This document shows, piece after piece, positions 1 through 64,000 of a stretch of DNA of 64,000 nucleotides. Within the stretch, counting starts at the first letter, position 1; every line of letters starts with the position of its first letter. Source of the DNA: Cyanobium sp. FGCU6 (GTDB taxonomy: Bacteria > Cyanobacteriota > Cyanobacteriia > PCC-6307 > Cyanobiaceae); NCBI GenBank assembly GCA_024958655.1, contig JANWUR010000001.1:62001-126000 (forward strand), in the 5' to 3' direction. Below the pieces are notes generated by a model that made no database searches, had not been told where the DNA came from, and saw only the letters and a program-made list of their open reading frames with translations. The position numbers were made by a program, and so were the translations under genes.

Positions 1-118
1 ACGGGGCTACGAGCGGCTGGAGGTGGTGGATGACCGCGGGCGCCTGTGGGCCCGGCCAGCGGCGGTGGGCGGCGGCCTGGTGGTGCTCGCCTTCCCCCTG
101 CCGCCGGCGCCGCTCTGA
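1..118 (+). CDS. 3' end of an unidentified protein (partial)
   Basis: The window opens inside a plus-strand reading frame (codons from base 2) that ends at a TGA at 116-118. The visible 38 residues include RGYERLEVVDDRGRLWAR and then a hydrophobic stretch and PLPPAPL at the C-terminus. The codons are GC3-rich like the neighbouring genes, which supports real coding. The family cannot be identified from so short a tail. murF starts 52 bases downstream on the same strand, so the two may be co-transcribed. Confidence 0.5.
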   Translation, partial: RGYERLEVVDDRGRLWARPAAVGGGLVVLAFPLPPAPL

Positions 119-170
119 TCCGGTGGATGGGCTGGGTGATGATCCTGCTCGATCCCAGCGCTCTCCTCCA

Positions 171-1628
171 ATGGTCCTGCCCCTCGAGCAGCTCCTTGCC
201 CTCTGGGGAGAGCCGCTGGGGCCCGTGCCAACGGGCCCGCTCGAGGCGGTGGCCACTGACAGCCGGGCCGATCTCAGCGGGGCCCTGTTCGTTCCGTTGG
301 TGGGTGAGCGCTACGACGGGCACCGCTTCCTGGAGAGCGCCCTGCGGCAGGGAGGGGCTGCCGCGGCCCTGGCCCAGCGGGACCGGCTGCCGGACGCGGA
401 GGCCCGGGCCCTGGCGCAGGCTTGCCGCCGCCCGATCTGGCAGGTGGACGACACCCTCGAGGCTTATCAGCAGCTGGGCCGGCTGTGGCGCCGGTCGCTG
501 GCGGTGCCGGTGGTGGCCGTGACCGGCTCGGCCGGTAAGACAACCACCCGCGAGCTGATCCGTGCCGCCCTGGCACCCCTGGGGCCGGTGGTGGCCAGCC
601 GCGGCAACGAGAACAACGACATCGGCGCTCCGCTCACCCTGCTGCGCGCTGCTCCCGGCACCGCGGCGCTGGTGGTGGAGATGGGCATGCGCGGATCGGG
701 GGAGATCGATCGACTCAGCCGCTGCGCCGAGCCCGATGTGGCCGTGATCACCAACATCGGCACCGCCCACATCGGCCGTCTGGGGAGCCGGGAGGCGATC
801 GCTGCCGCCAAGTGCGAGATCACCGTCTCACTGGCGCCCGGGGGGCTGCTGGTGGTGCCGGCCGGGGATCCCCTGCTGGAGGCGGCCCTGGCGGCGGGCT
901 GGAGCGGCCGGGTGCAGCGGGTGGCCCTGGCGGACGAGCTGCCCAGCTTCCCGGTGGAGCTGCCGCCTGCCGACCGGGTGGCGGCCTTCGATGCGGTGGC
1001 GAATGCGATCACGCTGCAGGACAGGCTGGATGAAGACGGCTCCCCCCTGGTGTTGAGCCTGCCCCTGCCCGGCCGCCACAACGCCCGCAACCTGCTGCTG
1101 GCGCTGGCGGTGGCCGAGGAACTGGGGGTGGAGGCCACAGCGCTGTGCGGGTTGGCGGTGGAGGTGCCGGGGGGCCGGAACCGGCGCCTGTGCCTGGGGG
1201 GTGTTGAGGTGCTCGATGAGACCTACAACGCTTCGCCGGAAGCGATGCTCGCTGCCCTGGATCTGCTGGTCGCTCCGGCGCAGGGATCAGCCACCGGCGG
1301 CCGCCGCGTCGCTGTGCTCGGAACGATGCTTGAGCTCGGTGAGCGCAGCCTGGAGCTGCACCGCGCGGTGGGGGCCCGGGCGGCGGCCCTGGGGCTTGAC
1401 GGGCTGGTGGTGGTGGCGGACGGCCCGGAGGGCCGGGCGATGGCCGAGGCCGCCCGGGCGGGGGTGAAGCGGCTGGAGCAGGTGGCGACGCCGGAGGAGG
1501 CCGCCCCTGTTCTGCGCTCCTGGCTGGCAGCGGGGGACCGGCTGCTGCTCAAGGCCAGCCGGGGGGTTGCCCTCGAACGGGTGTTGCCGCTGCTCGATCC
1601 CGCGGAAGCCGGTGGGGAGCGCGGCTAG
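171..1628 (+). CDS. murF: UDP-N-acetylmuramoyl-tripeptide--D-alanyl-D-alanine ligase MurF
   Basis: MurF adds D-Ala-D-Ala to UDP-MurNAc-tripeptide, the last cytoplasmic step in making the peptidoglycan precursor. The 485-residue product has the Mur-ligase layout: an N-terminal substrate domain with TDSR, a central ATPase domain with the P-loop TGSAGKTTTREL near residues 118-130, the NENNDIGAPLTLL motif near 147, and the C-terminal domain with DETYNASP near residue 347. The frame is open upstream to base 30, but the ATG at 171 (MVLPLEQLLALWG) gives the usual family length and N-terminus and avoids overlapping the preceding gene. A proline-rich exported protein follows 27 bases downstream. Confidence 0.95.
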   Translation: MVLPLEQLLALWGEPLGPVPTGPLEAVATDSRADLSGALFVPLVGERYDGHRFLESALRQGGAAAALAQRDRLPDAEARALAQACRRPIWQVDDTLEAYQQLGRLWRRSLAVPVVAVTGSAGKTTTRELIRAALAPLGPVVASRGNENNDIGAPLTLLRAAPGTAALVVEMGMRGSGEIDRLSRCAEPDVAVITNIGTAHIGRLGSREAIAAAKCEITVSLAPGGLLVVPAGDPLLEAALAAGWSGRVQRVALADELPSFPVELPPADRVAAFDAVANAITLQDRLDEDGSPLVLSLPLPGRHNARNLLLALAVAEELGVEATALCGLAVEVPGGRNRRLCLGGVEVLDETYNASPEAMLAALDLLVAPAQGSATGGRRVAVLGTMLELGERSLELHRAVGARAAALGLDGLVVVADGPEGRAMAEAARAGVKRLEQVATPEEAAPVLRSWLAAGDRLLLKASRGVALERVLPLLDPAEAGGERG

Positions 1629-1655
1629 GTTCGTGCTTTCTCTCGTCCGGCGCTG

Positions 1656-2345
1656 ATGGCTTCGACGGTGCGCGGCTCCCTTCTCGTGCTGGCCCTGCCG
1701 CTGCTTGTCGCCAGCCCCGGCCTGGCCCCGGCCTGGTCCGCACCCCAGCCTTCCGTCTCTGCTCCGGCGGCCGCTGCATCCCCCAGCCCGCCGCAGGGCC
1801 GCCCCGGGAGCGCGCAGGCGGGAGCCCCTGGTACCGACCCTCCGGTGGTGTTCTGGGAGCCGGTGGACCCGAACGCACCGCCGCCGCCCAAGACCAGGCC
1901 CCCGGAGGAGGCCATCGCCCCCAGCGGCCTGCCGAGGCCGGGAGCGGTTTCCGGTGGCGGGAGCCAGCGCATCCCCGTGCTCACGTCCCCGCCGCCCGGC
2001 GTGTCCGCGGGCATGCCGATGCCGCCGCCCCCCGGTGCGATGCCCGCCGGGGTCCTGCCTCCCGGGGCTCTGCCTCCCGGGGTACGGCCTCCCGGCCCTC
2101 CCGGGGCAATGCCGCCGGGGATGATGCCGCCGCCGGCCATGCGGCAGTCCCGGCCGCCGTTGGCGGCCGGAGGTCCCCTGCCTCCCCTGCCGCCCGGGCC
2201 ACCTCCGCCGCTTCAGCAGGCGCCCAAGCCAACGGCCACCACCTCTCTCGGGCCGGCCGCCTGGCTGGTGCCCCTGCTGGTGCTGGGCGGTGGGGCAGGC
2301 ACGTTCGTGGCCCTGCGGCTGCGCCAGCGCCGCGGCCCGCTCTGA
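1656..2345 (+). CDS. proline-rich exported/anchored protein, unknown function
   Basis: This 229-residue protein has three visible parts. The first is an N-terminal signal peptide (residues 1 to about 29, with a hydrophobic LLVLALPLLVASPG core and a likely AWSA cleavage). The second is a long Pro/Gly/Met-rich low-complexity middle, with degenerate LPPG/MPPG repeats at about residues 120-195. The third is a C-terminal hydrophobic helix (about 203-221) followed by a basic RLRQRRGPL tail, typical of a membrane anchor. No enzymatic motif is visible. It probably spans the periplasm or cell wall, where proline-rich rods are common, but that is inference. Its TGA directly abuts the stop codon of convergent glmU (TGA/TCA at 2343-2348), leaving no intergenic terminator space. 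Confidence 0.7.
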   Translation: MASTVRGSLLVLALPLLVASPGLAPAWSAPQPSVSAPAAAASPSPPQGRPGSAQAGAPGTDPPVVFWEPVDPNAPPPPKTRPPEEAIAPSGLPRPGAVSGGGSQRIPVLTSPPPGVSAGMPMPPPPGAMPAGVLPPGALPPGVRPPGPPGAMPPGMMPPPAMRQSRPPLAAGGPLPPLPPGPPPPLQQAPKPTATTSLGPAAWLVPLLVLGGGAGTFVALRLRQRRGPL

Positions 2346-3716
2346 TCAGCGCTCCGCGGCTGTCTCGGCGGTCGGTCCGCTCCAGTCGAGCTTGTTCACC
2401 TGCCGCGCCCGCCCCAGCGCAAGGGCTCCGCTGGGGACGTTCTCGGTGAGGGCGGACCCGGCCGCCACGGTCACCCGTTCACCGAGGGTGATCGGTGCCA
2501 CCAGCACAGAGTTGGCTCCGGTCTTGCTATCGGCCCCGATCACCGTGCGGTGCTTGCGCACCCCGTCGTAGTTGGCGGTGATCGTGCCGGCGCCCACGTT
2601 CACGTTGGCGCCCAGATCGGCGTCGCCGAGGTAGGTGAGGTGGTTGGCCTTGACGCCGGCGCCCACATGGCTGTTCTTCACCTCCACGAAGTTGCCGATG
2701 CGGGCCTCGGCGCCGATGTGGGCGCCGGCCCGCAGCTGGGCGAAGGGTCCGACGGCGACGCCATCCTCCACCGTGACGTCGCTGAGCACGGAGTAGGTGA
2801 CCTCCACGCGGTTGCCGATCGCGCTGTTCTCGATCAGGCAGCCCGGTCCGATGCGGCAACCCTCCCCCACCTTCACCCCGCCGCGGAAATGGCACTGGGG
2901 CTCCACGATCACGTCGCGGCCGAAGCGGGTGCCGTCGCTGAGGGTGCAGCTGGCGGGATCCACGAAGGTCACGCCCTCGCGCATCCAGTGCCGGCGCAGG
3001 CGATCCTGCAGCACGCCCTCGCACTGGGCCAGCTGCAGGCGGTCGTTGATGCCGTTGATCTCGTCGGCGTCCTCCACCTCCAGGTGCATGGCCGGCTGCA
3101 GCAGGGCCACGGTGTCGGTGAGGTAGAGCTCGCCCTGGTCGTTGTCGCTGGTGAGGTGAGGCAGCACCTCGGCCAGGCGCTGCCAGTCGAAGACGTAGAT
3201 GCCGGCGTTGATCAGCGGGTTGGCGCGCTGCTCCGCGCTGCAGTCGCGGTGTTCGACGATTGCACTGACCGCGCCGGACTCGTCGGCGAAGACGCGGCCA
3301 TAGCCGCTGGGATCGGCCAGGCGGGCGGTGAGCAGGGTCACCGCGGCGCCGCTGCTGCGGTGGCGCTCCAGCAGGTGCTCGAGGGTTTCGCTGCGCAGCA
3401 GCGGCACGTCGCCGTTGAGCACCAGCAGCTGCCCTTGGAAACCTGCCAGGGGGCCCAGGAGCTGCTGGACGGCATGGCCCGTGCCGTTCTGGGGCTCCTG
3501 CAGCACGAACTCCAGACCTTCATGTCGGCTGAGCGACTGCTCCACCCGTTTCGCCTGGTGGCCCACGATCAGCAGCCTGCGCTGGGGAACCAGCCGCTCG
3601 CAGCTGGCCAGCACCCGCTCCACCAGGGTCGCTCCCGCCAGTGGCTGCAGCACCTTGGGGAGGTCGCTCTTCATGCGGGTTCCCTTCCCGGCAGCCAGAA
3701 CGGCAACGGCGAGCAT
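2346..3716 (-). CDS. glmU: bifunctional UDP-GlcNAc pyrophosphorylase / glucosamine-1-P acetyltransferase GlmU
   Basis: GlmU acetylates glucosamine-1-phosphate and uridylates the product to UDP-GlcNAc for peptidoglycan and lipopolysaccharide. The N-terminal half carries the nucleotidyltransferase signature [15 protein letters not shown] near residues 7-21, plus LNGDVPLL and NAGIYVF. The C-terminal half is a left-handed beta-helix of hexapeptide repeats, with the catalytic NHLTYLGDA and ANYDG segments near residues 360-385. The frame extends five codons further to an upstream ATG at 3731; Met at 3716 ([12 protein letters not shown]) matches the family start and is preferred. It is the last gene of an aroA - methyltransferase - glmU run. 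Confidence 0.96.
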
Positions 3717-3743
3717 CGGCAGGGAGGGCATCTGGGCGGGAAT

Positions 3744-4664
3744 CTACCGGTCCTGCCCCGGGCCTCCCATCCCTCCTTCGCGGGGGCGTGGATGGTGGCG
3801 CCGGCCGCCCCAGCGGCGCTGCCAGGCTGACCCGCTCTCGGCACTGCTGACGGCCTGGGCCAGCGCCCGGCCCGCCCGGATCTCGTCGGCGCCGGCCCGT
3901 CCGTCGGGGTCGCGGTAAGGCTCTCCGGCCCGGGAGGCGATGTGCTCCCGCTCCATCGGGCTGAGGTCGCGCAGCACCCGCTCGGGAGGCAGGGGGGAGG
4001 GGGAGGCGACGGTGCCGTCGCTCCAGGAACCTTCCTCCTGGGGCGCGATGGCGCGGATCGCCGCCAGCTGCAGGCCCGCCTCGGCCAGGGCCCGCCGCAC
4101 CGCGGCGGCCGAGCAGTAGGTGAGCAGACGCCCCTGGGGAGCCAGCAGCCGGGCCAGCGCGCCGAGGAACTCCTGGGTCCACAGCTCCGGCGAGCGCCGG
4201 GGCGAGAAGGCGTCGAGCAGCACCAGATCGCAGGCTCCCGTGAGCGCAGCGGAGAGGTCGGCCAGCCGGTTGCGGGCGTCGCCCCAGAGCAGCCGCTCGC
4301 TCGCCCACAGGGCCTCGGCATCGCTGAGCACTGCCGCCGGCCACTGGCGGCGGAAGCCGGCGTCGGCCAGGGCGAGGCGCAGGGGGGCGGGATCGCGTTC
4401 CAGCCCCCACCAGTTCAGTTCCAGCCCATGCCGGTGTGTGGCCTCCAGCAGGGCGGCCGTGTTGGTGCCGGTGCCCACCGCCACCTCCACCACCTGCAGC
4501 GCCCGGCCGGCGGCGAAGCGCCCGAGGCCGGCCGGTGCCACGAACTTGGCCCGGGCTTCGGCCAGGGCCCCATCGGCGCTGTGGAAACCCTCGCCCACCT
4601 CGCCGCTGAACAGGCTGAAGCTGCCGTCGGCCGTGCGCCTCCGCTGCAGGTCGCCCTCAGGCAC
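3744..4664 (-). CDS. MnmC-like SAM-dependent methyltransferase (DUF752/COG4121 family)
   Basis: The 306-residue protein resembles the methyltransferase domain of MnmC, which acts late in 5-methylaminomethyl-uridine formation at the tRNA wobble position. It shows an N-terminal [17 protein letters not shown] segment, a SAM-binding motif [17 protein letters not shown] near residues 58-75, and the family motif [18 protein letters not shown] near 145-162. The FAD-dependent oxidase half of bifunctional MnmC is absent, which is normal in cyanobacteria. Translation begins at GTG 4664, so its first 8 bases overlap the 3' end of aroA; its stop lies 27 bases before the chosen glmU start. The C-terminal 40 residues are Arg/Gly-rich and probably disordered. 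The tRNA substrate is inferred from family only. Confidence 0.82.
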
Positions 4665-5997
4665 GCAGCCGGGCCAGGTCGTCCCAGAAGCCGGGATACG
4701 ACACCGCCGCCGCCTCCGCCTGGCCGAGGGTGGTCTCGCCGCTGGCTATCAGGGCGGCCACCGCCAGGCTCATCGCCACCCGGTGGTCGGTCTCGCTGTC
4801 CACCGCCGCTCCCCGCAGGGGCGTGACGCCCTCGATCGTGAGGCCGCCGGGGTGTTCCTCGATCCGGGCGCCCATGGCGCCGAGCTGGCGGGCCATCACC
4901 GCCAGCCGGTCGGTCTCCTTCACCCGCAGCTCCTCGGCATCCACGATCCGGCTGGTGCCTTCGGCGCAGCAGGCGGCCACCGCCAGCACGGGAATCTCAT
5001 CCACGAGGCGGGGGATGAGGTCGCCGCCGATCCGGAACGGGCGCAGGGGCCCGTGACTCACCCGCAGATCGCCCACCGGCTCGCCGGCCACGTCGCGGCG
5101 CTCCAGCACCTCGATCCGGGCCCCCATCGCCTCCAGCACCTCGAGGATGCCGGTGCGGCTGGGATTGAGGCCCACGTTCTCCACCGTGAGCTCGGCGCCG
5201 GGGGTGATGGCACCGGCCACCAGCCAGAAGGCGGCCGAGCTGATGTCGCCGGGCACCGTGACCGGCTGGCCGCGCAGCACCGCACCCGGGCGCACGGTCA
5301 CGTCCGTGCCGGCCGGCCCCGCCACGGAGAGATCGGCGCCGAAGGCCCGCAGCATGCGCTCGCTGTGGTCGCGGGAGTGGGCGGGCTCGATCACCGTGGT
5401 GGGTCCCTCGGCGGTGAGGGCCGCCAGCAGCAGGGCGCTCTTCACCTGGGCGGAGGCCACCGGCGTGCGGATCGTGGCGCCATGAAGCCGGCGCCCCTGC
5501 ACCGCCAGCGGTGCCAGGTTGCCGTCCTGCCGGCCGTGAATCTCGGCGCCCATCTCGCTGAGCGGCCCGGCCACGCGTCGCATCGGCCGCCGCCGCAGGG
5601 AGGCGTCGCCGGTGAGCACGAAGTGGCGGCCGGCCCGCCCCGCCAGCAGCCCCAGCATCAGCCGCATGGTGGTGCCGGAGTTGCCGCAGTCGAGGACCGC
5701 TTCCGGTTCCCGCAGGCCGTCGAGGCCCACACCGCTCACGCGCACCACCTCACCCGCCCCGATCGGTGAGACCGCCACCCCCATGGCCCGCAGGCAGGCG
5801 GCGGTGCTGAGGGGATCCTCCGCCGGCAGCAGCCCATCGATCACCGTCTCGCCCTCGGCGATGGCGCCGAACAGCAGCGCGCGGTGGGAGATCGACTTGT
5901 CGCCCGGCACCCGCACCCTGCCCCGCAGGCTGCCGCCGCCCGGCAGCGTCAGGGCTGCCGCGGGGCTGGCGGGGGCGGAGGAGAGGCTGGAACTCAC
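4657..5997 (-). CDS. aroA: 3-phosphoshikimate 1-carboxyvinyltransferase (EPSP synthase)
   Basis: AroA condenses phosphoenolpyruvate with shikimate-3-phosphate in the route to chorismate. The 446-residue product has the expected two-lobed family motifs: [15 protein letters not shown] at residues 30-44 (Lys34, Ser35, Arg39), [15 protein letters not shown] near 101-116, [10 protein letters not shown] near 330, and [15 protein letters not shown] near 358. It starts at GTG 5997 after a short, Ala/Ser-rich leader before the core. It heads the operon aroA - MnmC-like methyltransferase - glmU, and the next gene begins 8 bases inside its 3' end. An unlinked aromatic gene, trpD, sits near 54.5 kb. Confidence 0.96.
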
Positions 5998-6058
5998 GGG
6001 CGCGGCGCATCGGGTGCCGATCCTATGGAGCCCTCCGCCGGTCGCCTCCGGCTGTGCT

Positions 6059-6391
6059 TCAGGGGCGGATGCCGGCGGCTCGCAGCGCCGCCGACAGCCC
6101 CCACACCTCCACCACCAGCTCGTGCCAGGGGCGGATCAGGTCCATGTCCAGGGCCATCGGCGTCGGCGCCGCTGCCCGCAGAGCACGGGCCGCCGCCAGC
6201 TGGGCGCTGGCCTCCTCCAGCCGCTGCCGGAACCGTTCGCGGCCGGGGGCGTCCATCACCCGATCGGGGCAGTGCTGCACCAGCACCAGGCCGCGGACGA
6301 ACGAATCCTCGTAATCCTGGAGCAGCGGCGCCAGCACCCGATCGAGCAGCTCGCCGGCGTCGTCGGGGATGGGCGGGAGGCCGAAGTCCAT
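6059..6391 (-). CDS. DUF2605-like cyanobacterial protein, unknown function
   Basis: This is a 110-residue, mostly helical, soluble protein with neither signal peptide nor membrane segment. Visible features are a [21 protein letters not shown] segment and an amphipathic Ala/Arg-rich helix between about residues 55 and 80. Size, helix pattern and cyanobacterial setting fit the DUF2605 family, which has no known function; the assignment is from memory of the family and not from a search. It lies between aroA and the Rrf2-type regulator on the same strand but is separated from both by tens of bases (61 from aroA, 85 from the regulator gene). Confidence 0.6.
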
Positions 6392-6476
6392 GCTGAAACC
6401 CTAGGGATCCCTCCGCAGTGGCCAGGGGCGGGGAACCGGCGGGGACGGGCCTTGGCCCGCCGCGGCGCCCCTGGCC

Positions 6477-6938
6477 TCAGCCCAGCAGCAGGCCGCCGTC
6501 CTCGCTCAGCAGGGCGCGGGCGCTGTGGAGGTCGTAGAGGAGGTCTTCGAGGCTGATGTGCGCCAGTTCGCGCACCAGGGCCCGCTGCAGGCGGCGCTCC
6601 AGGGCAGCGGTGACCCGGTCGGCGGCGGCCTCCTCCCGTGGATCGTCGGCCTCGGCCTCCGGCTCCAGCGCCGTTGTGGTGGTGGGGGCGGCCTCCACGG
6701 CTTGCAGGATCTCCGCCAGGGGGATCGCTGCGGGCGGCCGCACCAGGCGGTAGCCCCCGTGGCGCCCCCGGCGGGCCTCCACCAGCTCGGCCCGCCGTAG
6801 CCGCAGCATCAGCTGCTCCAGCATCGGGGCCGGCAGCTCCTGGGCCCGGGCGAGATCGTTGACCGAATGCCAGACGGTGGGCGCGAGGGCCAGCTCCAGC
6901 AGGGCCTTGATCGCCTGCAGCCCGCGGCGCCGCAGCAT
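6477..6938 (-). CDS. Rrf2-family transcriptional regulator without cluster cysteines
   Basis: The 153-residue product has the N-terminal winged helix-turn-helix of the Rrf2/IscR family: GLQAIKALLELAL, then the recognition region and the wing ARRGRHGGYRLVRPPAAIPLAEILQAVE around residues 56-83. IscR-type members bind an Fe-S cluster through three cysteines between the wing and the C-terminal helix. This protein contains no cysteine at all; that region is instead an acidic, Thr/Glu-rich loop. It must therefore sense something else or act without a cluster. Its ATG shares one base with the ubiD stop (TGATG at 6936-6940), so the two are translationally coupled. Confidence 0.85.
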   Translation of the reverse strand: MLRRRGLQAIKALLELALAPTVWHSVNDLARAQELPAPMLEQLMLRLRRAELVEARRGRHGGYRLVRPPAAIPLAEILQAVEAAPTTTTALEPEAEADDPREEAAADRVTAALERRLQRALVRELAHISLEDLLYDLHSARALLSEDGGLLLG

Positions 6939-8482
6939 CAGCGGCTGGCCAGCCGCTCGAGCACGTGCTCGAGGGTGTAGCCGAACAGGGCGGGATCGGG
7001 TTCGCCCCCGCCCAGATCCGCCAGCCCCAGCTCCGCCCAGCGGCGATCCACTCGCCCCTCCAGCTCCGCATCGCGCCGCAGGGGTTCCCCCCAGTCGTGC
7101 CGCTTCTCCGGGCCGATCTTGGTGGTGGCATCGATCGCCAGCCGGCCGCCCAGCCCCAGCCGTTCGCTGGCGAAATCGAGCGAATCGAAGGGGGTGTCCT
7201 CCAGCACAAACAGATCCCGCTGCGGATCCACCTTGGCCGCGATCGCCCAGATCACCTGCCGTGGATCGCGGATGGCGATCTCCCGGTCCACTACCACCAC
7301 GAACTTGGTGTAGGTGAACTGGGGCAGGGCGCTCCAGAAGGCCATCGCCGCCCGCTTCGCCTGGCCGGGGTAGGCCTTGTCGATGGCGATCACCGCCAGC
7401 TTGTAGCTCAGCCCCTCCATCGGCAGGAAGAAATCCACGATCTCGGGGATCTGCTGGCGCAGGATCGGCGTGTAGATGCGGTTGAGGGCGATCGCCAGCA
7501 TCGCCTCCTCCTTCGGCGGCCGGCCGCTGAAGGTGGTGAGGAAGATCGGATCCTTGCGGTGCGTCACGCAGTGGAAGCGCACCAGGGGGGAGTCCTCCAC
7601 GTTGCCGTAGAAGCCCATGTGATCGCCGCAGGGGCCGTCCGGCAGCTGCTCGCCCGGGGTGATCGTGCCCTCGAGCACCACCTCGCTGTGCGAAGGCACA
7701 TCGAGGTCGAGGGTGCGGCACTTCACCAGCCGCACCCCCTCGCCGCCATAGAGGCCGGCGAACAGCCATTCGCTCAGCTGCACCGGGATCGGTGTGGCGG
7801 CCGCCATCACCAGCAGCGGGTGAACGCCGATCGCCACCGCCACCTCCAGCCTGCGGCCCAGCGCCGCCGCCTTGCGCAGGTGGCGGGCGCCGCCGCGCAC
7901 GCTCAGCCAGTGCACTGTCATTGAGTTCACCGACTGGCGCTGCAGCCGGTACACCCCGACGTTGGGGACGCCGGTTTCCGGGTCCTTGGTGATCACCAGC
8001 CCGAGGGTGATCACACCGCCGGCATCACCGGGCCAGGGGCGCAGCAGCGGCAGATCGTTCAGGTTCACCTGATCGCCCTTCAGCACCCGCTGGTGGCAGG
8101 GGGGGGTGAGGTCGCGGTCGGGCCGCGCCTTCACCAGATCCCAGAACACGCGGCCGTAGCGCTTCAGCTCCCCCATCCCCTTGGGCGGCCGGGGCTGCTG
8201 CAGCAGGGCCAGCCGCTCGCCCAGGGCCTCCAGCTCCTCGGGGCGCTCCATGCCCATGCTCCACAACACCCGCTCCACCGTGCCCAGCAGGTTCACCGCC
8301 ACAGGCATGGGGGAGCCGATGACGTTCTCGAACAACAGGGCCGGCCCGCCGAGGGCCAGCACCCGGTCGGCGATCGCTGCCAGCTCCAGATCCGGATCCA
8401 CCGGCGCCGTGATCCGCCGCAGCTGGCCGCGCTGTTCCAGCAGGCGCAGAAAGCCGCGCAGGTCGCGGGTCTGCCGGTTCAT
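6938..8482 (-). CDS. ubiD: UbiD-family decarboxylase (probable 4-hydroxy-3-solanesylbenzoate decarboxylase)
   Basis: UbiD enzymes decarboxylate aromatic acids using prenylated FMN. In cyanobacteria the family member serves plastoquinone synthesis, removing the carboxylate of the prenylated 4-hydroxybenzoate. The 514-residue product is full length and carries NVGVYRLQ, the strongly conserved EGTITPGEQLPDGPCGDHMG segment (around residues 270-290), SGRPPKEEAMLA, and LFVLEDTPFDSLDF. The ATG at 8482 (MNRQTRDLRGF) is preferred to an in-frame GTG four codons upstream. The downstream Rrf2-type gene overlaps by one base. A solanesyl-type synthase for the same quinone lies at 32.8 kb. Confidence 0.93.
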   Translation of the reverse strand: MNRQTRDLRGFLRLLEQRGQLRRITAPVDPDLELAAIADRVLALGGPALLFENVIGSPMPVAVNLLGTVERVLWSMGMERPEELEALGERLALLQQPRPPKGMGELKRYGRVFWDLVKARPDRDLTPPCHQRVLKGDQVNLNDLPLLRPWPGDAGGVITLGLVITKDPETGVPNVGVYRLQRQSVNSMTVHWLSVRGGARHLRKAAALGRRLEVAVAIGVHPLLVMAAATPIPVQLSEWLFAGLYGGEGVRLVKCRTLDLDVPSHSEVVLEGTITPGEQLPDGPCGDHMGFYGNVEDSPLVRFHCVTHRKDPIFLTTFSGRPPKEEAMLAIALNRIYTPILRQQIPEIVDFFLPMEGLSYKLAVIAIDKAYPGQAKRAAMAFWSALPQFTYTKFVVVVDREIAIRDPRQVIWAIAAKVDPQRDLFVLEDTPFDSLDFASERLGLGGRLAIDATTKIGPEKRHDWGEPLRRDAELEGRVDRRWAELGLADLGGGEPDPALFGYTLEHVLERLASR

Positions 8483-8607
8483 CCCACCAGTCACGCGGCG
8501 CTGCGGCTAGAGCGTTGCACTCTGACGCATGCATCACTTTGCCGGCGGCCCTTCCTGGCCGGGCCGCTCAGGGCCGGGCGAGAGTGGAAGGCCCTGGCCA
8601 TCCAGCC

Positions 8608-9777
8608 ATGCCGCGCCCCGCTGTTTCTCCTGCTGGCTGCCCCCGGTCCCTGTCTGTTCGCCGCTGCCCTGCCTGGCTGCTCGCCCTGGGCCTGGCCGCC
8701 TGCGCCCTGCCGCTGGGCCCCCGCCCGGCGGAGGCCTGCACCCGCGTGCTTTACACCGCCCCCGATGGCACCGTGATCACCGGCCGCAGCATGGACTGGG
8801 CGGAGGACATGCGCTCCAATCTCTGGGCCTTCCCCCGCGGCATCGAGCGCAACGGCGCCGGCGGCGCCAGCACGCCCCGCTGGCGTTCCCGCTACGGCAG
8901 TGTCGTGGTGAGCGGCTACGACGTGGGCAGCGCCGAGGGCATGAATGAGAAAGGATTGGTGGCCAATCTCCTCTATCTGGCGGAATCGGATTACGGCAAG
9001 CCCGATGGCAAGCCCGTGCTCTCCATCTCGCTCTGGGCCCAGTACGCCCTCGATCAGTTCGCCACCGTGGCCGAAGCGGTGGCCGTGCTCCGCCGCGAGC
9101 CCTTCCGGGTGGTGGCCCCCCTGCTGCCCAACGGCAAGCGTGCCCAGCTGCACCTGTCCCTCTCCGACGCCACGGGCGATTCGGCGATCTTCGAGTACAT
9201 CGGCGGCAGGCTCGTGGTTCACCACGGCCGCCAGTACACCGTGATGACCAACTCACCCAGCTTCGATCAGCAGCTGGCCCTCAACAGCTACTGGCAGACC
9301 GTGGGTGGCAACAGCTTCCTGCCGGGCACGATCCGGGCCGCCGATCGCTTCGTGCGGGCCTCCTTCCTGCTCGCCAGTCTCCCCCGCCAGGCCGATCCCG
9401 CCGTGATCACCGCCGTGCCCGAGCGGAGCTTTGCGCTCCAGTCCCTTGCCGGGGTGCTCGGCGTGGTGCGCGCCGTCAGTGTTCCCCTCGGCATCAGCAC
9501 CCCGGGAGTTCCCAACGTCGCCTCCACCCTCTGGCGGGTGGCGAGCGATCAGAAGCGCCGGGTGCTCTACTTCGATTCCGTCACCGCCCCCAGCGTCTTC
9601 TGGGTGTCGCTCGATCAGATCAACCTCAGCGCCGGCGCCCCCGTGCGTCGGCTGCCCGTGGCCGGAGGCCGGATCTACGGCGGCGAGACGGCCGCCCGCT
9701 TCGAGCCGACCCCCGCCTTTGCCTTCCTGCCCGCTACCGGGTTGCCGAAGGGTGCGGCAGTGCGGTCGCGGCCCTGA
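8608..9777 (+). CDS. exported linear amide C-N hydrolase (choloylglycine hydrolase / penicillin V acylase type)
   Basis: The 389-residue precursor has an N-terminal signal segment (PAWLLALGLAACALPLG, residues 21-37) ending in AEA. The next residue is Cys44, in CTRVLYTAPDGTVITGRSMDW. That is the layout of Ntn hydrolases of the penicillin V acylase/bile salt hydrolase family, in which processing exposes an N-terminal Cys nucleophile. Conserved MDW, a YDVGSAEGMNEKGL segment near residue 105 and a TNSP motif near 213 support this. Related enzymes cleave penicillin V, bile amides or acyl-homoserine lactones; the natural substrate here is unknown. The gene diverges from ubiD across a 125-bp region that should hold both promoters. 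ATG 8608 is chosen because it places the signal peptide correctly. Confidence 0.85.
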   Translation: MPRPAVSPAGCPRSLSVRRCPAWLLALGLAACALPLGPRPAEACTRVLYTAPDGTVITGRSMDWAEDMRSNLWAFPRGIERNGAGGASTPRWRSRYGSVVVSGYDVGSAEGMNEKGLVANLLYLAESDYGKPDGKPVLSISLWAQYALDQFATVAEAVAVLRREPFRVVAPLLPNGKRAQLHLSLSDATGDSAIFEYIGGRLVVHHGRQYTVMTNSPSFDQQLALNSYWQTVGGNSFLPGTIRAADRFVRASFLLASLPRQADPAVITAVPERSFALQSLAGVLGVVRAVSVPLGISTPGVPNVASTLWRVASDQKRRVLYFDSVTAPSVFWVSLDQINLSAGAPVRRLPVAGGRIYGGETAARFEPTPAFAFLPATGLPKGAAVRSRP

Positions 9778-9812
9778 GCGTGGGTGCTGGTGGTGGGCGA
9801 GCGCCCTGGCTA

Positions 9813-10535
9813 TCAGCCGGGATCGGCCAGCGGCAGGGTATGGAGCAGCCGGCGCCGCTCCGGCCAATCGGGGAGGTGTTGATCCAGCAGGCTGCGGAAG
9901 GCCTCGTCATGGCGGGGCACCCGCAGATGGGCGAGTTCATGGAGCACCACATAGTCCAGGCAGGCCCTGGGCCTGCTGGCCAGCTGGGTGTTGAGGCGGA
10001 TGTTGCCGCTGGCGGGATTGCAGCTTCCCCATTGGCAGCGCATGGCCTGGATGAACAGCCTGTTGCACTCCACCCCCAGGGCCTCCTGCCATCGCTGAAT
10101 CAGCGGCGTGGCGGCTGCGCGAAGTTGCTCGCGATACCAGGCAGCCAACAGGTTCCGGCGTTTGGCGCTGCTGCTGCCGGGCCGGATGACCAGGTGGAGA
10201 TGGTTCGGGCGCAATTCAATCCTCGGTGGCTTGTCCACCTCCTCGATATGCAAGAGAATCCGCCGGCCCCAGACGTAGTGGCTTTCGCGTTCCACCACCT
10301 GACGGGGGCTGAGCCTTTCCTGGCGCTCGAACCGGGATTGCTGGCGACGGATCCAGCCGAGCTTGCCGATCGTGTAGGCCCGCACCTGAGCCTCGCCCAT
10401 TCCTTCGGGCGCTGAGATGCGCACAGCGCCCCGAGGTGGCAGCACCGACAGGTGCAGGTGCTTGATGGGTTTGACGGTGACTTCCACCGCCATCGAACCA
10501 ATCAGGAGCTGATGGCTCGGGCAGGGCTCGGGCAT
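9813..10535 (-). CDS. YgjP-like (COG1451) zinc metallopeptidase of the type I RM locus
   Basis: The 240-residue protein ends with the zinc-binding signature HELAHLRVPRHDEAFRSLL (around residues 197-215), preceded by MRCQWGSCNPASGNIRLN, the typical context of the YgjP/DUF45 family. Proteins of this family are frequently encoded beside hsdR in type I restriction loci, but their job is not established. The start codon shares one base with the hsdR stop (TGATG at 10533-10537), so it is coupled to hsdR and is the last gene of the 13.3 kb defence operon. No signal peptide is visible; it should act in the cytoplasm. Confidence 0.85.
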   Translation of the reverse strand: MPEPCPSHQLLIGSMAVEVTVKPIKHLHLSVLPPRGAVRISAPEGMGEAQVRAYTIGKLGWIRRQQSRFERQERLSPRQVVERESHYVWGRRILLHIEEVDKPPRIELRPNHLHLVIRPGSSSAKRRNLLAAWYREQLRAAATPLIQRWQEALGVECNRLFIQAMRCQWGSCNPASGNIRLNTQLASRPRACLDYVVLHELAHLRVPRHDEAFRSLLDQHLPDWPERRRLLHTLPLADPG

Positions 10536-13500
10536 CAGTATTCGCTCTGGGCCATGAGGACCGCAAACAACCGTTCCACCTGGGCCTGGTCCTGCAACAG
10601 CCCAAACAACGCAGCCTTGATCACCTGCTCCTTGGCTTGGACACCCTTCCAGCCATCGGGCCTCACCTGGCGCACGGTCCGATCGATGCGCAGGGCCAGA
10701 TCGAGATCGCCGTCAAGGTTGCTCCAGAGGGCTCGCTTGCCAGGGCTATCCAGCTCAGATGGGGTGGTGTCGGCCGTTTGTTGCTGCAGCTGGCGAGCCA
10801 GGTCGGCGACTCGACGGAGGTACTCCTCGTAGGCGTCAGCCTGTTGCTTGCGGAAGCGGATGATCTCATCGAGCACCTGGGACATGCGGTCGTAGAAGGC
10901 AGGGTCGTTGGCGCGCTCGCTGATGATCGTGCGGCGCATGTTGTTCTCGATCGTCTCCTGCACCGCCTTGCGGTTGCTGGCCCCCTTGCCGAACGAGGCG
11001 TTGATCGCCTGGGCGACACCTGTCTTGACGATCAATTCCAAGAGGCCGATGTCATCGAACGCGGAGATCTTGCGTGAGGCCTCGGCCTCGATGTAGGCAT
11101 CGATCAGGAAGCGCATGTCGGCCTCATAGGCCTTGAGGTCGAGGTTTTCCCCTGCTGCCAGCCGGATCACCTGGCGCCAGTCGAGGCCCTTGTCGCGCTG
11201 CTGGGTGATGCGGGCGGCCTCATTGGTGCTGTAACCGGCATCGGTGAGTTCATGGGCCAGGGCGGCGTGGGCTCGGGTCAGCTCGGCCACCGCTTTGTAG
11301 TAGGCCATGCGCAGAGGCTCACGCTCCTGCAGGTCGTCAGGGTTTTCGGTGTTGCCGCAGAAGTGGCGCAGAATCGCCAGCTCATCCTGCGGCGGCGCCA
11401 CCGACTCCGCCAGGAGATGTTCCTGTTCAGAGGCCGCGTCCAATCGCCCCTTGGCTTTACTCAGCCGATCCTGCAGCAGCACAGCGGGATCAGGGCCACC
11501 GGCGGAGTGATCCAGATCGTCTTTGGAGTACACCGAGATGGCGTTTTCCACCTTGTTGAACAGGTCCTTGTAGTCAACGATCAGGCCATAGGGCTTGTCG
11601 TCGCCGTCGAGGCGGTTGGTGCGGCAGACCGCCTGGAACAGGCCGTGATCCTGCATCGATTTGTCGATGTAGAGCACGCTGCAGGAGGGGGCATCAAAGC
11701 CGGTGAGCAGCTTATCCACCACGATCAGCAGCTTCATCTGGGCCGGCTGGCCGATGAAGAGCTGTTTGGCCTGCTCTTCATAGGTTTCGGTGCGGCTCAG
11801 GCCTGGCTGCGGGGCGATGCCTGCGAGGAGCTGCTCGTAGGTGTTGAAGATCACCTGCTTATCGGTTTCGGTGTTGGCGCCCACCTCTTCCTTGCTCACA
11901 TCCGCGGCCTTCGGGTCGTAGGAGGTGATCACGGCGCACTTGCCCTTGAGTTCGGTGCGCTGGAACAGCTCGAAGTAGCGGCAGGCCTCATAGATGCTGG
12001 AGGCCACCAGGATCGCGTTGCCGCGTTCGCTCGCCAGCCGCGGGATGTTGACCGCAAAATCGTGGATGATGTCGAACACGATGCGCTCCATCCTTGAGCG
12101 GGAACTGAGCACGTTCTGCAGGGTGCCCCACTGGCGCTTGAGCTCCCGTTGCTGCCAGGGATTGAGTGTGGCGGTCTTGGTGTCGAACCACTGATCCACC
12201 CGCTCCTGGGAGCTGAGGCGCTGGTCGATGTCGCGGGCCTCATACACCAGATCGAGCACCACCTGGTCGTCGACGCCTTCGCTGAACTTGTAGGTGTGGA
12301 TGTAGCCGCCAAAAACCTCCAGGCTGGTGGCTTTGTCCTTCTTGAGCAGGGGCGTGCCGGTGAAGCCGATGAACACGGCCTGGGGCAGCAGCGCCTTCAT
12401 CACCCGGTGCAGCTTGCCGCTCTGGGTGCGGTGGCATTCATCCACGAAGATGAACAGTTCACCCACCGCAGGGCTGGGCTGCGCCTGCAGCTGTTCGAGA
12501 TAGGTTTCGAAGTCGTCGACACCGCGCACGCTGAACTTATGCACCAGAGAGCAGAGCAGCCGTGGGGTTGGCTGAGCCAGGGCCTGCATCAGATCCTTGC
12601 CGCTGCTGCTGCGCTGAATCGTTTCGCCCGCGGCTCCGAACACGCTTTCGATCTGTTTGTCGAGCTCGTCGCGGTCGGTGATGATCACCACGCGGGCGTT
12701 GGGATTGGTAGCCAGGATCCAGCGGGCCAGCAGCACCATCACGATGCTTTTGCCACTGCCCTGGGTGTGCCAGATGATGCCGCCGCGACGTTCGTGAACG
12801 TGTTGTTGGGCCGCCTTGATGCCGAAGTACTGGTGAACCCTTGGCAGCTTCTTGATGCCGCCATCGAACAGCACGAAGTCGCGCAGCAATTCGATCAGCC
12901 GGTCCTTGCGGCAGATCTTGAGCAGGACCTTATCGAGTTTGAGCCGGCTGTTGTCGGCTTCGTCTTCCTTCCAGCGGAGGAAATACTTCTCAGGCGTGTG
13001 GATGGCGCCGTAGCGCAGGCCTTCGGAATCGTTGCCAGCCAGCACCAGCTGGTTGGTGGCAAAGAACCAGGCGTTGAAGTCTGCCTGCTGGTTGGAGAGG
13101 TTCTGGCGGATGCCTTCAGCGAGGCTCACGCGGCTGCGCTTGAGTTCGAGTACGCCGATGGCGATGCCGTTCACATACAGCACCAGATCCGGCCGCCGCT
13201 CACGGGGGCCCTTCAGGGTCACCTCCTCGGCGATGGCGAAGTCGTTGGCGTCGGGGTGCTCCCAGTCGATCAGGGCCACGGTGCTGGTGGGCTGATCGGC
13301 GGCGGCCTTCACCTGCACGCCGTAGCGCAGCAGGGAGTAGACGCGGCGGTTGGCCTCATAGAGGCCGGCCTGACTGACGTCGGCGTCACTGCGCAGCTGA
13401 TAGAGGGCCCCGCTGATCTCCGCTGGGCTGGTGCCGCGCCGCTGCAGATAGGTGGTGAGGATCCCTTCCTCGATGTTGCTGTTGCCCGGTCGATCCTTCC

Positions 13501-13588
13501 AGTCGCCGAGATAGCGGTAGCCCAGCTGCTCCTGGAACAACTTCAGCACCCGGTCCTGGGTGGCCCGTTCGAAGCCGAGGCCGCTCAC
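10535..13588 (-). CDS. hsdR: type I restriction endonuclease subunit R
   Basis: HsdR is the motor-nuclease subunit, translocating and cutting DNA with HsdM and HsdS. The 1017-residue protein is full length. The N-terminal nuclease domain has the PD-(D/E)xK pattern (Asp134 in RRPDLVLY; Glu148-x-Lys150 in GVLELK). Superfamily 2 helicase motifs follow: Walker A HTQGSGKS at 274-281, DECHR at 383-387 and TGTP at 410-413, plus TGFDAPSCSVLYIDKSMQDH in the second RecA-like lobe. All catalytic residues look intact. Its ATG overlaps the stop of the preceding small gene (ATGA at 13585-13588), and the YgjP-like gene begins at its own stop codon. Unusually, five genes separate it from hsdS. Confidence 0.95.
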   Translation of the reverse strand: MSGLGFERATQDRVLKLFQEQLGYRYLGDWKDRPGNSNIEEGILTTYLQRRGTSPAEISGALYQLRSDADVSQAGLYEANRRVYSLLRYGVQVKAAADQPTSTVALIDWEHPDANDFAIAEEVTLKGPRERRPDLVLYVNGIAIGVLELKRSRVSLAEGIRQNLSNQQADFNAWFFATNQLVLAGNDSEGLRYGAIHTPEKYFLRWKEDEADNSRLKLDKVLLKICRKDRLIELLRDFVLFDGGIKKLPRVHQYFGIKAAQQHVHERRGGIIWHTQGSGKSIVMVLLARWILATNPNARVVIITDRDELDKQIESVFGAAGETIQRSSSGKDLMQALAQPTPRLLCSLVHKFSVRGVDDFETYLEQLQAQPSPAVGELFIFVDECHRTQSGKLHRVMKALLPQAVFIGFTGTPLLKKDKATSLEVFGGYIHTYKFSEGVDDQVVLDLVYEARDIDQRLSSQERVDQWFDTKTATLNPWQQRELKRQWGTLQNVLSSRSRMERIVFDIIHDFAVNIPRLASERGNAILVASSIYEACRYFELFQRTELKGKCAVITSYDPKAADVSKEEVGANTETDKQVIFNTYEQLLAGIAPQPGLSRTETYEEQAKQLFIGQPAQMKLLIVVDKLLTGFDAPSCSVLYIDKSMQDHGLFQAVCRTNRLDGDDKPYGLIVDYKDLFNKVENAISVYSKDDLDHSAGGPDPAVLLQDRLSKAKGRLDAASEQEHLLAESVAPPQDELAILRHFCGNTENPDDLQEREPLRMAYYKAVAELTRAHAALAHELTDAGYSTNEAARITQQRDKGLDWRQVIRLAAGENLDLKAYEADMRFLIDAYIEAEASRKISAFDDIGLLELIVKTGVAQAINASFGKGASNRKAVQETIENNMRRTIISERANDPAFYDRMSQVLDEIIRFRKQQADAYEEYLRRVADLARQLQQQTADTTPSELDSPGKRALWSNLDGDLDLALRIDRTVRQVRPDGWKGVQAKEQVIKAALFGLLQDQAQVERLFAVLMAQSEY

Positions 13589-13749
13589 GGCTCGGGTTGC
13601 GGGGCATCGGGGCCTTCAAAAACAGCCCGGCCGTCTTCCCAGGTGACGGTGTAGTGACCAAGACGCCGCTTGCGTTCTAACTCGGCAGTCACCGCCTGCT
13701 GGAGGGCCTCCAGAATCTGCTGAACACCAGGGGGAAGGGCTGAGCTCAT
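13585..13749 (-). CDS. 54-residue protein coupled to hsdR, unknown function
   Basis: This is a small protein: MSSALPPGVQQILEALQQ, then a charged amphipathic helix with KRRLGHYTVTWEDGRAVFEG, ending in DAPQPEP. The stop overlaps the hsdR start (ATGA), the strongest sign that it is real. A TTG six codons upstream (13767) is an alternative start, but a GGGGGA tract 11 bases before ATG 13749 supports the shorter form. Two predicted parts are visible, a helix and a short beta-hairpin-like YTVTWEDGRAVFE. It could be a regulator or assembly factor of HsdR, by position only. It follows a 97-bp gap after the DUF4062 gene, the largest gap in the operon. Confidence 0.7.
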   Translation of the reverse strand: MSSALPPGVQQILEALQQAVTAELERKRRLGHYTVTWEDGRAVFEGPDAPQPEP

Positions 13750-13846
13750 CAGGTCATCTTCCCCCAAGGTGCCATCTGCAAACTAGAGGATACGAGCAGT
13801 GCAGCGGCGAAGGCGCCTGCTTGTCGTTGTCGCTCCCCTGCCGGTG

Positions 13847-15343
13847 TCATGAATTCACCTCCCACCTGCCGCTCTTGGTAGGCCCGCGGTGCTGGATCCG
13901 GCCCTCGGCACGTAATTTCTTGAGGTGATAGCTGATCCCATCCACGCTGAGTTGCAGGGACTCGGCCAGTTCTCTGGTGGTGATCGCCGGCTGCTGCCGC
14001 ATCAAGGCCAGGATCCGCTCGCGGGTCTTGCCGGCCAGCAAGGGAGCCGCAGACTTTTCTTGGGTGGTTTCTTCTGTAGTTTCTTGGGTAGTCTCCGTGG
14101 CTTCTTGGGTGGGTTCTTGGGTAAGGGCTGAGGTTGGAGGTCTCCCAAGGCTGATCCGAAAGCCATCCTCCATGGCAAACACCGGCTCGCTCAGGCCCGC
14201 TTCGCGGCAGCGGCGGATCATGTCGCCGGTGCCCGTGCCCAGGCGTTCGATGTACTGGGTGAGGTAGAGGGGTTCGGCGAGCAGGGGATTGGCGGGGATC
14301 GAGCCGTGGGGCTGGCGTAGCTGGGCGAGGCTGAGGGAAGGCGGCAGGTTGCCGGGGTTCCAGATCTCCACTCGATCGGCGAACACCATCACCTGCACCG
14401 AGCCGTTGCTGGTGTAGTCGCGGTGGGCAACGGCGTTGACGATCGCTTCGCGGATCACCTCCGGCGGAATCTCATAGGCGGCGGGGACCTGGCTGGAAGC
14501 GGCGCGGGTGCCGACGGCGAAGCTGAGGCGAGCGAGCACGAAATCGACCGCCTGATCCACCAGCTCGAACACGTTGCCCTTGAACACCTGATACGACGGA
14601 ATCGGCTTGGCAACGGCGGTGCCGTGAAAGTGGGCGGCCTTCACTTCACTGCTGAGCAGGAAGCGCTGGGGCTGACGGCCAAACAGCAGCACGGCGGCAT
14701 GCACGGGCTGGCCGTTGGCGAGCAGGTTGAGGTGGGTGAGCAGCTCGGATGGGGAGGCGTTGGGCGGCAGAGGGAAGCCGCGCACCTGGCGGGCCCGGTC
14801 GATGAACCAGGCCATGCGCTCGGGATCGAGATCTGCAACTGCGGACTGGGGGCAAGGGGAGGCGTCGAAGGGGCCGCTGCGGATCAGCTGGCGATCGTCG
14901 AGCCACTGCACCAGGGCGGCATAGAGCCCGGCGATCAGTTCGGCGCTGGTGGCGAAGCGGCGCCGCACCAGGGAGGCCTCGGCCTGGCGGATCAGGGCGA
15001 GCATGCGCGGATCGCGGCTGGTGTCGTCGGCGGCCTTGAGAAAGATCAGGCGCGTCTTGCCGCGTTCGCCGGCCCGTTGAAATTCCCGCTCGGTGGGGGA
15101 GAGCCCATCGGCATCGACGCTGCCGACTTCACTGCCAAACAGGCCCACATAGAGCTCGCACTGATCCACCAGATGCAGGTAGAGATCGTCGGCGCGGCGG
15201 TCGCTGGCGGGCAGGTCTTCGAACAGCACCGGCTCGAAGAAACGGCGCAGCAATGGATCTCCCTGCAGGAAATCGCGCAGGGCCAGGCGTTCGGCCGCGA
15301 ACTCCTTCTGCACGCTGCTGAGGAAGATCTGGTGGCGGGTCAT
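13847..15343 (-). CDS. DUF4062 (TIR-like) - RecG-like ATPase - winged helix fusion protein
   Basis: The 498-residue protein has three visible parts. Residues 1 to about 150 match DUF4062 (HQIFLSSVQKEFAAERLALR, later ELYVGLFGSEVG), a TIR-like fold found in defence and signalling proteins. Residues about 170-400 match the RecG-type HATPase_c_4 ATP-binding domain, with IREAIVNAVAHRDY, VMVFADRVEIWNPG and LGTGTGDMIRRC. After a Thr/Gln/Glu repeat linker (about 405-430), a C-terminal winged helix (TRERILALMRQ through SYHLKKLRAEGRI) follows. The start overlaps the upstream gene by ATGA at 15340-15343. Similar ATPase-HTH proteins recur in type I RM loci, where a regulatory or abortive-infection role is suspected but unproven. 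Confidence 0.8.
   Translation of the reverse strand: MTRHQIFLSSVQKEFAAERLALRDFLQGDPLLRRFFEPVLFEDLPASDRRADDLYLHLVDQCELYVGLFGSEVGSVDADGLSPTEREFQRAGERGKTRLIFLKAADDTSRDPRMLALIRQAEASLVRRRFATSAELIAGLYAALVQWLDDRQLIRSGPFDASPCPQSAVADLDPERMAWFIDRARQVRGFPLPPNASPSELLTHLNLLANGQPVHAAVLLFGRQPQRFLLSSEVKAAHFHGTAVAKPIPSYQVFKGNVFELVDQAVDFVLARLSFAVGTRAASSQVPAAYEIPPEVIREAIVNAVAHRDYTSNGSVQVMVFADRVEIWNPGNLPPSLSLAQLRQPHGSIPANPLLAEPLYLTQYIERLGTGTGDMIRRCREAGLSEPVFAMEDGFRISLGRPPTSALTQEPTQEATETTQETTEETTQEKSAAPLLAGKTRERILALMRQQPAITTRELAESLQLSVDGISYHLKKLRAEGRIQHRGPTKSGRWEVNS
14057..14122 (+). repeat. in-frame short repeat encoding a TQE linker
   Basis: Four exact copies of the 9-mer TTCTTGGGT lie at 14057, 14081, 14102 and 14114 (plus strand), spaced 24, 21 and 12 bases apart, all multiples of three. 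On the coding strand they give a Thr-Gln-Glu-rich linker between the ATPase domain and the winged helix of the DUF4062 protein. Such a tract can expand or contract without breaking the frame, changing linker length between strains. Confidence 0.8.
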
Positions 15344-17298
15344 GCAGCCACGGGATCAAGGCTCAGGATCTCCCGCTCCACATAGGCCCGGAAGGCCGAG
15401 GGAGAGGTGAAGCAGCGAAACCCGGCGGCGCTGGCCAGGGCCAGGGTGGCGGGCTCTTCGTTGAGCAGCACGGCCACGGGCTGGCTGAGCTCCTCCTGGA
15501 TGCCTGCGGGCCAGGCCAGATCGAACACGGCTTGCTGCTCGCCGGTGGCCGGATCGGCGAAGTCGTAGGCGAGGGTGCCAAGGGGGAGGGACTGCTCACC
15601 CATCCACGTATTGAGACCGATCAGCTCGGCTTCTTCCTCCTCGCTGGTGATGCCGCCAACTGTTTCGCTGGCTTGTTGGGGAACGGCTGCTGCTGGGCCG
15701 GAGAGCCAGCGGGTGTCGCCATGGAGCAGTTCCTCCAGCCGGGCGTTGACCTCAGCTGCCAGTAGCCCCTTGCGGGCCTCCAGGAAAGAGCGGAAGTTCC
15801 CCAGCTTCCAGAGCTCAGGATCCTGGGGAATCCACTGGGAGGCCAGGGCACCCGGATGGGCGGCCTCGATCTCGGGGAAGTACGCCTCTGGCAGGCGATC
15901 GGTGATCTTGATGTTGGTGTCTTTGGTGAGGAAGCAGAAGTTGGCTAGGGCGTTGACCTCTGGCCTGCGGTAGCCGGACTTGTAGAGCTGGGCCTTGGGG
16001 AAGATGTGATGCACCTCTAGGCGGCTCATCTTGCCGAGCATGCTGGCCTTAAGCGGAAGTCCGGTGCCCCAGTCGCGGGCTGCGCCCATCCGGGTGAGGA
16101 GGTAGAGCACAGGGTAGAAGCGGGCGCCGAGGCTCCAGCCGGTGAAGTGCCCGGGTTCCACCCGCAACCCGCCATGCCAGAGGCGCAGCTGCTCCAGTAG
16201 GCGCTCCAGCCCGGCACCTTCGCCTTCGAGGGCGGCGAGGTCCTGATCGATGAACGATTCGGTGGAACCGGAAAAGCGGCCCCACATGCCGGCCTGTACG
16301 AACCAGAACAGCAGCCGGTCGCGTTCCACCTCATCCATGGGCCCGCTGCGCTGATCGAGGTAGCGCACCATCACGGGGATGCCGAACCGCCCGAAGAACA
16401 CCTGGTCGTGATCAAGGCCGAGTCGTCCCGCGATCAGGTTGAGGCAGGTGTCGATGTGCCTGGTGGCGCGTTTGAGCGCGTCCTGGATTTCGGGGGTGCT
16501 CTTGTCGTGCAGGTAGAGGAACTTGGCCTCACCGGTAAGCACCGTGTTCACCGAGCGCAGCAGCCAGTCGAGGTTGAAGCTGTAACCGTGGTCGCTCCAT
16601 TCCTTGAGCTTGACCTTCATCGCATCACGACCCTCCGGCCAGTCGGCGCAGATCTTGGCGAGGGCCAGGTCGCCCTTGGAGAGCTTGGTGCCGCCACTGT
16701 TGACGCGGTTGAAGATGTCCACCACCACGTCGAGCGTCTTGTCGGCGCCGGTGACTTCTTCGATGTGGAGATCGATCTCTGTGATTCCCAGCAGTTGGCT
16801 GAGACGGCCGATGAACTCGCCAACGCGAGGGGCCAGCTCAGGGTTCTGACCAAACTCGGCAGCCAGCTGGCCGAGGCCGGCGCTGCCCGTGCCGAGCAGG
16901 TTGGTCACATCGATCCAGAGCGGATCGTCCTTCATCTTCACCGGCTGGTAGAAGGCAAACACCTCCTCTCCGAGATGGAAGCGGAGCCCGGAGAAGGCCT
17001 GGGCGTTGCCATCGAAGAACTTGGGAGGCTTGCCGCGCACAACCCCATAGAGGGAGGTCATGCGTTGCTGGCCATCGAGCAGCAGCTTCACCACACCTGC
17101 CGCCAGCGGGCCATCCCCCCGATGGGTGGCGGTCTGCGACTCCGTGGCCCACACCAGCAGACCGCCGACGGGATGGCGCTTGTAAAGGGAGTCGAACAAC
17201 CCTCGCACCTGGTCGCGATTCCACACGTAGCCCCGCTGGAACTCGGGCAGGGCCATGTGGCCGCTGTCGATGTGGTCGAGGATGGTGGAGATCTTCAT
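15340..17298 (-). CDS. DUF262 + HNH (GmrSD-like) type IV restriction-type protein
   Basis: The 652-residue protein starts with a DUF262 domain: ALPEFQRGYVW at 16-26, LLLDGQQRMTSLYG at 72-85 with the DGQQR motif, and FNRVNSGGTKLSKGDLALAK at 196-215. The middle is helical. Further on is an HNH/DUF1524-like nuclease motif, LEVHHIFPKAQLYK at 427-440 with N449 and N453. This is the GmrS plus GmrD arrangement on one chain; GmrSD cuts modified phage DNA (glucosylated hydroxymethylcytosine) in a nucleotide-dependent manner. Whether this protein targets modified DNA is inference. It lies 3 bases after ptuB and overlaps the DUF4062 gene by ATGA. Confidence 0.85.
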   Translation of the reverse strand: MKISTILDHIDSGHMALPEFQRGYVWNRDQVRGLFDSLYKRHPVGGLLVWATESQTATHRGDGPLAAGVVKLLLDGQQRMTSLYGVVRGKPPKFFDGNAQAFSGLRFHLGEEVFAFYQPVKMKDDPLWIDVTNLLGTGSAGLGQLAAEFGQNPELAPRVGEFIGRLSQLLGITEIDLHIEEVTGADKTLDVVVDIFNRVNSGGTKLSKGDLALAKICADWPEGRDAMKVKLKEWSDHGYSFNLDWLLRSVNTVLTGEAKFLYLHDKSTPEIQDALKRATRHIDTCLNLIAGRLGLDHDQVFFGRFGIPVMVRYLDQRSGPMDEVERDRLLFWFVQAGMWGRFSGSTESFIDQDLAALEGEGAGLERLLEQLRLWHGGLRVEPGHFTGWSLGARFYPVLYLLTRMGAARDWGTGLPLKASMLGKMSRLEVHHIFPKAQLYKSGYRRPEVNALANFCFLTKDTNIKITDRLPEAYFPEIEAAHPGALASQWIPQDPELWKLGNFRSFLEARKGLLAAEVNARLEELLHGDTRWLSGPAAAVPQQASETVGGITSEEEEAELIGLNTWMGEQSLPLGTLAYDFADPATGEQQAVFDLAWPAGIQEELSQPVAVLLNEEPATLALASAAGFRCFTSPSAFRAYVEREILSLDPVAA

Positions 17299-17301
17299 GG
17301 C

Positions 17302-18096
17302 TCAGCCATTGTAACCGATGCTCTGTAGATATTCTTCTGCAAAATCACCAAGACGAAATCGGTATACCGAGAAGAACTCGCGATAACGGGGGCCAAGATA
17401 TCTCCTGCAGAGGTTGATCATAAAAACAGATTTGTCTAATCCAGCTTTGCGAGCCTGCTGGATCTCTCGCTCTAGGTGGTGAAGAATCGCCAGGCGATTA
17501 CGCGCAAGCCTTGTGCAGTTCAAATTTAGGATACGAATGCTTTCGTTTACCAGTTCTCCCACGGTTTCGTACGTGTTTCCAGGCATGCTGATGGTGTTCG
17601 CATTCGCTTCATGTACATGCCAATGTCCGGTGCCGTGCTCTAGCCGCATTGGAAACGGCATTGCAGGAAGAAAGAGGGGATTAAGAAGCACTCCATGGCA
17701 ATTGATGGTGCCTAGTGCTCGTTCCTTGTGAGCATCGCAACTCAGATTTTCAATGGGGGGCTCAAGGAAGTGGCGAGGATCGTTTCTTCTCTGACTGCCG
17801 CCCATGCAAGTAGCCAGCAGATTGTCCCAGTTAAGGGCCCAGTTCATGCCGGGGTCAGGCAGCGCCTTGGGAATAAAATGCTCAACACGAGTGGTGTTGT
17901 CGGATCGGCTAATCTTGATTTCGCAGTAGGCGCAGATCCCGCCTTGATCAGCTTCCAGCGAGTCCACAATCGCGTCATAAGCCTGCATGCCACCGCTCAA
18001 GGCATCGTTCCGCATCCCTTCCCAGGCGCTCAAAGGATGGGCTTGGCGGTAGGCAAGTAACTCTTGGGGCTCATCCGACTTTGCAACTCGCTTCAT
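17302..18096 (-). CDS. HNH endonuclease, PtuB-like (TIGR02646 type)
   Basis: The 264-residue product has the zinc-ribbon HNH pattern of the PtuB/retron-HNH family: GGICAYCEIKI with Cys55 and Cys58, RVEHFIPKA with Glu72-His73, then a WNWDNLLATCMGG-like region containing Asn92 and Cys97. PtuB is the nuclease of Septu antiphage systems and works with the ATPase PtuA, whose gene lies immediately upstream. The ATG at 18096 overlaps the PtuA stop in an ATGA junction and has a GGGAGA tract before it; an in-frame ATG six codons upstream (18114) is the alternative. Base composition falls to roughly half GC by eye, against about 70% around the operon, pointing to a foreign origin. Confidence 0.85.
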   Translation of the reverse strand: MKRVAKSDEPQELLAYRQAHPLSAWEGMRNDALSGGMQAYDAIVDSLEADQGGICAYCEIKISRSDNTTRVEHFIPKALPDPGMNWALNWDNLLATCMGGSQRRNDPRHFLEPPIENLSCDAHKERALGTINCHGVLLNPLFLPAMPFPMRLEHGTGHWHVHEANANTISMPGNTYETVGELVNESIRILNLNCTRLARNRLAILHHLEREIQQARKAGLDKSVFMINLCRRYLGPRYREFFSVYRFRLGDFAEEYLQSIGYNG

Positions 18097-19436
18097 GACA
18101 TATCTTTCTCCCATATCCGGTTTTCAATATGGAGATCAGCTTCAAGCAACTTTGGCTCGTAACCCTGGTAGCGCTCATCGAGGGTAGTCCTCAATTCCTT
18201 GGCACGGATGCTATCCCACTGCTCTTGATCAACCAGAGCGAGATATTCTTTGAGTTCATCCACCGCCGGGATCGGTGGACGTGGATCCTTTAGGCCCAAA
18301 ACGTCATGCAGTAGACGGTGACTCTCGGCACCTAAGGCACCGGGTGGTGCTGCAAAGCATTTCCCATCCTGAAGAATCCGAATCTGCTGTGAATTCACCG
18401 TGCTCAGCACCTCTGGGCTATGGGTGGTGACAATGAATTGAATCTCTGGGAAGGCCTCGCGCAGCGCCGGCAAGATGCGCTGCTGCCAGCCTGGGTGGAG
18501 ATGCTGCTCAATCTCATCAATGAGGACAATGCCGTTGCTTTTCTCAGGCGCAAACTGTCCATAGAGACTATTCAAGCGCACACAACGAAAGGCCAAATCG
18601 GCGACCAAGGCCACCACTCCGCAGATGCCGTCACTTAATTGGCTGACGGGGAGAAGGCCGAGATCGTTGTGAAACATAGCCAGCTCTTCCATACCCAGGT
18701 AGTAGCCGAAACGCGACCATCCTTCGTCCTTAAGGACGGAATCAACAGCCTGCTGGATCGCCTCCAAGCGTGAGGCCATCATCACGCCATGGGGCACAAG
18801 CAATGGATCCTCTTGCTGCAGCTTTAGCAATGTAGCTTTGGCTATCCATTGCTGGACTTGCAGATAGTTCGAGCTGGACGAGAAGCAGTCTTCGTAGCCA
18901 ATCGTACGATTCTCACTGAGAATCTTCTTGCGGCTCAGATTCTTATTTGTTTTCCAGAGGCGTCCGTTGCCATAGTAGACAAGAATAGGCAAGATATTGT
19001 CTGCAACGTGATTGATGTTGTCCTGCAGGACCTGGCCGTAGCGTCTCAGGCAGGCGGCTTCGCCAACGGTTGTTGATCCTTTATAGCTTGAGAGTTGCCT
19101 GGCAATCTTGTGATCCTGGAGAATATGGCTTAGCTCGTTGGTGTCTGTGAATGGGAAAGCCACTGTCCCCTCGACGCGAATCGGCCAATGAGCACTCATC
19201 CTGAATGTTTCGGTATCTTGGTACAGCTCTTGTCGTGCATCAGCCGGAGCGAATCCCTTGGAACGGCCCAGATCAAATGCCCCGACAAACGGTCCCAGCA
19301 GCACGGTGATCGCATCCAGGATGCTGCTTTTCCCTTGCCCATTACGAGCCACCAGCACCGTTAAGTCGTCCTCAAACGTCACCTTCAGGTCTTCGAAGCG
19401 ACGGAAGTTCTGGATGTGAAGCTCGCGGATCAGCAT
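18093..19436 (-). CDS. AAA/ABC-type ATPase, PtuA-like (Septu)
   Basis: The 447-residue protein is an SMC/OLD-like ATPase. It begins LHIQNFRRFEDLKVTF and has Walker A ARNGQGKSS at 30-38. An ABC-signature-like SQLSDGICG follows near residue 270, then Walker B GIVLIDEIEQHLHPGWQQR, and a conserved His switch in IVTTHSPEVLSTV. The order PtuA-PtuB with ATGA overlap is the layout of type I Septu, in which PtuA assembles with PtuB to sense and degrade nucleic acid. No reverse transcriptase is present, so this is not the retron version. The sequence is noticeably AT-richer than host genes. A 19-base gap separates it from hsdS. Confidence 0.85.
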   Translation of the reverse strand: MLIRELHIQNFRRFEDLKVTFEDDLTVLVARNGQGKSSILDAITVLLGPFVGAFDLGRSKGFAPADARQELYQDTETFRMSAHWPIRVEGTVAFPFTDTNELSHILQDHKIARQLSSYKGSTTVGEAACLRRYGQVLQDNINHVADNILPILVYYGNGRLWKTNKNLSRKKILSENRTIGYEDCFSSSSNYLQVQQWIAKATLLKLQQEDPLLVPHGVMMASRLEAIQQAVDSVLKDEGWSRFGYYLGMEELAMFHNDLGLLPVSQLSDGICGVVALVADLAFRCVRLNSLYGQFAPEKSNGIVLIDEIEQHLHPGWQQRILPALREAFPEIQFIVTTHSPEVLSTVNSQQIRILQDGKCFAAPPGALGAESHRLLHDVLGLKDPRPPIPAVDELKEYLALVDQEQWDSIRAKELRTTLDERYQGYEPKLLEADLHIENRIWEKDMS

Positions 19437-19455
19437 GGTAGGAGGTTTGGGGCCT

Positions 19456-20736
19456 TCATTTGAGGCGGATCTTGCCGGTGAGGAGCTGCTGCATCATTCC
19501 TTGCTTGATTCCCTGAGCCTTCTGAAGCTGATCATTTAGTGAGTCTATGTCGGAATCCATTTCGGAGAGCATCTCCGCTATTGCAATCTGCTCCTCCATG
19601 CTTGGCCATTTGATCTCGAGGTTCAGGAGTGCACGCTTGGAAATATTCTTCATGCTCCCACTGGTGCCCGTGGCTAGCTCCTTGATACGAGCACGATTGT
19701 GCTGCGTCGAGAGCGTGTATGCAAGCCAGCGGGAACTGACTGCATGAGGATCACGGTAGGCTGTGCGCCACAGCCGATCAGGCAGGAATAAATTGGGATG
19801 ATCTAATTGCGAGTACCCACACTCTCCGACCAAGGCTGGGGTGTTCATTCTGCTGATAATCAAGTCACCTTGCTTGATTGGTGTTTTGGCTCGACTGATG
19901 TCGCAAGAGATGATCTCCTTCCTTTCGGTTGGCGAAAACTGACCTTGACTGACTGCTGATGTCTTCAGGATGTAGCGGCCAGTGCTCAGCTGGTCTTTAT
20001 CAGTAGTCGATCGCACACTAACGCCGGCTTCAAGATCCCGGATTTCATCCCCCAACCTCTTCACCTGCCACTCCCCCTCAAACCCCGGCAGCCGCCGCTT
20101 GCCGGTGAGCAGATCCTGCATGGCGGCCTGCTTGATGTTTCGCTTTTTGTCTAAAAGCTGTTCGTGCGAAGCCAATAGCGCATCCATGTCGTCTAGTAGG
20201 GAGACAACCTTGCGCCTCTCCTCCTTTTCCGGCACCGGTAGCGAAATCCGCGATATGTCGCGAAGATTAATGACCTTCTGGGCGGACCCAATTGCTTCTT
20301 TTAGCAAAAGTTTCTTGCCCATATCTGACCGCAGAAACCAGCAGATATAACTGGCAACTTCATCATTAGAGCGATCAAGCCGAGCGATTGCGACTTGCCG
20401 TGCGATATTCCCTCCCGCAAGATGAGGCGGGACAATGGCTGCTTCTCCTGGGTAGCCAACCAGGCTCACAAGCAGTTCTCCACCTCTCAGGATCGTTCGC
20501 TCGTATTGCCTAGAAACCTTTGCCGATATTGTTCTAAGATTGTCCTCTGCTATTGAACCGTCATAGATATCGCCGCCGCGAATAAAGAGAACTCCATCAG
20601 CGACGACTGGGCCAGGTTGTACCACTCCATACGTAATGCCACTACCAGGCTGAAGCAGGGAGGTGATCGGCGCCACATCCCAATCCTCTGGGATCACCCC
20701 CACCTCGGTCTGCTTGTAGCCCGGCTTCAGTTCCAT
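19456..20736 (-). CDS. hsdS: type I restriction-modification specificity subunit S
   Basis: HsdS gives the system its DNA recognition sequence. The 426-residue product has two target-recognition halves (about 1-170 and 222-380), each followed by a conserved helical spacer: LLDDMDALLASHEQLLDKKR...IKQAAMQDLLTGKRRL (181-216) and EMDSDIDSLNDQLQ...IKQGMMQQLLTGKIRL (392-425). The internal repeat is visible by eye. ATG 20736 (MELKPGYKQTEVGVIPEDW) overlaps hsdM by 10 bases. The frame runs open further upstream, but that part is antisense to hsdM coding and is not used. The recognition domains are AT-rich compared with the spacers, as expected for segments exchanged between strains. Confidence 0.94.
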   Translation of the reverse strand: MELKPGYKQTEVGVIPEDWDVAPITSLLQPGSGITYGVVQPGPVVADGVLFIRGGDIYDGSIAEDNLRTISAKVSRQYERTILRGGELLVSLVGYPGEAAIVPPHLAGGNIARQVAIARLDRSNDEVASYICWFLRSDMGKKLLLKEAIGSAQKVINLRDISRISLPVPEKEERRKVVSLLDDMDALLASHEQLLDKKRNIKQAAMQDLLTGKRRLPGFEGEWQVKRLGDEIRDLEAGVSVRSTTDKDQLSTGRYILKTSAVSQGQFSPTERKEIISCDISRAKTPIKQGDLIISRMNTPALVGECGYSQLDHPNLFLPDRLWRTAYRDPHAVSSRWLAYTLSTQHNRARIKELATGTSGSMKNISKRALLNLEIKWPSMEEQIAIAEMLSEMDSDIDSLNDQLQKAQGIKQGMMQQLLTGKIRLK

Positions 20737-23135
20737 GCGAACCCCATCCGCTCCAGGTGGCTGGCTACGCGTGCTTCCAGTTCTTCCACCCGCGTGCTGA
20801 TCGCAGGTAGGGGCTCTCCGTAGCGCTCGCCCAGCTGTTTGAGGCGGCTGGTGAGGGCCTGGCTCACGCGTTCCACCTCGGCGGACACGGACTGCTCCAG
20901 GGAGTCCAGCCACTTGCCTTGCACCACCAGCTCGCGCACCTCGGCTTCCGTGAGGCTGTCGTAGCGGCCGTAGGCCTGGTCGTCGAGTTCGGCTTCGGCG
21001 GCTTTGAGGGCCTTCTTGGTAGCGGCCTCCTCGTCGCTCAGCTCCAGCCATTCCCGCAGCACGGCCAGCTCCTCCGCGGCTTCGGGATCCTTGCGGATCT
21101 CCTTGATGCGAGCGTTGACGGCGGCCTTGGTGATCTTGTCCAACTCGCTGAAGGCGCCCTCGTCGCCGCCGTGCTCCTCCTCCAGTTCCGCCAGGCGGCT
21201 GCTGGCCTCCTCCAACTGGGCGCGCAGGGCTTCGATCAGCTCCAGATCACCGGCGAACAGCTGGCGCACCAGCAGCTCCTTGGGCACCAGGTCGCAGGCC
21301 CAGCCTTTGTCCTTGGTCTTGCCCTTCTTGTCGGTTTCCAGCACCCGGTAGGGCTCAGCGCGCCAGCCCTCGGCGCTGATCGCATACACGTCGTCCTGCA
21401 TCGTCTCGGCCCACTGGTCGAGCAGCAGCTGGTACACGGCGTAGGCATCGATCAGGGGCTGGCCCTTGTAGTGGGCCAGCAGGCCCTCGCTCAGCTCGCG
21501 GATCACGGCCTTGGGGTGGCAGCCCGGCTCCAGGGCGATCAGCTGGGCCGCCGCCTGCTGGCGCCAGGCCTCAAAGTGCTTGGCCATCCCATCCAGGAAG
21601 CCGGCGAACTGGGGATGGGCCGTGATCGTGGCCTTCAGCTCCGCCGGATCCACCGCCAGCTCCAGATAGCCGGACCGCAGCGGCCGGAACAAGGCTTCGC
21701 GAAGCTGCGGGCACACCTGCCAATAGGCCTGCAGGGCGTCGATGTCGCGCTCGGGGATGCCGCCGCGCAGGTGGGCCTCGATGTCCTGCAGGTCTTCCGC
21801 CTCAGAGCTGTCGATGTAGCGGGGCAAGTTGAGGTTGTAGTCGTGCCCGGCGATCTCCTCGTTGCGCACAAAGCGCGAATAGCCGGGCAGCTCCAGCTGG
21901 CGGGTGAACACATCGACGATCTTGTGGATGTCGCGTTCGCGCAGGCGGTTCTTGGGGCCGTCCTTCATGAAACCCTTGCTGGCATCCACCAGGAAGATCC
22001 CTTCGCGGTTGCCGGCCTCGCGCTTGTCGATCACCACGATGCAGGCGGGAATGCCGGTGCCATAGAAGAGGTTGGCCGGCAGGCCGATGATCCCCTGGAT
22101 CAAGCCCCTCAGGATCAGGTTCTTGCGGATCTCGGCTTCGGCGTTGCCGCGGAACAGCACGCCATGGGGAAGGATGCAGCTGCCCTTGCCGGTGCTCTTG
22201 AGCGTGCGCACGATGTGCAGCAGATAGGCATAGTCGCCCTGCTTGGCCGGCGGGATGCCGAAGCCGTCGAAGCGCCCGTAGGCATCCTTGGCCGCATCCA
22301 GCCCGGTGCTCCAGCGCTTGTCTGAAAACGGTGGATTGGCCACCACATAGTCGAACTGCTTGAGCTGCTCGGCTTCCTTCAGCTTTGGATCGGCCAGGGT
22401 GTTGCCCTGCCAGATGATCGCTGTGGGGTTGCCGTGCAGGATCATGTTCATCCGCGCCAGGCCGCTGGTGGCGGCGTCCTTCTCCTGGCCGTAGAGCGTC
22501 ACCGGCCGGCCCGCCTGGGCCGCCACCTTCAGCAGCAACGACCCCGAACCGCAGAACGGATCGCACACCGTGGTGGAGGCCTTCACATCGTCGCTGTTGA
22601 TCTGCAGCACCTGTGCCTTGACGCGGCTCACCTCGGCCGGCGTGAGGAACTGCCCCTTGCTCTTGCCGCTCTCCACGGCGAAGTGGCGCATCAGATATTC
22701 GTAGGCATCGCCAAGGATGTCGTCGTCATCGGCCCGGTTGCGGGAGAAGTTGAGCGCCGGTGCCTCGAAGATGGCGATCAGATCGGTGAGGCGATCAATG
22801 AGCTCCTTGCCGCTGCCCAGCTTGTCCTGAGCGTTGAAATCGGGGAAATCGCTCTGGCTCAGCTGCTGGTTGGCGGCCACCAGCGGCGCAATGATCTGTT
22901 TGTTGATGCGATCGCCGATCTCCGCCTTGCCCTTGAGGGCCACCATGTCGGCAAAGCCGGAGCCCTCGGGGATCGTCAGCGGCGCATAGGGCTGGCCGGC
23001 GTACTTGTCGCTGATGTATTTGAGGAACAGCAACACCAGCACATAGTCCTTGTACTGGCTGGCATCCATGCCGCCGCGCAGGGCGTCGCAGCTGGCCCAG
23101 AGGCTCGAATACAGCTCCGACTTGCGGATGGCCAT
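20727..23135 (-). CDS. hsdM: type I DNA methyltransferase subunit M (N6-adenine)
   Basis: HsdM methylates adenine in the site set by HsdS. In the 802-residue protein the N-terminal helical domain (MAIRKSELYSSLWASCDALR) is followed by GQFLTPAEVSR at 161-171, SAM motif I CDPFCGSGSLLLK at 191-203 and catalytic motif IV ANPPF at 266-270. All key residues are present. A long C-terminal region (about 500-802) contains charged coiled-coil segments, making it longer than the classic EcoKI subunit but normal for this branch. ATG 23135 is chosen by homology to the family N-terminus; the upstream frame is non-conserved. It is the first gene of the defence operon and diverges from the phd-vapC pair. Confidence 0.95.
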   Translation of the reverse strand: MAIRKSELYSSLWASCDALRGGMDASQYKDYVLVLLFLKYISDKYAGQPYAPLTIPEGSGFADMVALKGKAEIGDRINKQIIAPLVAANQQLSQSDFPDFNAQDKLGSGKELIDRLTDLIAIFEAPALNFSRNRADDDDILGDAYEYLMRHFAVESGKSKGQFLTPAEVSRVKAQVLQINSDDVKASTTVCDPFCGSGSLLLKVAAQAGRPVTLYGQEKDAATSGLARMNMILHGNPTAIIWQGNTLADPKLKEAEQLKQFDYVVANPPFSDKRWSTGLDAAKDAYGRFDGFGIPPAKQGDYAYLLHIVRTLKSTGKGSCILPHGVLFRGNAEAEIRKNLILRGLIQGIIGLPANLFYGTGIPACIVVIDKREAGNREGIFLVDASKGFMKDGPKNRLRERDIHKIVDVFTRQLELPGYSRFVRNEEIAGHDYNLNLPRYIDSSEAEDLQDIEAHLRGGIPERDIDALQAYWQVCPQLREALFRPLRSGYLELAVDPAELKATITAHPQFAGFLDGMAKHFEAWRQQAAAQLIALEPGCHPKAVIRELSEGLLAHYKGQPLIDAYAVYQLLLDQWAETMQDDVYAISAEGWRAEPYRVLETDKKGKTKDKGWACDLVPKELLVRQLFAGDLELIEALRAQLEEASSRLAELEEEHGGDEGAFSELDKITKAAVNARIKEIRKDPEAAEELAVLREWLELSDEEAATKKALKAAEAELDDQAYGRYDSLTEAEVRELVVQGKWLDSLEQSVSAEVERVSQALTSRLKQLGERYGEPLPAISTRVEELEARVASHLERMGFAWN

Positions 23136-23230
23136 GGAAACGGACAGGACAGGGCCGCTGGAGGGGGCCGTTCGGGCGATTGTGCCGCAGGCCTCGGGTG
23201 GGGACGCAGCCCAGCCAGCCAGGCCTAGAG

Positions 23231-23249
23231 TGTACAAATCTGATGTACA
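23231..23249 (+). promoter_or_regulatory. two-site TGTACA operator of phd-vapC
   Basis: Two copies of the self-complementary hexamer TGTACA lie at 23231-23236 and 23244-23249, 13 bases apart centre to centre, ending four bases before the antitoxin start. YefM-type (Phd family) antitoxins are known to bind paired TGTACA hexamers spaced about one helical turn and thereby repress their own operon. Site sequence, spacing and position agree. The operator also lies in the 118-bp region shared with the divergent hsdM promoter, so it may influence both sides. Confidence 0.75.
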
Positions 23250-23253
23250 AGCT

Positions 23254-23508
23254 GTGACGCGCGTTTCGGTGTCCCATCTGCGCCAGCACCTGCCCTCCTA
23301 TCTCAAGCGGGTGCAGGAGGGGGAGGCCATCCAGATCACCTCCCGCGGCCGCGTGATCGCCCGGCTGCAGGCCGAACAGGATCCCGCCGAAGCAGCCCGC
23401 CAATGGCTCGAGGGGCTGCAGGGGCGCGTGACGCTGGTGGATGTGTTGGCGCCCCTGGATCCGGAGTCGGCGGACGACGCCTGGAGCGGCGATGCCGACC
23501 ATCTGTGA
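23254..23508 (+). CDS. Phd/YefM-family antitoxin
   Basis: The 84-residue protein begins VTRVSVSHLRQHLPSYLKRV and continues EAIQITSRGRVIARL, the DNA-binding N-terminal fold of Phd/YefM antitoxins. The C-terminal part is acidic and probably disordered, the usual toxin-neutralising tail. GTG 23254 is chosen because it matches the family N-terminus and leaves the TGTACA operator upstream; GTG 23230 would place the operator inside the gene. Its last 17 bases overlap vapC. No Shine-Dalgarno sequence is visible, so translation may be leaderless or weak. Confidence 0.82.
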   Translation: MTRVSVSHLRQHLPSYLKRVQEGEAIQITSRGRVIARLQAEQDPAEAARQWLEGLQGRVTLVDVLAPLDPESADDAWSGDADHL

Positions 23509-23893
23509 CACCCACGTGTTGCTGTTCTGGGCCCACGAGCCCGAGCGGCTCTCAGCGACGGCACGCCAGGCCCTTGAGCAGGGCCGCAGCCAGGCCGAGC
23601 TGGCCATCGCTGACATCACGCTGTGGGAGCTGGCCCTGCTGCAGGAGCGCGGCCGGCTGCAGCTCCCCGCTGAGGTGGCCCCCGCCTTCTACCTCAAGCA
23701 ACTGCTGGCGGCGCTGCGCCTGGAGGTGCTGCCGATCACACCGGAGATCGCCCTGCTCTCGCGCCGTGCACTCTTCCAGCACGGCGATCCGGCCGATCGC
23801 CTGATCGGTGCCACCGCCCTGCAGCTGGGGGCGCCCCTGATCACGGCGGACGCCAGGTTGCGGGCGCTGGAGGGCCTGAAGACGGTGTGGTGA
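23492..23893 (+). CDS. PIN-domain toxin (VapC-like ribonuclease)
   Basis: The 133-residue protein has the compact PIN fold with the acidic metal-binding residues in place: Asp6 (TICDTHVLLFW), Glu46 (DITLWEL), Asp99/Asp102 (HGDPADRLIGATAL) and Asp120 (LITADARL). PIN toxins cut specific RNAs when freed from their antitoxin. This subgroup (COG3744-like) is often paired with Phd antitoxins, as here. The start ATG 23492 lies inside the antitoxin gene, 17 bases before its stop, so synthesis is coupled. The pair diverges from hsdM and may stabilise the defence operon by post-segregational killing, which is inference. Confidence 0.87.
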   Translation: MPTICDTHVLLFWAHEPERLSATARQALEQGRSQAELAIADITLWELALLQERGRLQLPAEVAPAFYLKQLLAALRLEVLPITPEIALLSRRALFQHGDPADRLIGATALQLGAPLITADARLRALEGLKTVW

Positions 23894-23954
23894 GGCGCTG
23901 GGTTGGGAACAGCTCTCAGGTTTGGGCTTGAATGCCCTCACCCTCGCCACCTCG

Positions 23955-26543
23955 ATGGCCCGCCGCCGCCCAGCCGCACCCGCCGCCCGCGGCAAGGCAC
24001 ACGGCGATGACGTCCGGCCCTCCCCTCCTGCCGACTCCGCTCCCACGCAGCGCAAGTTGACCGAGCTGGTGGCACGGCGCCACTACAGCCAGGCCCTGCG
24101 GGTGCGCGAGCAGGCCCTCCGCCGCCATCCCGACTGGAGCCTCAGCCCCGGCGAAGCGCAGCTCTGCTGCCTGGAGGGCCGCCAGGCCCTGGAGCAGCAG
24201 CAACCCAAACGCGCCGAAGCCGCCTTCAACCGCGCCCTCGCCCTGGTCCCCGGCGGTGAGGCGTTGCTGGGCCTGGCGCAGCTGCAGCTGCAGCAACAGC
24301 AGCCGCAGCGGGCGCTGGCCCTGCTGGAGCACGCCTTCCAGGCCGGTGAGCTGGCCCCGGAGCTGGTCGGGGCCTACCTCAAGCTGCTGCTGCTGCAGGG
24401 CCAGGAGTCGACGGTGCGGCGGCTGCTGCGGGAGCAGCCGCAACGCTTTCAGAGCCAGCACCTGCACTGGGCCGCCGGTGTGCTCGCCCTGCTGGAGGGC
24501 AACCCCACCCATGCCAGGCGCCAGTTCGAGCGGATGGCCGCCCCGGCCACTCCCGGCGATCACGCCGGCGTGTGGCGAGCCTGGGCTCTGCGGGAAGCGG
24601 GAGACACTCAGGCGGCTGCCGCTGCGCTGCAGGGGATCGACCATCCCGCCGGCGCTGCCCTGGCGCTCGATCTGGCGGCCGCCGTCGAGCAGCACCCCGC
24701 CAGCCTGTTCGAGGGCCCGCGCCGTCATCCACCGCCGCCACAGCAGCTGCAGGCGCTGGAGCTGCTCCAGCAGCTGCGCCAGGGGCGCCTGCTGCAGGCC
24801 GCTGAACGGCTGCTCCGCCAGGAACGCGCTCTGGTCAGCGCGTGGCCGGAGCTGGAGACCCTGCGGCGGCCCCTGCTGCTGCTGGCCGGCCAGCAGGCCC
24901 TGGAACAGGAGGCTCCCAGCGAGGCCATCCGCTGCTGGCGACCGATCGTCGATCGCCCCATGCTGGATCCCGATCTGGCCCTGCGCCTCTATCCGCTGCT
25001 GATCGACTCCGATGACGAGGACGATCTGCAGGAGGCGGAACGGCTCGCCGCCCTGTTGCTGAGCTGGCTGCGCCGCGCTGCCCGCGCTGCGCCCGCGGAC
25101 TGGCCCGAACCGCTGCTCTCCACCACCCTGGCGCGGCTGCACTGCTGGCAGGCCGATGCCCAGATGCGGCTGGGGATGCGCCAGCAGGCTGGCCGCAGCG
25201 TCGAGCAGGCCCGTCAGCTGGCGCCCGACCATGCCGATGTCTGCGGTTGCCGCGGCCTGCTGGCGGCCATGAACGGCGCCACGGACGCCGCCATTGCCCA
25301 GCTCTGGCAGGCGCTCGAAGGCGGCTGCAGCAACACCGCCGTCTTCCCTGTGCTGGAGGAGATCCTGGAAGCCGAGGGCCACCTGGAGGAGCGGCAGCGG
25401 TTGCTGCGCGAGCACGGACCGCGCTTCGGCGTGTCGGCTTCAGCGGACGCGGAGCCCGATGAAGGCCCGCCCCTGTGGTTGGTGGCGCTCAGCGAGGCCG
25501 ACGCCCTGGCGATGGCCAACACCCTCAGCGCCCTTCCCGGCGGCGGGGGTGGCGGCCTCGCGGCCCTGAGGATCTTCAACGACCATCTCACCGCCTCCGC
25601 TGGCAGGGGATCCGGCGGCGATGCCCCCGTCAACCTCCGCAGGCTGGATCTGCAGCTGGCGCCGGCCAGCGCCGCCTGGGATGCCCTGCTCGCCTCGCTG
25701 CCGCCTCAGCAGCAGGTGGAGGCACTGATCGCCATGGTGGCGGCGGTCCACCGCTACTGCCGACGCAGCGGCAAGGCCCTCGCCGCCGAGATCAGCGCCC
25801 GCCTGCTCCAGCTGGAGGAGCGGCTCGCCAGCGGCGAGGCTGCCACGGCGGAGCGGGCCCGGCGGGGTCTGCTGCTGCTGCTCGGCCTGCGCCTCAAGCG
25901 CGGCGAATCTCCTGACGAGCCGGCCCAGCGCCTGCTGCGCGACTGCGCCCAACCGGAGCGGCAGCTGCCCCTGGCCCTGCTCGATCTGCGCCTGCTCGGC
26001 TCCACCCGCCCCTGGCAGGCGATGGTGCAGGAGCTGCAGCGACACGCCCCCGACCATCCGCTGCTCAGCCTCGCCCTGGCGACGATGGAACGCAGCTTCA
26101 CGTCCCCCTACAGCCGGCTCAGCGAGCGGGCCTTCGAGCAGGCCCGCACCCAGCAGGACCGCGAGGCCCTGGCCGCCTGCCGGCGCGAGCAGGCCTGGAT
26201 CGAGGCGGCCTTCGATCGCGAGCAGGCCCGGCGCCGCGCCCGCAGCCTCGCCGATCATCCCCTCTGGAGGAAGTGCATCGCCGGGGTGGATCTCAGGGCC
26301 CTGTTGCGGCGCTCTGTCCTGCAGCAGGGGGGAGATCCGCCCAGCGAGGCGGAGCTCGAGCGGCTGCTGCCGGAATTTGAGCGTGAGCTGCGCGAGGCCT
26401 TCGCCCGCATGGGCCCGGAGGCGTTCGATCGGCAGGTGCGCGAGCTGGCGGGGGCGCCGCGCCACGAGGCCTGGGCGCCCCCGGATCCACCGCCACCGCC
26501 GCCGCGCCCGGCCCGCCGTCGCCGCACCTTCATGGACCTCTAG
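23955..26543 (+). CDS. TPR-like helical repeat protein of the Hsp70 operon
   Basis: This large (862 aa) Ala/Leu/Gln/Arg-rich protein is composed of helical hairpins resembling tetratricopeptide repeats, for example ALRVREQALRRHPDW and the RAEAAFNRALALVPGGEALLGLAQLQLQQ region near residues 75-120. There is no membrane segment and no catalytic motif. A basic, Pro-rich start and a Pro-rich end (PPDPPPPPPRPARRRR) flank it. The ATG at 23955 is preferred over an upstream in-frame TTG (23922). Its stop lies 2 bases before the J-like gene, so it is the first gene of a four-gene operon (TPR-like, J-like, GrpE-like, Hsp70). It may be the scaffold or client-binding partner of that chaperone, inferred from position. 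Confidence 0.7.
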   Translation: MARRRPAAPAARGKAHGDDVRPSPPADSAPTQRKLTELVARRHYSQALRVREQALRRHPDWSLSPGEAQLCCLEGRQALEQQQPKRAEAAFNRALALVPGGEALLGLAQLQLQQQQPQRALALLEHAFQAGELAPELVGAYLKLLLLQGQESTVRRLLREQPQRFQSQHLHWAAGVLALLEGNPTHARRQFERMAAPATPGDHAGVWRAWALREAGDTQAAAAALQGIDHPAGAALALDLAAAVEQHPASLFEGPRRHPPPPQQLQALELLQQLRQGRLLQAAERLLRQERALVSAWPELETLRRPLLLLAGQQALEQEAPSEAIRCWRPIVDRPMLDPDLALRLYPLLIDSDDEDDLQEAERLAALLLSWLRRAARAAPADWPEPLLSTTLARLHCWQADAQMRLGMRQQAGRSVEQARQLAPDHADVCGCRGLLAAMNGATDAAIAQLWQALEGGCSNTAVFPVLEEILEAEGHLEERQRLLREHGPRFGVSASADAEPDEGPPLWLVALSEADALAMANTLSALPGGGGGGLAALRIFNDHLTASAGRGSGGDAPVNLRRLDLQLAPASAAWDALLASLPPQQQVEALIAMVAAVHRYCRRSGKALAAEISARLLQLEERLASGEAATAERARRGLLLLLGLRLKRGESPDEPAQRLLRDCAQPERQLPLALLDLRLLGSTRPWQAMVQELQRHAPDHPLLSLALATMERSFTSPYSRLSERAFEQARTQQDREALAACRREQAWIEAAFDREQARRRARSLADHPLWRKCIAGVDLRALLRRSVLQQGGDPPSEAELERLLPEFERELREAFARMGPEAFDRQVRELAGAPRHEAWAPPDPPPPPPRPARRRRTFMDL

Positions 26544-26545
26544 CC

Positions 26546-26839
26546 ATGGCAGATCCCTACACCCTGCTGGGTCTCACGCCCGAGGCTTCGGCGGCGGACC
26601 TCAAGGCCGCCTACCACCTTCAGCTGCGCCGGTTTCCGGCCCACAGCCATCCCCAGGAGTTCCAGCGGATCCGCGCCGCCTACGAGCAACTGCGCGCCGC
26701 CGCCACGCAGCGGGGGGATCCGCTCCAGCCCGGCCCCCTGCTTCAGCAGCTGGATGCCGAAGCCCTCGACGCCCTGGAGGCACGGGTGCGCGGCTCCTGT
26801 CGGATCGATCTCGCCACGCTGCTGCGCCTCACCCTGTGA
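26546..26839 (+). CDS. small J-like protein lacking the HPD motif
   Basis: The 97-residue protein starts DPYTLLGLTPEASAADLKAAY, the clear helix I-II signature of a J domain, and ends with helix III/IV-like FQRIRAAYEQL. The invariant His-Pro-Asp that triggers Hsp70 ATP hydrolysis is missing: the equivalent stretch reads LRRFPAHSHPQEF. It therefore should not stimulate Hsp70 in the classical manner, yet it sits in an operon with GrpE-like and Hsp70 genes. It follows the TPR-like gene by two bases. The C-terminal 35 residues form one further helix. Confidence 0.78.
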   Translation: MADPYTLLGLTPEASAADLKAAYHLQLRRFPAHSHPQEFQRIRAAYEQLRAAATQRGDPLQPGPLLQQLDAEALDALEARVRGSCRIDLATLLRLTL

Positions 26840-26900
26840 ACCGCCGCCACACCGGACGCAGTCCCAGCCTGTTTCCCGCCCCATCCCTGCAGCGCCTGCG

Positions 26901-27428
26901 ATGACCTCCCCCCGCGAACGGGCCCAGCAGCAGCTCGCCCTGCGTCAGCAACAGCAGGCGCTGGTGCGGGATCTGCTGCCGGTGCTCGATGCCCTCGACC
27001 GGGCTGAGAGCCACTGGCGGCAGTCCTTGCCGGCGCCCACCAGCCAGGGTCCGGCCCCGGCCCCGGCCTTGGTCCCGGGCGCCTGGCCCCGCTGGCAACG
27101 CTGGTGGCGCCGCTGGTGGCGGCGAGCTCAGCGCTCGTCGACGCCCGCAGCCATCGCTCCGCCGGACTCACCGCAGGCGCTGGCCCAGGGTGCCGGCGAA
27201 GGCATCGGCCTGATCCGCGCCCAGCTGCTCGAGGCCCTGGAGGCCCATGGCCTGGAGCCGATCGAGACACTTGGACAACCCCTGGATCCGCAGTCGATGC
27301 AGGCCCTCGGCCAGCGCCAGGCCCGGCCGGGCGAGACCCCGGGGGTGGTGGTGGAGGAAGCCCTGCGCGGGTACCGCTGGCAGGGGAAGCTGCTGCGCGA
27401 AGCCCAGGTGCTGGTGGCGGGCCCCTGA
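26901..27428 (+). CDS. GrpE-like nucleotide exchange factor
   Basis: The 175-residue protein has the GrpE pattern: an N-terminal Gln-rich coiled coil (RERAQQQLALRQQQQALVRD), LLPVLDALDRAESHW, and the C-terminal beta domain with HGLEPIETLGQPLDPQSMQA and VVVEEALRGYRWQGKLLREA. GrpE releases ADP from Hsp70. An unusual Trp/Arg-rich insert (WPRWQRWWRRWWRRAQ, residues 63-78) interrupts the helical part and could contact membrane or RNA. ATG 26901 begins 61 bases after the J-like gene; the Hsp70 gene follows 57 bases later. Confidence 0.83.
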   Translation: MTSPRERAQQQLALRQQQQALVRDLLPVLDALDRAESHWRQSLPAPTSQGPAPAPALVPGAWPRWQRWWRRWWRRAQRSSTPAAIAPPDSPQALAQGAGEGIGLIRAQLLEALEAHGLEPIETLGQPLDPQSMQALGQRQARPGETPGVVVEEALRGYRWQGKLLREAQVLVAGP

Positions 27429-27485
27429 CGCCGGCGCCCGCTCCCCGCGCTCCCTGTTCTCACCCCGTTCCCTGCACCACACCCC

Positions 27486-29066
27486 ATGGCCACCGTCGTC
27501 GGCATCGATCTCGGCACCACCCATTCGCTCGTGGCGGCCCTGGAGGACGGCCAGCCCTGGGTGATCCCGGATGAGGAGGGCGAGCTGCTGCTGCCCTCGG
27601 TGGTGGGGATCGGCCCCGGCGGAGACCTGCTGGTGGGGGCGGCGGCCCGGCGCCAGGCGGCGGCGGCCCCGGAGCGCACCGTGCGTTCGATCAAGCGCCA
27701 GATGGGCAGCGAGGGCACGGTGGCGATGGCTGAGAAGCCCTACCGCCCCCAGGAGATCTCCGCCCTGATCCTGCGCACCCTGAAGCAGCGGGCGGAGGAG
27801 GCGCTCGGGGAGCCGGTGGAGCAGGCGGTGATCACGGTGCCGGCCTACTTCACCGACGCCCAGCGGCAGGCCACCAAGGAGGCGGGGGAGATCGCCGGCC
27901 TGGAGGTGCTGCAGATCCTCAATGAGCCCACCGCGGCGGCGCTCGTGTTCGACCGTCGCGACGACAACGGCCAGCGGCTGCTGGTCTACGACCTGGGCGG
28001 CGGCACCTTCGACGTCTCGATCGTGGAGATCACCGGACCGGTGACGGAGGTGCTGGCCAGCCATGGCAACAACCGTCTCGGCGGCGATGACTTCGACCGG
28101 CGCCTGCAGCGCCTGCTGGTGGAACGCTTCGAGCAGGCCCATGGTCTTTCCCTGCCGGCTGAGGCTGTGCTGGAGGCGCGGCTGCTGCAGGCGGCCGAAC
28201 GGGCGAAGATCCAGCTGAGCGAACGCACCCGGGTGACGCTGCGGGAGGCCTTTCTGCACAGCCAGGGCGACACGCCGCTGCATCTCGAGACCGAGCTGGT
28301 GCGGGAGGAGTTCGAGGCCCTGATTCAGCCGCTGCTGGCTGAGACCCTCATGGCCATCGACCGTGCCCTGGCCGATGCCGGTCTGCAGGCGGCGGATCTC
28401 GACCGGGCGATCCTGGTGGGGGGCTCCACCCGCATCCCCCTGGTGCAGGAGCTGGTGGAGGCCCATCTGCCGGGCGTGGCGGTGAACAGCTTCGAGCCGG
28501 ATCGCTGCGTGGCGCTCGGGGCGGCGCTGCAGGCGGCGGTGCTGGATGGACAGGAGGTGGAGACCTTCCTGGTGGATGTGACCCCCCATTCCCTGGGTGT
28601 CGCCACGGCGATGCAAACCGAACAGGGGCTGATCCCCAACATCTTCAGCACAATCCTGCCGCGGAACACGGTGATTCCCGCCAGCCGCTCCAGGCTCTAC
28701 TACACGATGCACGACAACCAGAAGCTGGTGCGTATCGAGGTTTCGCAGGGGGAGAATCTCAATGCCGAAGACAACATTCCCCTGGGCAACTTTGAGGTGG
28801 CAGGTCTGCCAGCGAAACCGGCGGGAGATGTGGCGATCGAAGTGCAGTTCAGCTTTGATCTCAATGGCATTCTCACCGTCACCGCCTGCGAGACCAGCAG
28901 CGGCAGGCAGGAGCAGCTGGTGGTGAACGATGCCGGCACTCAGCGGCTCGCCAGCCATCAGCTCGAGCGCAGCCGCGATCTGGTCGAGAGCCTGTTCGCC
29001 GCCCTCGGCCGCGAGGCGGGCGAGGGTGAGGCGATGGTGGACCCTGAAGCCGAACCGGAAGCCTGA
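27486..29066 (+). CDS. Hsp70 (DnaK-like) chaperone with a truncated C-terminus
   Basis: This is an ATP-dependent chaperone. The nucleotide-binding domain is complete: GIDLGTTHSLV at 6-16, NEPTAAALVF, YDLGGGTFDVSI, and ILVGGSTRIPLV. The substrate-binding beta domain is present (SLGVATAMQTEQGLIPNI, then FDLNGILTVTACE). The protein stops at 526 residues where canonical DnaK is about 630: most of the alpha-helical lid and the acidic C-terminal tail are gone. Peptide binding would then be faster and weaker. Together with the HPD-less J-like protein and the altered GrpE-like protein it suggests a specialised, non-heat-shock Hsp70 set. ATG 27486 has no strong ribosome-binding site. Confidence 0.9.
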   Translation: MATVVGIDLGTTHSLVAALEDGQPWVIPDEEGELLLPSVVGIGPGGDLLVGAAARRQAAAAPERTVRSIKRQMGSEGTVAMAEKPYRPQEISALILRTLKQRAEEALGEPVEQAVITVPAYFTDAQRQATKEAGEIAGLEVLQILNEPTAAALVFDRRDDNGQRLLVYDLGGGTFDVSIVEITGPVTEVLASHGNNRLGGDDFDRRLQRLLVERFEQAHGLSLPAEAVLEARLLQAAERAKIQLSERTRVTLREAFLHSQGDTPLHLETELVREEFEALIQPLLAETLMAIDRALADAGLQAADLDRAILVGGSTRIPLVQELVEAHLPGVAVNSFEPDRCVALGAALQAAVLDGQEVETFLVDVTPHSLGVATAMQTEQGLIPNIFSTILPRNTVIPASRSRLYYTMHDNQKLVRIEVSQGENLNAEDNIPLGNFEVAGLPAKPAGDVAIEVQFSFDLNGILTVTACETSSGRQEQLVVNDAGTQRLASHQLERSRDLVESLFAALGREAGEGEAMVDPEAEPEA

Positions 29067-29209
29067 CCCGGAAGCCTGAACGGTGAGGCGATCAACGCGC
29101 CTGCGGCAGCCAGCGGCTCGCCAGCCCTTGCCCACCGCCCTCCTACGGCTGCACCAGGCCGGACCGGCTGGTGGGACTGACACACTGACGCCAGTGCCGC
29201 AGTGCCGCT

Positions 29210-29965
29210 GTGCAGATCTCCTACTTCCACACCTCCGAGGCCGTCCCCCCCGTGCAGCCCGTCGCCGAGGGGGGCCCCGATGCCGCCGTGGTGATCGACG
29301 TGCTGCGGGCCACCACGACGATCGCCTGGTCGCTCGAGAACGGGGCGGAGGCGATCCAGGCCTTCGCCGACCTCGACTCCCTGGAGGCGGCGGCCGCCGC
29401 CTGGCCCGCCGAGCAGCGCCTGAAGGCGGGAGAGCGGGGCGGCCAGCGGGTGGAGGGCTACGACCTGGGCAATTCCCCCCTCGCGGTCACCCACGAGCTG
29501 GTGGGGGGCAAGCGCATCTTCATGAGCACCACCAACGGCACCCGTTCGCTGGCGGCCGTGCGTGAGGTGCCCCTGCTGCTGACGGCCTGCCTGCCCAACC
29601 GCACCGCCGTGGCCCGCCGGCTGATCGAGCGTGATGCGCGCGTGGTGTGGATCGTGGGCAGCGGCTGGGAGGGCGACTACTCGCTCGAGGACAGCCTGGC
29701 GGCCGGGGCGGTGGCCTCCGCCGCCATCGAGCTGGCGGTGGCGCCCCACCGGGGCGTGAGCTGCGGCAACGACGAGATGCTGGCCGCCCTGGCGCTCTGG
29801 CAGCAATGGCGCCATGACACCGAGACCTGCCTGCGGGCCGCCAGCCATGGCCAGCGCCTGATCCGCCTCGGCGATCACGACGCCGATTTCGCCTGCTGCG
29901 CCGCCGTCGACAGCCTCACGATCGTGCCGGTGCAGGCCGAGCCCGGCGTGCTGCGGGCCAGCTGA
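29210..29965 (+). CDS. ComB-like 2-phosphosulfolactate phosphatase family protein
   Basis: The 251-residue protein has the ComB family motifs: [14 protein letters not shown] at 27-40, [20 protein letters not shown] near 73-92, and [11 protein letters not shown] near 104-114. ComB of methanogens removes phosphate from 2-phospho-3-sulfolactate in coenzyme M synthesis. Cyanobacteria do not make coenzyme M, so the substrate here is unknown. Translation starts at GTG 29210 ([14 protein letters not shown]). A nitrilase-family gene follows 82 bases downstream. Confidence 0.85.
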
Positions 29966-30047
29966 GGCCCCCCGCCCCGGATCCCGCCGCCCCCCTGGCA
30001 CGGCCCGCGGCAGCCCTTACAGTTCGGCCGTCCTGGCCGAGGAGTCG

Positions 30048-30866
30048 GTGAGCAGTTTCCTGGCAGCCGCCGTTCAACTCACCAGCACTCCGGATCCGGA
30101 CGCCAACTTCGCGGCTGCGGAGGAGCAGATCGAGCTGGCCGCCCGGCGGGGTGCCGAGCTGGTGGGTCTGCCGGAAAACTTTGCCTTCATGGGCGACGAC
30201 GAGCTGCGCCTCACCCTTGCCCCCTCGCTGGCGGAGCGTTGCAGCCGCTTCCTCGTCACGATGGCGCGCCGCTATCAGGTGATCCTGCTGGGGGGCGGCT
30301 TCCCCGCTCCCGCCGGTGAGGGCCGCACCTTCAACCGCGCCGAACTGGTGGGCACCGAGGGCCAGCTCCTGGCCCGTTACGACAAGATCCATCTTTTCGA
30401 TGTCGACATCCCTGACGGCATCACCTACCGGGAGTCGGCCACCGTCACCCCGGGGCACGACCTGCCCCCTGTGGTCGACGTGCCGGGGCTGTGCCGCATC
30501 GGCCTGTCGATCTGCTACGACGTGCGCTTCCCCGAGCTCTACCGCCATCTCGCCGGCGCCGGCGCCGAACTGCTGATGGTGCCCGCCGCCTTCACCGCCT
30601 ACACCGGCAAGGACCACTGGCAGGTGCTGCTGCAGGCCCGGGCGATCGAGAACACCGCCTACGTCGTGGCGCCAGCCCAGACAGGCCTCCACTACGGCCG
30701 CCGCCAGACCCATGGCCACGCCCTGGTGATCGACCCCTGGGGCACGGTGATGGCCGACGCAGGACTGAGCCCGGGCCTGGCGATGGCCCCGGTGGACACG
30801 GCCCACGGCCGGAGGGTCCGGGCCCAGATGCCCAGCCTGCAGCATCGCCATCCCGCCCTGTTCTGA
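30048..30866 (+). CDS. nitrilase-superfamily amidohydrolase (Nit1 type)
   Basis: The 272-residue protein has the Glu-Lys-Cys triad of carbon-nitrogen hydrolases: Glu43 (GLPENFAF), Lys113 (YDKIHLFDVD) and Cys156 (LSICYDVRFPELYR). The KIHLFDVDIPDG segment is typical of the Nit1 branch, whose known members hydrolyse deaminated glutathione, a repair reaction. GTG 30048 is preceded by a GAGGAG tract at short spacing. amiC begins 6 bases after its stop, so it heads the run nitrilase - amiC - murI - prenyl synthase. Confidence 0.86.
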   Translation: MSSFLAAAVQLTSTPDPDANFAAAEEQIELAARRGAELVGLPENFAFMGDDELRLTLAPSLAERCSRFLVTMARRYQVILLGGGFPAPAGEGRTFNRAELVGTEGQLLARYDKIHLFDVDIPDGITYRESATVTPGHDLPPVVDVPGLCRIGLSICYDVRFPELYRHLAGAGAELLMVPAAFTAYTGKDHWQVLLQARAIENTAYVVAPAQTGLHYGRRQTHGHALVIDPWGTVMADAGLSPGLAMAPVDTAHGRRVRAQMPSLQHRHPALF

Positions 30867-30872
30867 CGGTCG

Positions 30873-31994
30873 ATGGGGATCCGTTCGACCGGGCTGCGCT
30901 GTCTGCTGGCCGTCGCCGTGGTGCTCAGTGCGACCGCCGCCCGTGCCGGTGCCCTCTCCGCCTGGGCGATCAGCCGCGATGGTGCCCTCGAGCTGCGGAC
31001 GTCTCCGGGGGTGCGGCTGCAGGCCTACTTCGAAGAAGGGGCTGCGGGCCGGGGGCCGCGGGTGTGGGTCGATATCCCGGGCGCGCCGCTGCGCACCCGC
31101 AGCCTGCGGGCCACCGGCGCCCTGCAGGAGGTGCGGATCGGCAAGCCCGACCCCTACACCACTCGCCTGGTGCTCGAGTTCCAGCCCGGCACCCGCCTCG
31201 ATCCCCGGCAGCTGCGGCTGGTGGGTACCGCCCGCGATCGCTGGCGCATGGAGCTCCGGGGAGTGCCGGCACGGCGGATCGCCCAGCTGGGGGAGGGCGA
31301 CATGGACGCCAGTCCCGGCGCCTGGTCCGGGCGCACCGCCGCCCGGTTGCCCGCCGGCGGCAGGTACGGCGGCTCCGACGACTGGTCGTCGCGGGGCCGC
31401 AGCACCGCCCGCACGCCGCTGAGCACCCAGGGGTTGCCGGTGGTGCCCCGCGGCCGTTTCCGGGTGGTGATCGATCCCGGCCACGGCGGCCCCGATCCGG
31501 GCGCCGTGGGCATCGGCGGTCTGCGCGAGACCGACGTGGTTCTCGATGTGGGTCTGCAGGTGGCCCGCCTGCTTCAGTCGCGCGGCGTGCAGGTGCTGAT
31601 GACCCGTACCTCCGAGGTGGATGTGGACCTTCCGCCGCGGGTGTCCCTGGCGAACAGCAGTGGAGCCCACGTGTTCGTCAGTCTCCATGCCAACGCTCTG
31701 AGCATGGACCGGCCCGATGTCAACGGCGTCGAAACCTTCTATTTCTCCGGCGGCCGCTCCTTCGAGCTCGCCCGCAGCATCCAGGAGCAGATCATGGCGA
31801 TTTCCCCCGGCACCCCCGACCGCGGTGCCCGGCCGGGTCGCTTCTACGTGATCCGCCGCACGGTGATGCCGTCGGTGCTCACCGAGATGGGTTTTGTGAC
31901 CGGGGAGATCGATGCGCCCCGGCTGGCCGATCCCGAGTTCCGTCGACGCCTGGCCCAGGCCGTGGCCAATGGCATCCTGTCCTATCTCCAGTAA
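30873..31994 (+). CDS. amiC: N-acetylmuramoyl-L-alanine amidase (AmiC type, AMIN domain)
   Basis: The exported enzyme cleaves the lactyl-peptide bond of peptidoglycan for daughter-cell separation. Residues 1 to about 25 form a signal peptide. An AMIN-like beta domain (about 30-130, for example PYTTRLVLEFQPGTRL) should target it to the envelope. A low-complexity linker (145-185) leads to the Amidase_3 domain with zinc ligands His204 (IDPGHGGPDPG), Glu219 (GLRETD) and His272 (VSLHANAL), and catalytic Glu338 (LTEMGF). All catalytic residues are intact. The murI start codon lies six bases after the stop. Confidence 0.92.
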   Translation: MGIRSTGLRCLLAVAVVLSATAARAGALSAWAISRDGALELRTSPGVRLQAYFEEGAAGRGPRVWVDIPGAPLRTRSLRATGALQEVRIGKPDPYTTRLVLEFQPGTRLDPRQLRLVGTARDRWRMELRGVPARRIAQLGEGDMDASPGAWSGRTAARLPAGGRYGGSDDWSSRGRSTARTPLSTQGLPVVPRGRFRVVIDPGHGGPDPGAVGIGGLRETDVVLDVGLQVARLLQSRGVQVLMTRTSEVDVDLPPRVSLANSSGAHVFVSLHANALSMDRPDVNGVETFYFSGGRSFELARSIQEQIMAISPGTPDRGARPGRFYVIRRTVMPSVLTEMGFVTGEIDAPRLADPEFRRRLAQAVANGILSYLQ

Positions 31995-32000
31995 GTTCCC

Positions 32001-32825
32001 TTGCCCCTTCTGGTTGGTCTCTTCGACAGCGGTCTCGGCGGCCTGACGGTTCTGCGTCAGGTGCATGCGCTCTACCCCCATTCCAGCTGCCTGTACCTCG
32101 GGGATACGGCCCGGGTGCCCTACGGCCAGCGCACCACCGACGAGATCCGCTCGATCGCCGCCGAAGTGGTGCAGTGGCTGCGCCGTCAGGGGGTGGGGGT
32201 GCTGGTGATGGCCTGCAACACCTCCAATGCCCTGGCCCTGGATGTGGCCGTGGCCGAGGCCGGTGTGCCGGTGGTGGGGCTGATCGACAGCGTGGCCGCC
32301 GAACTGGTTGTGGATCGCATCGGCGTGCTCGCCACCCCCGCCACGGCCGCCAGCGGCGCTTACCGGCGGGCCATCCATGCCTGCCGCCCCTCGGCCAGGG
32401 TGAACGAGGTGGGCTGCCCCCGCTTCGTGCCCCTCATCGAAGCCGGGGATCTGGAGGCGCCGGCCCTGCGGGAAGCGGCGCAGGACTACCTGGCGCCGCT
32501 GCTGGAGGCCCGTGTGGAGGCGATCGTGCTGGGCTGCACCCACTACCCCCTGCTGCGGCCGCTGCTGGCGGAGCTGGTGCCGCCGGATGTGCAGCTGGTG
32601 GATCCGGCGGTGGCCACGGCCCAGCGCCTCGGCCCCCTGCTGGCCAGCCTCGGCGACCTGCCGGAGGTGGAGATGCCGGCTGAGCCCGAGTCCCCGCCGC
32701 TGGAGCGCTCTCACATCTGCGTCACCGGCCCGGCCGATGCCTTCGCCGAGGCCGCCACCGCCTGGCTCGGCACCCGGCCCACGGTGCGCACTGTCAGCCT
32801 GCAGTCGCCGGCACGCGCCTTCTAG
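32001..32825 (+). CDS. murI: glutamate racemase
   Basis: MurI makes D-glutamate for peptidoglycan. The 274-residue product carries LFDSGLGGLTVL (Asp9, Ser10), the two catalytic cysteines Cys72 (VMACNTSNA) and Cys179 (VLGCTHYPLL), and GDTARVPYG. The start is a TTG at 32001; no ATG or GTG gives the family N-terminus (LPLLVGLFDSG read as MPLLVGLFDSG). It sits between amiC and the polyprenyl synthase in a tight plus-strand run, which links wall turnover and precursor supply. Confidence 0.95.
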   Translation: MPLLVGLFDSGLGGLTVLRQVHALYPHSSCLYLGDTARVPYGQRTTDEIRSIAAEVVQWLRRQGVGVLVMACNTSNALALDVAVAEAGVPVVGLIDSVAAELVVDRIGVLATPATAASGAYRRAIHACRPSARVNEVGCPRFVPLIEAGDLEAPALREAAQDYLAPLLEARVEAIVLGCTHYPLLRPLLAELVPPDVQLVDPAVATAQRLGPLLASLGDLPEVEMPAEPESPPLERSHICVTGPADAFAEAATAWLGTRPTVRTVSLQSPARAF

Positions 32826-32848
32826 GATCACGCCACAGCGGAGGTGTC

Positions 32849-33820
32849 GTGGCCACGGTTGCAGAGTTGCTCCAGCCGGTCGAGGCCGACCTCGATGCCC
32901 TCCTCGCTGATCTGCGCAGTCTGATCGGCGCGGGTCATCCGATCCTTCAGGCCGCCGCCGAGCATCTGTTCGCCGCTGGTGGCAAGCGGCTGCGTCCGGG
33001 CATCGTGCTGCTGCTCTCCCGCGCCATCAGCCCCGATGGCGGTCTCAGCCCGCGCCACCGGCGCCTGGCCGAGATCACCGAGATGATCCACACGGCCTCG
33101 CTCGTGCACGACGACGTCGTCGACGAGGCGGCCACCCGGCGGGGCGTGGCCACGGTGCACAGCCGCTTCAATCACCGCGTGGCGGTGCTGGCGGGCGATT
33201 TTCTCTTTGCCCAGGCCAGCTGGCACCTGGCCAACCTCGACGACCTCGAGGTGGTGAAGCTGCTCAGCCGCGTGATCATGGATCTCGCCGATGGCGAGGT
33301 GAAGCAGGGCCTGTTCCGCTACGACACGGGCCAGAGCTTCGAGACGTATCTCGAGAAGAGCTACTGCAAGACCGCCTCCCTGATCGCCAACAGCGCCCGC
33401 GCCGCCGGCGTGCTCTCCGGCCTGCCCGAAGAGCACCTCAGCGACCTCTACCGCTTCGGCCGCCAGCTGGGCCTGGCGTTCCAGGTGGTCGACGACATTC
33501 TCGATTTCACTGCCAGCGACCAGCAGCTGGGCAAGCCCGCCGCCAGCGATCTGGCCTCCGGCTATCTCACGGCGCCGGTGCTCTACGCGCTTGAGGAGCG
33601 GCCAGCCCTGACCGGCCTGATCGAGCGGGAGTTCTGCGAACCCGGCGATCTGGAGCAGGCCCTCTCCCTGGTGCGCGGCTGCGAGGCAATTCCCCGATCA
33701 CGGGCTCTGGCCGAGGGGTTCGCACGAGAGGCCCACGAGGCGATCGCCTGGCTCACCCCCTCCGATCCCCGCAGTGCCCTGCGAGCCTTGCCGGAATTCG
33801 TGCTCGGTCGGCTGTACTGA
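32849..33820 (+). CDS. sds: polyprenyl (solanesyl) diphosphate synthase
   Basis: A trans-prenyltransferase that builds the long isoprenoid tail of plastoquinone. The 323-residue protein has both aspartate-rich motifs: Asp88/Asp89/Asp92 in LVHDDVVDEA and Asp215/Asp216/Asp219 in QVVDDILDFT, with GGKRLRPGIVLL at 44-55. Chain length cannot be proven from sequence alone; the C45 assignment follows the usual cyanobacterial gene beside murI. GTG 32849 is the start, 23 bases after murI. The UbiD decarboxylase at 6.9 kb acts on the prenylated product of the same pathway. Confidence 0.9.
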   Translation: MATVAELLQPVEADLDALLADLRSLIGAGHPILQAAAEHLFAAGGKRLRPGIVLLLSRAISPDGGLSPRHRRLAEITEMIHTASLVHDDVVDEAATRRGVATVHSRFNHRVAVLAGDFLFAQASWHLANLDDLEVVKLLSRVIMDLADGEVKQGLFRYDTGQSFETYLEKSYCKTASLIANSARAAGVLSGLPEEHLSDLYRFGRQLGLAFQVVDDILDFTASDQQLGKPAASDLASGYLTAPVLYALEERPALTGLIEREFCEPGDLEQALSLVRGCEAIPRSRALAEGFAREAHEAIAWLTPSDPRSALRALPEFVLGRLY

Positions 33821-33963
33821 GGGCGATTCTTCCCCCGGCCGCTCACGGTCAGGAACCGGCCAAGGCTGCCTGGCCCAGTTCCGCTGCTGAGGGAGGAGCC
33901 TCTCGGACCGGACGGCCTGTCTGAGCGAGAGGCCCACTGGGGTCGGCATCTCCTCTGGAGGCT

Positions 33964-34500
33964 TCAGCGGGACTGGGGCTGGTCGATCCGCTGCAAGCTG
34001 TTGGTTGAGGGGTGGAACCTGTTGCTGCGGGAGGGGCCGGTCGGAGCTTCGTAGAGAGCGACCCCGAACTGCTCCGGGTGGCCGCAGGCCTCCGGGTGGA
34101 GCCAGGTCCATCGGGTCCAGAGCTCAAGGAAGAGAGTGGTGCCTTCCGGACCCGCTTTCCAGCCACTGCCCACGTAGTCGCCCCAGAGCACAGGGGCCCG
34201 GTTGGCGTAGAGGGGCACCTGCTCCAGGCGATGGCGCTCACTCACGTGCAGGATCGGCTGACGCCTGAAGGAAAACACCGGCTGCAGGGCCCGGGTGCGG
34301 TGGGTGCTGGGGAGTCGGAACCACACCTTCTTGCTGTGCTGCAGGTACCAGTAGCCCAGGGAACACCCGCGACTGGTCCGTTCGTGGTGGGTGCTGAACA
34401 GGGCTCCGCTTCTCTGCAGCACGGGAAAGGCGGGCTGTTCCATCGAGCGGCCGGAGCAGTGATCACCCTGACGGGGAAGGATCCCCAGGGCAAGGGCCAC
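33964..34500 (-). CDS. hypothetical protein, Trp/His-rich
   Basis: About 178 residues. The coding-strand codons are GC3-rich and the protein reads like a real fold: LGYWYLQHSKKVWFRLPSTH, then PVLWGDYVGSGWKAGPEG and LFLELWTRWTWLHPE, with a polar, disordered C-terminus. No family is recognised. The start is uncertain. GTG 34500, 11 bases after the HAD gene stop, is listed; ATG 34443 is the main alternative. It is probably co-transcribed with the HAD gene. Aromatic richness suggests a beta-rich ligand-binding domain, which is only an impression. Confidence 0.5.
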   Translation of the reverse strand: MALALGILPRQGDHCSGRSMEQPAFPVLQRSGALFSTHHERTSRGCSLGYWYLQHSKKVWFRLPSTHRTRALQPVFSFRRQPILHVSERHRLEQVPLYANRAPVLWGDYVGSGWKAGPEGTTLFLELWTRWTWLHPEACGHPEQFGVALYEAPTGPSRSNRFHPSTNSLQRIDQPQSR

Positions 34501-34511
34501 CCCAGGGGCGC

Positions 34512-35192
34512 TCAAAGGGATTCGGCCACCTCGTGGAGGGAGCGGAGGCACAACGCGCCCGGGGGGTAGACCGCGCAGGTCTCTCCTGGAGGAGGGAGCA
34601 CATGCAGGAGGCAGCCGGCCGCATCGGCCGCCTGGGCACCGGCGGGTGAATCCTCGAACGCCCAGCAATCCCGCGGTGGCACCCCCAGCCTCGCCGCCGC
34701 CAGCAGGAAGACATCCGGCGCCGGCTTGCCCGCCCGCAGCTCCGGATCGTCGCCGTGGACGCGGGTGGTGATCAGCTCCAGCCAGGGGTGGGGCTCGGCC
34801 TTGAGGGCCACGGCGGCTCGGGAACTGCTGGTAGCCAGGGCCATCGGGATCGCCAGCTCGGCGCAGCGCCGTACCAGCTCGGGTGCCCCTGCCATCGGCT
34901 GGGCGTGCACCAGCAGGGCTTCGGCGATCGGCTGACGCACAGCCAGCAGGGCCTCGATGCTCGGGGGATCGCAGCTGGCCAGCGCACCCGCAGGCTCGGA
35001 TGCCCCCGCGATCCAGCGCCGCACCTGTTGGGCACAGTCGAGGCGGCGACGGCCCCGCAGCTGCATCAGCTCGGCAGCGCTCAGCTGGCGACCGAAGTGG
35101 GCGGCGGCTTCGCGCCAGGCCCTGGCGTGCAGCGGCTCGGTGTCGAGCAGCAGACCATCGAGATCGAACAGGCAGGCGGCAGGACGGACCAT
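34512..35192 (-). CDS. HAD-superfamily (subfamily IA) phosphatase
   Basis: The 226-residue protein has the complete HAD hydrolase motif set: motif I LFDLDGLLLDTE with nucleophile Asp10 and Asp12, motif II ATSSSRAAV, motif III RAGKPAPDVFLLA and motif IV CWAFEDSPAGAQAA. An alpha-helical cap (about 20-85) lies after motif I, the beta-phosphoglucomutase/phosphoglycolate phosphatase type. The substrate cannot be told from sequence. It lies on the minus strand between the prenyl synthase and acs, with an unknown gene on either side. Confidence 0.85.
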   Translation of the reverse strand: MVRPAACLFDLDGLLLDTEPLHARAWREAAAHFGRQLSAAELMQLRGRRRLDCAQQVRRWIAGASEPAGALASCDPPSIEALLAVRQPIAEALLVHAQPMAGAPELVRRCAELAIPMALATSSSRAAVALKAEPHPWLELITTRVHGDDPELRAGKPAPDVFLLAAARLGVPPRDCWAFEDSPAGAQAADAAGCLLHVLPPPGETCAVYPPGALCLRSLHEVAESL

Positions 35193-35231
35193 TCCCCCAG
35201 CCTGCCGGAACGGACGACCGCCGCTGGCGGT

Positions 35232-35579
35232 TCAGGGATCGCCGGGGCTTTCCGGATAGCGATCCTCAAGGGCCGTCTCCAGAGTGGTGAGCAGCAGCAC
35301 CAGGGCGGCCCGGGGCTCCAGGTCGTCGCCGCTCACGGTGCGCAGCCACGCGTCGCAGAGATCCTCGATGTTGTGGAACAGGGCGCTGCCGGCGCGCAGG
35401 GTGGCCATCACCCGCTCCACGCTGTCCTCATCGATGTCGGGAGGCAGCCCCACCACGTAGCGCCGGCCGTCGTCGCCGATGTAGGTGAGTTCGCCGTCGG
35501 CGTTGATGATCGGCCCGGCGTGGGGAGTGACCGGCTCCTGTTCCCTCTCCACGAGGTCCCACCTGCGCACTCCTCTCAC
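35232..35579 (-). CDS. hypothetical conserved cyanobacterial protein
   Basis: A 115-residue soluble, acidic protein. A short beta-hairpin-like segment (INADGELTYIGDDGRRYVVG, about 26-45) is followed by helices (SVERVMATLRAGSALFHNIEDLCDAWL, then LEPRAALVLLLTTLETALE). No catalytic motif, signal or membrane segment is visible and the family is not recognised. The GTG at 35579 is listed; an internal GTG at 35552 is another possible start. It ends 39 bases upstream of the HAD gene and may share its transcript. Confidence 0.6.
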   Translation of the reverse strand: MRGVRRWDLVEREQEPVTPHAGPIINADGELTYIGDDGRRYVVGLPPDIDEDSVERVMATLRAGSALFHNIEDLCDAWLRTVSGDDLEPRAALVLLLTTLETALEDRYPESPGDP

Positions 35580-35752
35580 GCTGGCAACGCCGCGCTCCGA
35601 TGGCGGCGGCTCGTCGGCATTGATCAGCAGAACTGAACGATGGTGAGCGGCGGCCCGTGACGCTTCACTCCCGACCGCTTCAGCCTCCGGGCAGGGCCGG
35701 CGCGGCTGCGGTTGAATGGCCAGCGGTCGTCCTCCCGCCTCCCGCGTCCGCC

Positions 35753-37726
35753 ATGACCCAGGCCAGTTCCCCCACGATCGAATCAGTGCTCAACGAGGGG
35801 CGCTGCTTCGAGCCGCCGGCGGATCTGGCAGCCACGGCCCGCTTCGGTTCGCTGGCGGCCTACCAGGAGCTGGTGGCGCGGGTGGAGGCCGATCCCGACG
35901 CCTTCTGGGGCGAGCAGGCCAGGCAGCACCTGCACTGGTTCGAGCCCTTCCACACGGTGCTCGACTGGAGCCATCCCCCCTTCGCCCGCTGGTTCGAGGG
36001 CGGCACCACCAACCTCTCCTTCAACTGCCTCGACCGGCACCTCGAGGGTCCCCGGGCGGAGAAGACCGCCCTGATCTGGGAGGGAGAGCCGGGTGATGTG
36101 CGCACCTTCACCTACCGCGAACTGCACGCCGAGGTGTGCCGCGCCGCCAACGCCCTCAAGGCCCTGGGCATCGGCAGGGGCGACCTGGTGGGGCTTTATA
36201 TGCCGATGGTGCCTGAGGCCGCCATCGCCATGCTGGCCTGCGCCCGCATCGGGGCGCCCCATTCGGTGGTGTTCGGCGGTTTCTCGGCCGAGGCCCTGCG
36301 GGACCGGCTGATCGACGGCGAAGCGAAGCTGGTGATCACCGCCGACGGCGGCTTCCGCAAGGACAAGGCCGTGGCCCTCAAGCCCGCGGTCGACGAGGCT
36401 CTGGCGGAGGGCTGCCCCAGCGTGCGGAAGGTGCTGGTGGTGAAGCGCACCGCTGAACCCACCGCCATGGAGGAGGGGCGCGACGTGTGGTGGCACGAGC
36501 TGGTGCCCGCCCAGGCCGCCGACTGCCCGGCCGAGCCGATGGCCAGCGAGGACCGCCTGTTCGTGCTCTACACCTCCGGTTCCACGGGCAAGCCCAAGGG
36601 GGTGGTGCACACCACCGCCGGCTACAACCTCTGGGCCCATCTCACCTTCCAGTGGATCTTCGACATCCGCGACGACGACATCCACTGGTGCACCGCTGAT
36701 GTCGGCTGGATCACCGGCCACAGCTACATCGTCTATGGCCCGCTCTCCAACGGCGCCACCACCGTGATGTACGAGGGGGCACCGCGGCCCTCCAAGCCCG
36801 GTGCCTTCTGGGAGGTGATTCAGAAGCATCGCTGCACGATCTTCTACACCGCGCCCACGGCGATCCGCGCCTTCATGAAGAGCGGCCGCGAGGTGCCCGA
36901 TCAGTACGACATGAGCTCGCTGCGCATCCTCGGCACCGTGGGTGAGCCGATCAATCCCGAGGCCTGGATGTGGTATCGGGATGTGATCGGCGGCGACCGC
37001 TGCCCGGTGGTGGACACCTGGTGGCAGACCGAGACCGGCGGCGTGATGATCAGCCCCCTGCCCGGGGCCACCCCCACCAAGCCAGGCTCCTGCACCCTGC
37101 CCCTGCCCGGCATCGCCGCCGACGTGGTGGATCTGGAGGGCAACAGCGTGCCGGCCGACCAGGGTGGCTACCTGGCGGTGCGGCGCCCCTGGCCGGGGAT
37201 GATGCGCACCGTGCACGGCGATCCCGATCGCTTCCGCCGGAGCTACTGGGAGCACATCCGTCCGGCCGACGGCAGCCATCTTTATTTCGCCGGCGACGGC
37301 GCCCGCCGCGACGCCGATGGCTATTTCTGGGTGATGGGCCGGGTCGACGACGTGATCAACGTGTCGGGCCACCGGCTCGGAACGATGGAGATCGAATCGG
37401 CCTTGGTGAGCCATCCCGCCGTGGCGGAGGCCGCCGTGGTGGGCCGCCCGGATGATCTCAAGGGCGAGGGCATCGTGGCGTTCGTGACCCTGGAGGCCGG
37501 CCGCGAAGGCGACGAGGCCCTGATGGCCGCACTGAAGAAGCACGTGGGGCACGAGATCGGTCCGATCGCCCGGCCCGATGTGATCAAGTTCACCGACGCC
37601 CTGCCCAAGACCCGCAGCGGCAAGATCATGCGCCGCATCCTGCGCGCCCTGGCCGCCGGCCAGGAGGTGAGCGGCGACACCAGCACCCTCGAAGACCGCT
37701 CGGTGCTGGATGCCCTGCGGGTGTGA
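35753..37726 (+). CDS. acs: acetyl-coenzyme A synthetase
   Basis: Acs activates acetate to acetyl-CoA through acetyl-AMP. The 657-residue product is full length. It carries the AMP-binding loop [15 protein letters not shown] (around residue 266), [33 protein letters not shown], and the C-terminal domain with [16 protein letters not shown] and [15 protein letters not shown]. The Lys in SGKIMRR is the residue that is regulated by reversible acetylation in the family. ATG 35753 is chosen because the preceding open frame is not conserved. A cyanobacterial acetate-recycling role fits; the prenyl synthase - acs neighbourhood is interrupted here by three minus-strand genes. Confidence 0.96.
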
Positions 37727-37742
37727 GGCCGGCCGGTCGCGC

Positions 37743-39443
37743 TCAGGCCTGGAGCAGTTCCCGTTCGATCGCCGCGATCGGCTTCGCCCTGCCGTAGAGA
37801 TACCCCTGGCCGAAGGCGCAGCCGAGATCGGCCAGCCAGCGCAGCTGGGCGGCAGTCTCCACTCCCTCGGCCACCACCTGCACCCTCAGCGCCTTGGCCA
37901 GGGAGAGGATGGCGCTGGCGATCGCCTCGTCCTCGGGATCGCGGCCGAGGTTGGCCACGAAGGAGCGGTCGATCTTGAGCAGGCCCACCGGGAAGCGTTT
38001 GAGGTAGAGAAGCGAGGAGTAGCCCGTGCCGAAATCGTCGATCGCCAGCCGCACCCCCAGCTGCCGCAGTCCGGCGATGGTGCTGGCGGTGGAGAGGATG
38101 TCATCCACCAGCGATGTTTCGGTGATCTCCAGAAACACCTGGGCGCGTCGGGTGCCACTGGCCACAAGGATCGGCTCGATCCTCTCCACCAGATCCACGG
38201 CCCCCAGGGTGCGCGCCGACACGTTGGCGGAGATCCGCAGATGTTCCAACTGCGGCCGTTGCTGCCAGCGGCCCATCGCCCCGCAGGCGGCTTCCAGCAC
38301 CGCCAGGTCGATACTTTCGATCAGGCCGCTGTCCTCGGCTGCCTTGATGAAGGTGTCGGGCATCAGGACGCCCTGCTGCGGATGGCGCCAGCGGGCCAGG
38401 GCCTCGAAACCCACCAGCTTGCCGTTGCCGAGCGCATGGATGGGCTGGAGGTGGGGCTCGATCTCGCCGCAGGCCACCGCATGGCGCAGCGCTTCCTCCA
38501 GGGCCAGCCGCTGCTGGGCCTGCTCGCGCAGGCTCGCGGCGAACAGGGCGAAGCGGCCCCGGCCCAGCGCCTTGGCCTGATACATCGCCATGTCGGCGTT
38601 CTCGATCAGCGAGGAGGGAGTGTCGTGGGGCCCGGCGAAGCTGATGCCCACCGAGGCCGTGTGACTGAGTTCGCCGCCGCCTACCTGGAAGGGCTGCCGG
38701 ATCGCCTCGATGATCCGGCGGGCGAGAGCGGCGGCCGCTTCCTCGCTGGCCGCCTGGGTGATCACGATGAACTCATCGCCCGAGAGCCGCCCCACCAGGT
38801 CGCCCTGCCGCACCGAACGCCGCAGGATCCGGCTCACATGCACCAGCAGCTCGTCACCGGCGGCGTGGCCGTGGGCATCGTTCACCCACTTGAAGCGATC
38901 AATGTCGATGAACAGCACGGCCGTGTCACCATCGCCGCCGCCGGGGGCCTGAATCCGACGGGTGAGATCCTCCAGCACCAGGGTGCGGTTGGGCAGGTGG
39001 GTGAGGGGGTCGTGGCTGGCCTGGTACGACGCATCGAGCCGGGCCTGGCGCTCGGCCGAGATGGCCTGCAGCAGCCTCAGGCTGAGCTGGATGCTGCGGG
39101 CCATGGCCCGCAGGAGTGAGCGCTCCTCCAGGTCGAACGGTTCCCCCAGCCGCCCCACCACCAGCCGGTCGTTCTCCCCCAGCGGCGGCCAGGTGGTGTG
39201 GAGCTGGCCCGCACTGATCCGCAGCTCGCGCGGTTCAGCGGCGACCTGCTGCAGCAGGAGATGCTGCTCCTCCTCGGCCAGGCCGATGCAGCAGTCGAGC
39301 CTCCCACCGCAGACCACCGCCGCCACCTCGGCGTCCACCGATTCGGCCACCCGGTTGAGCACATTGCGCAGATCTTCAGGGGCATCGGCGGAGAAGGCTG
39401 AGAGGACTTCCGAGAGCAGGTGCAACGACCACGAGGGTTCCAT
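37743..39443 (-). CDS. GAF-like - GGDEF - EAL cyclic-di-GMP protein
   Basis: The 566-residue protein couples synthesis and breakdown domains for cyclic di-GMP. Residues 1-130 resemble a GAF sensor. The GGDEF domain has SGDEF at 221-225 in place of GGDEF, a variant that can still be active, with FIDIDRFKWVNDAHGH upstream. The EAL domain has FEALARWRHP at 346-355, ANVSA, FLEITET, IDDFGTGYSSL, LKIDRSFV and VAEGVET, all intact, so phosphodiesterase activity is likely. Its ATG shares one base with the stop of the FIST gene (TGATG at 39441-39445), so the two proteins are made together. No membrane segment is present. Confidence 0.92.
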   Translation of the reverse strand: MEPSWSLHLLSEVLSAFSADAPEDLRNVLNRVAESVDAEVAAVVCGGRLDCCIGLAEEEQHLLLQQVAAEPRELRISAGQLHTTWPPLGENDRLVVGRLGEPFDLEERSLLRAMARSIQLSLRLLQAISAERQARLDASYQASHDPLTHLPNRTLVLEDLTRRIQAPGGGDGDTAVLFIDIDRFKWVNDAHGHAAGDELLVHVSRILRRSVRQGDLVGRLSGDEFIVITQAASEEAAAALARRIIEAIRQPFQVGGGELSHTASVGISFAGPHDTPSSLIENADMAMYQAKALGRGRFALFAASLREQAQQRLALEEALRHAVACGEIEPHLQPIHALGNGKLVGFEALARWRHPQQGVLMPDTFIKAAEDSGLIESIDLAVLEAACGAMGRWQQRPQLEHLRISANVSARTLGAVDLVERIEPILVASGTRRAQVFLEITETSLVDDILSTASTIAGLRQLGVRLAIDDFGTGYSSLLYLKRFPVGLLKIDRSFVANLGRDPEDEAIASAILSLAKALRVQVVAEGVETAAQLRWLADLGCAFGQGYLYGRAKPIAAIERELLQA

Positions 39444-40612
39444 CACCCGATCGCCAGGGTGACCAGGGTCTGGTTGTGGAAGCCTCCCGCTCCCTTGGTG
39501 CGCCCGATCTCGCCGTAGGTGTAAAAGCCGCCCATCGGCGCCCCGCCGCTGCAACGGCGGATCAGCTCGGCTTCCTCCTGCATCCGCTCCGCCTCGAGCA
39601 GTGAACGGCGTGCTACACAGTCGAACAGCAGCACACCGGCCGCCGGAGCGCCACCGAGGGCCTCGATCGCCGATCGACACGAGTGGCTGGCGGCCTCCAG
39701 CACCGAGTCGAGGTTGCCTTCGGTGAGGAACGCCAGGGCCCCCTGCGGCACCTCGGCCACGGTGATCAGCTCGCCGCGCTCCGCATCGAAGCCGGCGATG
39801 TGGCGCATCTCGATCTTGTCGCGCCGGCGGATGCCGATCGGATGGGTGGCGGCGAAATCGGCGAACGCCTCCGGGTCGCTCCACACCGGGGGCGGCGGCT
39901 GGAAGAATTCGAGATACACCCGCAACGCTGGCCGTTCATCGAGGGAACTCAGCCGTGTCCCCTTGCTGCCGGTCACCAGCATGGGCTCGCTCATCGGGGT
40001 CCAGCCATGGCTCACCCCCACTCCCAGGGGACGATCGGAGCTGATCGCCGCCGCCACCACGGCTCCGCTCATCACCCGGGATCCGTGCAGCTGGTGGGTG
40101 CGATGCATCGCCAGGTAATCGCCGGCGCAGCCGCCCACCAGGGGTACATCCACATGGGCCACGTCGTAGGCCCCGCGCACCACCTCCATCTGGTCGCCGC
40201 AGAGGCCATCGGAGAGCAGCATCAGCACGGTGTGATCGCGGCGCTCGAGCTGGTGGAGGCACTGGGCGGCCCGGCTCGCCGCCTGCCGCAGACCCATGCT
40301 GCCGTCGGTCTCCCCCCAGCCGGTGCTCACCCGGATCCCAGGACCTCCGAGCGTCCAGAGCACCAGGGACTGGGTGAGGGTGCCGGAGGGGGCGATTTCG
40401 CCGGAAGTCGAGCAGCCGATCCGGGGGCAGTCCGCAAGGCTGGGCTGGAGGCCTTCCGCCAGCACCTGCAGGTCGTAGCGCGGGGCCGCCATCACCACCA
40501 GCAGCTTCGGGGGCCCCGGAAGATCGAGCTGGGCCTGGGCTTCCTTGAGTGCGCTTGTGGTGTCGGTCGCGGTGGAAGAACCCACCCTCACCCAGCTCTG
40601 CGGTTCGGCCAT
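39443..40612 (-). CDS. FIST-domain sensor protein
   Basis: The 389-residue protein has the FIST_N domain (PRIGCSTSGEIAPSGTLTQS near residues 63-82, MLLSDGLCGDQMEVVRGAYD near 131-150) and the FIST_C domain ending with GFYTYGEIGRT near 364. FIST proteins are proposed intracellular sensors of small molecules such as amino acids, often next to GGDEF/EAL or kinase genes. Here the FIST gene is followed with a one-base overlap by a GGDEF-EAL gene, making a probable sensor-effector pair. ATG 40612 is clear. Confidence 0.9.
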   Translation of the reverse strand: MAEPQSWVRVGSSTATDTTSALKEAQAQLDLPGPPKLLVVMAAPRYDLQVLAEGLQPSLADCPRIGCSTSGEIAPSGTLTQSLVLWTLGGPGIRVSTGWGETDGSMGLRQAASRAAQCLHQLERRDHTVLMLLSDGLCGDQMEVVRGAYDVAHVDVPLVGGCAGDYLAMHRTHQLHGSRVMSGAVVAAAISSDRPLGVGVSHGWTPMSEPMLVTGSKGTRLSSLDERPALRVYLEFFQPPPPVWSDPEAFADFAATHPIGIRRRDKIEMRHIAGFDAERGELITVAEVPQGALAFLTEGNLDSVLEAASHSCRSAIEALGGAPAAGVLLFDCVARRSLLEAERMQEEAELIRRCSGGAPMGGFYTYGEIGRTKGAGGFHNQTLVTLAIG

Positions 40613-40688
40613 TCAGGGGCGGCTGGGCTCCATCGGGGGGAGGAGCGCCGCTGCCGCCTGTCCATGTTGGCAAATCGGCGAGGCGGCG

Positions 40689-41015
40689 TCAGCCCACCGA
40701 GGGCTGCACCAGCAGAACGATCAGCCAGACGGCACCGATCAGCGGAACGAGGGTGATGAAGATCCAGGCCCAGTGCTTGCCGGCATCGCGCAGGCGGCGG
40801 ATCGCCAGCGGCAGGCAGGGAACAATCAGCACCACGGTGTAGATGCTGTAAAGCCAACCAAAGAAATCAGCGAGATTGCTGAGCAGCAGCAGCACCAGGC
40901 TGATGATCACGTTCGCCAGGGCGAACCACCAGTAGTCACCGCGGTTCGAGCGGCCGGTGTAATCGAACGAACGGCTCCAGGCGCTCTGGAAGGCGGCGAT
41001 GATCTTTTCGCCCAT
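40689..41015 (-). CDS. DUF805 membrane protein
   Basis: A small integral membrane protein with SFDYTGRSNRGDYWWFAL before the first helix, the DUF805 signature. Three hydrophobic helices follow: ALANVIISLVLLLLSNLADF, LYSIYTVVLIVPCLPLAIRRL with the conserved RLRDAGKHWAW, and IFITLVPLIGAVWLIVLLVQ. Function is unknown; family members occur as small inner-membrane proteins. Three starts are possible (41033 TTG, 41024 ATG, 41015 ATG); 41015 (MGEKIIAAFQSAW) is listed, giving 108 residues. No neighbour shares an obvious operon with it. Confidence 0.85.
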   Translation of the reverse strand: MGEKIIAAFQSAWSRSFDYTGRSNRGDYWWFALANVIISLVLLLLSNLADFFGWLYSIYTVVLIVPCLPLAIRRLRDAGKHWAWIFITLVPLIGAVWLIVLLVQPSVG

Positions 41016-41104
41016 CGTTGGCATCAACGGCAATGGATTGGCCCCAACCTGCGGGACCGCCGTGATGTTGTCAACCTTTTGTGTTGATGACTACGAATGG
41101 ATCA

Positions 41105-41122
41105 GATCACCACGTGGTGATC
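41105..41122. repeat. 18-bp perfect palindrome over the DUF1350 stop codon
   Basis: GATCACCACGTGGTGATC is self-complementary across all 18 bases, centred on CACGTG, and includes the last codons and stop of the DUF1350 gene. There is no following T-run in either direction, so it is not an ordinary intrinsic terminator. It could be a hairpin protecting the mRNA 3' end or a protein-binding site. It lies just before the gap toward DUF805. Confidence 0.6.
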
Positions 41123-41832
41123 ATCTCCGTCAGGCGATCGATCTGCCGCTGGCGCGCGGGATCGTCGGCCCAGTCGCCCAGCAGGTTGCGGCGCAGGCCG
41201 GCACTGGCGGGGGTGAGGTGGTCCCCCGGCAGTTCCAGCAGCTCGCTGGCATCGCCCTCCCGGCGGTTCAGCACCCCCAGCAGGCGGCGGCTCTGGTCGA
41301 GCTCGTCGCGCCGGAACCGCACCAGCAGGTTGCGGGGCTGGCGGTAGTCGCTGGCGATCTGGGCGAGGGTCTGCTCGGGGGAGGGGCTGAATTCGCTGCG
41401 GAAGCCGAACTGCTGGCCCATTTCCGCCAGCAGGGGCACGGAGCGCTCGGCGGAGAAGTTGTTGAAGCTCAGGGCCACCAGGCCCCGCGCGCCCCGGCCG
41501 GCATCCGGGGCCAGCAGATGCAGTTTGCAGCCGAGGCTGTGGCCGAGCCGGATCGGCCGGGTGGCCTCCCCTGCCTCGGCCGTCTGGGCGCGCGCAGCTC
41601 GGAAGCAGCGCCAGGCCTCGTTGGCCTGGGCCTGGTGGTCGAAGCCGGGCACGTAGCTCCATGCGCGTACGCGCCAGCCCCGGCGGGCGAGGCTCTCCAG
41701 CAGTCGGCGGTAACTGAGCTGGGGGGTGGCGGCCAGGTAGCTGCCACCGATGAACTCCACGGTGCCGGCCGGCGGGCCCGGCCGCTCCAGCGGCAGCGTC
41801 CACAACGGGCCGTCCTGGCGCCAGGCGGCCAT
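41107..41832 (-). CDS. DUF1350 alpha/beta-hydrolase-like protein
   Basis: The 241-residue protein matches the DUF1350 family of cyanobacteria and plastids. It has an alpha/beta hydrolase nucleophile elbow, RLGHSLGCKLHLLAP near residue 94-108, preceded by FIGGSYLAATPQLSYRRLLE. A GDHLTPAS segment near 212 supplies a likely catalytic His. The substrate is unknown. ATG 41832 lies one base after the BCP stop codon (TGAGATG), favouring this start over an earlier one that would overlap the peroxiredoxin gene by 20 bases. It is the second gene of a bcp - DUF1350 operon. Confidence 0.83.
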   Translation of the reverse strand: MAAWRQDGPLWTLPLERPGPPAGTVEFIGGSYLAATPQLSYRRLLESLARRGWRVRAWSYVPGFDHQAQANEAWRCFRAARAQTAEAGEATRPIRLGHSLGCKLHLLAPDAGRGARGLVALSFNNFSAERSVPLLAEMGQQFGFRSEFSPSPEQTLAQIASDYRQPRNLLVRFRRDELDQSRRLLGVLNRREGDASELLELPGDHLTPASAGLRRNLLGDWADDPARQRQIDRLTEMITTW

Positions 41833-41833
41833 C

Positions 41834-42298
41834 TCAGCCTCCGCTGCCCGCAAGCGCCTGCAGGGCAGCCTTCGCCTCCCGCAGGTGGGCCGGACCGTTG
41901 AGCAGATCGTCGAAGCGGTGGCGGATCACCCCCTGCCCATCGATCACGTAGGTGACGCGGCCGGGCAGCAGCAGCAGGGCGTTGGGCACACCGAAGGCCT
42001 TGCGCAGCCGGTTGCCCTCATCCACCAGCAGGGGATAGGGGAGGGAATGGCGATCGCGGAAGCGGCGGTGGCTGGCGGCATCGTCGCCGCTGACGCCCCA
42101 CACCTCGGCGCCGAGGGCCTGCAGATCGCCGTAGGCATCGCGGAAGGCGCAGGCCTCGGCGGTGCAGCCGGGGGTTTCGTCCTTGGGATAGAAGAAGAGC
42201 ACCAGGGATTTGCCGGCGAGATCGTCGCTGCGGCGCTCGACGCCGTCGGCATCGCGCAGGGCGAAGGACGGCATGCGGTCGCCGGTGCTGAGGCCCAT
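41834..42298 (-). CDS. bcp: thioredoxin-dependent peroxiredoxin, BCP/PrxQ type
   Basis: The 154-residue protein reduces hydroperoxides. It has the 1-Cys/atypical 2-Cys PrxQ signature FFYPKDETPGCTAEACAFRD with peroxidatic Cys45 and resolving Cys50 five residues later, and an R in the LLVDEGNRLRKAFGV region. No signal peptide is seen, so it works in the cytosol, probably near thylakoids. Exported SOD and methionine sulfoxide reductase genes lie nearby but not in the same operon. Its stop is one base before the DUF1350 start. Confidence 0.93.
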   Translation of the reverse strand: MGLSTGDRMPSFALRDADGVERRSDDLAGKSLVLFFYPKDETPGCTAEACAFRDAYGDLQALGAEVWGVSGDDAASHRRFRDRHSLPYPLLVDEGNRLRKAFGVPNALLLLPGRVTYVIDGQGVIRHRFDDLLNGPAHLREAKAALQALAGSGG

Positions 42299-42429
42299 GG
42301 TGAGGTGAGGATGGCAGGCCGCAACCCTAAGCAGGAGGCCCGGGGCTGCCGTGGGCTGCTGCGGTGGCGATCTCCCCCCTTGCCTGGGCGCCGCGGGCTG
42401 AGACCATGGAGCCCTGGAGGTGGAGACCG

Positions 42430-43281
42430 ATGCGGGAGCCTGCCCTGCTGTGGGAACAGCCTGATCTGCTGCCCGGGTCGCAGCCCCATCCGGTGCCTGG
42501 CACGGCCGGGGACCTCACCCCGATCCGTGCGCCCGCGCTGCCGGAGTTCCAGGGGGAGGAGGCCCCGCAGGCGCTGGAGCCGATCGCCCGACCCACCGTC
42601 CCCTCCCACCTGCTGATCCTCGACACCGAGACCACCGGCCTCTCCCCTGCCGACGGCAGCTGCATCGAGGTGGGGGCGGTGCTGTTCGCCGTGCCCCAGC
42701 GGGCGGTGCTGATGCAGGTGTCGTTCCTGCTGCCCTGCCGCAGCAATCCGGCGGTGGCGATCAACGGCATTGAGCCAGCCACCACCCGCCTGCACCAGCC
42801 CTGGAGGGCCGGGCTGGCCTGCTTCCGGGCGATGGCCGATGCCTGCGAGGCGGTGGTGGCCCACAACGCCGCCTTCGATCGCCAGTGGTTCGGCCATGGC
42901 GAGCTGCCGGCCCTGGAACGGCCCTGGATCTGCTCGATGGACGACATCCGCTGGCCGGCCGACCGCCACCTGCGGGCCACCCCTTCGGTACGCGATCTGG
43001 CCCTGGCCCACGCCGTGCCGGTGTGGGCGGCCCATCGCGCCCTCACCGACTGCATCTACCTGGCCCAGGTGTTCGAGCGCTGCGACGACCTCGAGGAACT
43101 GCTGGCGGCAGCCCTCGAGCCCCGGCGTCTCTACCGCGCCTGCCTCTCCTACGACGAACGCCATCGGGCCCGGGAGGCCGGGTTCCGCTGGAACGACCCG
43201 GTGCCCAAGGCCTGGACCCGCCGCCTCAGCGAACGGGAGGTGGCAGCTCTGCCCTTCCCGGTGGAGGCGGTGGCGGCCTGA
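42430..43281 (+). CDS. DEDDh 3'-5' exonuclease (DnaQ-like)
   Basis: The 283-residue protein carries the DEDDh set: Asp65/Glu67 in ILDTETTGLSP, a middle Asp in VVAHNAAFDRQW, and His/Asp in AAHRALTDCIYLAQ. The first 55 residues are a Pro-rich leader, and the C-terminal 60 residues hold the conserved FRWNDPVPKAWTRRLSEREV. It resembles the proofreading epsilon-like exonucleases found as free-standing proteins in cyanobacteria. A GGAGGTGGAG stretch eight bases before ATG 42430 decides this start over the ATG at 42406 or the GTG at 42364. Confidence 0.86.
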   Translation: MREPALLWEQPDLLPGSQPHPVPGTAGDLTPIRAPALPEFQGEEAPQALEPIARPTVPSHLLILDTETTGLSPADGSCIEVGAVLFAVPQRAVLMQVSFLLPCRSNPAVAINGIEPATTRLHQPWRAGLACFRAMADACEAVVAHNAAFDRQWFGHGELPALERPWICSMDDIRWPADRHLRATPSVRDLALAHAVPVWAAHRALTDCIYLAQVFERCDDLEELLAAALEPRRLYRACLSYDERHRAREAGFRWNDPVPKAWTRRLSEREVAALPFPVEAVAA

Positions 43282-43369
43282 AGGCTTCCGCCCAATTCCG
43301 TACCCTTCCGGCAATCCCGCCCGCCCGGCGATCCTGGTGGCCACGCTGGAGGCAGTTCGACGCGCTCGT

Positions 43370-43636
43370 GTGACCAGCCGGCCGTCCTCCCGCTCTGTTG
43401 CCCGCTCTCCCGTCCACTCGGAGGATCTGCCGTCGCGGCTGCGCCGCTGGCAGTCGGTGCGCTCCTGGGCCCGGCTGATCCGTGAGGCCGAGGCTCTCTG
43501 GCATGTCGACGTACGGGCCCTGCACCGTCTGGCGGCCCAGGAGCTGGTGCAGCTGGTGCAGGAGGTGCCGCCCCGGCTGCGGGGGCGGGTGAATCTCTGG
43601 CTGGAGCGCTTCCGGGTGAGTACCCGGCTGCATTGA
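43370..43636 (+). CDS. small basic hypothetical protein
   Basis: About 88 residues. An Arg/Ser-rich start (SRPSSRSVARS) is followed by a helical body, LRRWQSVRSWARLIREAEAL, ALHRLAAQELVQLVQEV and RVNLWLERFRVSTR. It is basic and soluble, with no known motif. Codon use matches the host. The start is unclear: GTG 43370 is listed, GTG 43337 is possible. It ends 11 bases before the convergent SOD gene. A nucleic-acid-binding role would fit the charge but is speculative. Confidence 0.45.
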   Translation: MTSRPSSRSVARSPVHSEDLPSRLRRWQSVRSWARLIREAEALWHVDVRALHRLAAQELVQLVQEVPPRLRGRVNLWLERFRVSTRLH

Positions 43637-43647
43637 GCGGCGAGCGT

Positions 43648-44364
<717 letters not shown>

Positions 44365-44658
44365 CGATCGGCAGCGGAGAGGGCATGTTCAGCCTGGCTG
44401 ATGCCATGAACCGATCGCGGCCTCGCGGAAGCGGTGCTGAAGCAGTGGCCGCAGCGGGTGGATGAGATTCAAAAGCCCAAGCAGTTGTTTCTCCCGCGCT
44501 GACACGGAACAGCCTCGCAGCGCAGTGATCCCCTGAGGCTCGGTGTCCTTCGGCGCCGGGCCGGTGTCGGGCTTGAGTCCCCAGGCGATGACGGACCGGC
44601 CGAGTCTGACCATCCTGTTGACCAGCACAAAGCAACGCTCACCACAGGACTGAATCCC

Positions 44659-46686
44659 ATGACCGACGCTGATCAGGCAGCCACGGTAATGCAACACTTT
44701 GATGCAAAGGGGAAGCTTCCCTCGTCAGCCACGATCGAGTTTCAGAAGGCGCTGCGCCGTAGCCTGCCATTTGAAGATCAGCGTGACTTCGAAGAAGCCC
44801 AGCGCGGTTTCATCGCTGCACCGGACTACAGGCAGATCATGGCGGAGGCCGGCAATGTGGCCTGGGATATGGGCTGCTACAACTTTTTGCTGCGTGGTTT
44901 CGACAGCGTTTTCGACAGCATTCACCCGTCGCTGCAGCGGCAGGCCGTCTTGAATATGGCCTACGGGCTCTATGAAGTACTGCCCGAGAGGATCTATCAG
45001 ATAAGGGGCTTTGATCTCGCCAACATGACCATCATCAAGGGCGAGACGGGTTGGATCCTCTTTGATGTGCTCACCTGCAAGGAGACCGCACGGGCCGCGC
45101 TCGATTTTGTCAACCAGCAGCTTGGCGAGAGGTCGGTTGTGGCGGTGGTGTATTCCCACAGCCATGTCGATCATTTCGGCGGTGTCCGTGGTGTCACCAC
45201 AGAAGAGGATGTGAAATGCGGCAAAGTGCGAATCCTGGCTCCTGCGGAATTCATGAAGCACGCCATCGCGGAAAACATCTACACCGGTACCGCCATGACC
45301 CGGCGTGCCTTCTATCAATACGGGCTGTTGCTGCCGCGCAGTCCTTACGGTCATGTCGATCAGTCGATCGGGAAAAATGCCGCTGCAGGGAAGACTGGCC
45401 TGATTGAACCCAGCACAAGCATCACCCAGGAGATTGAAGAGATCACCATCGATGGTGTGCGGATGGTGTTCCAGAACACTCCTGGCACCGAAGCCCCAGC
45501 GGAGATGAACACCTATTTCCCCGACTGGAAAGCCTTCTGGGCGGCGGAAAACATCTGTGGCACGATCCACAATATTTATACCCTCAGGGGTGCACTCGTC
45601 AGGGATGCCCTGGAGTGGTCAAAAAAGATCAGCGAAGCCCTCTACCTCTTTGGCCAGGAGGCCGAGGTGATGTTCGCCTCCCACAGCTGGCCCCGTTGGG
45701 GGAATGAGCGCATCCAGGAGGTGATGCGCACCCAGCGTGATGCCTACGCACACCTGCACAACGAGGTGCTGCACCAAGCCAACAAAGGTGTGACGATCAA
45801 TGAAATTCACAACATCTATCAACAACCTGAAAGCCTCAAAAAGCAATGGGCCGCAAGGAGCTACCATGGCTCAGAGGAGCACAACAGCCGAGCGGTGATC
45901 AATCGCTATCTCGGCTATTGGGATGCCAATCCAGCAACCTTGATTCCACTCTCACCCGCAGAATCGGCTCCGCTCTACGTAGAGATGATGGGCGGAGCCG
46001 AGCGGATCATCGCCAAGGGCCAGGAGCTCTTTGAGCAAGCCAAGTATTTAAGTGCTATCGAGATTCTCAACAAGCTGGTCTACGCCGAACCCCGCAACCA
46101 GAGCGCCAAGGATCTCCTCGCCGATGCCTTTGAGCAGGTGGGCTATCAAAAGGAAAGCCCGAGTGTTCGCAATAGCTTCCTCGCCGCAGCTTTCGAATTG
46201 CGCCAAGGCTTTCCCAGTGGCGTCACCGCTCAGCCTGTCAGTCCCGATACGGTGAAAGCCATGACCACCGACCTGCTGCTCGACTATCTCGGCATCCGCC
46301 TCGATAGCCGCAAAGCCGCAGGAATGGCCTTCACGATCAATCTCCTCACACCAGACAACGGCGAGCAGTTCATCCTTGAGCTGCGCAACTCCACCCTCTC
46401 CAACTGCAAGGGTTTTCAAAGTCCCGCGGCAGATCTCTCCATCGAGATGAACCGCAGTGATCTGGAGCTGATCATGTCGGGTCAAACCACATTCCCTGCC
46501 CTGGTGGGCGAAGGAAAGGTGAAGCTGGAAGGCGATGCCTCCCTCGTTCAACAGCTGCAAGATCTGCTCGTGCAATTCAGCCCCGAGTTCGAAATCATGC
46601 CCGGCACTCTGCCAGCCATGCCACCCAAGGCAGGCGATCGCGATCTCTTCGAACAGCCTGAACCTTCCAGTACGGCCGGCGGCTGA
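44659..46686 (+). CDS. metallo-beta-lactamase-fold alkyl sulfatase (SdsA1/BDS1 type)
   Basis: The 675-residue protein hydrolyses long-chain alkyl sulfates such as SDS in known relatives. It shows the zinc motif YSHSHVDHFGGVRGV near residue 165-180 (family consensus THSHxDHxGG), an AENICGTIHNIYTLRGALVRD region, ASHSWPRWGNERI, an alpha-helical dimerisation domain, and a C-terminal SCP2-like domain. Unlike Pseudomonas SdsA1 it has no signal peptide. An AGGA lies nine bases before ATG 44659. GC is visibly lower than in the neighbouring housekeeping genes, consistent with horizontal gain. It converges with an outer membrane protein gene 8 bases downstream. Confidence 0.9.
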   Translation: MTDADQAATVMQHFDAKGKLPSSATIEFQKALRRSLPFEDQRDFEEAQRGFIAAPDYRQIMAEAGNVAWDMGCYNFLLRGFDSVFDSIHPSLQRQAVLNMAYGLYEVLPERIYQIRGFDLANMTIIKGETGWILFDVLTCKETARAALDFVNQQLGERSVVAVVYSHSHVDHFGGVRGVTTEEDVKCGKVRILAPAEFMKHAIAENIYTGTAMTRRAFYQYGLLLPRSPYGHVDQSIGKNAAAGKTGLIEPSTSITQEIEEITIDGVRMVFQNTPGTEAPAEMNTYFPDWKAFWAAENICGTIHNIYTLRGALVRDALEWSKKISEALYLFGQEAEVMFASHSWPRWGNERIQEVMRTQRDAYAHLHNEVLHQANKGVTINEIHNIYQQPESLKKQWAARSYHGSEEHNSRAVINRYLGYWDANPATLIPLSPAESAPLYVEMMGGAERIIAKGQELFEQAKYLSAIEILNKLVYAEPRNQSAKDLLADAFEQVGYQKESPSVRNSFLAAAFELRQGFPSGVTAQPVSPDTVKAMTTDLLLDYLGIRLDSRKAAGMAFTINLLTPDNGEQFILELRNSTLSNCKGFQSPAADLSIEMNRSDLELIMSGQTTFPALVGEGKVKLEGDASLVQQLQDLLVQFSPEFEIMPGTLPAMPPKAGDRDLFEQPEPSSTAGG

Positions 46687-46694
46687 CAAGCGTC

Positions 46695-47717
46695 CTACCC
46701 GCCGGTTGGGAACAGCGCCTGGATCTGGAAACGGATGGTGACCGGGCCCAGCAGCCTGTCGCCCAGCTGCTCCGGTCGGGCCACGTTCCAGAACCCCTGC
46801 AGGGAGGCATTGAAGGGCTGGCTGCCGACGCGGAAGATCCGCCCGAATCCACCTCCGATCGGAACGGTCCAGCCTCTGCCATGGCTGGCGGTCCAGTCCG
46901 CCGTGATGATCGGGGAGCTGGCGATATACCAGCCATTGGCAAGGTTGACGTTAAGGAAGGGCTGAATGAGCAGGGAGTTGACCTGGCGTCCGCCTTCTCC
47001 TGCAAAGGACCAGATGTTGTTCGCCAGAATTCCGGCCACAACAGCCCCTCGTGTATAAACCGCAACCCCCGCTGGGCCACCACTCCAACGTTGCGTACTC
47101 AGTTTCACATCGGTGGCCGAAGGAATCACCAGGGTGGGGCCGAAGCCGAACTGGAAGCGGCTGGTGCTCCGGGGCACCAGAAACACGGTCGGATTGATAT
47201 CGCCGATGCCGATGGTGTCCGTACTGCCAGCCAATGGCCGCTGGATCACGGGCACGATTGTGCGGCTGATCAGGAAAAAATCGTTGTTCAGTCGAATGGG
47301 AACAACAGGCTGCACATTCCAGACATTCAGCGTGCGGTTGGCCTCCGCGTCTGGATCCACCGCCCTAGGCGCCCACTGGCTCGATGGTGTGGAGTTCCAC
47401 TGAATCGGCAGGCTGATCAGATTTGCAACCGGGTTCTGAGCTTCCTTGGCGAGAGCTTCCGTGTTTCCCTCCCGCGCTTCCTGTTCCAGGACAGGTTGTG
47501 AATCGGGGTCCATGGGAGGCTGATCCTCCAGCGGCTCCACCACGCTCGCCCCTGCGGGTTGGGCTGCGGGAGCTTCCGCGAGGATCACAGCTCTGCCGTC
47601 GAAACCTGCTCCGAACGGTTCCGGCGAGGCTTCGGCGGCTCTGGTGGCCTGGGTAGCCAGCAACAGGGTGGCCGTGCACCCCATGAGAAGGTTGCGACCA
47701 TCCAGCAGGGGGGCCAT
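46695..47717 (-). CDS. neuromedin-U-like outer membrane beta-barrel protein
   Basis: The 340-residue protein has a signal peptide (cleavage near TRAAEA), a disordered acidic stretch (45-90), then repeated amphipathic beta strands: NPVANLISLPIQWNST, TLNVWNVQPVVPIRLNNDFF, ISRTIVPVIQRPL, IGIGDINPTVFLVP, and so on to a C-terminal aromatic/hydrophobic strand. This matches the family misnamed neuromedin U, predicted outer membrane proteins of cyanobacteria and proteobacteria, possibly transporting organic substrates. The stop is only 8 bases from the convergent sulfatase stop. A shared role in handling sulfated amphiphiles is suggested only by position. Confidence 0.75.
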   Translation of the reverse strand: MAPLLDGRNLLMGCTATLLLATQATRAAEASPEPFGAGFDGRAVILAEAPAAQPAGASVVEPLEDQPPMDPDSQPVLEQEAREGNTEALAKEAQNPVANLISLPIQWNSTPSSQWAPRAVDPDAEANRTLNVWNVQPVVPIRLNNDFFLISRTIVPVIQRPLAGSTDTIGIGDINPTVFLVPRSTSRFQFGFGPTLVIPSATDVKLSTQRWSGGPAGVAVYTRGAVVAGILANNIWSFAGEGGRQVNSLLIQPFLNVNLANGWYIASSPIITADWTASHGRGWTVPIGGGFGRIFRVGSQPFNASLQGFWNVARPEQLGDRLLGPVTIRFQIQALFPTGG

Positions 47718-47843
47718 GCGTGCATCTGGGGAGGGTCCGCATGGTCACACGCCCGCGGCCTGGCATGGGCGCCAGGCGTGGGTCCTCACGAATCGGTTTG
47801 CGGCATCTTCAGCTGCCGCTGCGGCTGGTGGCCGCTGTCGGCG

Positions 47844-49946
47844 GTGTGGCTCTCGGCCCAGCGCTGCCGGGAAACGGCTCTGCGGCGCCGCAGCGAGCAG
47901 ACCCTCAACCTCACGCTCGATAACGCCGCTGCCGGAGTGGTTCTGGGGGATGCCAGCGGCCGGCTGATCCGCGTGAATGCTGCCTTCTGCGCCATGCTCG
48001 GCCGCGATGCCGAAACCGCGCTCCAGCTCTCCTGGCCTGAGATCACCCATCCCGACGACATCGCCCGGGAGCTGCCGCTGTTTGAGGAGATGCAGGCCAA
48101 TCGACGCGACAGCTACCGGCTCAGGAAGCGGTATCGGCGCGGCGATGGCAGCACCATCTGGGTGGATCTGTCCGTGTCGTGTGTGCGTGGCCCCGATGGG
48201 CGCCCGGAGTTCTTCATCGGCCAGGTCGCCGACATCACTGCCCAGAAGGCGGCCCAGCACGCCCTGGCCACATCGGAGGAAACGCTGCGCCGCACCATGG
48301 ATCACTGCAGCACCGGCCTGGCGCTGTGCGCTCCGGGCACAGGAACCATCCAGCGGGCCAATACGCAGCTCTGCTCCGGACTCAACCAGACCCCAGCGGC
48401 CCTGATCGGCAGGAGCCTGATCGAGGTGATCGGTGCCCTGGAGCAGGTGTCGGCGGAGGATGCTCAGGTGCTCAGCCCGATGGATCAGGCGCCGCTGGAG
48501 TCCCTGCTGCGCGGCGAGATTGATGCCTACGGGGCACGGGTGAGGCTGGTGCGGGCCGGCTTCCTGAAGGGCTGGGGTGAGCTGCAGCTCAGCAACCTCC
48601 GCGATGCCAGCGGTGCCGTCTTGGATGTCCTGCTGGAGCTCAGCGACATCACCGATGTCGTGGCCCAGACCGAGTACCTCAAGACCGCTGCCGCCTCGGG
48701 GGTGGTGGGCATCTGGGACTGGGATGTGCCGGCGAACGTGCTCACCTGGGATCCGGTGATGTATGGCCTCTACGGCCGTGTTCAGGGCGACTTCGCCGGC
48801 GCCTACCAGGCCTGGGCCGATGCGGTGCATCCGGATGATCGGGCCTATGCGGAGGCGGAGATCCAGGCGGGCCTGCGGGGTGAGCGGGAGTACGCCCCGC
48901 GCTTCCGGGTGGTCTGGCCCGACGGCTCCGTGCACCACGTGCAGGCAAGGTCGCGCACGTTCTTCGATGCCGGGGGCTGCGCCACACGGATGCTCGGCGT
49001 CAACTACGACGTCACGGAACTGGTGCAGACCCAGGAGCGGCTGCAGGCCGAACAGCAACGGCTGATCACTATTCTCGACTCCCTGCTGGAACCTCACATA
49101 ATGCTTGGCCCGGTGCGTGATCAGGCAGGCTCAGTCGTGGACTTCCTCATCCAGCGGGCCAACCCTGTCGCGGCAGCATACAATCTCAAGCCAATTGAGA
49201 TGTTCCAGGGGAGCACGATGGGAAAGTTATTCCCGGGATACGTCTCACAGGGATTATTTCATCGCTTTCTCGATGTTCTCAAAACCGGCGAGCCTTTGTC
49301 TATCGACAACTTTCAGTACCGCAATCAGGAGTGTCTAACCGGTACGCGGTACTACGATCTCCGTGCTGTGAAGGTGGGCGAGGAGCTGAGCGTCACCTGG
49401 AGCGATGTGACCGAGCGCATCGCGATGGAGCAGGCGCTGCAACAGCGGGCCGCCACCGACAGCCTCACCACCCTGCTGAACCGCGAGGAGGTGTTCACCC
49501 AGCTGGAACGGATGCTCGCCGGTGAGCGGCGCCGGGGCGGAGAGGTGGCTGTGCTCTTCTGCGATCTCGATCGCTTCAAAGAGGTGAACGACAACTACGG
49601 CCACCAGGCCGGCGATGCGGTGCTGCAGGCGATGGCGGCCCGGATCCGCTCCTGTCTGCGGGGCTCGGATCTGGCCGCGCGCATCGGTGGCGATGAGCTC
49701 ATGGTGATTCTGCCTGGTCTGCAGGGTCTCCCGGATGCGCTCGCCATCGCGGAGAAGCTGCGCCGCCAGGCCCGTGAACCGGTGCCGATCCCTCAGGGGC
49801 AGGTGCAGATCAGCATCAGTGTGGGGGTGGCCCTGGCCTGCGCCGGTGAATCTCTTGACGAGCTGATCGCCCGCGCCGATACGGCGATGTACACCGCCAA
49901 GAAGCAGGGCCGCGATCAGGTTGTGGCGATCAGCTCAGCAGGCTGA
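47844..49946 (+). CDS. multi-PAS diguanylate cyclase
   Basis: About 700 residues: four PAS-like sensor domains followed by a GGDEF domain. PAS1 begins LTLDNAAAGVVLGDASGRL, PAS2 MDHCSTGLALCAPG, PAS3 AASGVVGIWDWDVPANV, PAS4 LDSLLEPHIMLGPV. The cyclase domain has FCDLDRFKEVNDNYGHQAGD and GGDELMVILPG, so the GG(D/E)E(F/L) active site is intact and cyclic di-GMP synthesis is likely. GTG 47844 is listed; no ATG precedes PAS1 in frame after 47717. A membrane-like segment in another frame just upstream raises the possibility of a lost N-terminus. Part of PAS4 (about 49070-49360) is AT-richer than the rest. Confidence 0.83.
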   Translation: MWLSAQRCRETALRRRSEQTLNLTLDNAAAGVVLGDASGRLIRVNAAFCAMLGRDAETALQLSWPEITHPDDIARELPLFEEMQANRRDSYRLRKRYRRGDGSTIWVDLSVSCVRGPDGRPEFFIGQVADITAQKAAQHALATSEETLRRTMDHCSTGLALCAPGTGTIQRANTQLCSGLNQTPAALIGRSLIEVIGALEQVSAEDAQVLSPMDQAPLESLLRGEIDAYGARVRLVRAGFLKGWGELQLSNLRDASGAVLDVLLELSDITDVVAQTEYLKTAAASGVVGIWDWDVPANVLTWDPVMYGLYGRVQGDFAGAYQAWADAVHPDDRAYAEAEIQAGLRGEREYAPRFRVVWPDGSVHHVQARSRTFFDAGGCATRMLGVNYDVTELVQTQERLQAEQQRLITILDSLLEPHIMLGPVRDQAGSVVDFLIQRANPVAAAYNLKPIEMFQGSTMGKLFPGYVSQGLFHRFLDVLKTGEPLSIDNFQYRNQECLTGTRYYDLRAVKVGEELSVTWSDVTERIAMEQALQQRAATDSLTTLLNREEVFTQLERMLAGERRRGGEVAVLFCDLDRFKEVNDNYGHQAGDAVLQAMAARIRSCLRGSDLAARIGGDELMVILPGLQGLPDALAIAEKLRRQAREPVPIPQGQVQISISVGVALACAGESLDELIARADTAMYTAKKQGRDQVVAISSAG

Positions 49947-50020
49947 TCGAATCGCGGTGTTGAAGCAGGGAGCGGATCATCAGCGCCCATGCCGAAGGAC
50001 CAGCGCCAGGCCAGATACAG

Positions 50021-50047
50021 AAAAGCCGCCTCTCTTGGAGAAGCGGC
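50021..50047 (-). terminator. rho-independent terminator downstream of tRNA-Pro
   Basis: On the minus strand GCCGCTTCTC (50047-50038) pairs over ten bases, one of them G-T, with GAGAGGCGGC (50034-50025) around a CAA loop, followed by TTTT (50024-50021). It lies 32 bases beyond the tRNA-Pro 3' end and should end that transcript. On the plus strand the stem lacks a U-tract. Confidence 0.88.
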
Positions 50048-50078
50048 ACTGTGAGAAGGATGCCGGATCCTTACGGAA

Positions 50079-50152
50079 TCGGAGCGGCGGGATTTGAACC
50101 CACGACCCCCACTACCCCAAAGTGGTGCGCTACCAAGCTGCGCTACGCCCCG
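50079..50152 (-). tRNA. tRNA-Pro (anticodon GGG)
   Basis: A 74-base cloverleaf on the minus strand. The acceptor stem CGGGGCG/CGCTCCG has one G-T pair and discriminator A. The anticodon stem CCACT/AGTGG encloses the loop TTGGGGT with anticodon GGG, which reads CCC and CCU proline codons. The T arm is GTGGG-TTCAAAT-CCCGC. The 3' CCA is not encoded and must be added. It is followed by a strong terminator at 50047-50021. The protein gene upstream ends only 16 bases away at 50168, so the tRNA may be processed from a longer transcript. Confidence 0.96.
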
Positions 50153-50167
50153 GCGAGGAAGAAGCTA

Positions 50168-50521
50168 TCACAGTGACTTCCCTCTGGCGGCGGCCCGTTT
50201 CAGCTGCTTCAGCAGCCGCGCTGTGAGCCGGTCGCGGTTCAGCCTCGCATAGCCCCGCAGGCCCCGGACGCGGGCCAGCCGGCGCAGGTCGGCCATGGCC
50301 ATGGTGGCCAGCCGCAGCTCCGGCAGTCGCTGCCAGGCCCCGGAGGGTGGCGGCAGTTCGGCTCCCTCGCGGCTGTCGCGAAAGCCCGCCAGCGCCCCGC
50401 CGGCCATCCACTCCGGGATCAGGACGAACAGCACCGCCAGCAGCCCGTACAGCTCAACCAGGCCCCGCGGCAGGGGATGGAGGGGGCGGGGCTGGCGCTC
50501 CTCCGGTTCGGGTTCGACCAT
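50168..50521 (-). CDS. small membrane protein with a SAP/Rho-N-like helix pair
   Basis: 117 residues. A hydrophobic segment (LVELYGLLAVLFVLIPEWMAGG, about 21-42) is followed by a charged C-terminal domain, MADLRRLARVRGLRGYARLNRDRLTARLLKQLKRAAARGK, which resembles the SAP / Rho N-terminal helix-extension-helix that binds nucleic acid. A membrane-tethered nucleic-acid-binding protein is suggested. The ATG at 50521 overlaps the stop of the next upstream small gene by one base (TGATG), so it is the last of three coupled small genes. Confidence 0.7.
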   Translation of the reverse strand: MVEPEPEERQPRPLHPLPRGLVELYGLLAVLFVLIPEWMAGGALAGFRDSREGAELPPPSGAWQRLPELRLATMAMADLRRLARVRGLRGYARLNRDRLTARLLKQLKRAAARGKSL

Positions 50522-50694
50522 CAGATCACAGCGCCCCCGCGGCCGGGTGCGGCGGGAAGCGCTTCAGGGCTGCGCCACTGCAGCGGCGGATCGGTCGACG
50601 GCGTCAGGCGAGCCGTCCAGGCGGCGAGGGCGAAGCAGAGGCCCACCGCCAGCACAAGGCCGAGGATCACGATCCGGTCCGGCAGTGGCGTCAT
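50521..50694 (-). CDS. 57-residue single-span membrane microprotein
   Basis: The frame reads MTPLPDRIVILGLVLAVGLC and continues with FALAAWTARL, giving one transmembrane helix (about residues 8-26), then a Pro-rich polar tail ending GRGGAVI. The start overlaps the stop of the upstream MliC-like gene as ATGA (50691-50694), and its own stop overlaps the start of the next gene as TGATG (50519-50523). These two junctions make a real gene very likely in spite of its size. The function is unknown; it may partner the membrane protein encoded next to it. Confidence 0.78.
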   Translation of the reverse strand: MTPLPDRIVILGLVLAVGLCFALAAWTARLTPSTDPPLQWRSPEALPAAPGRGGAVI

Positions 50695-50996
50695 CCCTGG
50701 TCGGTGCGGGTGCAGGTGAAGCGCATCGGCAGCCGTTCCACGGTGAGTTCGTCACCCCGAACGATCAGGCGCATCTCCTCATTGCGGTAGCGCAGACCCG
50801 GTGCGTCGGAGGCTTCGCGGAACAGGGTGGAGCGATAGCGGCCGGCGATCAGTGAGGCCTGGGAGTCGTTGCGCTCCACCACCACGGTGCCCCGGTCGTC
50901 GCAGCGGTAGCTGTCGCGCTGCTCGTAGTCCTCCCACCAGGGGGAGCCCATGGCCAGAAAAGGAAGCAGCCCCAGGCCCGCGAGGAAGGGGGTCAT
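50691..50996 (-). CDS. exported MliC-like small protein
   Basis: 101 residues. A signal peptide (MTPFLAGLGLLPFLAMGSP) is followed by a small beta domain, DSYRCDDRGTVVVERNDSQASL, LRYRNEEMRLIVRGDELTVER and RFTCTR. The spacing of two cysteines and the G-x-beta pattern resemble the MliC/PliC C-type lysozyme inhibitor fold, though the match is by eye and weak; no lipobox Cys is present. ATG 50996 is chosen so that the signal sequence is N-terminal. It is the first of three overlapping small genes. Confidence 0.62.
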   Translation of the reverse strand: MTPFLAGLGLLPFLAMGSPWWEDYEQRDSYRCDDRGTVVVERNDSQASLIAGRYRSTLFREASDAPGLRYRNEEMRLIVRGDELTVERLPMRFTCTRTDQG

Positions 50997-51030
50997 CGGC
51001 GGAGGGAGGCGAAGGAGTGGTGCGAGGGAA

Positions 51031-51762
51031 TCAACACAGGGCGATCGGGGCGTTGTCACCCCGCAGCACGCAATGGGAGACCGACCAGTCGTAGGAGTCC
51101 CAGATATGGGCCGGCAGAAGGTAGGTGGCGCCTGGGAAAGCCCCCAGGCGAACCCCGGAGGGCTGGGCGGAACAGTAGGGCCGGCTGCCCGGCTTGGCGA
51201 GGTACTGCTGGTGGTAGGGCTCGGCGAAATGGAAGGGGACGTCGGCGCGGAGTTCGGTGGTGATCCGTCCGTAGCCGGCCTCCGCGAGCGCGGCCTGGTA
51301 GGTGGACCGGCTCGCTTCGGCCAGGTCCAGCAGGGCTGGGTCGTTCACATAGATGGCTGAGCGGTACTGGCTGCCGCGGTCGTTCCCCTGGCGGTCGCCC
51401 TGGGTGGGGTCGTGGCATTCCCAGAACAGCTTGAGCAGATCGGCAAAGCTGATCCGGTTCGCCTCCCACACCACCCGCACCACCTCGGCATGGCCGGTGC
51501 GGCCGCTGCACACCTGGTTGTACGTGGGATCCGCCAGGGAGCCGCCGGCGTAGCCCACGGCGGTGGTGATCACCCCCGGCAGACGCCAGAAGCCTTTCTC
51601 CGCTCCCCAGAAGCAGCCACAGCCGAACAGGGCTTCCGCCTCACCCGGCCCGGGTTCGGCATCGATCGGGGTGCCGAGGACGGCGTGGGGAAGGTTCTGC
51701 ACCATCGCGGCGATGGTGCCGCCCGTGGCGTTGGTGGCGGAGGATCCGAACAGCCCGAACAC
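51031..51762 (-). CDS. msrA: peptide methionine-S-sulfoxide reductase MsrA
   Basis: MsrA repairs methionine-S-sulfoxide in oxidised proteins. The 243-residue product has the active-site motif GCGCFWGAEKGFWRLPGV with catalytic Cys50, GYAGGSLADPTYNQVCSGRTGHAEVV, FWECHDPTQGDRQGNDRGSQYRS and a C-terminal Cys in PYCSAQP that could resolve the disulfide. GTG 51762 is listed; ATG 51705 would give a shorter product that still contains the domain. The N-terminal 40 residues precede the conserved core, as in other cyanobacterial MsrA. No signal peptide is evident. Confidence 0.94.
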   Translation of the reverse strand: MFGLFGSSATNATGGTIAAMVQNLPHAVLGTPIDAEPGPGEAEALFGCGCFWGAEKGFWRLPGVITTAVGYAGGSLADPTYNQVCSGRTGHAEVVRVVWEANRISFADLLKLFWECHDPTQGDRQGNDRGSQYRSAIYVNDPALLDLAEASRSTYQAALAEAGYGRITTELRADVPFHFAEPYHQQYLAKPGSRPYCSAQPSGVRLGAFPGATYLLPAHIWDSYDWSVSHCVLRGDNAPIALC

Positions 51763-51797
51763 ACCTGATCTGCGGATGGATTGAGCCTAGGGGGGGC

Positions 51798-52049
51798 TCA
51801 GGCCTCCGCGTCCGGCACCAGGGCGATGTGGTTGAGCAGGGTGGTGGTGAAGGCGAACAGCAGAAAGGGAAGGGAGAGCACGAGGATCAGGCCCACGCCC
51901 AGCAGGGCGAACAGGGGTTTGCTGGCGCCCATCAGGGCCAGGCCCGCCGCCAGACTCACGAAGATCACAGCCATCCAGATCAGGATCTGGCCGTAGATGT
52001 CGCCGAAGGTGAGGGTGCAGCGCAGGTTCAGGGTCCGGTTCGTGTCCAT
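51798..52049 (-). CDS. small two-span membrane protein, unknown function
   Basis: 83 residues with MDTNRTLNLRCTLTFGDIYG, then two hydrophobic helices, ILIWMAVIFVSLAAGLALMG and LFALLGVGLILVLSLPFLLFAF, joined by a short turn, and a short C-terminus ending VPDAEA. An AAGGA lies close before ATG 52049; the frame is open further upstream but lacks a better start. The family is not recognised. It sits between msrA and the ABC transporter on the same strand, with 35- and 117-base gaps. Confidence 0.7.
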   Translation of the reverse strand: MDTNRTLNLRCTLTFGDIYGQILIWMAVIFVSLAAGLALMGASKPLFALLGVGLILVLSLPFLLFAFTTTLLNHIALVPDAEA

Positions 52050-52166
52050 CGATCCTTCGGGCGGGTGAACCGGCACGCGGATGGGCCGGGGGATGGAGCT
52101 GACGCCCCCTCCAGCCAAGCGGCGTCGGCGCAGGCCGACAAGGAATCTTGACCTTTGTTGAGGTGT

Positions 52167-53915
52167 TCAGGCTGTCTGCAGCTGCTCGGAAGCCCGCTCC
52201 CTCTCCCACAGGCGGCGATAGACGCCGGGTTGCTCCACCAGCTCATGGTGAGGGCCCTGCTGCACCAGCCTCCCCTCCTCCAGCACCAGGATGCGGTCGC
52301 AGGCGGCCGCCGCCGAGAGCTGGTGGCTGATCATCAGCACCGTGCGTCCCTGCTGCTGGCGCACCGACCGCAGGATGCCGGCGGCGGTGGTGTTGTCGAC
52401 GCTGGCCAGGGCATCGTCGAGCACGAGCAGGGGGGCCTCCACCAGCAGGGCCCGCCCGAGGGCGGCCCGCTGGCGCTGCCCGCCGCTGAGGGTGATGCCC
52501 CGCTCCCCCACCAGGGTGGAATAGCCGTCGGGGAAGCCCTTGATGTCGCCTTCCAGCCGGGCCTGGCGTGCCGCCTCCTCCACTCGCTCCATCGGCGCGT
52601 CGGGTTTGCCGTAGCGCAGGTTGTCGGCGAGGGTGGCGGTGAACAGGTAGCCCTCCTGGGGCACGAGAGCCACCTGGCCGCGCAGATCCGGCAGGGCCAT
52701 CGCCGTGATGTCGACGCCGTCGAGGAACAGCTGGCCGGCCGGCACCTCCACCATGCGCCCGAGGGCGCGGGCCAGGGTGGTCTTGCCGCAGCCCACCGGT
52801 CCCACCACCGCCACCAGTTCGCCGGGATTCAGCCGGAAGCTGAGACCGTCGAGGGCGGGCCTGGGTGCACCCGCGTAGCGCACCACCAGGTCACGGGCCT
52901 CCACAGTCCCCCGGGCCGGAACGGCGGCGGGCTGGGGATGGGGCGGCGACACCACCAGCGGCCGCCGTTCCAGCAGGGTCTCGACACGCTCCAGGCTCAC
53001 CTGGCCGGTCTGGAAGGTGTTGAGGGTGAAGCCCAGCAGAGCGGTGGGGAAGACCAGCCGCTCCACATAGAGGATCAGCGCCACCAGGTCGCCGATGCTG
53101 AGCCGACCCGATTCGATCTGGCCGCTGCCGATCGCCAGCAGCAACAGCAGGCTGAGGGAGGAGATGCCCTCCAGCAGCGGGAAGAGGGTGCTGCGGGTGC
53201 GCGCCAGGCCGAGGGCCGCGTCGCGGTACAGGCGGTTGCGGCTGGAGAAGGCCTCGCGCTCGGTGCGCTCCTGTCCATAGATCTTGATCGCGCTGATGCC
53301 GGAGAGGTCTTCCTGGATCAGATCGCTCAGCGACGCAAGGGCTTCCTGCTGACGGCGCTGCTGACGCATCATCCGGCCGCCGAACAGGCGCACCGTGATC
53401 AGCATCAGCGGGTAGAGGCCGATCGCCGCCACGGTGAGCGGCGCATCGATCATCAGCATCGCCGGCAGCGTGAGCGCGTAGGCGAGCAGCGTGTTGGTGA
53501 GGCTGAGGATGGCGAAGCCCAGCAGCCGCCGCACGTTCTCCACGTCGCTGGTCGCCCGGCTGATCACCTCGCCGCTGCCGATGCCCTGCAGCCAGGACGG
53601 CTCCTGGGTGAGCACATGGTCGAAGATCCGCTGCTTGAGATCCGCCTCCACCTGGCGGCCCACGCCGAACACGAGCATGCGCGAAAGCAGCCGCACTGCT
53701 GCCATCACCGTGGCCAGCAGCACGATCCGGCCCGCCTGGCCGAGCACGGCGCTGTAGGTGAAACCGTCGTGGAGATCATCGACGACGTTGCGCACCTGCA
53801 GCGGGATCGCCACACTCAGCAGATTGACCACCACCAGGGCGATGGCGCCGAGCAGAACGGTGCGCCTGTGCGGTCGCAGGTAGCGGCTGATCAGATCGAG
53901 CCGCAGAGCGGCCAT
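52167..53915 (-). CDS. ABC exporter half-transporter (MsbA/MdlA type)
   Basis: The 582-residue protein has an N-terminal six-helix ABC membrane domain (helices from about 20 to 290, with coupling region ERTEREAFSSRN) and a C-terminal nucleotide-binding domain: Walker A VVGPVGCGKTTLARAL, signature ITLSGGQRQRAALGRAL, Walker B LLVLDDALASVDNTT. The catalytic Glu after Walker B is Asp here (LDDALASVD). This is the degenerate-site pattern of one half of heterodimeric exporters such as MdlA/BmrC, so a partner encoded elsewhere is plausible. The substrate is unknown. It diverges from the DUF3288 gene. Confidence 0.92.
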   Translation of the reverse strand: MAALRLDLISRYLRPHRRTVLLGAIALVVVNLLSVAIPLQVRNVVDDLHDGFTYSAVLGQAGRIVLLATVMAAVRLLSRMLVFGVGRQVEADLKQRIFDHVLTQEPSWLQGIGSGEVISRATSDVENVRRLLGFAILSLTNTLLAYALTLPAMLMIDAPLTVAAIGLYPLMLITVRLFGGRMMRQQRRQQEALASLSDLIQEDLSGISAIKIYGQERTEREAFSSRNRLYRDAALGLARTRSTLFPLLEGISSLSLLLLLAIGSGQIESGRLSIGDLVALILYVERLVFPTALLGFTLNTFQTGQVSLERVETLLERRPLVVSPPHPQPAAVPARGTVEARDLVVRYAGAPRPALDGLSFRLNPGELVAVVGPVGCGKTTLARALGRMVEVPAGQLFLDGVDITAMALPDLRGQVALVPQEGYLFTATLADNLRYGKPDAPMERVEEAARQARLEGDIKGFPDGYSTLVGERGITLSGGQRQRAALGRALLVEAPLLVLDDALASVDNTTAAGILRSVRQQQGRTVLMISHQLSAAAACDRILVLEEGRLVQQGPHHELVEQPGVYRRLWERERASEQLQTA

Positions 53916-53981
53916 GGGCGAGGGAACGGGGGATGGGCCCTAACCTACGCAGCCTCTCCGGGCTCCCGTCCCTCGATCGCC

Positions 53982-54308
53982 ATGACCGTGGATCCAACGA
54001 TGGACGAGCAGAGCCATCCGCTCCACGCCGGCGACCGCGAGGTGGTGACCAGGTTGCTGGCGGCTCAGGAGCCGGCTGACGCCGACCTCGTGGATGCCGC
54101 CCGGCTGTTGATGCGCTACGACACCTTTCCAGGTGCCGCCGACCTGCGCGACGACCTGGCGAGGGCCCTGCGGCTCTGGGGCTTCGATCGCGACGGCCTG
54201 CATGAACGCACCCGGGCGATCTGGGCCCGGGGCTTCCGGCCTGGTCCCACCGCCCCGGCTGAGGCGGTCGGATCGGGATTCGACACCGCCGATGCCGACG
54301 GACCCTGA
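53982..54308 (+). CDS. DUF3288 cyanobacterial protein
   Basis: 108 residues with the DUF3288 pattern: DEQSHPLHAGDREVVTRLLA, RLLMRYDTFPGAADLRDDLA, LRLWGFDRDGLHERTRAIWA, and a disordered tail. A soluble helical protein of unknown function that is widespread in cyanobacteria. ATG 53982 is listed; ATG 54000 (MDEQSHPL) matches the family start equally well. It diverges from the ABC exporter across 66 bases and is followed by a strong terminator/leader structure before trpD. Confidence 0.8.
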   Translation: MTVDPTMDEQSHPLHAGDREVVTRLLAAQEPADADLVDAARLLMRYDTFPGAADLRDDLARALRLWGFDRDGLHERTRAIWARGFRPGPTAPAEAVGSGFDTADADGP

Positions 54309-54358
54309 AGCGGCTTGCCACCAAGCCGATGGCGGAATCGAGGAGCGATTCGCCAGAT

Positions 54359-54429
54359 TCACCCTCTTCGGGTGATAGTGGGGGAGTCCCCATCACCCGG
54401 CCCGGTGTGCCCTGCACCCGGGCTTTTTT
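54359..54429 (+). terminator. hairpin-rich leader with intrinsic terminator upstream of trpD
   Basis: Three hairpins are visible. A: TCACCC (54359-54364) with GGGTGA (54370-54375), loop TCTTC. B: GGGTGAT (54370-54376) with ATCACCC (54392-54398), enclosing a GGGG/CCCC pair. C: GCCCGGTG (54400-54407) with CACCCGGGC (54415-54423, one bulge), followed by T6 (54424-54429). A and B share bases and exclude each other, like anti-terminator choices. C is a canonical intrinsic terminator that ends DUF3288 transcription or attenuates trpD, whose ATG lies 72 bases downstream. No Trp-codon leader peptide is seen. Confidence 0.72.
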
Positions 54430-54500
54430 CTTGGCTTGCTGGCGGGGGATGCCGCCGGCCGCCCCTTCTACCGTGGCCCGCGATCCCGTGACAACGGCCG

Positions 54501-55568
54501 ATGACGCCACCACCGCCGCCCACGCCCGCCTGGCCGATGCTGCTGGAGCAGCTTCTCAGCGGCGGCGATCTGCGCGGGGAGGACGCCGGCGCCCTGATGC
54601 GCGGCTGGCTGGAGGAGCGGATCGATCCGGTGCTCACCGGGGCGCTGCTCACCGCCATGCGGGCCCGGGGGGTCACCGGCGAAGAACTGGCGGCGATGGC
54701 GCTCGTGCTGCGCCAGGCCTGTCCCCTGCCGGCCCCGAGGCCCTCCCTGCCGCTGGTGGATACCTGCGGCACCGGCGGCGATGGCGCCGGCAGCTTCAAC
54801 ATCTCCACCGCCACCGCCTTCGTGGCGGCGGCCTGCGGCGCCCATGTGGCCAAGCACGGCAACCGCAGCGCCAGCGGCAGCGTCGGCTCCGCCGATGTGC
54901 TCGAGAGCCTGGGGGTCCGTCTGCAGGCCCCCCTGGTCCAGGTGGTGGAGGCCCTGCCCCATGCCGGGGTCACCTTCCTGTTCGCCCCGGGATGGCACCC
55001 GGCCCTGGTGGGGCTCGCGCCGCTGCGCCGCACCCTCGGCATCCGCACCGTGTTCAACCTGCTCGGTCCGCTGGTGAACCCGCTCAGCCCCGAGTACCAG
55101 GTGCTGGGGGTGGCGCGGGCCGAGCTGCTGGATCCGATGGCCGATGCCCTCCGCCGCCTCGGCCTGACGAGGGCGGTGGTGGTGTACGGCCATGGCGGCC
55201 TCGACGAGGCGGCCCTCTCCGGGCCCAACGAGCTGCGGCTGGTGGAGAACGGCGAGGTGCGCACCGAGTTCGTCGACCCCTGGGAGCTGGGGCTCACCCC
55301 GGCCGGCGCCGAAGACCTGCGGGGAGGCGACGTGGCCACGAACGCCCGCATCCTCGAGCAGGTGCTGCGGGGACAGGGCAGCGATGCCCAGCGCGATGTG
55401 GTGGCGCTCAACACCGCCCTCGTGCTGTGGGCCGCCGGACAGGCCGCGAGTGTGGCGGCGGGTCTGGAGCAGGCCGCCGAAGCTCTGGCCTCCGGTGCCC
55501 CCTGGGTACGGCTCGACAGGCTGCGGCGGGCTCTGGCCGCCCCATCCACGGGCGACGCGGGAGGATGA
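54501..55568 (+). CDS. trpD: anthranilate phosphoribosyltransferase
   Basis: TrpD joins anthranilate and PRPP in tryptophan synthesis. The 355-residue product has the glycine-rich PRPP loop [20 protein letters not shown] near residues 87-106, [19 protein letters not shown] near 116-134, and the second-domain [19 protein letters not shown] near 189-207. It is a free-standing TrpD without a TrpG fusion. It begins 72 bases after a terminator-like leader and is followed 22 bases later by carA; chorismate and carbamoyl-phosphate genes side by side is a common cyanobacterial order. Confidence 0.95.
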
Positions 55569-55590
55569 TCCCAACAGCCGAGGCCCATCA

Positions 55591-56739
55591 GTGACCCCGC
55601 CCACCACCACGCTGCCGGATCCCGCCCTGCTGGTGCTCGCCGATGGCACGGTGCTGCGCGGCCGGGCCTGCGGCGCCCGCGGCACCGCCGTGGGTGAGGT
55701 GGTGTTCAACACCGGCATGAGCGGCTATCAGGAAGTGATGACCGACCCCAGCTACGAGGGGCAGCTGGTCTCCTTCACCTACCCGGAGCTCGGCAACACC
55801 GGCGTCAACAGCCACGACCAGGAGGCCTCCAAGCCCCACGTGCGCGGTGTGATCGCCCGCCAGCTCTCGCCCTGCGCCAGCAGCTGGCGGGCGGAGGAGG
55901 AACTGGGTCGCTGGCTGCAGCGCCATGGGGTGGTGGGCATCCAGGGGGTGGACACCCGTGCCCTGGTGCGCCACCTGCGCGAGGGCGGAGCGATCAACGG
56001 GGCGATCAGCAGCGACGGCAGCTCACCCGCGGACCTGCTGGAGCGGGTGCGCAGCGCCCCCTCGATGGCGGGCCTGAACCTGGCCGAGCAGGTGAGCACA
56101 CCTTCCAGCTACAGCTGGAGCAGCCTCTGTCCCGCAGGCTTCGATGCGCGGGTGCGTCATCAGCCCGAGCATCCCTACCGGGTGGTGGCGATCGACTTCG
56201 GCATCAAGCGGGCGATCCTCGAGCGGCTCGTGGCCCACGGCTGCGAGGTCACGGTGCTGCCGGCCGACAGCACCAGCGAGCAGGTGCTCGAGCATCGGCC
56301 CGAGGGGGTGTTTCTCTCCAACGGGCCTGGCGATCCGGCGGCTGTGACCAGGGGCATCGCCCTGGCCCGCGATCTGCTTCAACGCCCCGATTTGCCCGTG
56401 TTCGGCATCTGCCTGGGTCACCAGATTCTTGGTCTGGCCCTGGGTGGACGCACCTTCAAGCTGGCGTATGGGCACCGCGGCCTGAACCATCCCTGCGGCT
56501 CCCCCGGCGAGGTGGAGATCACCAGCCAGAACCATGGCTTCGCCATTGACGCCGCCAGCCTTCCGGCCGGGCGGGTCGCGATCACCCATCTCAACCTCAA
56601 CGACCGCACCGTGGCGGCGCTGGCCCTGCGCGACCAGCCTGTGTTCGGCGTGCAGTACCACCCGGAGGCCAGCCCCGGCCCGCACGATGCCGACCACCAC
56701 TTCGGTCGCTTCACCTCCCTGATGGAGGAGCGCCGCTGA
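55591..56739 (+). CDS. carA: carbamoyl-phosphate synthase small (glutaminase) subunit
   Basis: CarA hydrolyses glutamine and passes ammonia to CarB for arginine and pyrimidine synthesis. The 382-residue product has the N-terminal [16 protein letters not shown] domain with [20 protein letters not shown], and the class I amidotransferase domain with Cys274 in [13 protein letters not shown] and His357/Glu359 in [10 protein letters not shown]. The start is GTG 55591. trpD ends 22 bases before it. carB is not in the window. Confidence 0.95.
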
Positions 56740-56785
56740 CGCAGGAGGCAGGCTGCAGCGGATCGGCCGACGCCACCACGATTCG

Positions 56786-57220
56786 TTGCGGATCTGCCAG
56801 TCCTCTCCGCCCTCTCTACACTCCACGCGACCGCCGACGAGGGTTCGAGCCATCACCGACCTGCAGCGACTGACCGTCTCCCTGCGTGGGGGCTGTGAAC
56901 GTCAGGAGCAGTGCCTGCTGTTCAGCTTCACCGGCCAGCTGGATGCCTACTCCGACAAGCAGTTCACCACCTTCATCACCGAGCACGAGAACCGGACGAA
57001 GCTCCCGCTGGTGATCGATCTCAGCAAGATCGACTTCCTCGACTCCTCGGGGCTGGGGGCCCTGGTGCAACTGGCGAAACACTGCAACGACCATGGTGTG
57101 CGCTTCGTGGTGGTGGGCAATGCCCGGGTGGTGCAGACGGTGAAGCTGGTGCGCCTGGAGGATTTTCTGCATCTGCAGCCGGATCTGGCCACGGCCCTTG
57201 GCCACATCACCGCCGCCTGA
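56786..57220 (+). CDS. STAS-domain anti-sigma factor antagonist
   Basis: The core has the STAS fold of SpoIIAA-like proteins: LLFSFTGQLDAYSDKQFTTF, LPLVIDLSKIDFLDSSGLGA with the phosphorylatable Ser in DSSGLGAL, and FVVVGNARVVQTVKLVRL. It likely takes part in a partner-switching pathway with a serine kinase/phosphatase. No ATG or GTG exists in frame near the family start. TTG 56786 (listed, 144 aa) adds about 22 unusual residues; ATC 56852, preceded by GAGG about ten bases upstream, gives the conserved start ITDLQRLTVSL. Mini-RNase III overlaps its 3' end by 23 bases. Confidence 0.85.
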   Translation: MRICQSSPPSLHSTRPPTRVRAITDLQRLTVSLRGGCERQEQCLLFSFTGQLDAYSDKQFTTFITEHENRTKLPLVIDLSKIDFLDSSGLGALVQLAKHCNDHGVRFVVVGNARVVQTVKLVRLEDFLHLQPDLATALGHITAA

Positions 57221-57686
57221 GCCGCGCCAGCGTCCCTCCTCCTGGCTGGGGGGACAGGCTTCAGCGGCGGCGGCTTCGGCGGGTCCGGAGCCAGGCCCGC
57301 TGCAGCTGGCCTGGCTGGGCGATGCGGTGTGGGAGCTGCACCAGCGGTTGCGCCACTGCCGCCAGGCCGGCCGCTCCGGCGATCTGCACCGGGCGGTGGT
57401 CGCGGAGGTGAGGGCCGAGGCCCAGGCGGCCGCGCTGGCCCGCCTGGAGCCGCTGCTCAGCGCTGGCGAGCGGGATCTAGTGCGGCGGGGGCGCAACCGC
57501 GCCGGTCGCGGTCCCCGTCGTGGGGAGGCGGTGATCTATGGGCAGGCCACGGGATTTGAGACGATGCTGGGATGGCTCTTCCTTCGGGATCCTGAGCGTC
57601 TGGCGGAACTGCTGGACCAACTCGACTCGAGCCGACCGTTCTCACCGCCTCCCGACCATGAGCCCCCGTCCCGATCGCCGTCCTGA
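57198..57686 (+). CDS. mrnC: mini-ribonuclease III
   Basis: MrnC is an RNase III-type nuclease without a dsRNA-binding domain that matures 23S rRNA. The 162-residue product has LAWLGDAVWELHQRLRH near residues 37-53 with the catalytic Asp in GDAVWE, and YGQATGFETMLGWLFLRDPERL near 114-135 with the second acidic residue in FETMLGWL. TTG 57198 is the likely start, inside the STAS gene; no ATG/GTG is available. Its last 29 bases overlap the RlmB gene, which acts on the same 23S rRNA, so these two rRNA-maturation genes are coupled. Confidence 0.87.
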   Translation: MATSPPPEPRQRPSSWLGGQASAAAASAGPEPGPLQLAWLGDAVWELHQRLRHCRQAGRSGDLHRAVVAEVRAEAQAAALARLEPLLSAGERDLVRRGRNRAGRGPRRGEAVIYGQATGFETMLGWLFLRDPERLAELLDQLDSSRPFSPPPDHEPPSRSPS

Positions 57687-59457
57687 TTCGAGGCCGGACC
57701 GTGGATCCCGCCGACCGGGTGGTCCATCCGGCAGCCGCCCTGGCGCCCGGCCCGGGGGACGACCGCCCAGCCGTTTCGGGCCGCCGCGCCGCCGCGAGGC
57801 TGCTGAGGAAGGTGGCGGCTGGCGGGAGCGGGAGCCCGGCGGCGAGGGGCGCCCCTACGAGCGAGGCCGTGGCGATCGGGGGCCATCGGAGCGGGGCAGC
57901 TACGGCCGCCGGCCCTTTGAGAAACCCGCCTTCGGGGGACGCTCCTTCGATCGGCCCGGAGATGAGCGCGGCGGTGCCGCTGGACGGGGCCCCACCGATC
58001 GGCGCGGACCCGCACGCTTCGCTCCCTCCCGCTTCGGACCTTCCCGCAATGGCCCCAGCCGCCCCGGCTCGGGGCGCTTCGGCGGCGGTGCCGCTGAGGG
58101 GGATCGTGATCGCTTCGGTGGTGGTCGCTTCCCGGCGTCCCGCAGCGGCGAGGGCCGCCGGGATGAACGGCCGTCCGGTCGCTTCCGCAGCGGCGATCGA
58201 CCCGGACCCCGGCCCTTCGCCGCGCCGCCCGCTGCTGGGCAGGGCTCCGGCGAGCGGGCCGGCAGCCAGCCGGGCGAAGGCGATTCCTTCGCCGGCGCGG
58301 CCCCCTCGGATCTGATCTGGGGCCGCCACTCCGCCCAGGCGGTGCTGGAGAGCGGCCGGCCGGTGCACCGCATCTGGTGCACCCCGGAGATGCGCTTCAG
58401 CCCCCGCTTCCTGCAGCTGCTGCGCGAGGCCAAGGCCTCCGGCGTGCTGGTGGAGGAGGTGACCTGGGCGCGGCTGGGCCAGATCAGCGGCGGCGCTGTG
58501 CACCAGGGGATCGTGCTGCAGCCCGCCGCCGCCGAAACCCTCGACCTCCCCAGCCTGATCGAGGGCTGCCGGGCGGTGGGCGAATCGCCGCTGCTGATCG
58601 CCGTGGACGGCCTCACCGATCCCCAGAACCTGGGGGCGATCGTGCGCAGCGCCGAGGCTCTCGGCGCCCATGGCATGGTGCTGCCTCAGCGGCGGAACGC
58701 CGGCCTCACGGGCTCGGTGGCGAAGGTGGCGGCCGGTGCCCTCGAACACCTGCCGGTGGCGCGGGTGGTGAATCTGAACCGCTCGCTCGAGGCTCTCAAG
58801 CAGGAGGGCTACCGGGTGGTGGGCCTGGCGGCCGAGGGCACGGTGAGCCTGGAGGAGGCCGATCTCTCCGGGCCGCTGGTGGTGGTGACCGGCTCGGAGG
58901 GTGACGGCCTGTCGATGCTCACGCGCCGAAGCTGCGACCAGCTGGTGCGCATCCCCCTGCGGGGCTCCACTCCCAGCCTCAACGCCTCGGTGGCCACCGC
59001 CCTGCTGCTGTACGAGATCGCCCGTCGCGGCTGGATGCACGGCCTGAGCGGCAACGCCCCCGCTCCGCGCCTGGTGCGGCCCTCGCTGCCCACCCCGGAG
59101 CCGATGGCGATGACGGAGCCGCAGCCTGACGAGGAACCGCCGGCCGTGGAGGCGGTTGGGGTGGAGGAGATCGGGGTGGAGGACGTGGCCCTGGAGGCCG
59201 TCGAGGAGTCCCACGACCAGAACCGTCCGATCGTTGCCGACCAGCCCACCCTTGAGGAACTGGGCTCCCTCGTCGAGCCGGAACCCCAGCCGCAGGACGC
59301 CGCTCATGACGAGGCTGACAGCGAAGCTGCAGCCGGAGCCCCGGCAGCCGATGGGTCGGCGGCCGAGCCAGCCGCCGACGTGACCCCACCCGCTCCCTGG
59401 GCCACCGCCGCCGCCGCGGCCGGGACCGAGGCCTTCGAGAGCGACATCCGGCTCTGA
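57658..59457 (+). CDS. rlmB: 23S rRNA 2'-O-methyltransferase, RlmB/TrmH (SpoU) family, with long disordered ends
   Basis: The catalytic core (about residues 215-465) has the substrate-binding WGRHSAQAVLES and SpoU motifs LTDPQNLGAIVRSAEALGAH, VTGSEGDGLSMLTRR and LRGSTPSLNASVATALLLYE, forming the trefoil-knot SAM site that makes Gm2251 in 23S rRNA in the model enzyme. It is preceded by about 210 residues rich in Arg, Gly, Ser and Pro (SRPDRGSRRPGG, RGPTDRRGPARFAPSRFG) and followed by about 115 acidic Ala/Glu-rich residues. These ends are not part of the enzyme fold and are probably disordered RNA-contact and regulatory segments. ATG 57658 overlaps mrnC by 29 bases. Confidence 0.9.
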   Translation: MSPRPDRRPDSRPDRGSRRPGGPSGSRPGARPGGRPPSRFGPPRRREAAEEGGGWREREPGGEGRPYERGRGDRGPSERGSYGRRPFEKPAFGGRSFDRPGDERGGAAGRGPTDRRGPARFAPSRFGPSRNGPSRPGSGRFGGGAAEGDRDRFGGGRFPASRSGEGRRDERPSGRFRSGDRPGPRPFAAPPAAGQGSGERAGSQPGEGDSFAGAAPSDLIWGRHSAQAVLESGRPVHRIWCTPEMRFSPRFLQLLREAKASGVLVEEVTWARLGQISGGAVHQGIVLQPAAAETLDLPSLIEGCRAVGESPLLIAVDGLTDPQNLGAIVRSAEALGAHGMVLPQRRNAGLTGSVAKVAAGALEHLPVARVVNLNRSLEALKQEGYRVVGLAAEGTVSLEEADLSGPLVVVTGSEGDGLSMLTRRSCDQLVRIPLRGSTPSLNASVATALLLYEIARRGWMHGLSGNAPAPRLVRPSLPTPEPMAMTEPQPDEEPPAVEAVGVEEIGVEDVALEAVEESHDQNRPIVADQPTLEELGSLVEPEPQPQDAAHDEADSEAAAGAPAADGSAAEPAADVTPPAPWATAAAAAGTEAFESDIRL

Positions 59458-59546
59458 TTCCCATGCGCTCCGGCGGTCGGATGCTCACCCAGGGCGTCGG
59501 CCGTCCGTCCGCCCTTCAGAATGCCCACCAGTAACTTTCCGCGCCC

Positions 59547-59807
59547 ATGAACCCCCTGCTCTGGCCCGCCCGCAGCGTTGCCAACGGGCTCGGACTGGCG
59601 TGGTGGGCGCGGGTGGAGACACGCTCGCCCGACGCCGTCTACTGGTTCGGGCCGTTCGTGCGGCGCCACACCCTGGAGGCGGCTCTGCCGGCCTTCCTCG
59701 ATGATCTGCGGGCGGAGGGTCCGGCCTCGCTGGAAGTCCACTCCCTGCAGACCCGTCGCGGCGAGCCCCTCACCGAGGCGCCCGACCTGGACCAGGGCGC
59801 AGCCTGA
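59547..59807 (+). CDS. DUF1816 protein
   Basis: 86 residues matching DUF1816: WWARVETRSPDAVYWFGPFV, then LEAALPAFLDDLRAEGPASL and a short disordered tail. DUF1816 proteins are small, found in cyanobacteria and resemble the CpcD-like linker fold of phycobilisome accessory proteins, but no function is established. ATG 59547 is clear. It lies between rlmB and gatA, with about 90- and 50-base gaps. Confidence 0.8.
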   Translation: MNPLLWPARSVANGLGLAWWARVETRSPDAVYWFGPFVRRHTLEAALPAFLDDLRAEGPASLEVHSLQTRRGEPLTEAPDLDQGAA

Positions 59808-59860
59808 GGTCCCTCCGGGTGGTCGGCTGATAGCGTCGCCCCCAACCGGCAGACGGGTGG

Positions 59861-61336
59861 ATGGGGATCGCCGAGTGGCGTGAGCGACTGCACAGAGGCG
59901 ACGTGTCCGCCCGCGAGCTCACCGATCAGCAGCTGGCGCGCATCGCGGCGGTGGAGCCCGAGGTTCACGCCTTCCTCGAGGTGACGGCTGAGCGGGCCAG
60001 GGCCGATGCCGATCGCATCGATGCTGCCCTGGCCGCCGGCGATCCCCTGCCGCCCCTGGCCGGCATCCCGCTGGCGATCAAGGACAACCTCTGCACCCGC
60101 GGGATCCGCACCACCTGCTCCAGCCGCATGCTGGAGACCTTCGTGCCCCCCTATGAGTCCACCGTCACCGATCGGCTGTGGCAGGCGGGCGCGGTGCTGC
60201 TGGGCAAGACCAACCTCGACGAGTTCGCCATGGGCAGCTCGACCGAAACCTCCGCCTTCGGCCCCAGCCGCAACCCCTGGGATCCCGAGCGGGTGCCGGG
60301 GGGCAGCTCCGGCGGCAGCGCCGCCGCCGTGGCCGCCGGCGAGTGCCTGGCCTCGCTGGGTTCCGACACCGGCGGCTCGATCCGCCAGCCGGCCGCCTTC
60401 TGTGGCGTGGTGGGGCTCAAGCCCACCTACGGCCGCGTGAGCCGCTGGGGCCTGGTGGCCTTCGCCAGCTCCCTCGACCAGGTGGGCCCGTTCACCACCT
60501 CCGTGGCCGATGCGGCCGAGCTGCTGCAGGTGATCGCCGGCGCCGATCCCCGCGATGCCACCTGCCTCACCGCTCCGGTGCCCGACTACCGGGCCGCCCT
60601 GGAGCAGCCGCTCAAGGGCCTGCGGGTGGGCCTGATCCGCGAGTGCTTCGAGGCCAAGGGGCTCGATCCGCAGGTGAAGGCCTCGGTGCGGGCCGCCGCC
60701 GATCAGCTGGCGGGTCTGGGCTGCGAACTGGTGGAGGTGAGCTGCCCGCGCTTCGACGATGGCATCGCCACCTACTACGTGATCGCGCCGTCGGAGGCTT
60801 CGGCCAATCTGGCCCGCTACGACGGCGTGAAGTACGGCTACCGCAGCGAGGCGAGCGAGGGCGGTCAGGGGCTGGGACTGGCGGCGATGACCGCCCGCAG
60901 CCGGGCCGAGGGCTTCGGCGCCGAGGTGCAGCGCCGCATCCTCATCGGCACCTATGCCCTCTCCGCCGGTTATGTGGATGCCTACTACAGGAAGGCCCAG
61001 CAGGTGCGCACCCTGATCCGGCGCGACTTCGACCGCGCCTTCGAGGCGGTGGACGTGCTGCTCACCCCCACCTCACCGACAACCGCCTTCCGCTTCGGCG
61101 CCCACACCGAGGATCCGCTGGCGATGTACCTGGCCGATCTGCTCACGATCCCGGCCAACCTGGCGGGCCTGCCGGCGATCAATGTGCCCTGCGGCTTCGA
61201 CGACCAGGGCCTGCCGATCGGCCTGCAGCTGATCACCGGGGTGCTCGAGGAGCCGCGGCTGCTGCAGGTGGCCCACCAGTACGAGCAGGCGGCCCGGGTG
61301 ATGGAGGGGCGGCCCGCGGCGGCGCTGGTGCCCTGA
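59861..61336 (+). CDS. gatA: Asp-tRNA(Asn)/Glu-tRNA(Gln) amidotransferase subunit A
   Basis: GatA is the glutaminase of the GatCAB complex that makes Gln-tRNA(Gln) and Asn-tRNA(Asn) by transamidation. The 491-residue product has the Ser-cisSer-Lys triad: Lys74 ([11 protein letters not shown]), Ser149 ([11 protein letters not shown]) and Ser173 ([11 protein letters not shown]). All catalytic residues and the amidase signature are intact. GatB and GatC genes are not in the window, as is usual in cyanobacteria where they are scattered. ATG 59861 begins [14 protein letters not shown]. The gap to dnaE is 136 bases. Confidence 0.96.
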
Positions 61337-61472
61337 GCCCGGGGCTCCAAGCCTCCCTCACCACACCACAGGTGGTGGCCGATGGCCCCCCTGGCGCCGG
61401 CGGAACGCTGGGTCTTGCGTTGCCGCCCTAGCCTGGAACAGTCTGGCCCCCGGGCCTCAGCAGCCGCGCGTC

Positions 61473-64000
61473 TTGGCCTTCGTTCCCCTTCACAACCACA
61501 GCGACTACAGCCTGCTGGATGGCGCCAGCCAGCTGCCGGCGATGGTGGAGCGGGCGGTGGAGCTGGGCATGCCGGCGCTGGCGCTCACCGATCACGGGGT
61601 GATGTATGGCGCGATCGAGCTGCTGAAGCTGTGCACCAAGGCCGGCATCAAGCCGATCATCGGCAACGAGATGTATGTGATCAACGGCTCGATCGACGAT
61701 CCGCAGCCGAAGAAGGAGCGCCGCTACCACCTGGTGGTGCTGGCCAAGAACGCCACCGGCTACCGCAACCTGGTGAAGCTCACCAGCATCAGCCACCTGC
61801 GCGGTATGCGCGGGCGGGGCATCTTCGCCCGGGCCTGCATCGATAAAGCGCTGCTGAAGCAGTACAGCGAGGGGCTGCTCGTAGCCACCGCCTGCCTCGG
61901 CGGCGAGATCCCCCAGGCGATCCTGCGCGGCCGTCCCGAGGTGGCCCGGGAGGTGGCCACCTGGTACCGCGGGGTGTTCGGCGAAGACTTCTACCTTGAG
62001 ATCCAGGACCATGGCGGTCTGGAAGACCGGATCGTGAACGTGGAGATCGCCCGCATCGGCGCCGAGCTGGGTATTCCGCTGATCGCCACCAATGACGCCC
62101 ACTACCTCAGCAGGAACGACGTGGAGGCCCACGACGCGCTGCTGTGCGTGCTCACCGGCAAGCTGATCAGCGACGAGAAGCGCCTGCGTTACACCGGCAC
62201 CGAATACATCAGGAGCGAGCAGGAGATGCTCGGCCTGTTCGCCGACCACCTGCCGGCGGAGGTGATCGCCGAGGCGGTGGCCAACACCGCCCGGGTGGCC
62301 GAGAAGGTGGAGGACTACGACATCCTCGGCCGCTACCAGATGCCGCGCTTCCCGATCCCCGACGGGCACACGCCGGTGAGCTACCTGCGCGAGGTGACCG
62401 AGCAGGGGCTCAGGGCGCGGCTGGCGTTGGCGGAGGGGGCGCCGATCGAGGGCGAGTACGGCGAGCGCATGGCGTTCGAGCTGGAGGTGATGGAGCAGAT
62501 GGGCTTCCCCACCTACTTCCTGGTGGTGTGGGACTACATCCGCTTCGCCCGCGAGAACGGCATCCCGGTGGGGCCGGGGCGGGGATCGGCGGCCGGGTCG
62601 GTGGTGGCCTATGCCCTGGGGATCACCAACATCGATCCGGTGCGCCACGGCCTGCTGTTTGAGCGCTTCCTCAATCCCGAGCGCAAGTCGATGCCTGACA
62701 TCGACACCGACTTCTGCATCGAGCGCCGCGGGGAGGTGATCGACTACGTGACCCAGCGCTACGGCGACGACAAGGTGGCCCAGATCATCACCTTCAACCG
62801 CATGACCTCCAAGGCGGTGCTCAAAGACGTGGCGCGGGTGCTCGATATCCCCTACGGCGAGGCCGACCGGCTGGCGAAGCTGATCCCGGTGGTGCGCGGC
62901 AAGCCGGCGAAGCTGAAGGAGATGATCGGCGAGGAGTCGCCCGTCCCTGAGTTCCGCGAGAAATACCAGAACGATCCGAAGGTGAAGCACTGGGTGGATC
63001 TGGCGATGCGGATCGAGGGCACCAACAAAACCTTCGGCGTTCATGCCGCCGGCGTGGTGATCGCCGCCGAGCCGCTCGATGAACTGGTGCCGCTTCAGCG
63101 CAACAATGACGGCCAGGTGATCACCCAGTACTTCATGGAGGACGTGGAGTCGATGGGGCTGCTGAAGATGGATTTCCTCGGCCTCAAGAACCTCACGATG
63201 ATCGAGAAGACCATTGATCTGGTGGAGCGCAGCGCTGGTGAGCGCATCGATCCCGACCGCCTGCCCGAGAACGATCCGGCCACCTATGGCCTGCTGGCCC
63301 GCGGCGATCTGGAGGGCATCTTCCAGCTGGAATCGAGTGGCATGCGCCAGATCGTGCGCGACCTGAAACCCTCCTCCCTGGAGGACATCTCCTCGATCCT
63401 GGCGCTCTACCGGCCGGGGCCACTCGATGCGGGCCTGATCCCGAAGTTCATCAACCGCAAACACGGCCGCGAGGCGATCGATTTCGCCCACGCCAAGCTG
63501 GAGCCGATCCTGCGGGAAACCTACGGAATCATGGTGTATCAGGAGCAGATCATGAAGATCGCCCAGGATCTTGCCGGTTATTCCCTCGGTGAGGCTGATC
63601 TGCTGCGGCGGGCGATGGGCAAGAAGAAGAAGAGTGAGATGGAGAAGCACCAGAGCGTGTTCGTGAAGGGGGCCAGCGAACGGGGCGTGGACCCGAAGAT
63701 CGCCGAGGCGCTGTTCGAGCAGATGGTGCTGTTCGCCGAATACTGCTTCAACAAGAGCCACTCCACCGCCTACGGGGCCGTCACCTATCAGACGGCTTAT
63801 CTCAAGGCCCATTACCCGGTGGCCTACATGGCGGCCCTGCTCACGGTGAATGCGGGCCAGACCGACCGGGTGCAGCGCTATATCGCCAACTGCAACGCCA
63901 TGGGGATCGAGGTGCTGCCCCCGGATGTGAATGCCTCCGGCATCGATTTCACGCCGGTGGGTGAGCGGATCCTGTTCGGCCTCTCGGCGGTGCGCAACCT
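61473..64000 (+). CDS. dnaE: DNA polymerase III alpha subunit (3' end outside window)
   Basis: The replicative polymerase catalytic subunit; 842 codons are visible and the gene continues past the window. The N-terminal PHP domain ([31 protein letters not shown]) is followed by the C-family polymerase core: [33 protein letters not shown] carrying the catalytic aspartates, [26 protein letters not shown] and [16 protein letters not shown]. The start is TTG 61473, since the family N-terminus is [18 protein letters not shown] and no ATG is present there. At 63743/63744 the reading crosses AEY|CFN, the split-intein site of other cyanobacteria, without any interruption. Confidence 0.97.
63741..63746 (+). 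other. vacant DnaE split-intein insertion site
   Basis: The codons TAC TGC (Tyr|Cys) in [16 protein letters not shown] are the exact junction where the split intein separates dnaE-N from dnaE-C in many cyanobacteria such as Synechocystis. Here the extein is continuous, so no intein is present and dnaE is a single gene at this point. The Cys+1 that splicing needs is retained, so the site remains susceptible to occupation. Confidence 0.85.

Follow-up and report, generated by a model that had tools for sequence, protein, structure and literature searches.

A nine-gene operon of Cyanobium sp. FGCU6 is, by its predicted proteins, a type I restriction-modification (RM) backbone, consisting of a long HsdM, HsdS, HsdR and a YgjP-type metallopeptidase. 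Its predicted products also include PtuAB (Septu), a DUF262/BrxU-like protein, a DUF4062 (TIR-like)-GHKL-wHTH protein and a 54-aa ORF, all encoded within this backbone. The backbone genes and their order recur in relatives, the cargo varies, and both DUF262 and PtuA are under purifying selection. The operon is probably a dock that co-expresses autonomous, complementary defences, with the cargo swapped by recombination between conserved flanks. Because relatives hold different modules at the same place, this picture fits better than one new machine.

Results

The window, by which we mean the whole stretch analysed, is 64,000 nt of contig JANWUR010000001.1 (positions 62,001-126,000, forward strand). 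Its open reading frames include nine genes at 9813-23135, every one on the minus strand, in agreement with the original prediction. We define slot 1 as running from the hsdS stop to the DUF262 start, and slot 2 from the DUF262 stop to the hsdR start.

20727..23135, minus strand: hsdM, type I methyltransferase, 802 aa (long form)
19456..20736, minus strand: hsdS, specificity subunit, 426 aa, with Pfam and PADLOC matches
18093..19436, minus strand: ptuA, slot 1 cargo, Septu ABC-type ATPase, 447 aa
17302..18096, minus strand: ptuB, slot 1 cargo, Septu HNH protein, 264 aa from 18096
15340..17298, minus strand: DUF262/GmrSD_N gene, 652 aa, BrxU-like, C-terminal HHxxP...N motif
13847..15343, minus strand: DUF4062 (TIR-like, E85)-HATPase_c_4-winged HTH gene, slot 2 cargo, 498 aa
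13750..13846, minus strand: gap of 97 nt between the DUF4062 gene and the 54-aa ORF
13585..13749, minus strand: 54-aa ORF, role unassigned, present in some related slots
10535..13588, minus strand: hsdR, 1017 aa, with family matches and motifs
9813..10535, minus strand: YgjP/SprT-type metallopeptidase gene, 240 aa, last backbone gene (Pfam YgjP-like, 2.4e-53)

Profile searches matched seven of the nine products to named families and returned no family match for the 54-aa ORF. HsdM, HsdS and HsdR together have the methylase, PD...ExK and motor motifs of a type I RM system. HsdM matches Pfam N6_Mtase (1.2e-91) and, over its full length, PADLOC MTase_I, with FCGSG at residue 194 and NPPF at 267. 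HsdR has PD...ExK from residue 133 and the motor motifs QGSGKS (276) and DECH (383), and the YgjP-type gene sits behind hsdR in relatives too.

hsdM and hsdS overlap by 10 nt, hsdS and ptuA are 19 nt apart, and 3 nt separate ptuB from DUF262. ptuA and ptuB share a 4-nt ATGA when ptuB starts at 18096, the Met at which the PADLOC PtuB profiles begin and residue 7 of the longest ORF; that ORF starts at 18114 and overlaps ptuA by 22 nt. DUF262 and DUF4062 also overlap by ATGA, and hsdR meets ygjP as TGATG. The original prediction listed all these junctions correctly and erred only on the overlap of the 54-aa ORF with hsdR, which reads GTGA instead of ATGA, as hsdR has a GTG start codon. We infer one transcript for the whole operon. 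Scans found 2 promoter-like sites (2.4 expected) and 14 terminator-like sites (9.9 +/- 3.5 expected), and as neither is a clear excess they neither support nor refute a single transcript.

The slot 1 genes encode a PtuA ATPase followed by the PtuB HNH protein, with the family motifs present, and the Septu assignment made at the outset was borne out. PtuA matched PADLOC PtuA (2.3e-131) and the PtuA of PDB 8ee4 (9.5e-70). PtuB matched PADLOC PtuB (3.6e-73), NCBIfam models and the retron Ec83 HNH protein of PDB 9e8z (1.4e-28), and weakly Pfam HNH (0.03). Both genes, their order and their motifs are as in Septu (PDB 8ee4 and the accessible portion of PMC13096335), but the window's pair is embedded in an RM operon. 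We also considered PtuAB as part of a type I-A retron. This was ruled out because, unlike such a retron, the window's contig (C27) has no reverse transcriptase; the two RVT_1 genes of the genome are on contigs C58 and C63. The only Rfam match at gathering threshold in the window was one tRNA, with no retron ncRNA.

The DUF262 protein matched Pfam DUF262/GmrSD_N (5.9e-25), with a DGQQR motif, and PADLOC HEC-05 (2.3e-41), which is BrxU according to the accessible portion of PMC11411939. These domain matches uphold the GmrSD-like label first given to it. The match to PDB 7p9k (2.5e-10) covers mainly the N-terminal part. The C-terminal part has HHIFP at 430 and NALANF at 449, with no Pfam DUF1524 (GmrSD_C) match up to E 0.5.

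The slot 2 protein has a DUF4062 domain (Pfam 1.1e-17), and the rest of it is HATPase_c_4 and HTH. DUF4062 is a TIR-like NADase family in the available text of a preprint (PMC13174449). The window's domain aligns to the solved KpSwz with E85 opposite chain residue 82, which from the construct name would be E97 of the preprint. The TIR-like label, which had been predicted, therefore holds at the level of sequence, including the conserved glutamate shared with Swarozyc as described there. The KpSwz match spans residues 3-102 only and stops after the DUF4062 domain; in place of the C-terminal portal-sensing AUX domain of Swarozyc, which is absent, the window's protein is fused to HATPase_c_4 and a winged HTH. 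A scan of viral sequences with this protein found no relative. Predicted models of the DUF262 and DUF4062 proteins were useless (mean pLDDT 36.4 and 41.3), most likely because there were few close sequences (3 and 4) to align.

A second, divergent type I locus, present in the window's own genome and in genome G035, likewise encloses a DUF4062-GHKL gene. AlbA_2-GHKL proteins recur in the same hsdS-hsdR slot, and hsd-like genes lie within about 1.5 kb at 5 of 26 other GHKL loci. This recurrence hints that such proteins are functionally linked to type I enzymes, which counts against modules that act on their own. The presence of DUF4062 where others carry AlbA_2 suggests replacement of the effector domain on a GHKL-based chassis.

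Relatives of the 54-aa ORF occur in some related slots (69-79% identity) and in a Methylomagnum slot (54%). It is a candidate partner of a lost zeta-like kinase. A zeta-like gene overlaps the 54-aa gene in loci L133 and L137, the L137 gene being 64% identical to that of L133, truncated, and placed between the DUF4062 gene and the 54-aa gene. However, neither the window nor L129 or L134 had a match to the L133 zeta-like protein, the 97-nt gap holds no recognisable zeta remnant, and the 54-aa family occurs without an adjacent zeta-like gene in Methylomagnum and genome G005. Zeta relatives occur in 62 plasmid records, of which at most one can hold the 54-aa gene, because that ORF had a single plasmid match.

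The original prediction had proposed comparing gene order across cyanobacterial genomes. Related genomes repeat the order hsdM, hsdS, (cargo), DUF262, (cargo), hsdR, ygjP, their HsdM being 84-94% and their HsdR 81-92% identical to the window's, so that the order is more than chance. Other cyanobacteria, Proteobacteria and Actinobacteria also have this backbone, together with YgjP. A constant backbone with changing cargo is found in picocyanobacteria, cyanobacteria at large, plasmids of three phyla and E. coli genomes. Among 34 readable loci, counted apart from the E. coli genome set, 21 have hsdS-hsdR ORFs of at least 90 aa; the backbone needs no cargo, because the other 13 slots have none. 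The eight plasmid junctions without an ORF of at least 50 aa span just -1 to 109 nt. The cargo found in the slot includes PtuAB, PDC-M31, one or two DUF262 proteins, an AAA_13 ATPase, AlbA_2-GHKL, a CBASS cyclase with 2TM effector, PIN, RES, Uma2 and GIY-YIG, and in E. coli genomes DarTG2. (PDC-M31, PDC-S06, PDC-S14 and HEC are PADLOC names of candidate or embedded families.) In L133 slot 1 is empty and hsdS abuts DUF262.

Both base composition and synonymous divergence point to exchange of hsdS and the slot 1 cargo. In the six loci measured, GC3 is 46-65% for hsdS and slot 1 genes (L133, its slot 1 being empty, contributes hsdS only) against 82-90% for hsdM and DUF262. In the window, hsdS has 52.9% G+C and GC3 of 58.5%, ptuA has GC3 of 60.7% and ptuB is likewise low in G+C. 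Relative to the window, dS is 0.26-0.44 for hsdM, 0.35-0.42 for DUF262, 0.40-1.27 for hsdR and 1.1-1.8 for ygjP, with values of 0.93 and 2.9 for ptuA. The hsdR gradient is clear in L130-L133 only, because in L129 the dS of hsdR (0.40) is no higher than that of DUF262 (0.38). The fixed, stoichiometric coupling that had been proposed for the nine genes is not supported, as relatives exchange cargo while the backbone stays constant.

Discussion

Embedding of defence genes in type I operons is already published, so the original description of this combination as unusual does not stand for embedding as such. It does stand for the three-module stack; we found no published description of this stack, its two slots or the breadth of cargo. 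Among the closest known systems is the RRDM island of enteropathogenic E. coli, RptR-HsdMS-DarTG2-HsdR-M48 in the accessible portion of PMC12255303. The window has the same hsdM-hsdS-cargo-hsdR-M48/YgjP order of one family, with HsdM 56% and HsdR 51% identical and the RRDM M48 protein YgjP-like at 41%. RRDM carries one module, DarTG2, between hsdS and hsdR and an upstream repressor gene, rptR, whereas the window's operon carries three modules spread over two slots. A tblastn search of the window with EPEC RptR gave a best E of 0.6, away from the region upstream of hsdM, and no same-strand gene was called directly upstream of hsdM. TgvAB, the closest precedent that has been tested, also places DUF262 proteins among the hsd genes of such an operon, as far as PMC11411939 describes it in the text available, but as a pair of proteins that includes a DUF1524 domain, unlike the window's single 652-aa BrxU-like protein, which has no Pfam GmrSD_C match.

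The original prediction proposed a guard, in which assembled HsdMSR silences PtuAB and/or the DUF4062 protein until a phage anti-restriction protein releases them, in the way that Stp frees PrrC from EcoprrI. In its favour, PrrC is a translation-stopping effector encoded within a type I RM locus and switched on when EcoPrrI is inhibited (PMC12707154, accessible portion), and another Septu cleaves tRNA, as PrrC does (PMC13096335). PtuAB belongs to other families, and its silencing by HsdMSR would be an analogy with PrrC. Slot 1 of L136 is filled by an AAA_13 ATPase, without a solved-structure match, from a family that we take to include PrrC, and the GHKL proteins recur in the slot and near other hsd genes. 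Against this, many unrelated cargo families fit the same backbone. With the window's own proteins as queries, hsdR was found in 0 of 66 other PtuA-like loci and hsdM in 1 of 66, and none of hsdM, hsdS, hsdR or ygjP was found in six stretches with DUF262 or DUF4062 relatives. KpSwz responds to a phage portal protein (PMC13174449), and TgvAB protects without HsdR restriction (PMC11411939). A guard is improbable. We give equally little credence to a dedicated dock that wires any suicidal effector to the HsdMSR state or the shared transcript, a restriction-failure alarm with interchangeable killers. Effectors named for such an alarm are the tRNase PtuAB, the TIR-GHKL NADase, DarT, Schlafen-like AlbA_2-GHKL and CBASS.

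It is also unlikely that a single fixed machine is built from HsdMSR, the DUF262 protein and YgjP (a combined modified/unmodified DNA restriction complex, for example) with only PtuAB and DUF4062 as passengers. The conservation of DUF262 is nevertheless more that of a fixed partner than of dock cargo. It is 94-96% identical in four other loci with an intact copy, with dN/dS of 0.064-0.087 across the intact loci of the clade, and near-identical copies are confined to this operon among 251 family genomes. These five genes are also found on an IMG/VR contig, where identity is 75-76% for DUF262 and 48% for HsdR. A closer tie of DUF262 with HsdR is possible, since hsdR has in-frame stops in both loci with damaged DUF262 (one in L130, two in L134) against none of the four with intact DUF262. 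These stops fit such a bond or plain decay, which may be general there, as hsdM of L134 also carries a stop. However, DUF262 relatives at 51-67% occur in stretches without hsd genes, and only one of 18 wider backbone loci searched (L136) had a DUF262 match at E <= 1e-4. DUF262 is probably an older cargo, nearly fixed in this picocyanobacterial clade. Defence genes generally cluster, some operons are degraded (L134, L137) and the hsdM-hsdS junction receives cargo too, all of which would suit chance co-location in an ordinary defence island with nothing special about the hsdS-hsdR junction. The tight overlaps, the single strand and the fact that one junction is used again and again in different phyla make this very unlikely.

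In the dock that we favour, the inner junctions of the hsdM-hsdS-hsdR-ygjP-family operon would be the places where defence cassettes are exchanged, with Septu now in slot 1 and the DUF4062-GHKL-wHTH gene and 54-aa ORF in slot 2. Exchange may occur by recombination between the conserved flanks hsdM, DUF262 and hsdR, a new hsdS travelling along with the cassette. The modules would most likely act independently, as layers. Taking family activities from the accessible portions of PMC13174449, PMC13096335 and PMC11411939, HsdMSR would cut unmodified DNA and the DUF262 protein modified DNA, PtuAB would cleave tRNA and stop translation, and the DUF4062 protein would sense a phage component and deplete NAD+. 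The link between modules would be shared transcription and joint transfer. A counterpoint to autonomy is that tgvAB alone gave 10-100-fold less protection against several phages than the whole cluster, a deficit that the authors ascribe to expression (PMC11411939, available text).

These loci are a compact natural series across several phyla, in which the restriction backbone is constant and the embedded defence varies. As the series holds the backbone constant, it makes testable whether embedding serves shared expression and joint transfer or whether restriction controls the effector, as with PrrC. The hsdS-hsdR slot of the YgjP-linked family is also a hunting ground for defence genes, since most of what it contains, in the loci examined, looks like defence or toxin genes.

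The operon and its genes

The minus-strand operon predicted at 9813-23135 of the window, part of a 4.07 Mb genome, was borne out by gene calls and family matches. Its nine genes, a type I restriction-modification system with other defence genes nested inside, are hsdM, hsdS, ptuA, ptuB, a DUF262 gene, a DUF4062-HATPase_c_4-winged-helix gene, a 54-aa ORF, hsdR and ygjP. The junctions are also as predicted (10-nt overlap, 19-nt gap, ATGA, 3-nt gap, ATGA, 97-nt gap, four-base overlap, TGATG), save that hsdR starts with GTG and its overlap is hence GTGA, not ATGA. The ptuB start is most likely 18096. HsdM, HsdR, PtuA, PtuB and the DUF262 protein carry the expected motifs, presumably the catalytic ones. 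PtuA matched the solved PtuA 8ee4 (9.5e-70), PtuB the HNH protein of retron Ec83 (1.4e-28), and the DUF262 protein PADLOC family HEC-05 (2.3e-41) and structure entry 7p9k (2.5e-10), which we take to be BrxU. The DUF4062 domain, used alone as query, matched the TIR-like NADase KpSwz at 0.002. Among named organisms, the nearest PtuA relatives belong to Cyanobium sp. FGCU52 (76%) and Microcystis elabens FACHB-917 (59%). Divergent from hsdM, at 23269-23893 (plus strand), 79-aa Phd-like and 133-aa PIN/VapC-like genes, identified by eye, resemble a toxin-antitoxin pair on the border of the island.

One backbone, variable cargo

Of 400 family genomes searched with HsdR, 24 matched at E <= 1e-60, counting that of the window. 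Comparing gene order across these cyanobacteria showed the same backbone (hsdM-hsdS-hsdR-ygjP) in relatives. Nine other genomes have HsdR 81-92% identical, three of them as partial matches only, and all nine regions were compared. Slot contents were read in these and in two more distant matches (L135, L136); the other 13 of the 24 matched at about 33-39% identity, among them a second hsdR region in the genome of the window (L141), and genome G348 has both kinds of match. The coupled, stoichiometric production suggested in the original prediction is not supported, as relatives swap the contents of slot 1 (hsdS stop to DUF262 start) and slot 2 (DUF262 stop to hsdR start).

Slot contents of related loci (genome in brackets; percentages are identities)
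L129 (G286): PtuAB 59 and 36%, DUF262 96%, frameshifted DUF4062 gene, 54-aa ORF
L130 (G292): PtuAB 76 and 38%; DUF262 remnant (residues 1-67 and 623-648, other ORFs between); DUF4062 79%; no 54-aa match; one in-frame stop in hsdR
L131 (G102): PDC-M31A/B pair by family scan in slot 1, DUF262 96%, slot 2 empty
L132 (G235): slot 1 with a PDC-M31A/B pair that shares 76 and 50% identity with the L131 pair; DUF262 94%; slot 2 empty
L133 (G099): slot 1 empty; DUF262 95%, overlapped by hsdS; then zeta-like gene (Pfam Zeta_toxin, 9.2e-8) and 54-aa ORF
L134 (G069): DUF262 remnant (residues 1-58 and 561-647), 54-aa ORF; in-frame stops, two in hsdR and one in hsdM
L137 (G348): DUF4062 gene lacking its N-terminus, truncated zeta-like gene, 54-aa ORF, hsdR relic
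L135 (G378), more distant match of the same search: empty
L136 (G108), more distant: AAA_13 ATPase (PDC-S06, 1.2e-272), two DUF262 proteins, and a 156-aa ORF resembling the C-terminal part of the window DUF4062 protein
L142 (G315) and L143 (G352): sequence starts within hsdR, uninformative on the slots

The hsdS and slot 1 genes look to have been exchanged as one block, because their GC3 is 46-65% against 82-90% for hsdM and DUF262 (six loci measured), ptuA dS from the window is 0.93 in L130 and 2.9 (saturated) in L129, both exceeding the neighbouring genes, and HsdS identity is just 30-50% in loci with HsdM at 84-94%. The low G+C of hsdS by itself could be the gene's own property. From dS against the window (hsdM 0.26-0.44, DUF262 0.35-0.42, hsdR 0.40-1.27, ygjP 1.1-1.8), hsdM and DUF262 look to have been shared more recently than ygjP, and also more recently than hsdR in L130-L133. 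In L129, hsdR (0.40) is no different from DUF262 (0.38). DUF262 had dN/dS ratios of 0.064-0.087 in four comparisons, ptuA 0.108 and 0.186, and DUF4062 0.256 in its single comparison. L130 shares chromosomal flank genes with the window on either side, L129 on one side, and no match was found within the 20 kb or less searched at each of eight other loci (L131-L137, L140).

The wider family

The gene order ending in YgjP/SprT was also found in other cyanobacteria (matches at E <= 1e-150 in 12 of 386 phylum genomes, counting that of the window; nine of the other 11 compared), plasmids (matches at E <= 1e-100 in 35 of 72,556 records; 17 examined) and E. coli. An IncY-plasmid hsdR of the YgjP-linked family matched 328 of 5,426 E. 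coli genomes when matches of every length are counted, and 264 with 80% or more of its length covered; six of 334 genome records were examined. The RRDM island of enteropathogenic E. coli belongs to the same family as the window (HsdM 56%, HsdR 51%, its 'M48' protein 41% to the window YgjP). An IMG/VR contig (L201, 2295-11820) has hsdM, hsdS, DUF262 (75-76%), hsdR (HsdR 48%) and ygjP in order; by eye, a nearby gene is an endolysin look-alike.

Cargo kinds were assigned by family search or record annotation. Between hsdS and hsdR they include PtuAB, PDC-M31A/B, single and paired DUF262, DUF4062-GHKL, zeta-like, PDC-S06/AAA_13, DarTG2 (E. coli), PIN (L180, L181, L187; below cut-off in L179), Uma2 (L183), RES (L187) and AlbA_2-GHKL (S. 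elongatus IITB7). Citrobacter and Vibrio cidicii have an AAA-like ATPase (TrlF in the Citrobacter annotation) followed by AlbA_2-GHKL, Aeromonas veronii plasmid pAV1812-2 (L210, 6103-7987) a CBASS cyclase (6.3e-199) and 2TM effector (2.3e-80), and two Rhodococcus plasmids an annotated GIY-YIG protein, which in the one scanned matches PDC-S14. The P. juntendi cargo is one 323-aa protein without family assignment. The hsdM-hsdS junction is likewise used, in Acaryochloris (annotated PDDEXK nuclease), Euhalothece (XisH/XisI/Uma2) and, by eye, G637 (OLD-like ATPase) and G714 (PIN-like ORF).

Slot proteins at L173 2557-4014, L211 6648-7817 and L215 6605-7825 combine AlbA_2 (Schlafen-type) with HATPase_c_4; the window protein has DUF4062 in the AlbA_2 position. 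The sole plasmid relative of the 54-aa ORF (one of 72,556 records, E <= 0.01) lies at the same backbone's hsdS-hsdR junction in Methylomagnum (L172, 9485-9673), with no zeta or DUF4062 gene adjoining.

A single scripted rule was applied to 41 loci, 40 of them usable (L184 has no readable hsdS). In 31 of 40 (8/9, 8/8, 9/17, 6/6; raw count), hsdS and hsdR had an ORF of 50 aa or more on the same strand between them, the loci having been picked by HsdR similarity, not cargo, so that they are non-random and partly dependent, several with interrupted hsdR or hsdM. As short ORFs can arise by chance, we recounted at 90 aa or more: 8/9 loci from the family search (L134 just via relics and unassigned ORFs), 5/8 other cyanobacterial loci (L186, whose sole long ORF is the hsdS frame, is not among the five), 8/17 plasmid records (the 62-aa Methylomagnum relative of the 54-aa ORF does not score) and 6/6 E. 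coli genome records, which are five near copies of darTG2 and one DUF262 pair. With the E. coli genome set left aside, the count at 90 aa comes to 21 of 34 loci, of which one is an E. coli plasmid.

Probable autonomy of the modules

Relatives of the DUF262 protein occur without hsd genes in all four records examined out of 15: Paracoccus marcusii (67%), where helicase and methylase genes follow, Nostoc N6 (52%, close to DISARM genes), Aulosira (51%) and Haloquadratum (31%). A closer bond of DUF262 with the hsd backbone is possible, since near-identical copies are confined to this operon (251 family genomes), the IMG/VR contig carries the pairing, and hsdR is broken in the two damaged-DUF262 loci (L130, 3823-6876, minus; L134, 8880-11924, plus); no in-frame stop occurs in hsdR of the four loci with intact DUF262.

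Two Legionella plasmids carry the DUF4062 protein (61-62%) in stretches that lack hsd genes (two of 109 records examined); in Legionella hackeliae (L145, 11986-13489) the DUF4062-GHKL gene is annotated as two separate genes. Both the window's genome (contig C45) and G035 have a second DUF4062-GHKL protein (49-50%), whose gene immediately follows a divergent type I hsdM:

L139, 1476-2963, minus strand: second DUF4062-GHKL copy
L138, 12311-13798, plus strand: second DUF4062-GHKL copy

With window proteins as queries of near-locus DNA, 66 further PtuA-like loci, many matching the ATPase core alone and excluding L004 and L005 of the window's clade, had a PtuB relative in 15, hsdM in one and hsdR in none, a search that could miss other type I families.

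Layered or guarded defence

Embedding in type I operons is already published, and both the RRDM and TgvAB papers cite a preprint on it by Payne and colleagues. The RRDM authors regard the hsdS-hsdR site as a potential recombination hotspot (PMC12255303), and TgvAB, a DUF262 pair, is named type I-embedded, with GmrSD homologs frequent inside type I loci (PMC11411939). Among the titles and abstracts listed by a literature search, mostly of papers open without subscription, none dealt with the three-module operon, its two slots or the YgjP-linked cargo range.

Three papers describe how such modules act: Septu cuts tRNA-Tyr in the variable loop (PMC13096335), KpSwz hydrolyses NAD+ when its auxiliary domain binds phage portal (PMC13174449), and TgvAB targets modified-cytosine phages without HsdR restriction, though more weakly outside its own cluster (PMC11411939). 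Unlike KpSwz, the window DUF4062 protein has no match to the auxiliary domain, but HATPase_c_4 and a winged helix instead. The original prediction held that HsdMSR keeps PtuAB and the TIR-like protein silent until a phage inhibitor disables restriction. The AAA_13 ATPase in the slot of L136 is, we assume, of the family that includes PrrC. Such control of the embedded effectors, the less probable reading, retains some appeal, because Septu and this ATPase use the same slot and PrrC is a known guarded case (PMC12707154). The parsimonious reading would be that the operon layers autonomous defences, with shared transcription as their common tie.
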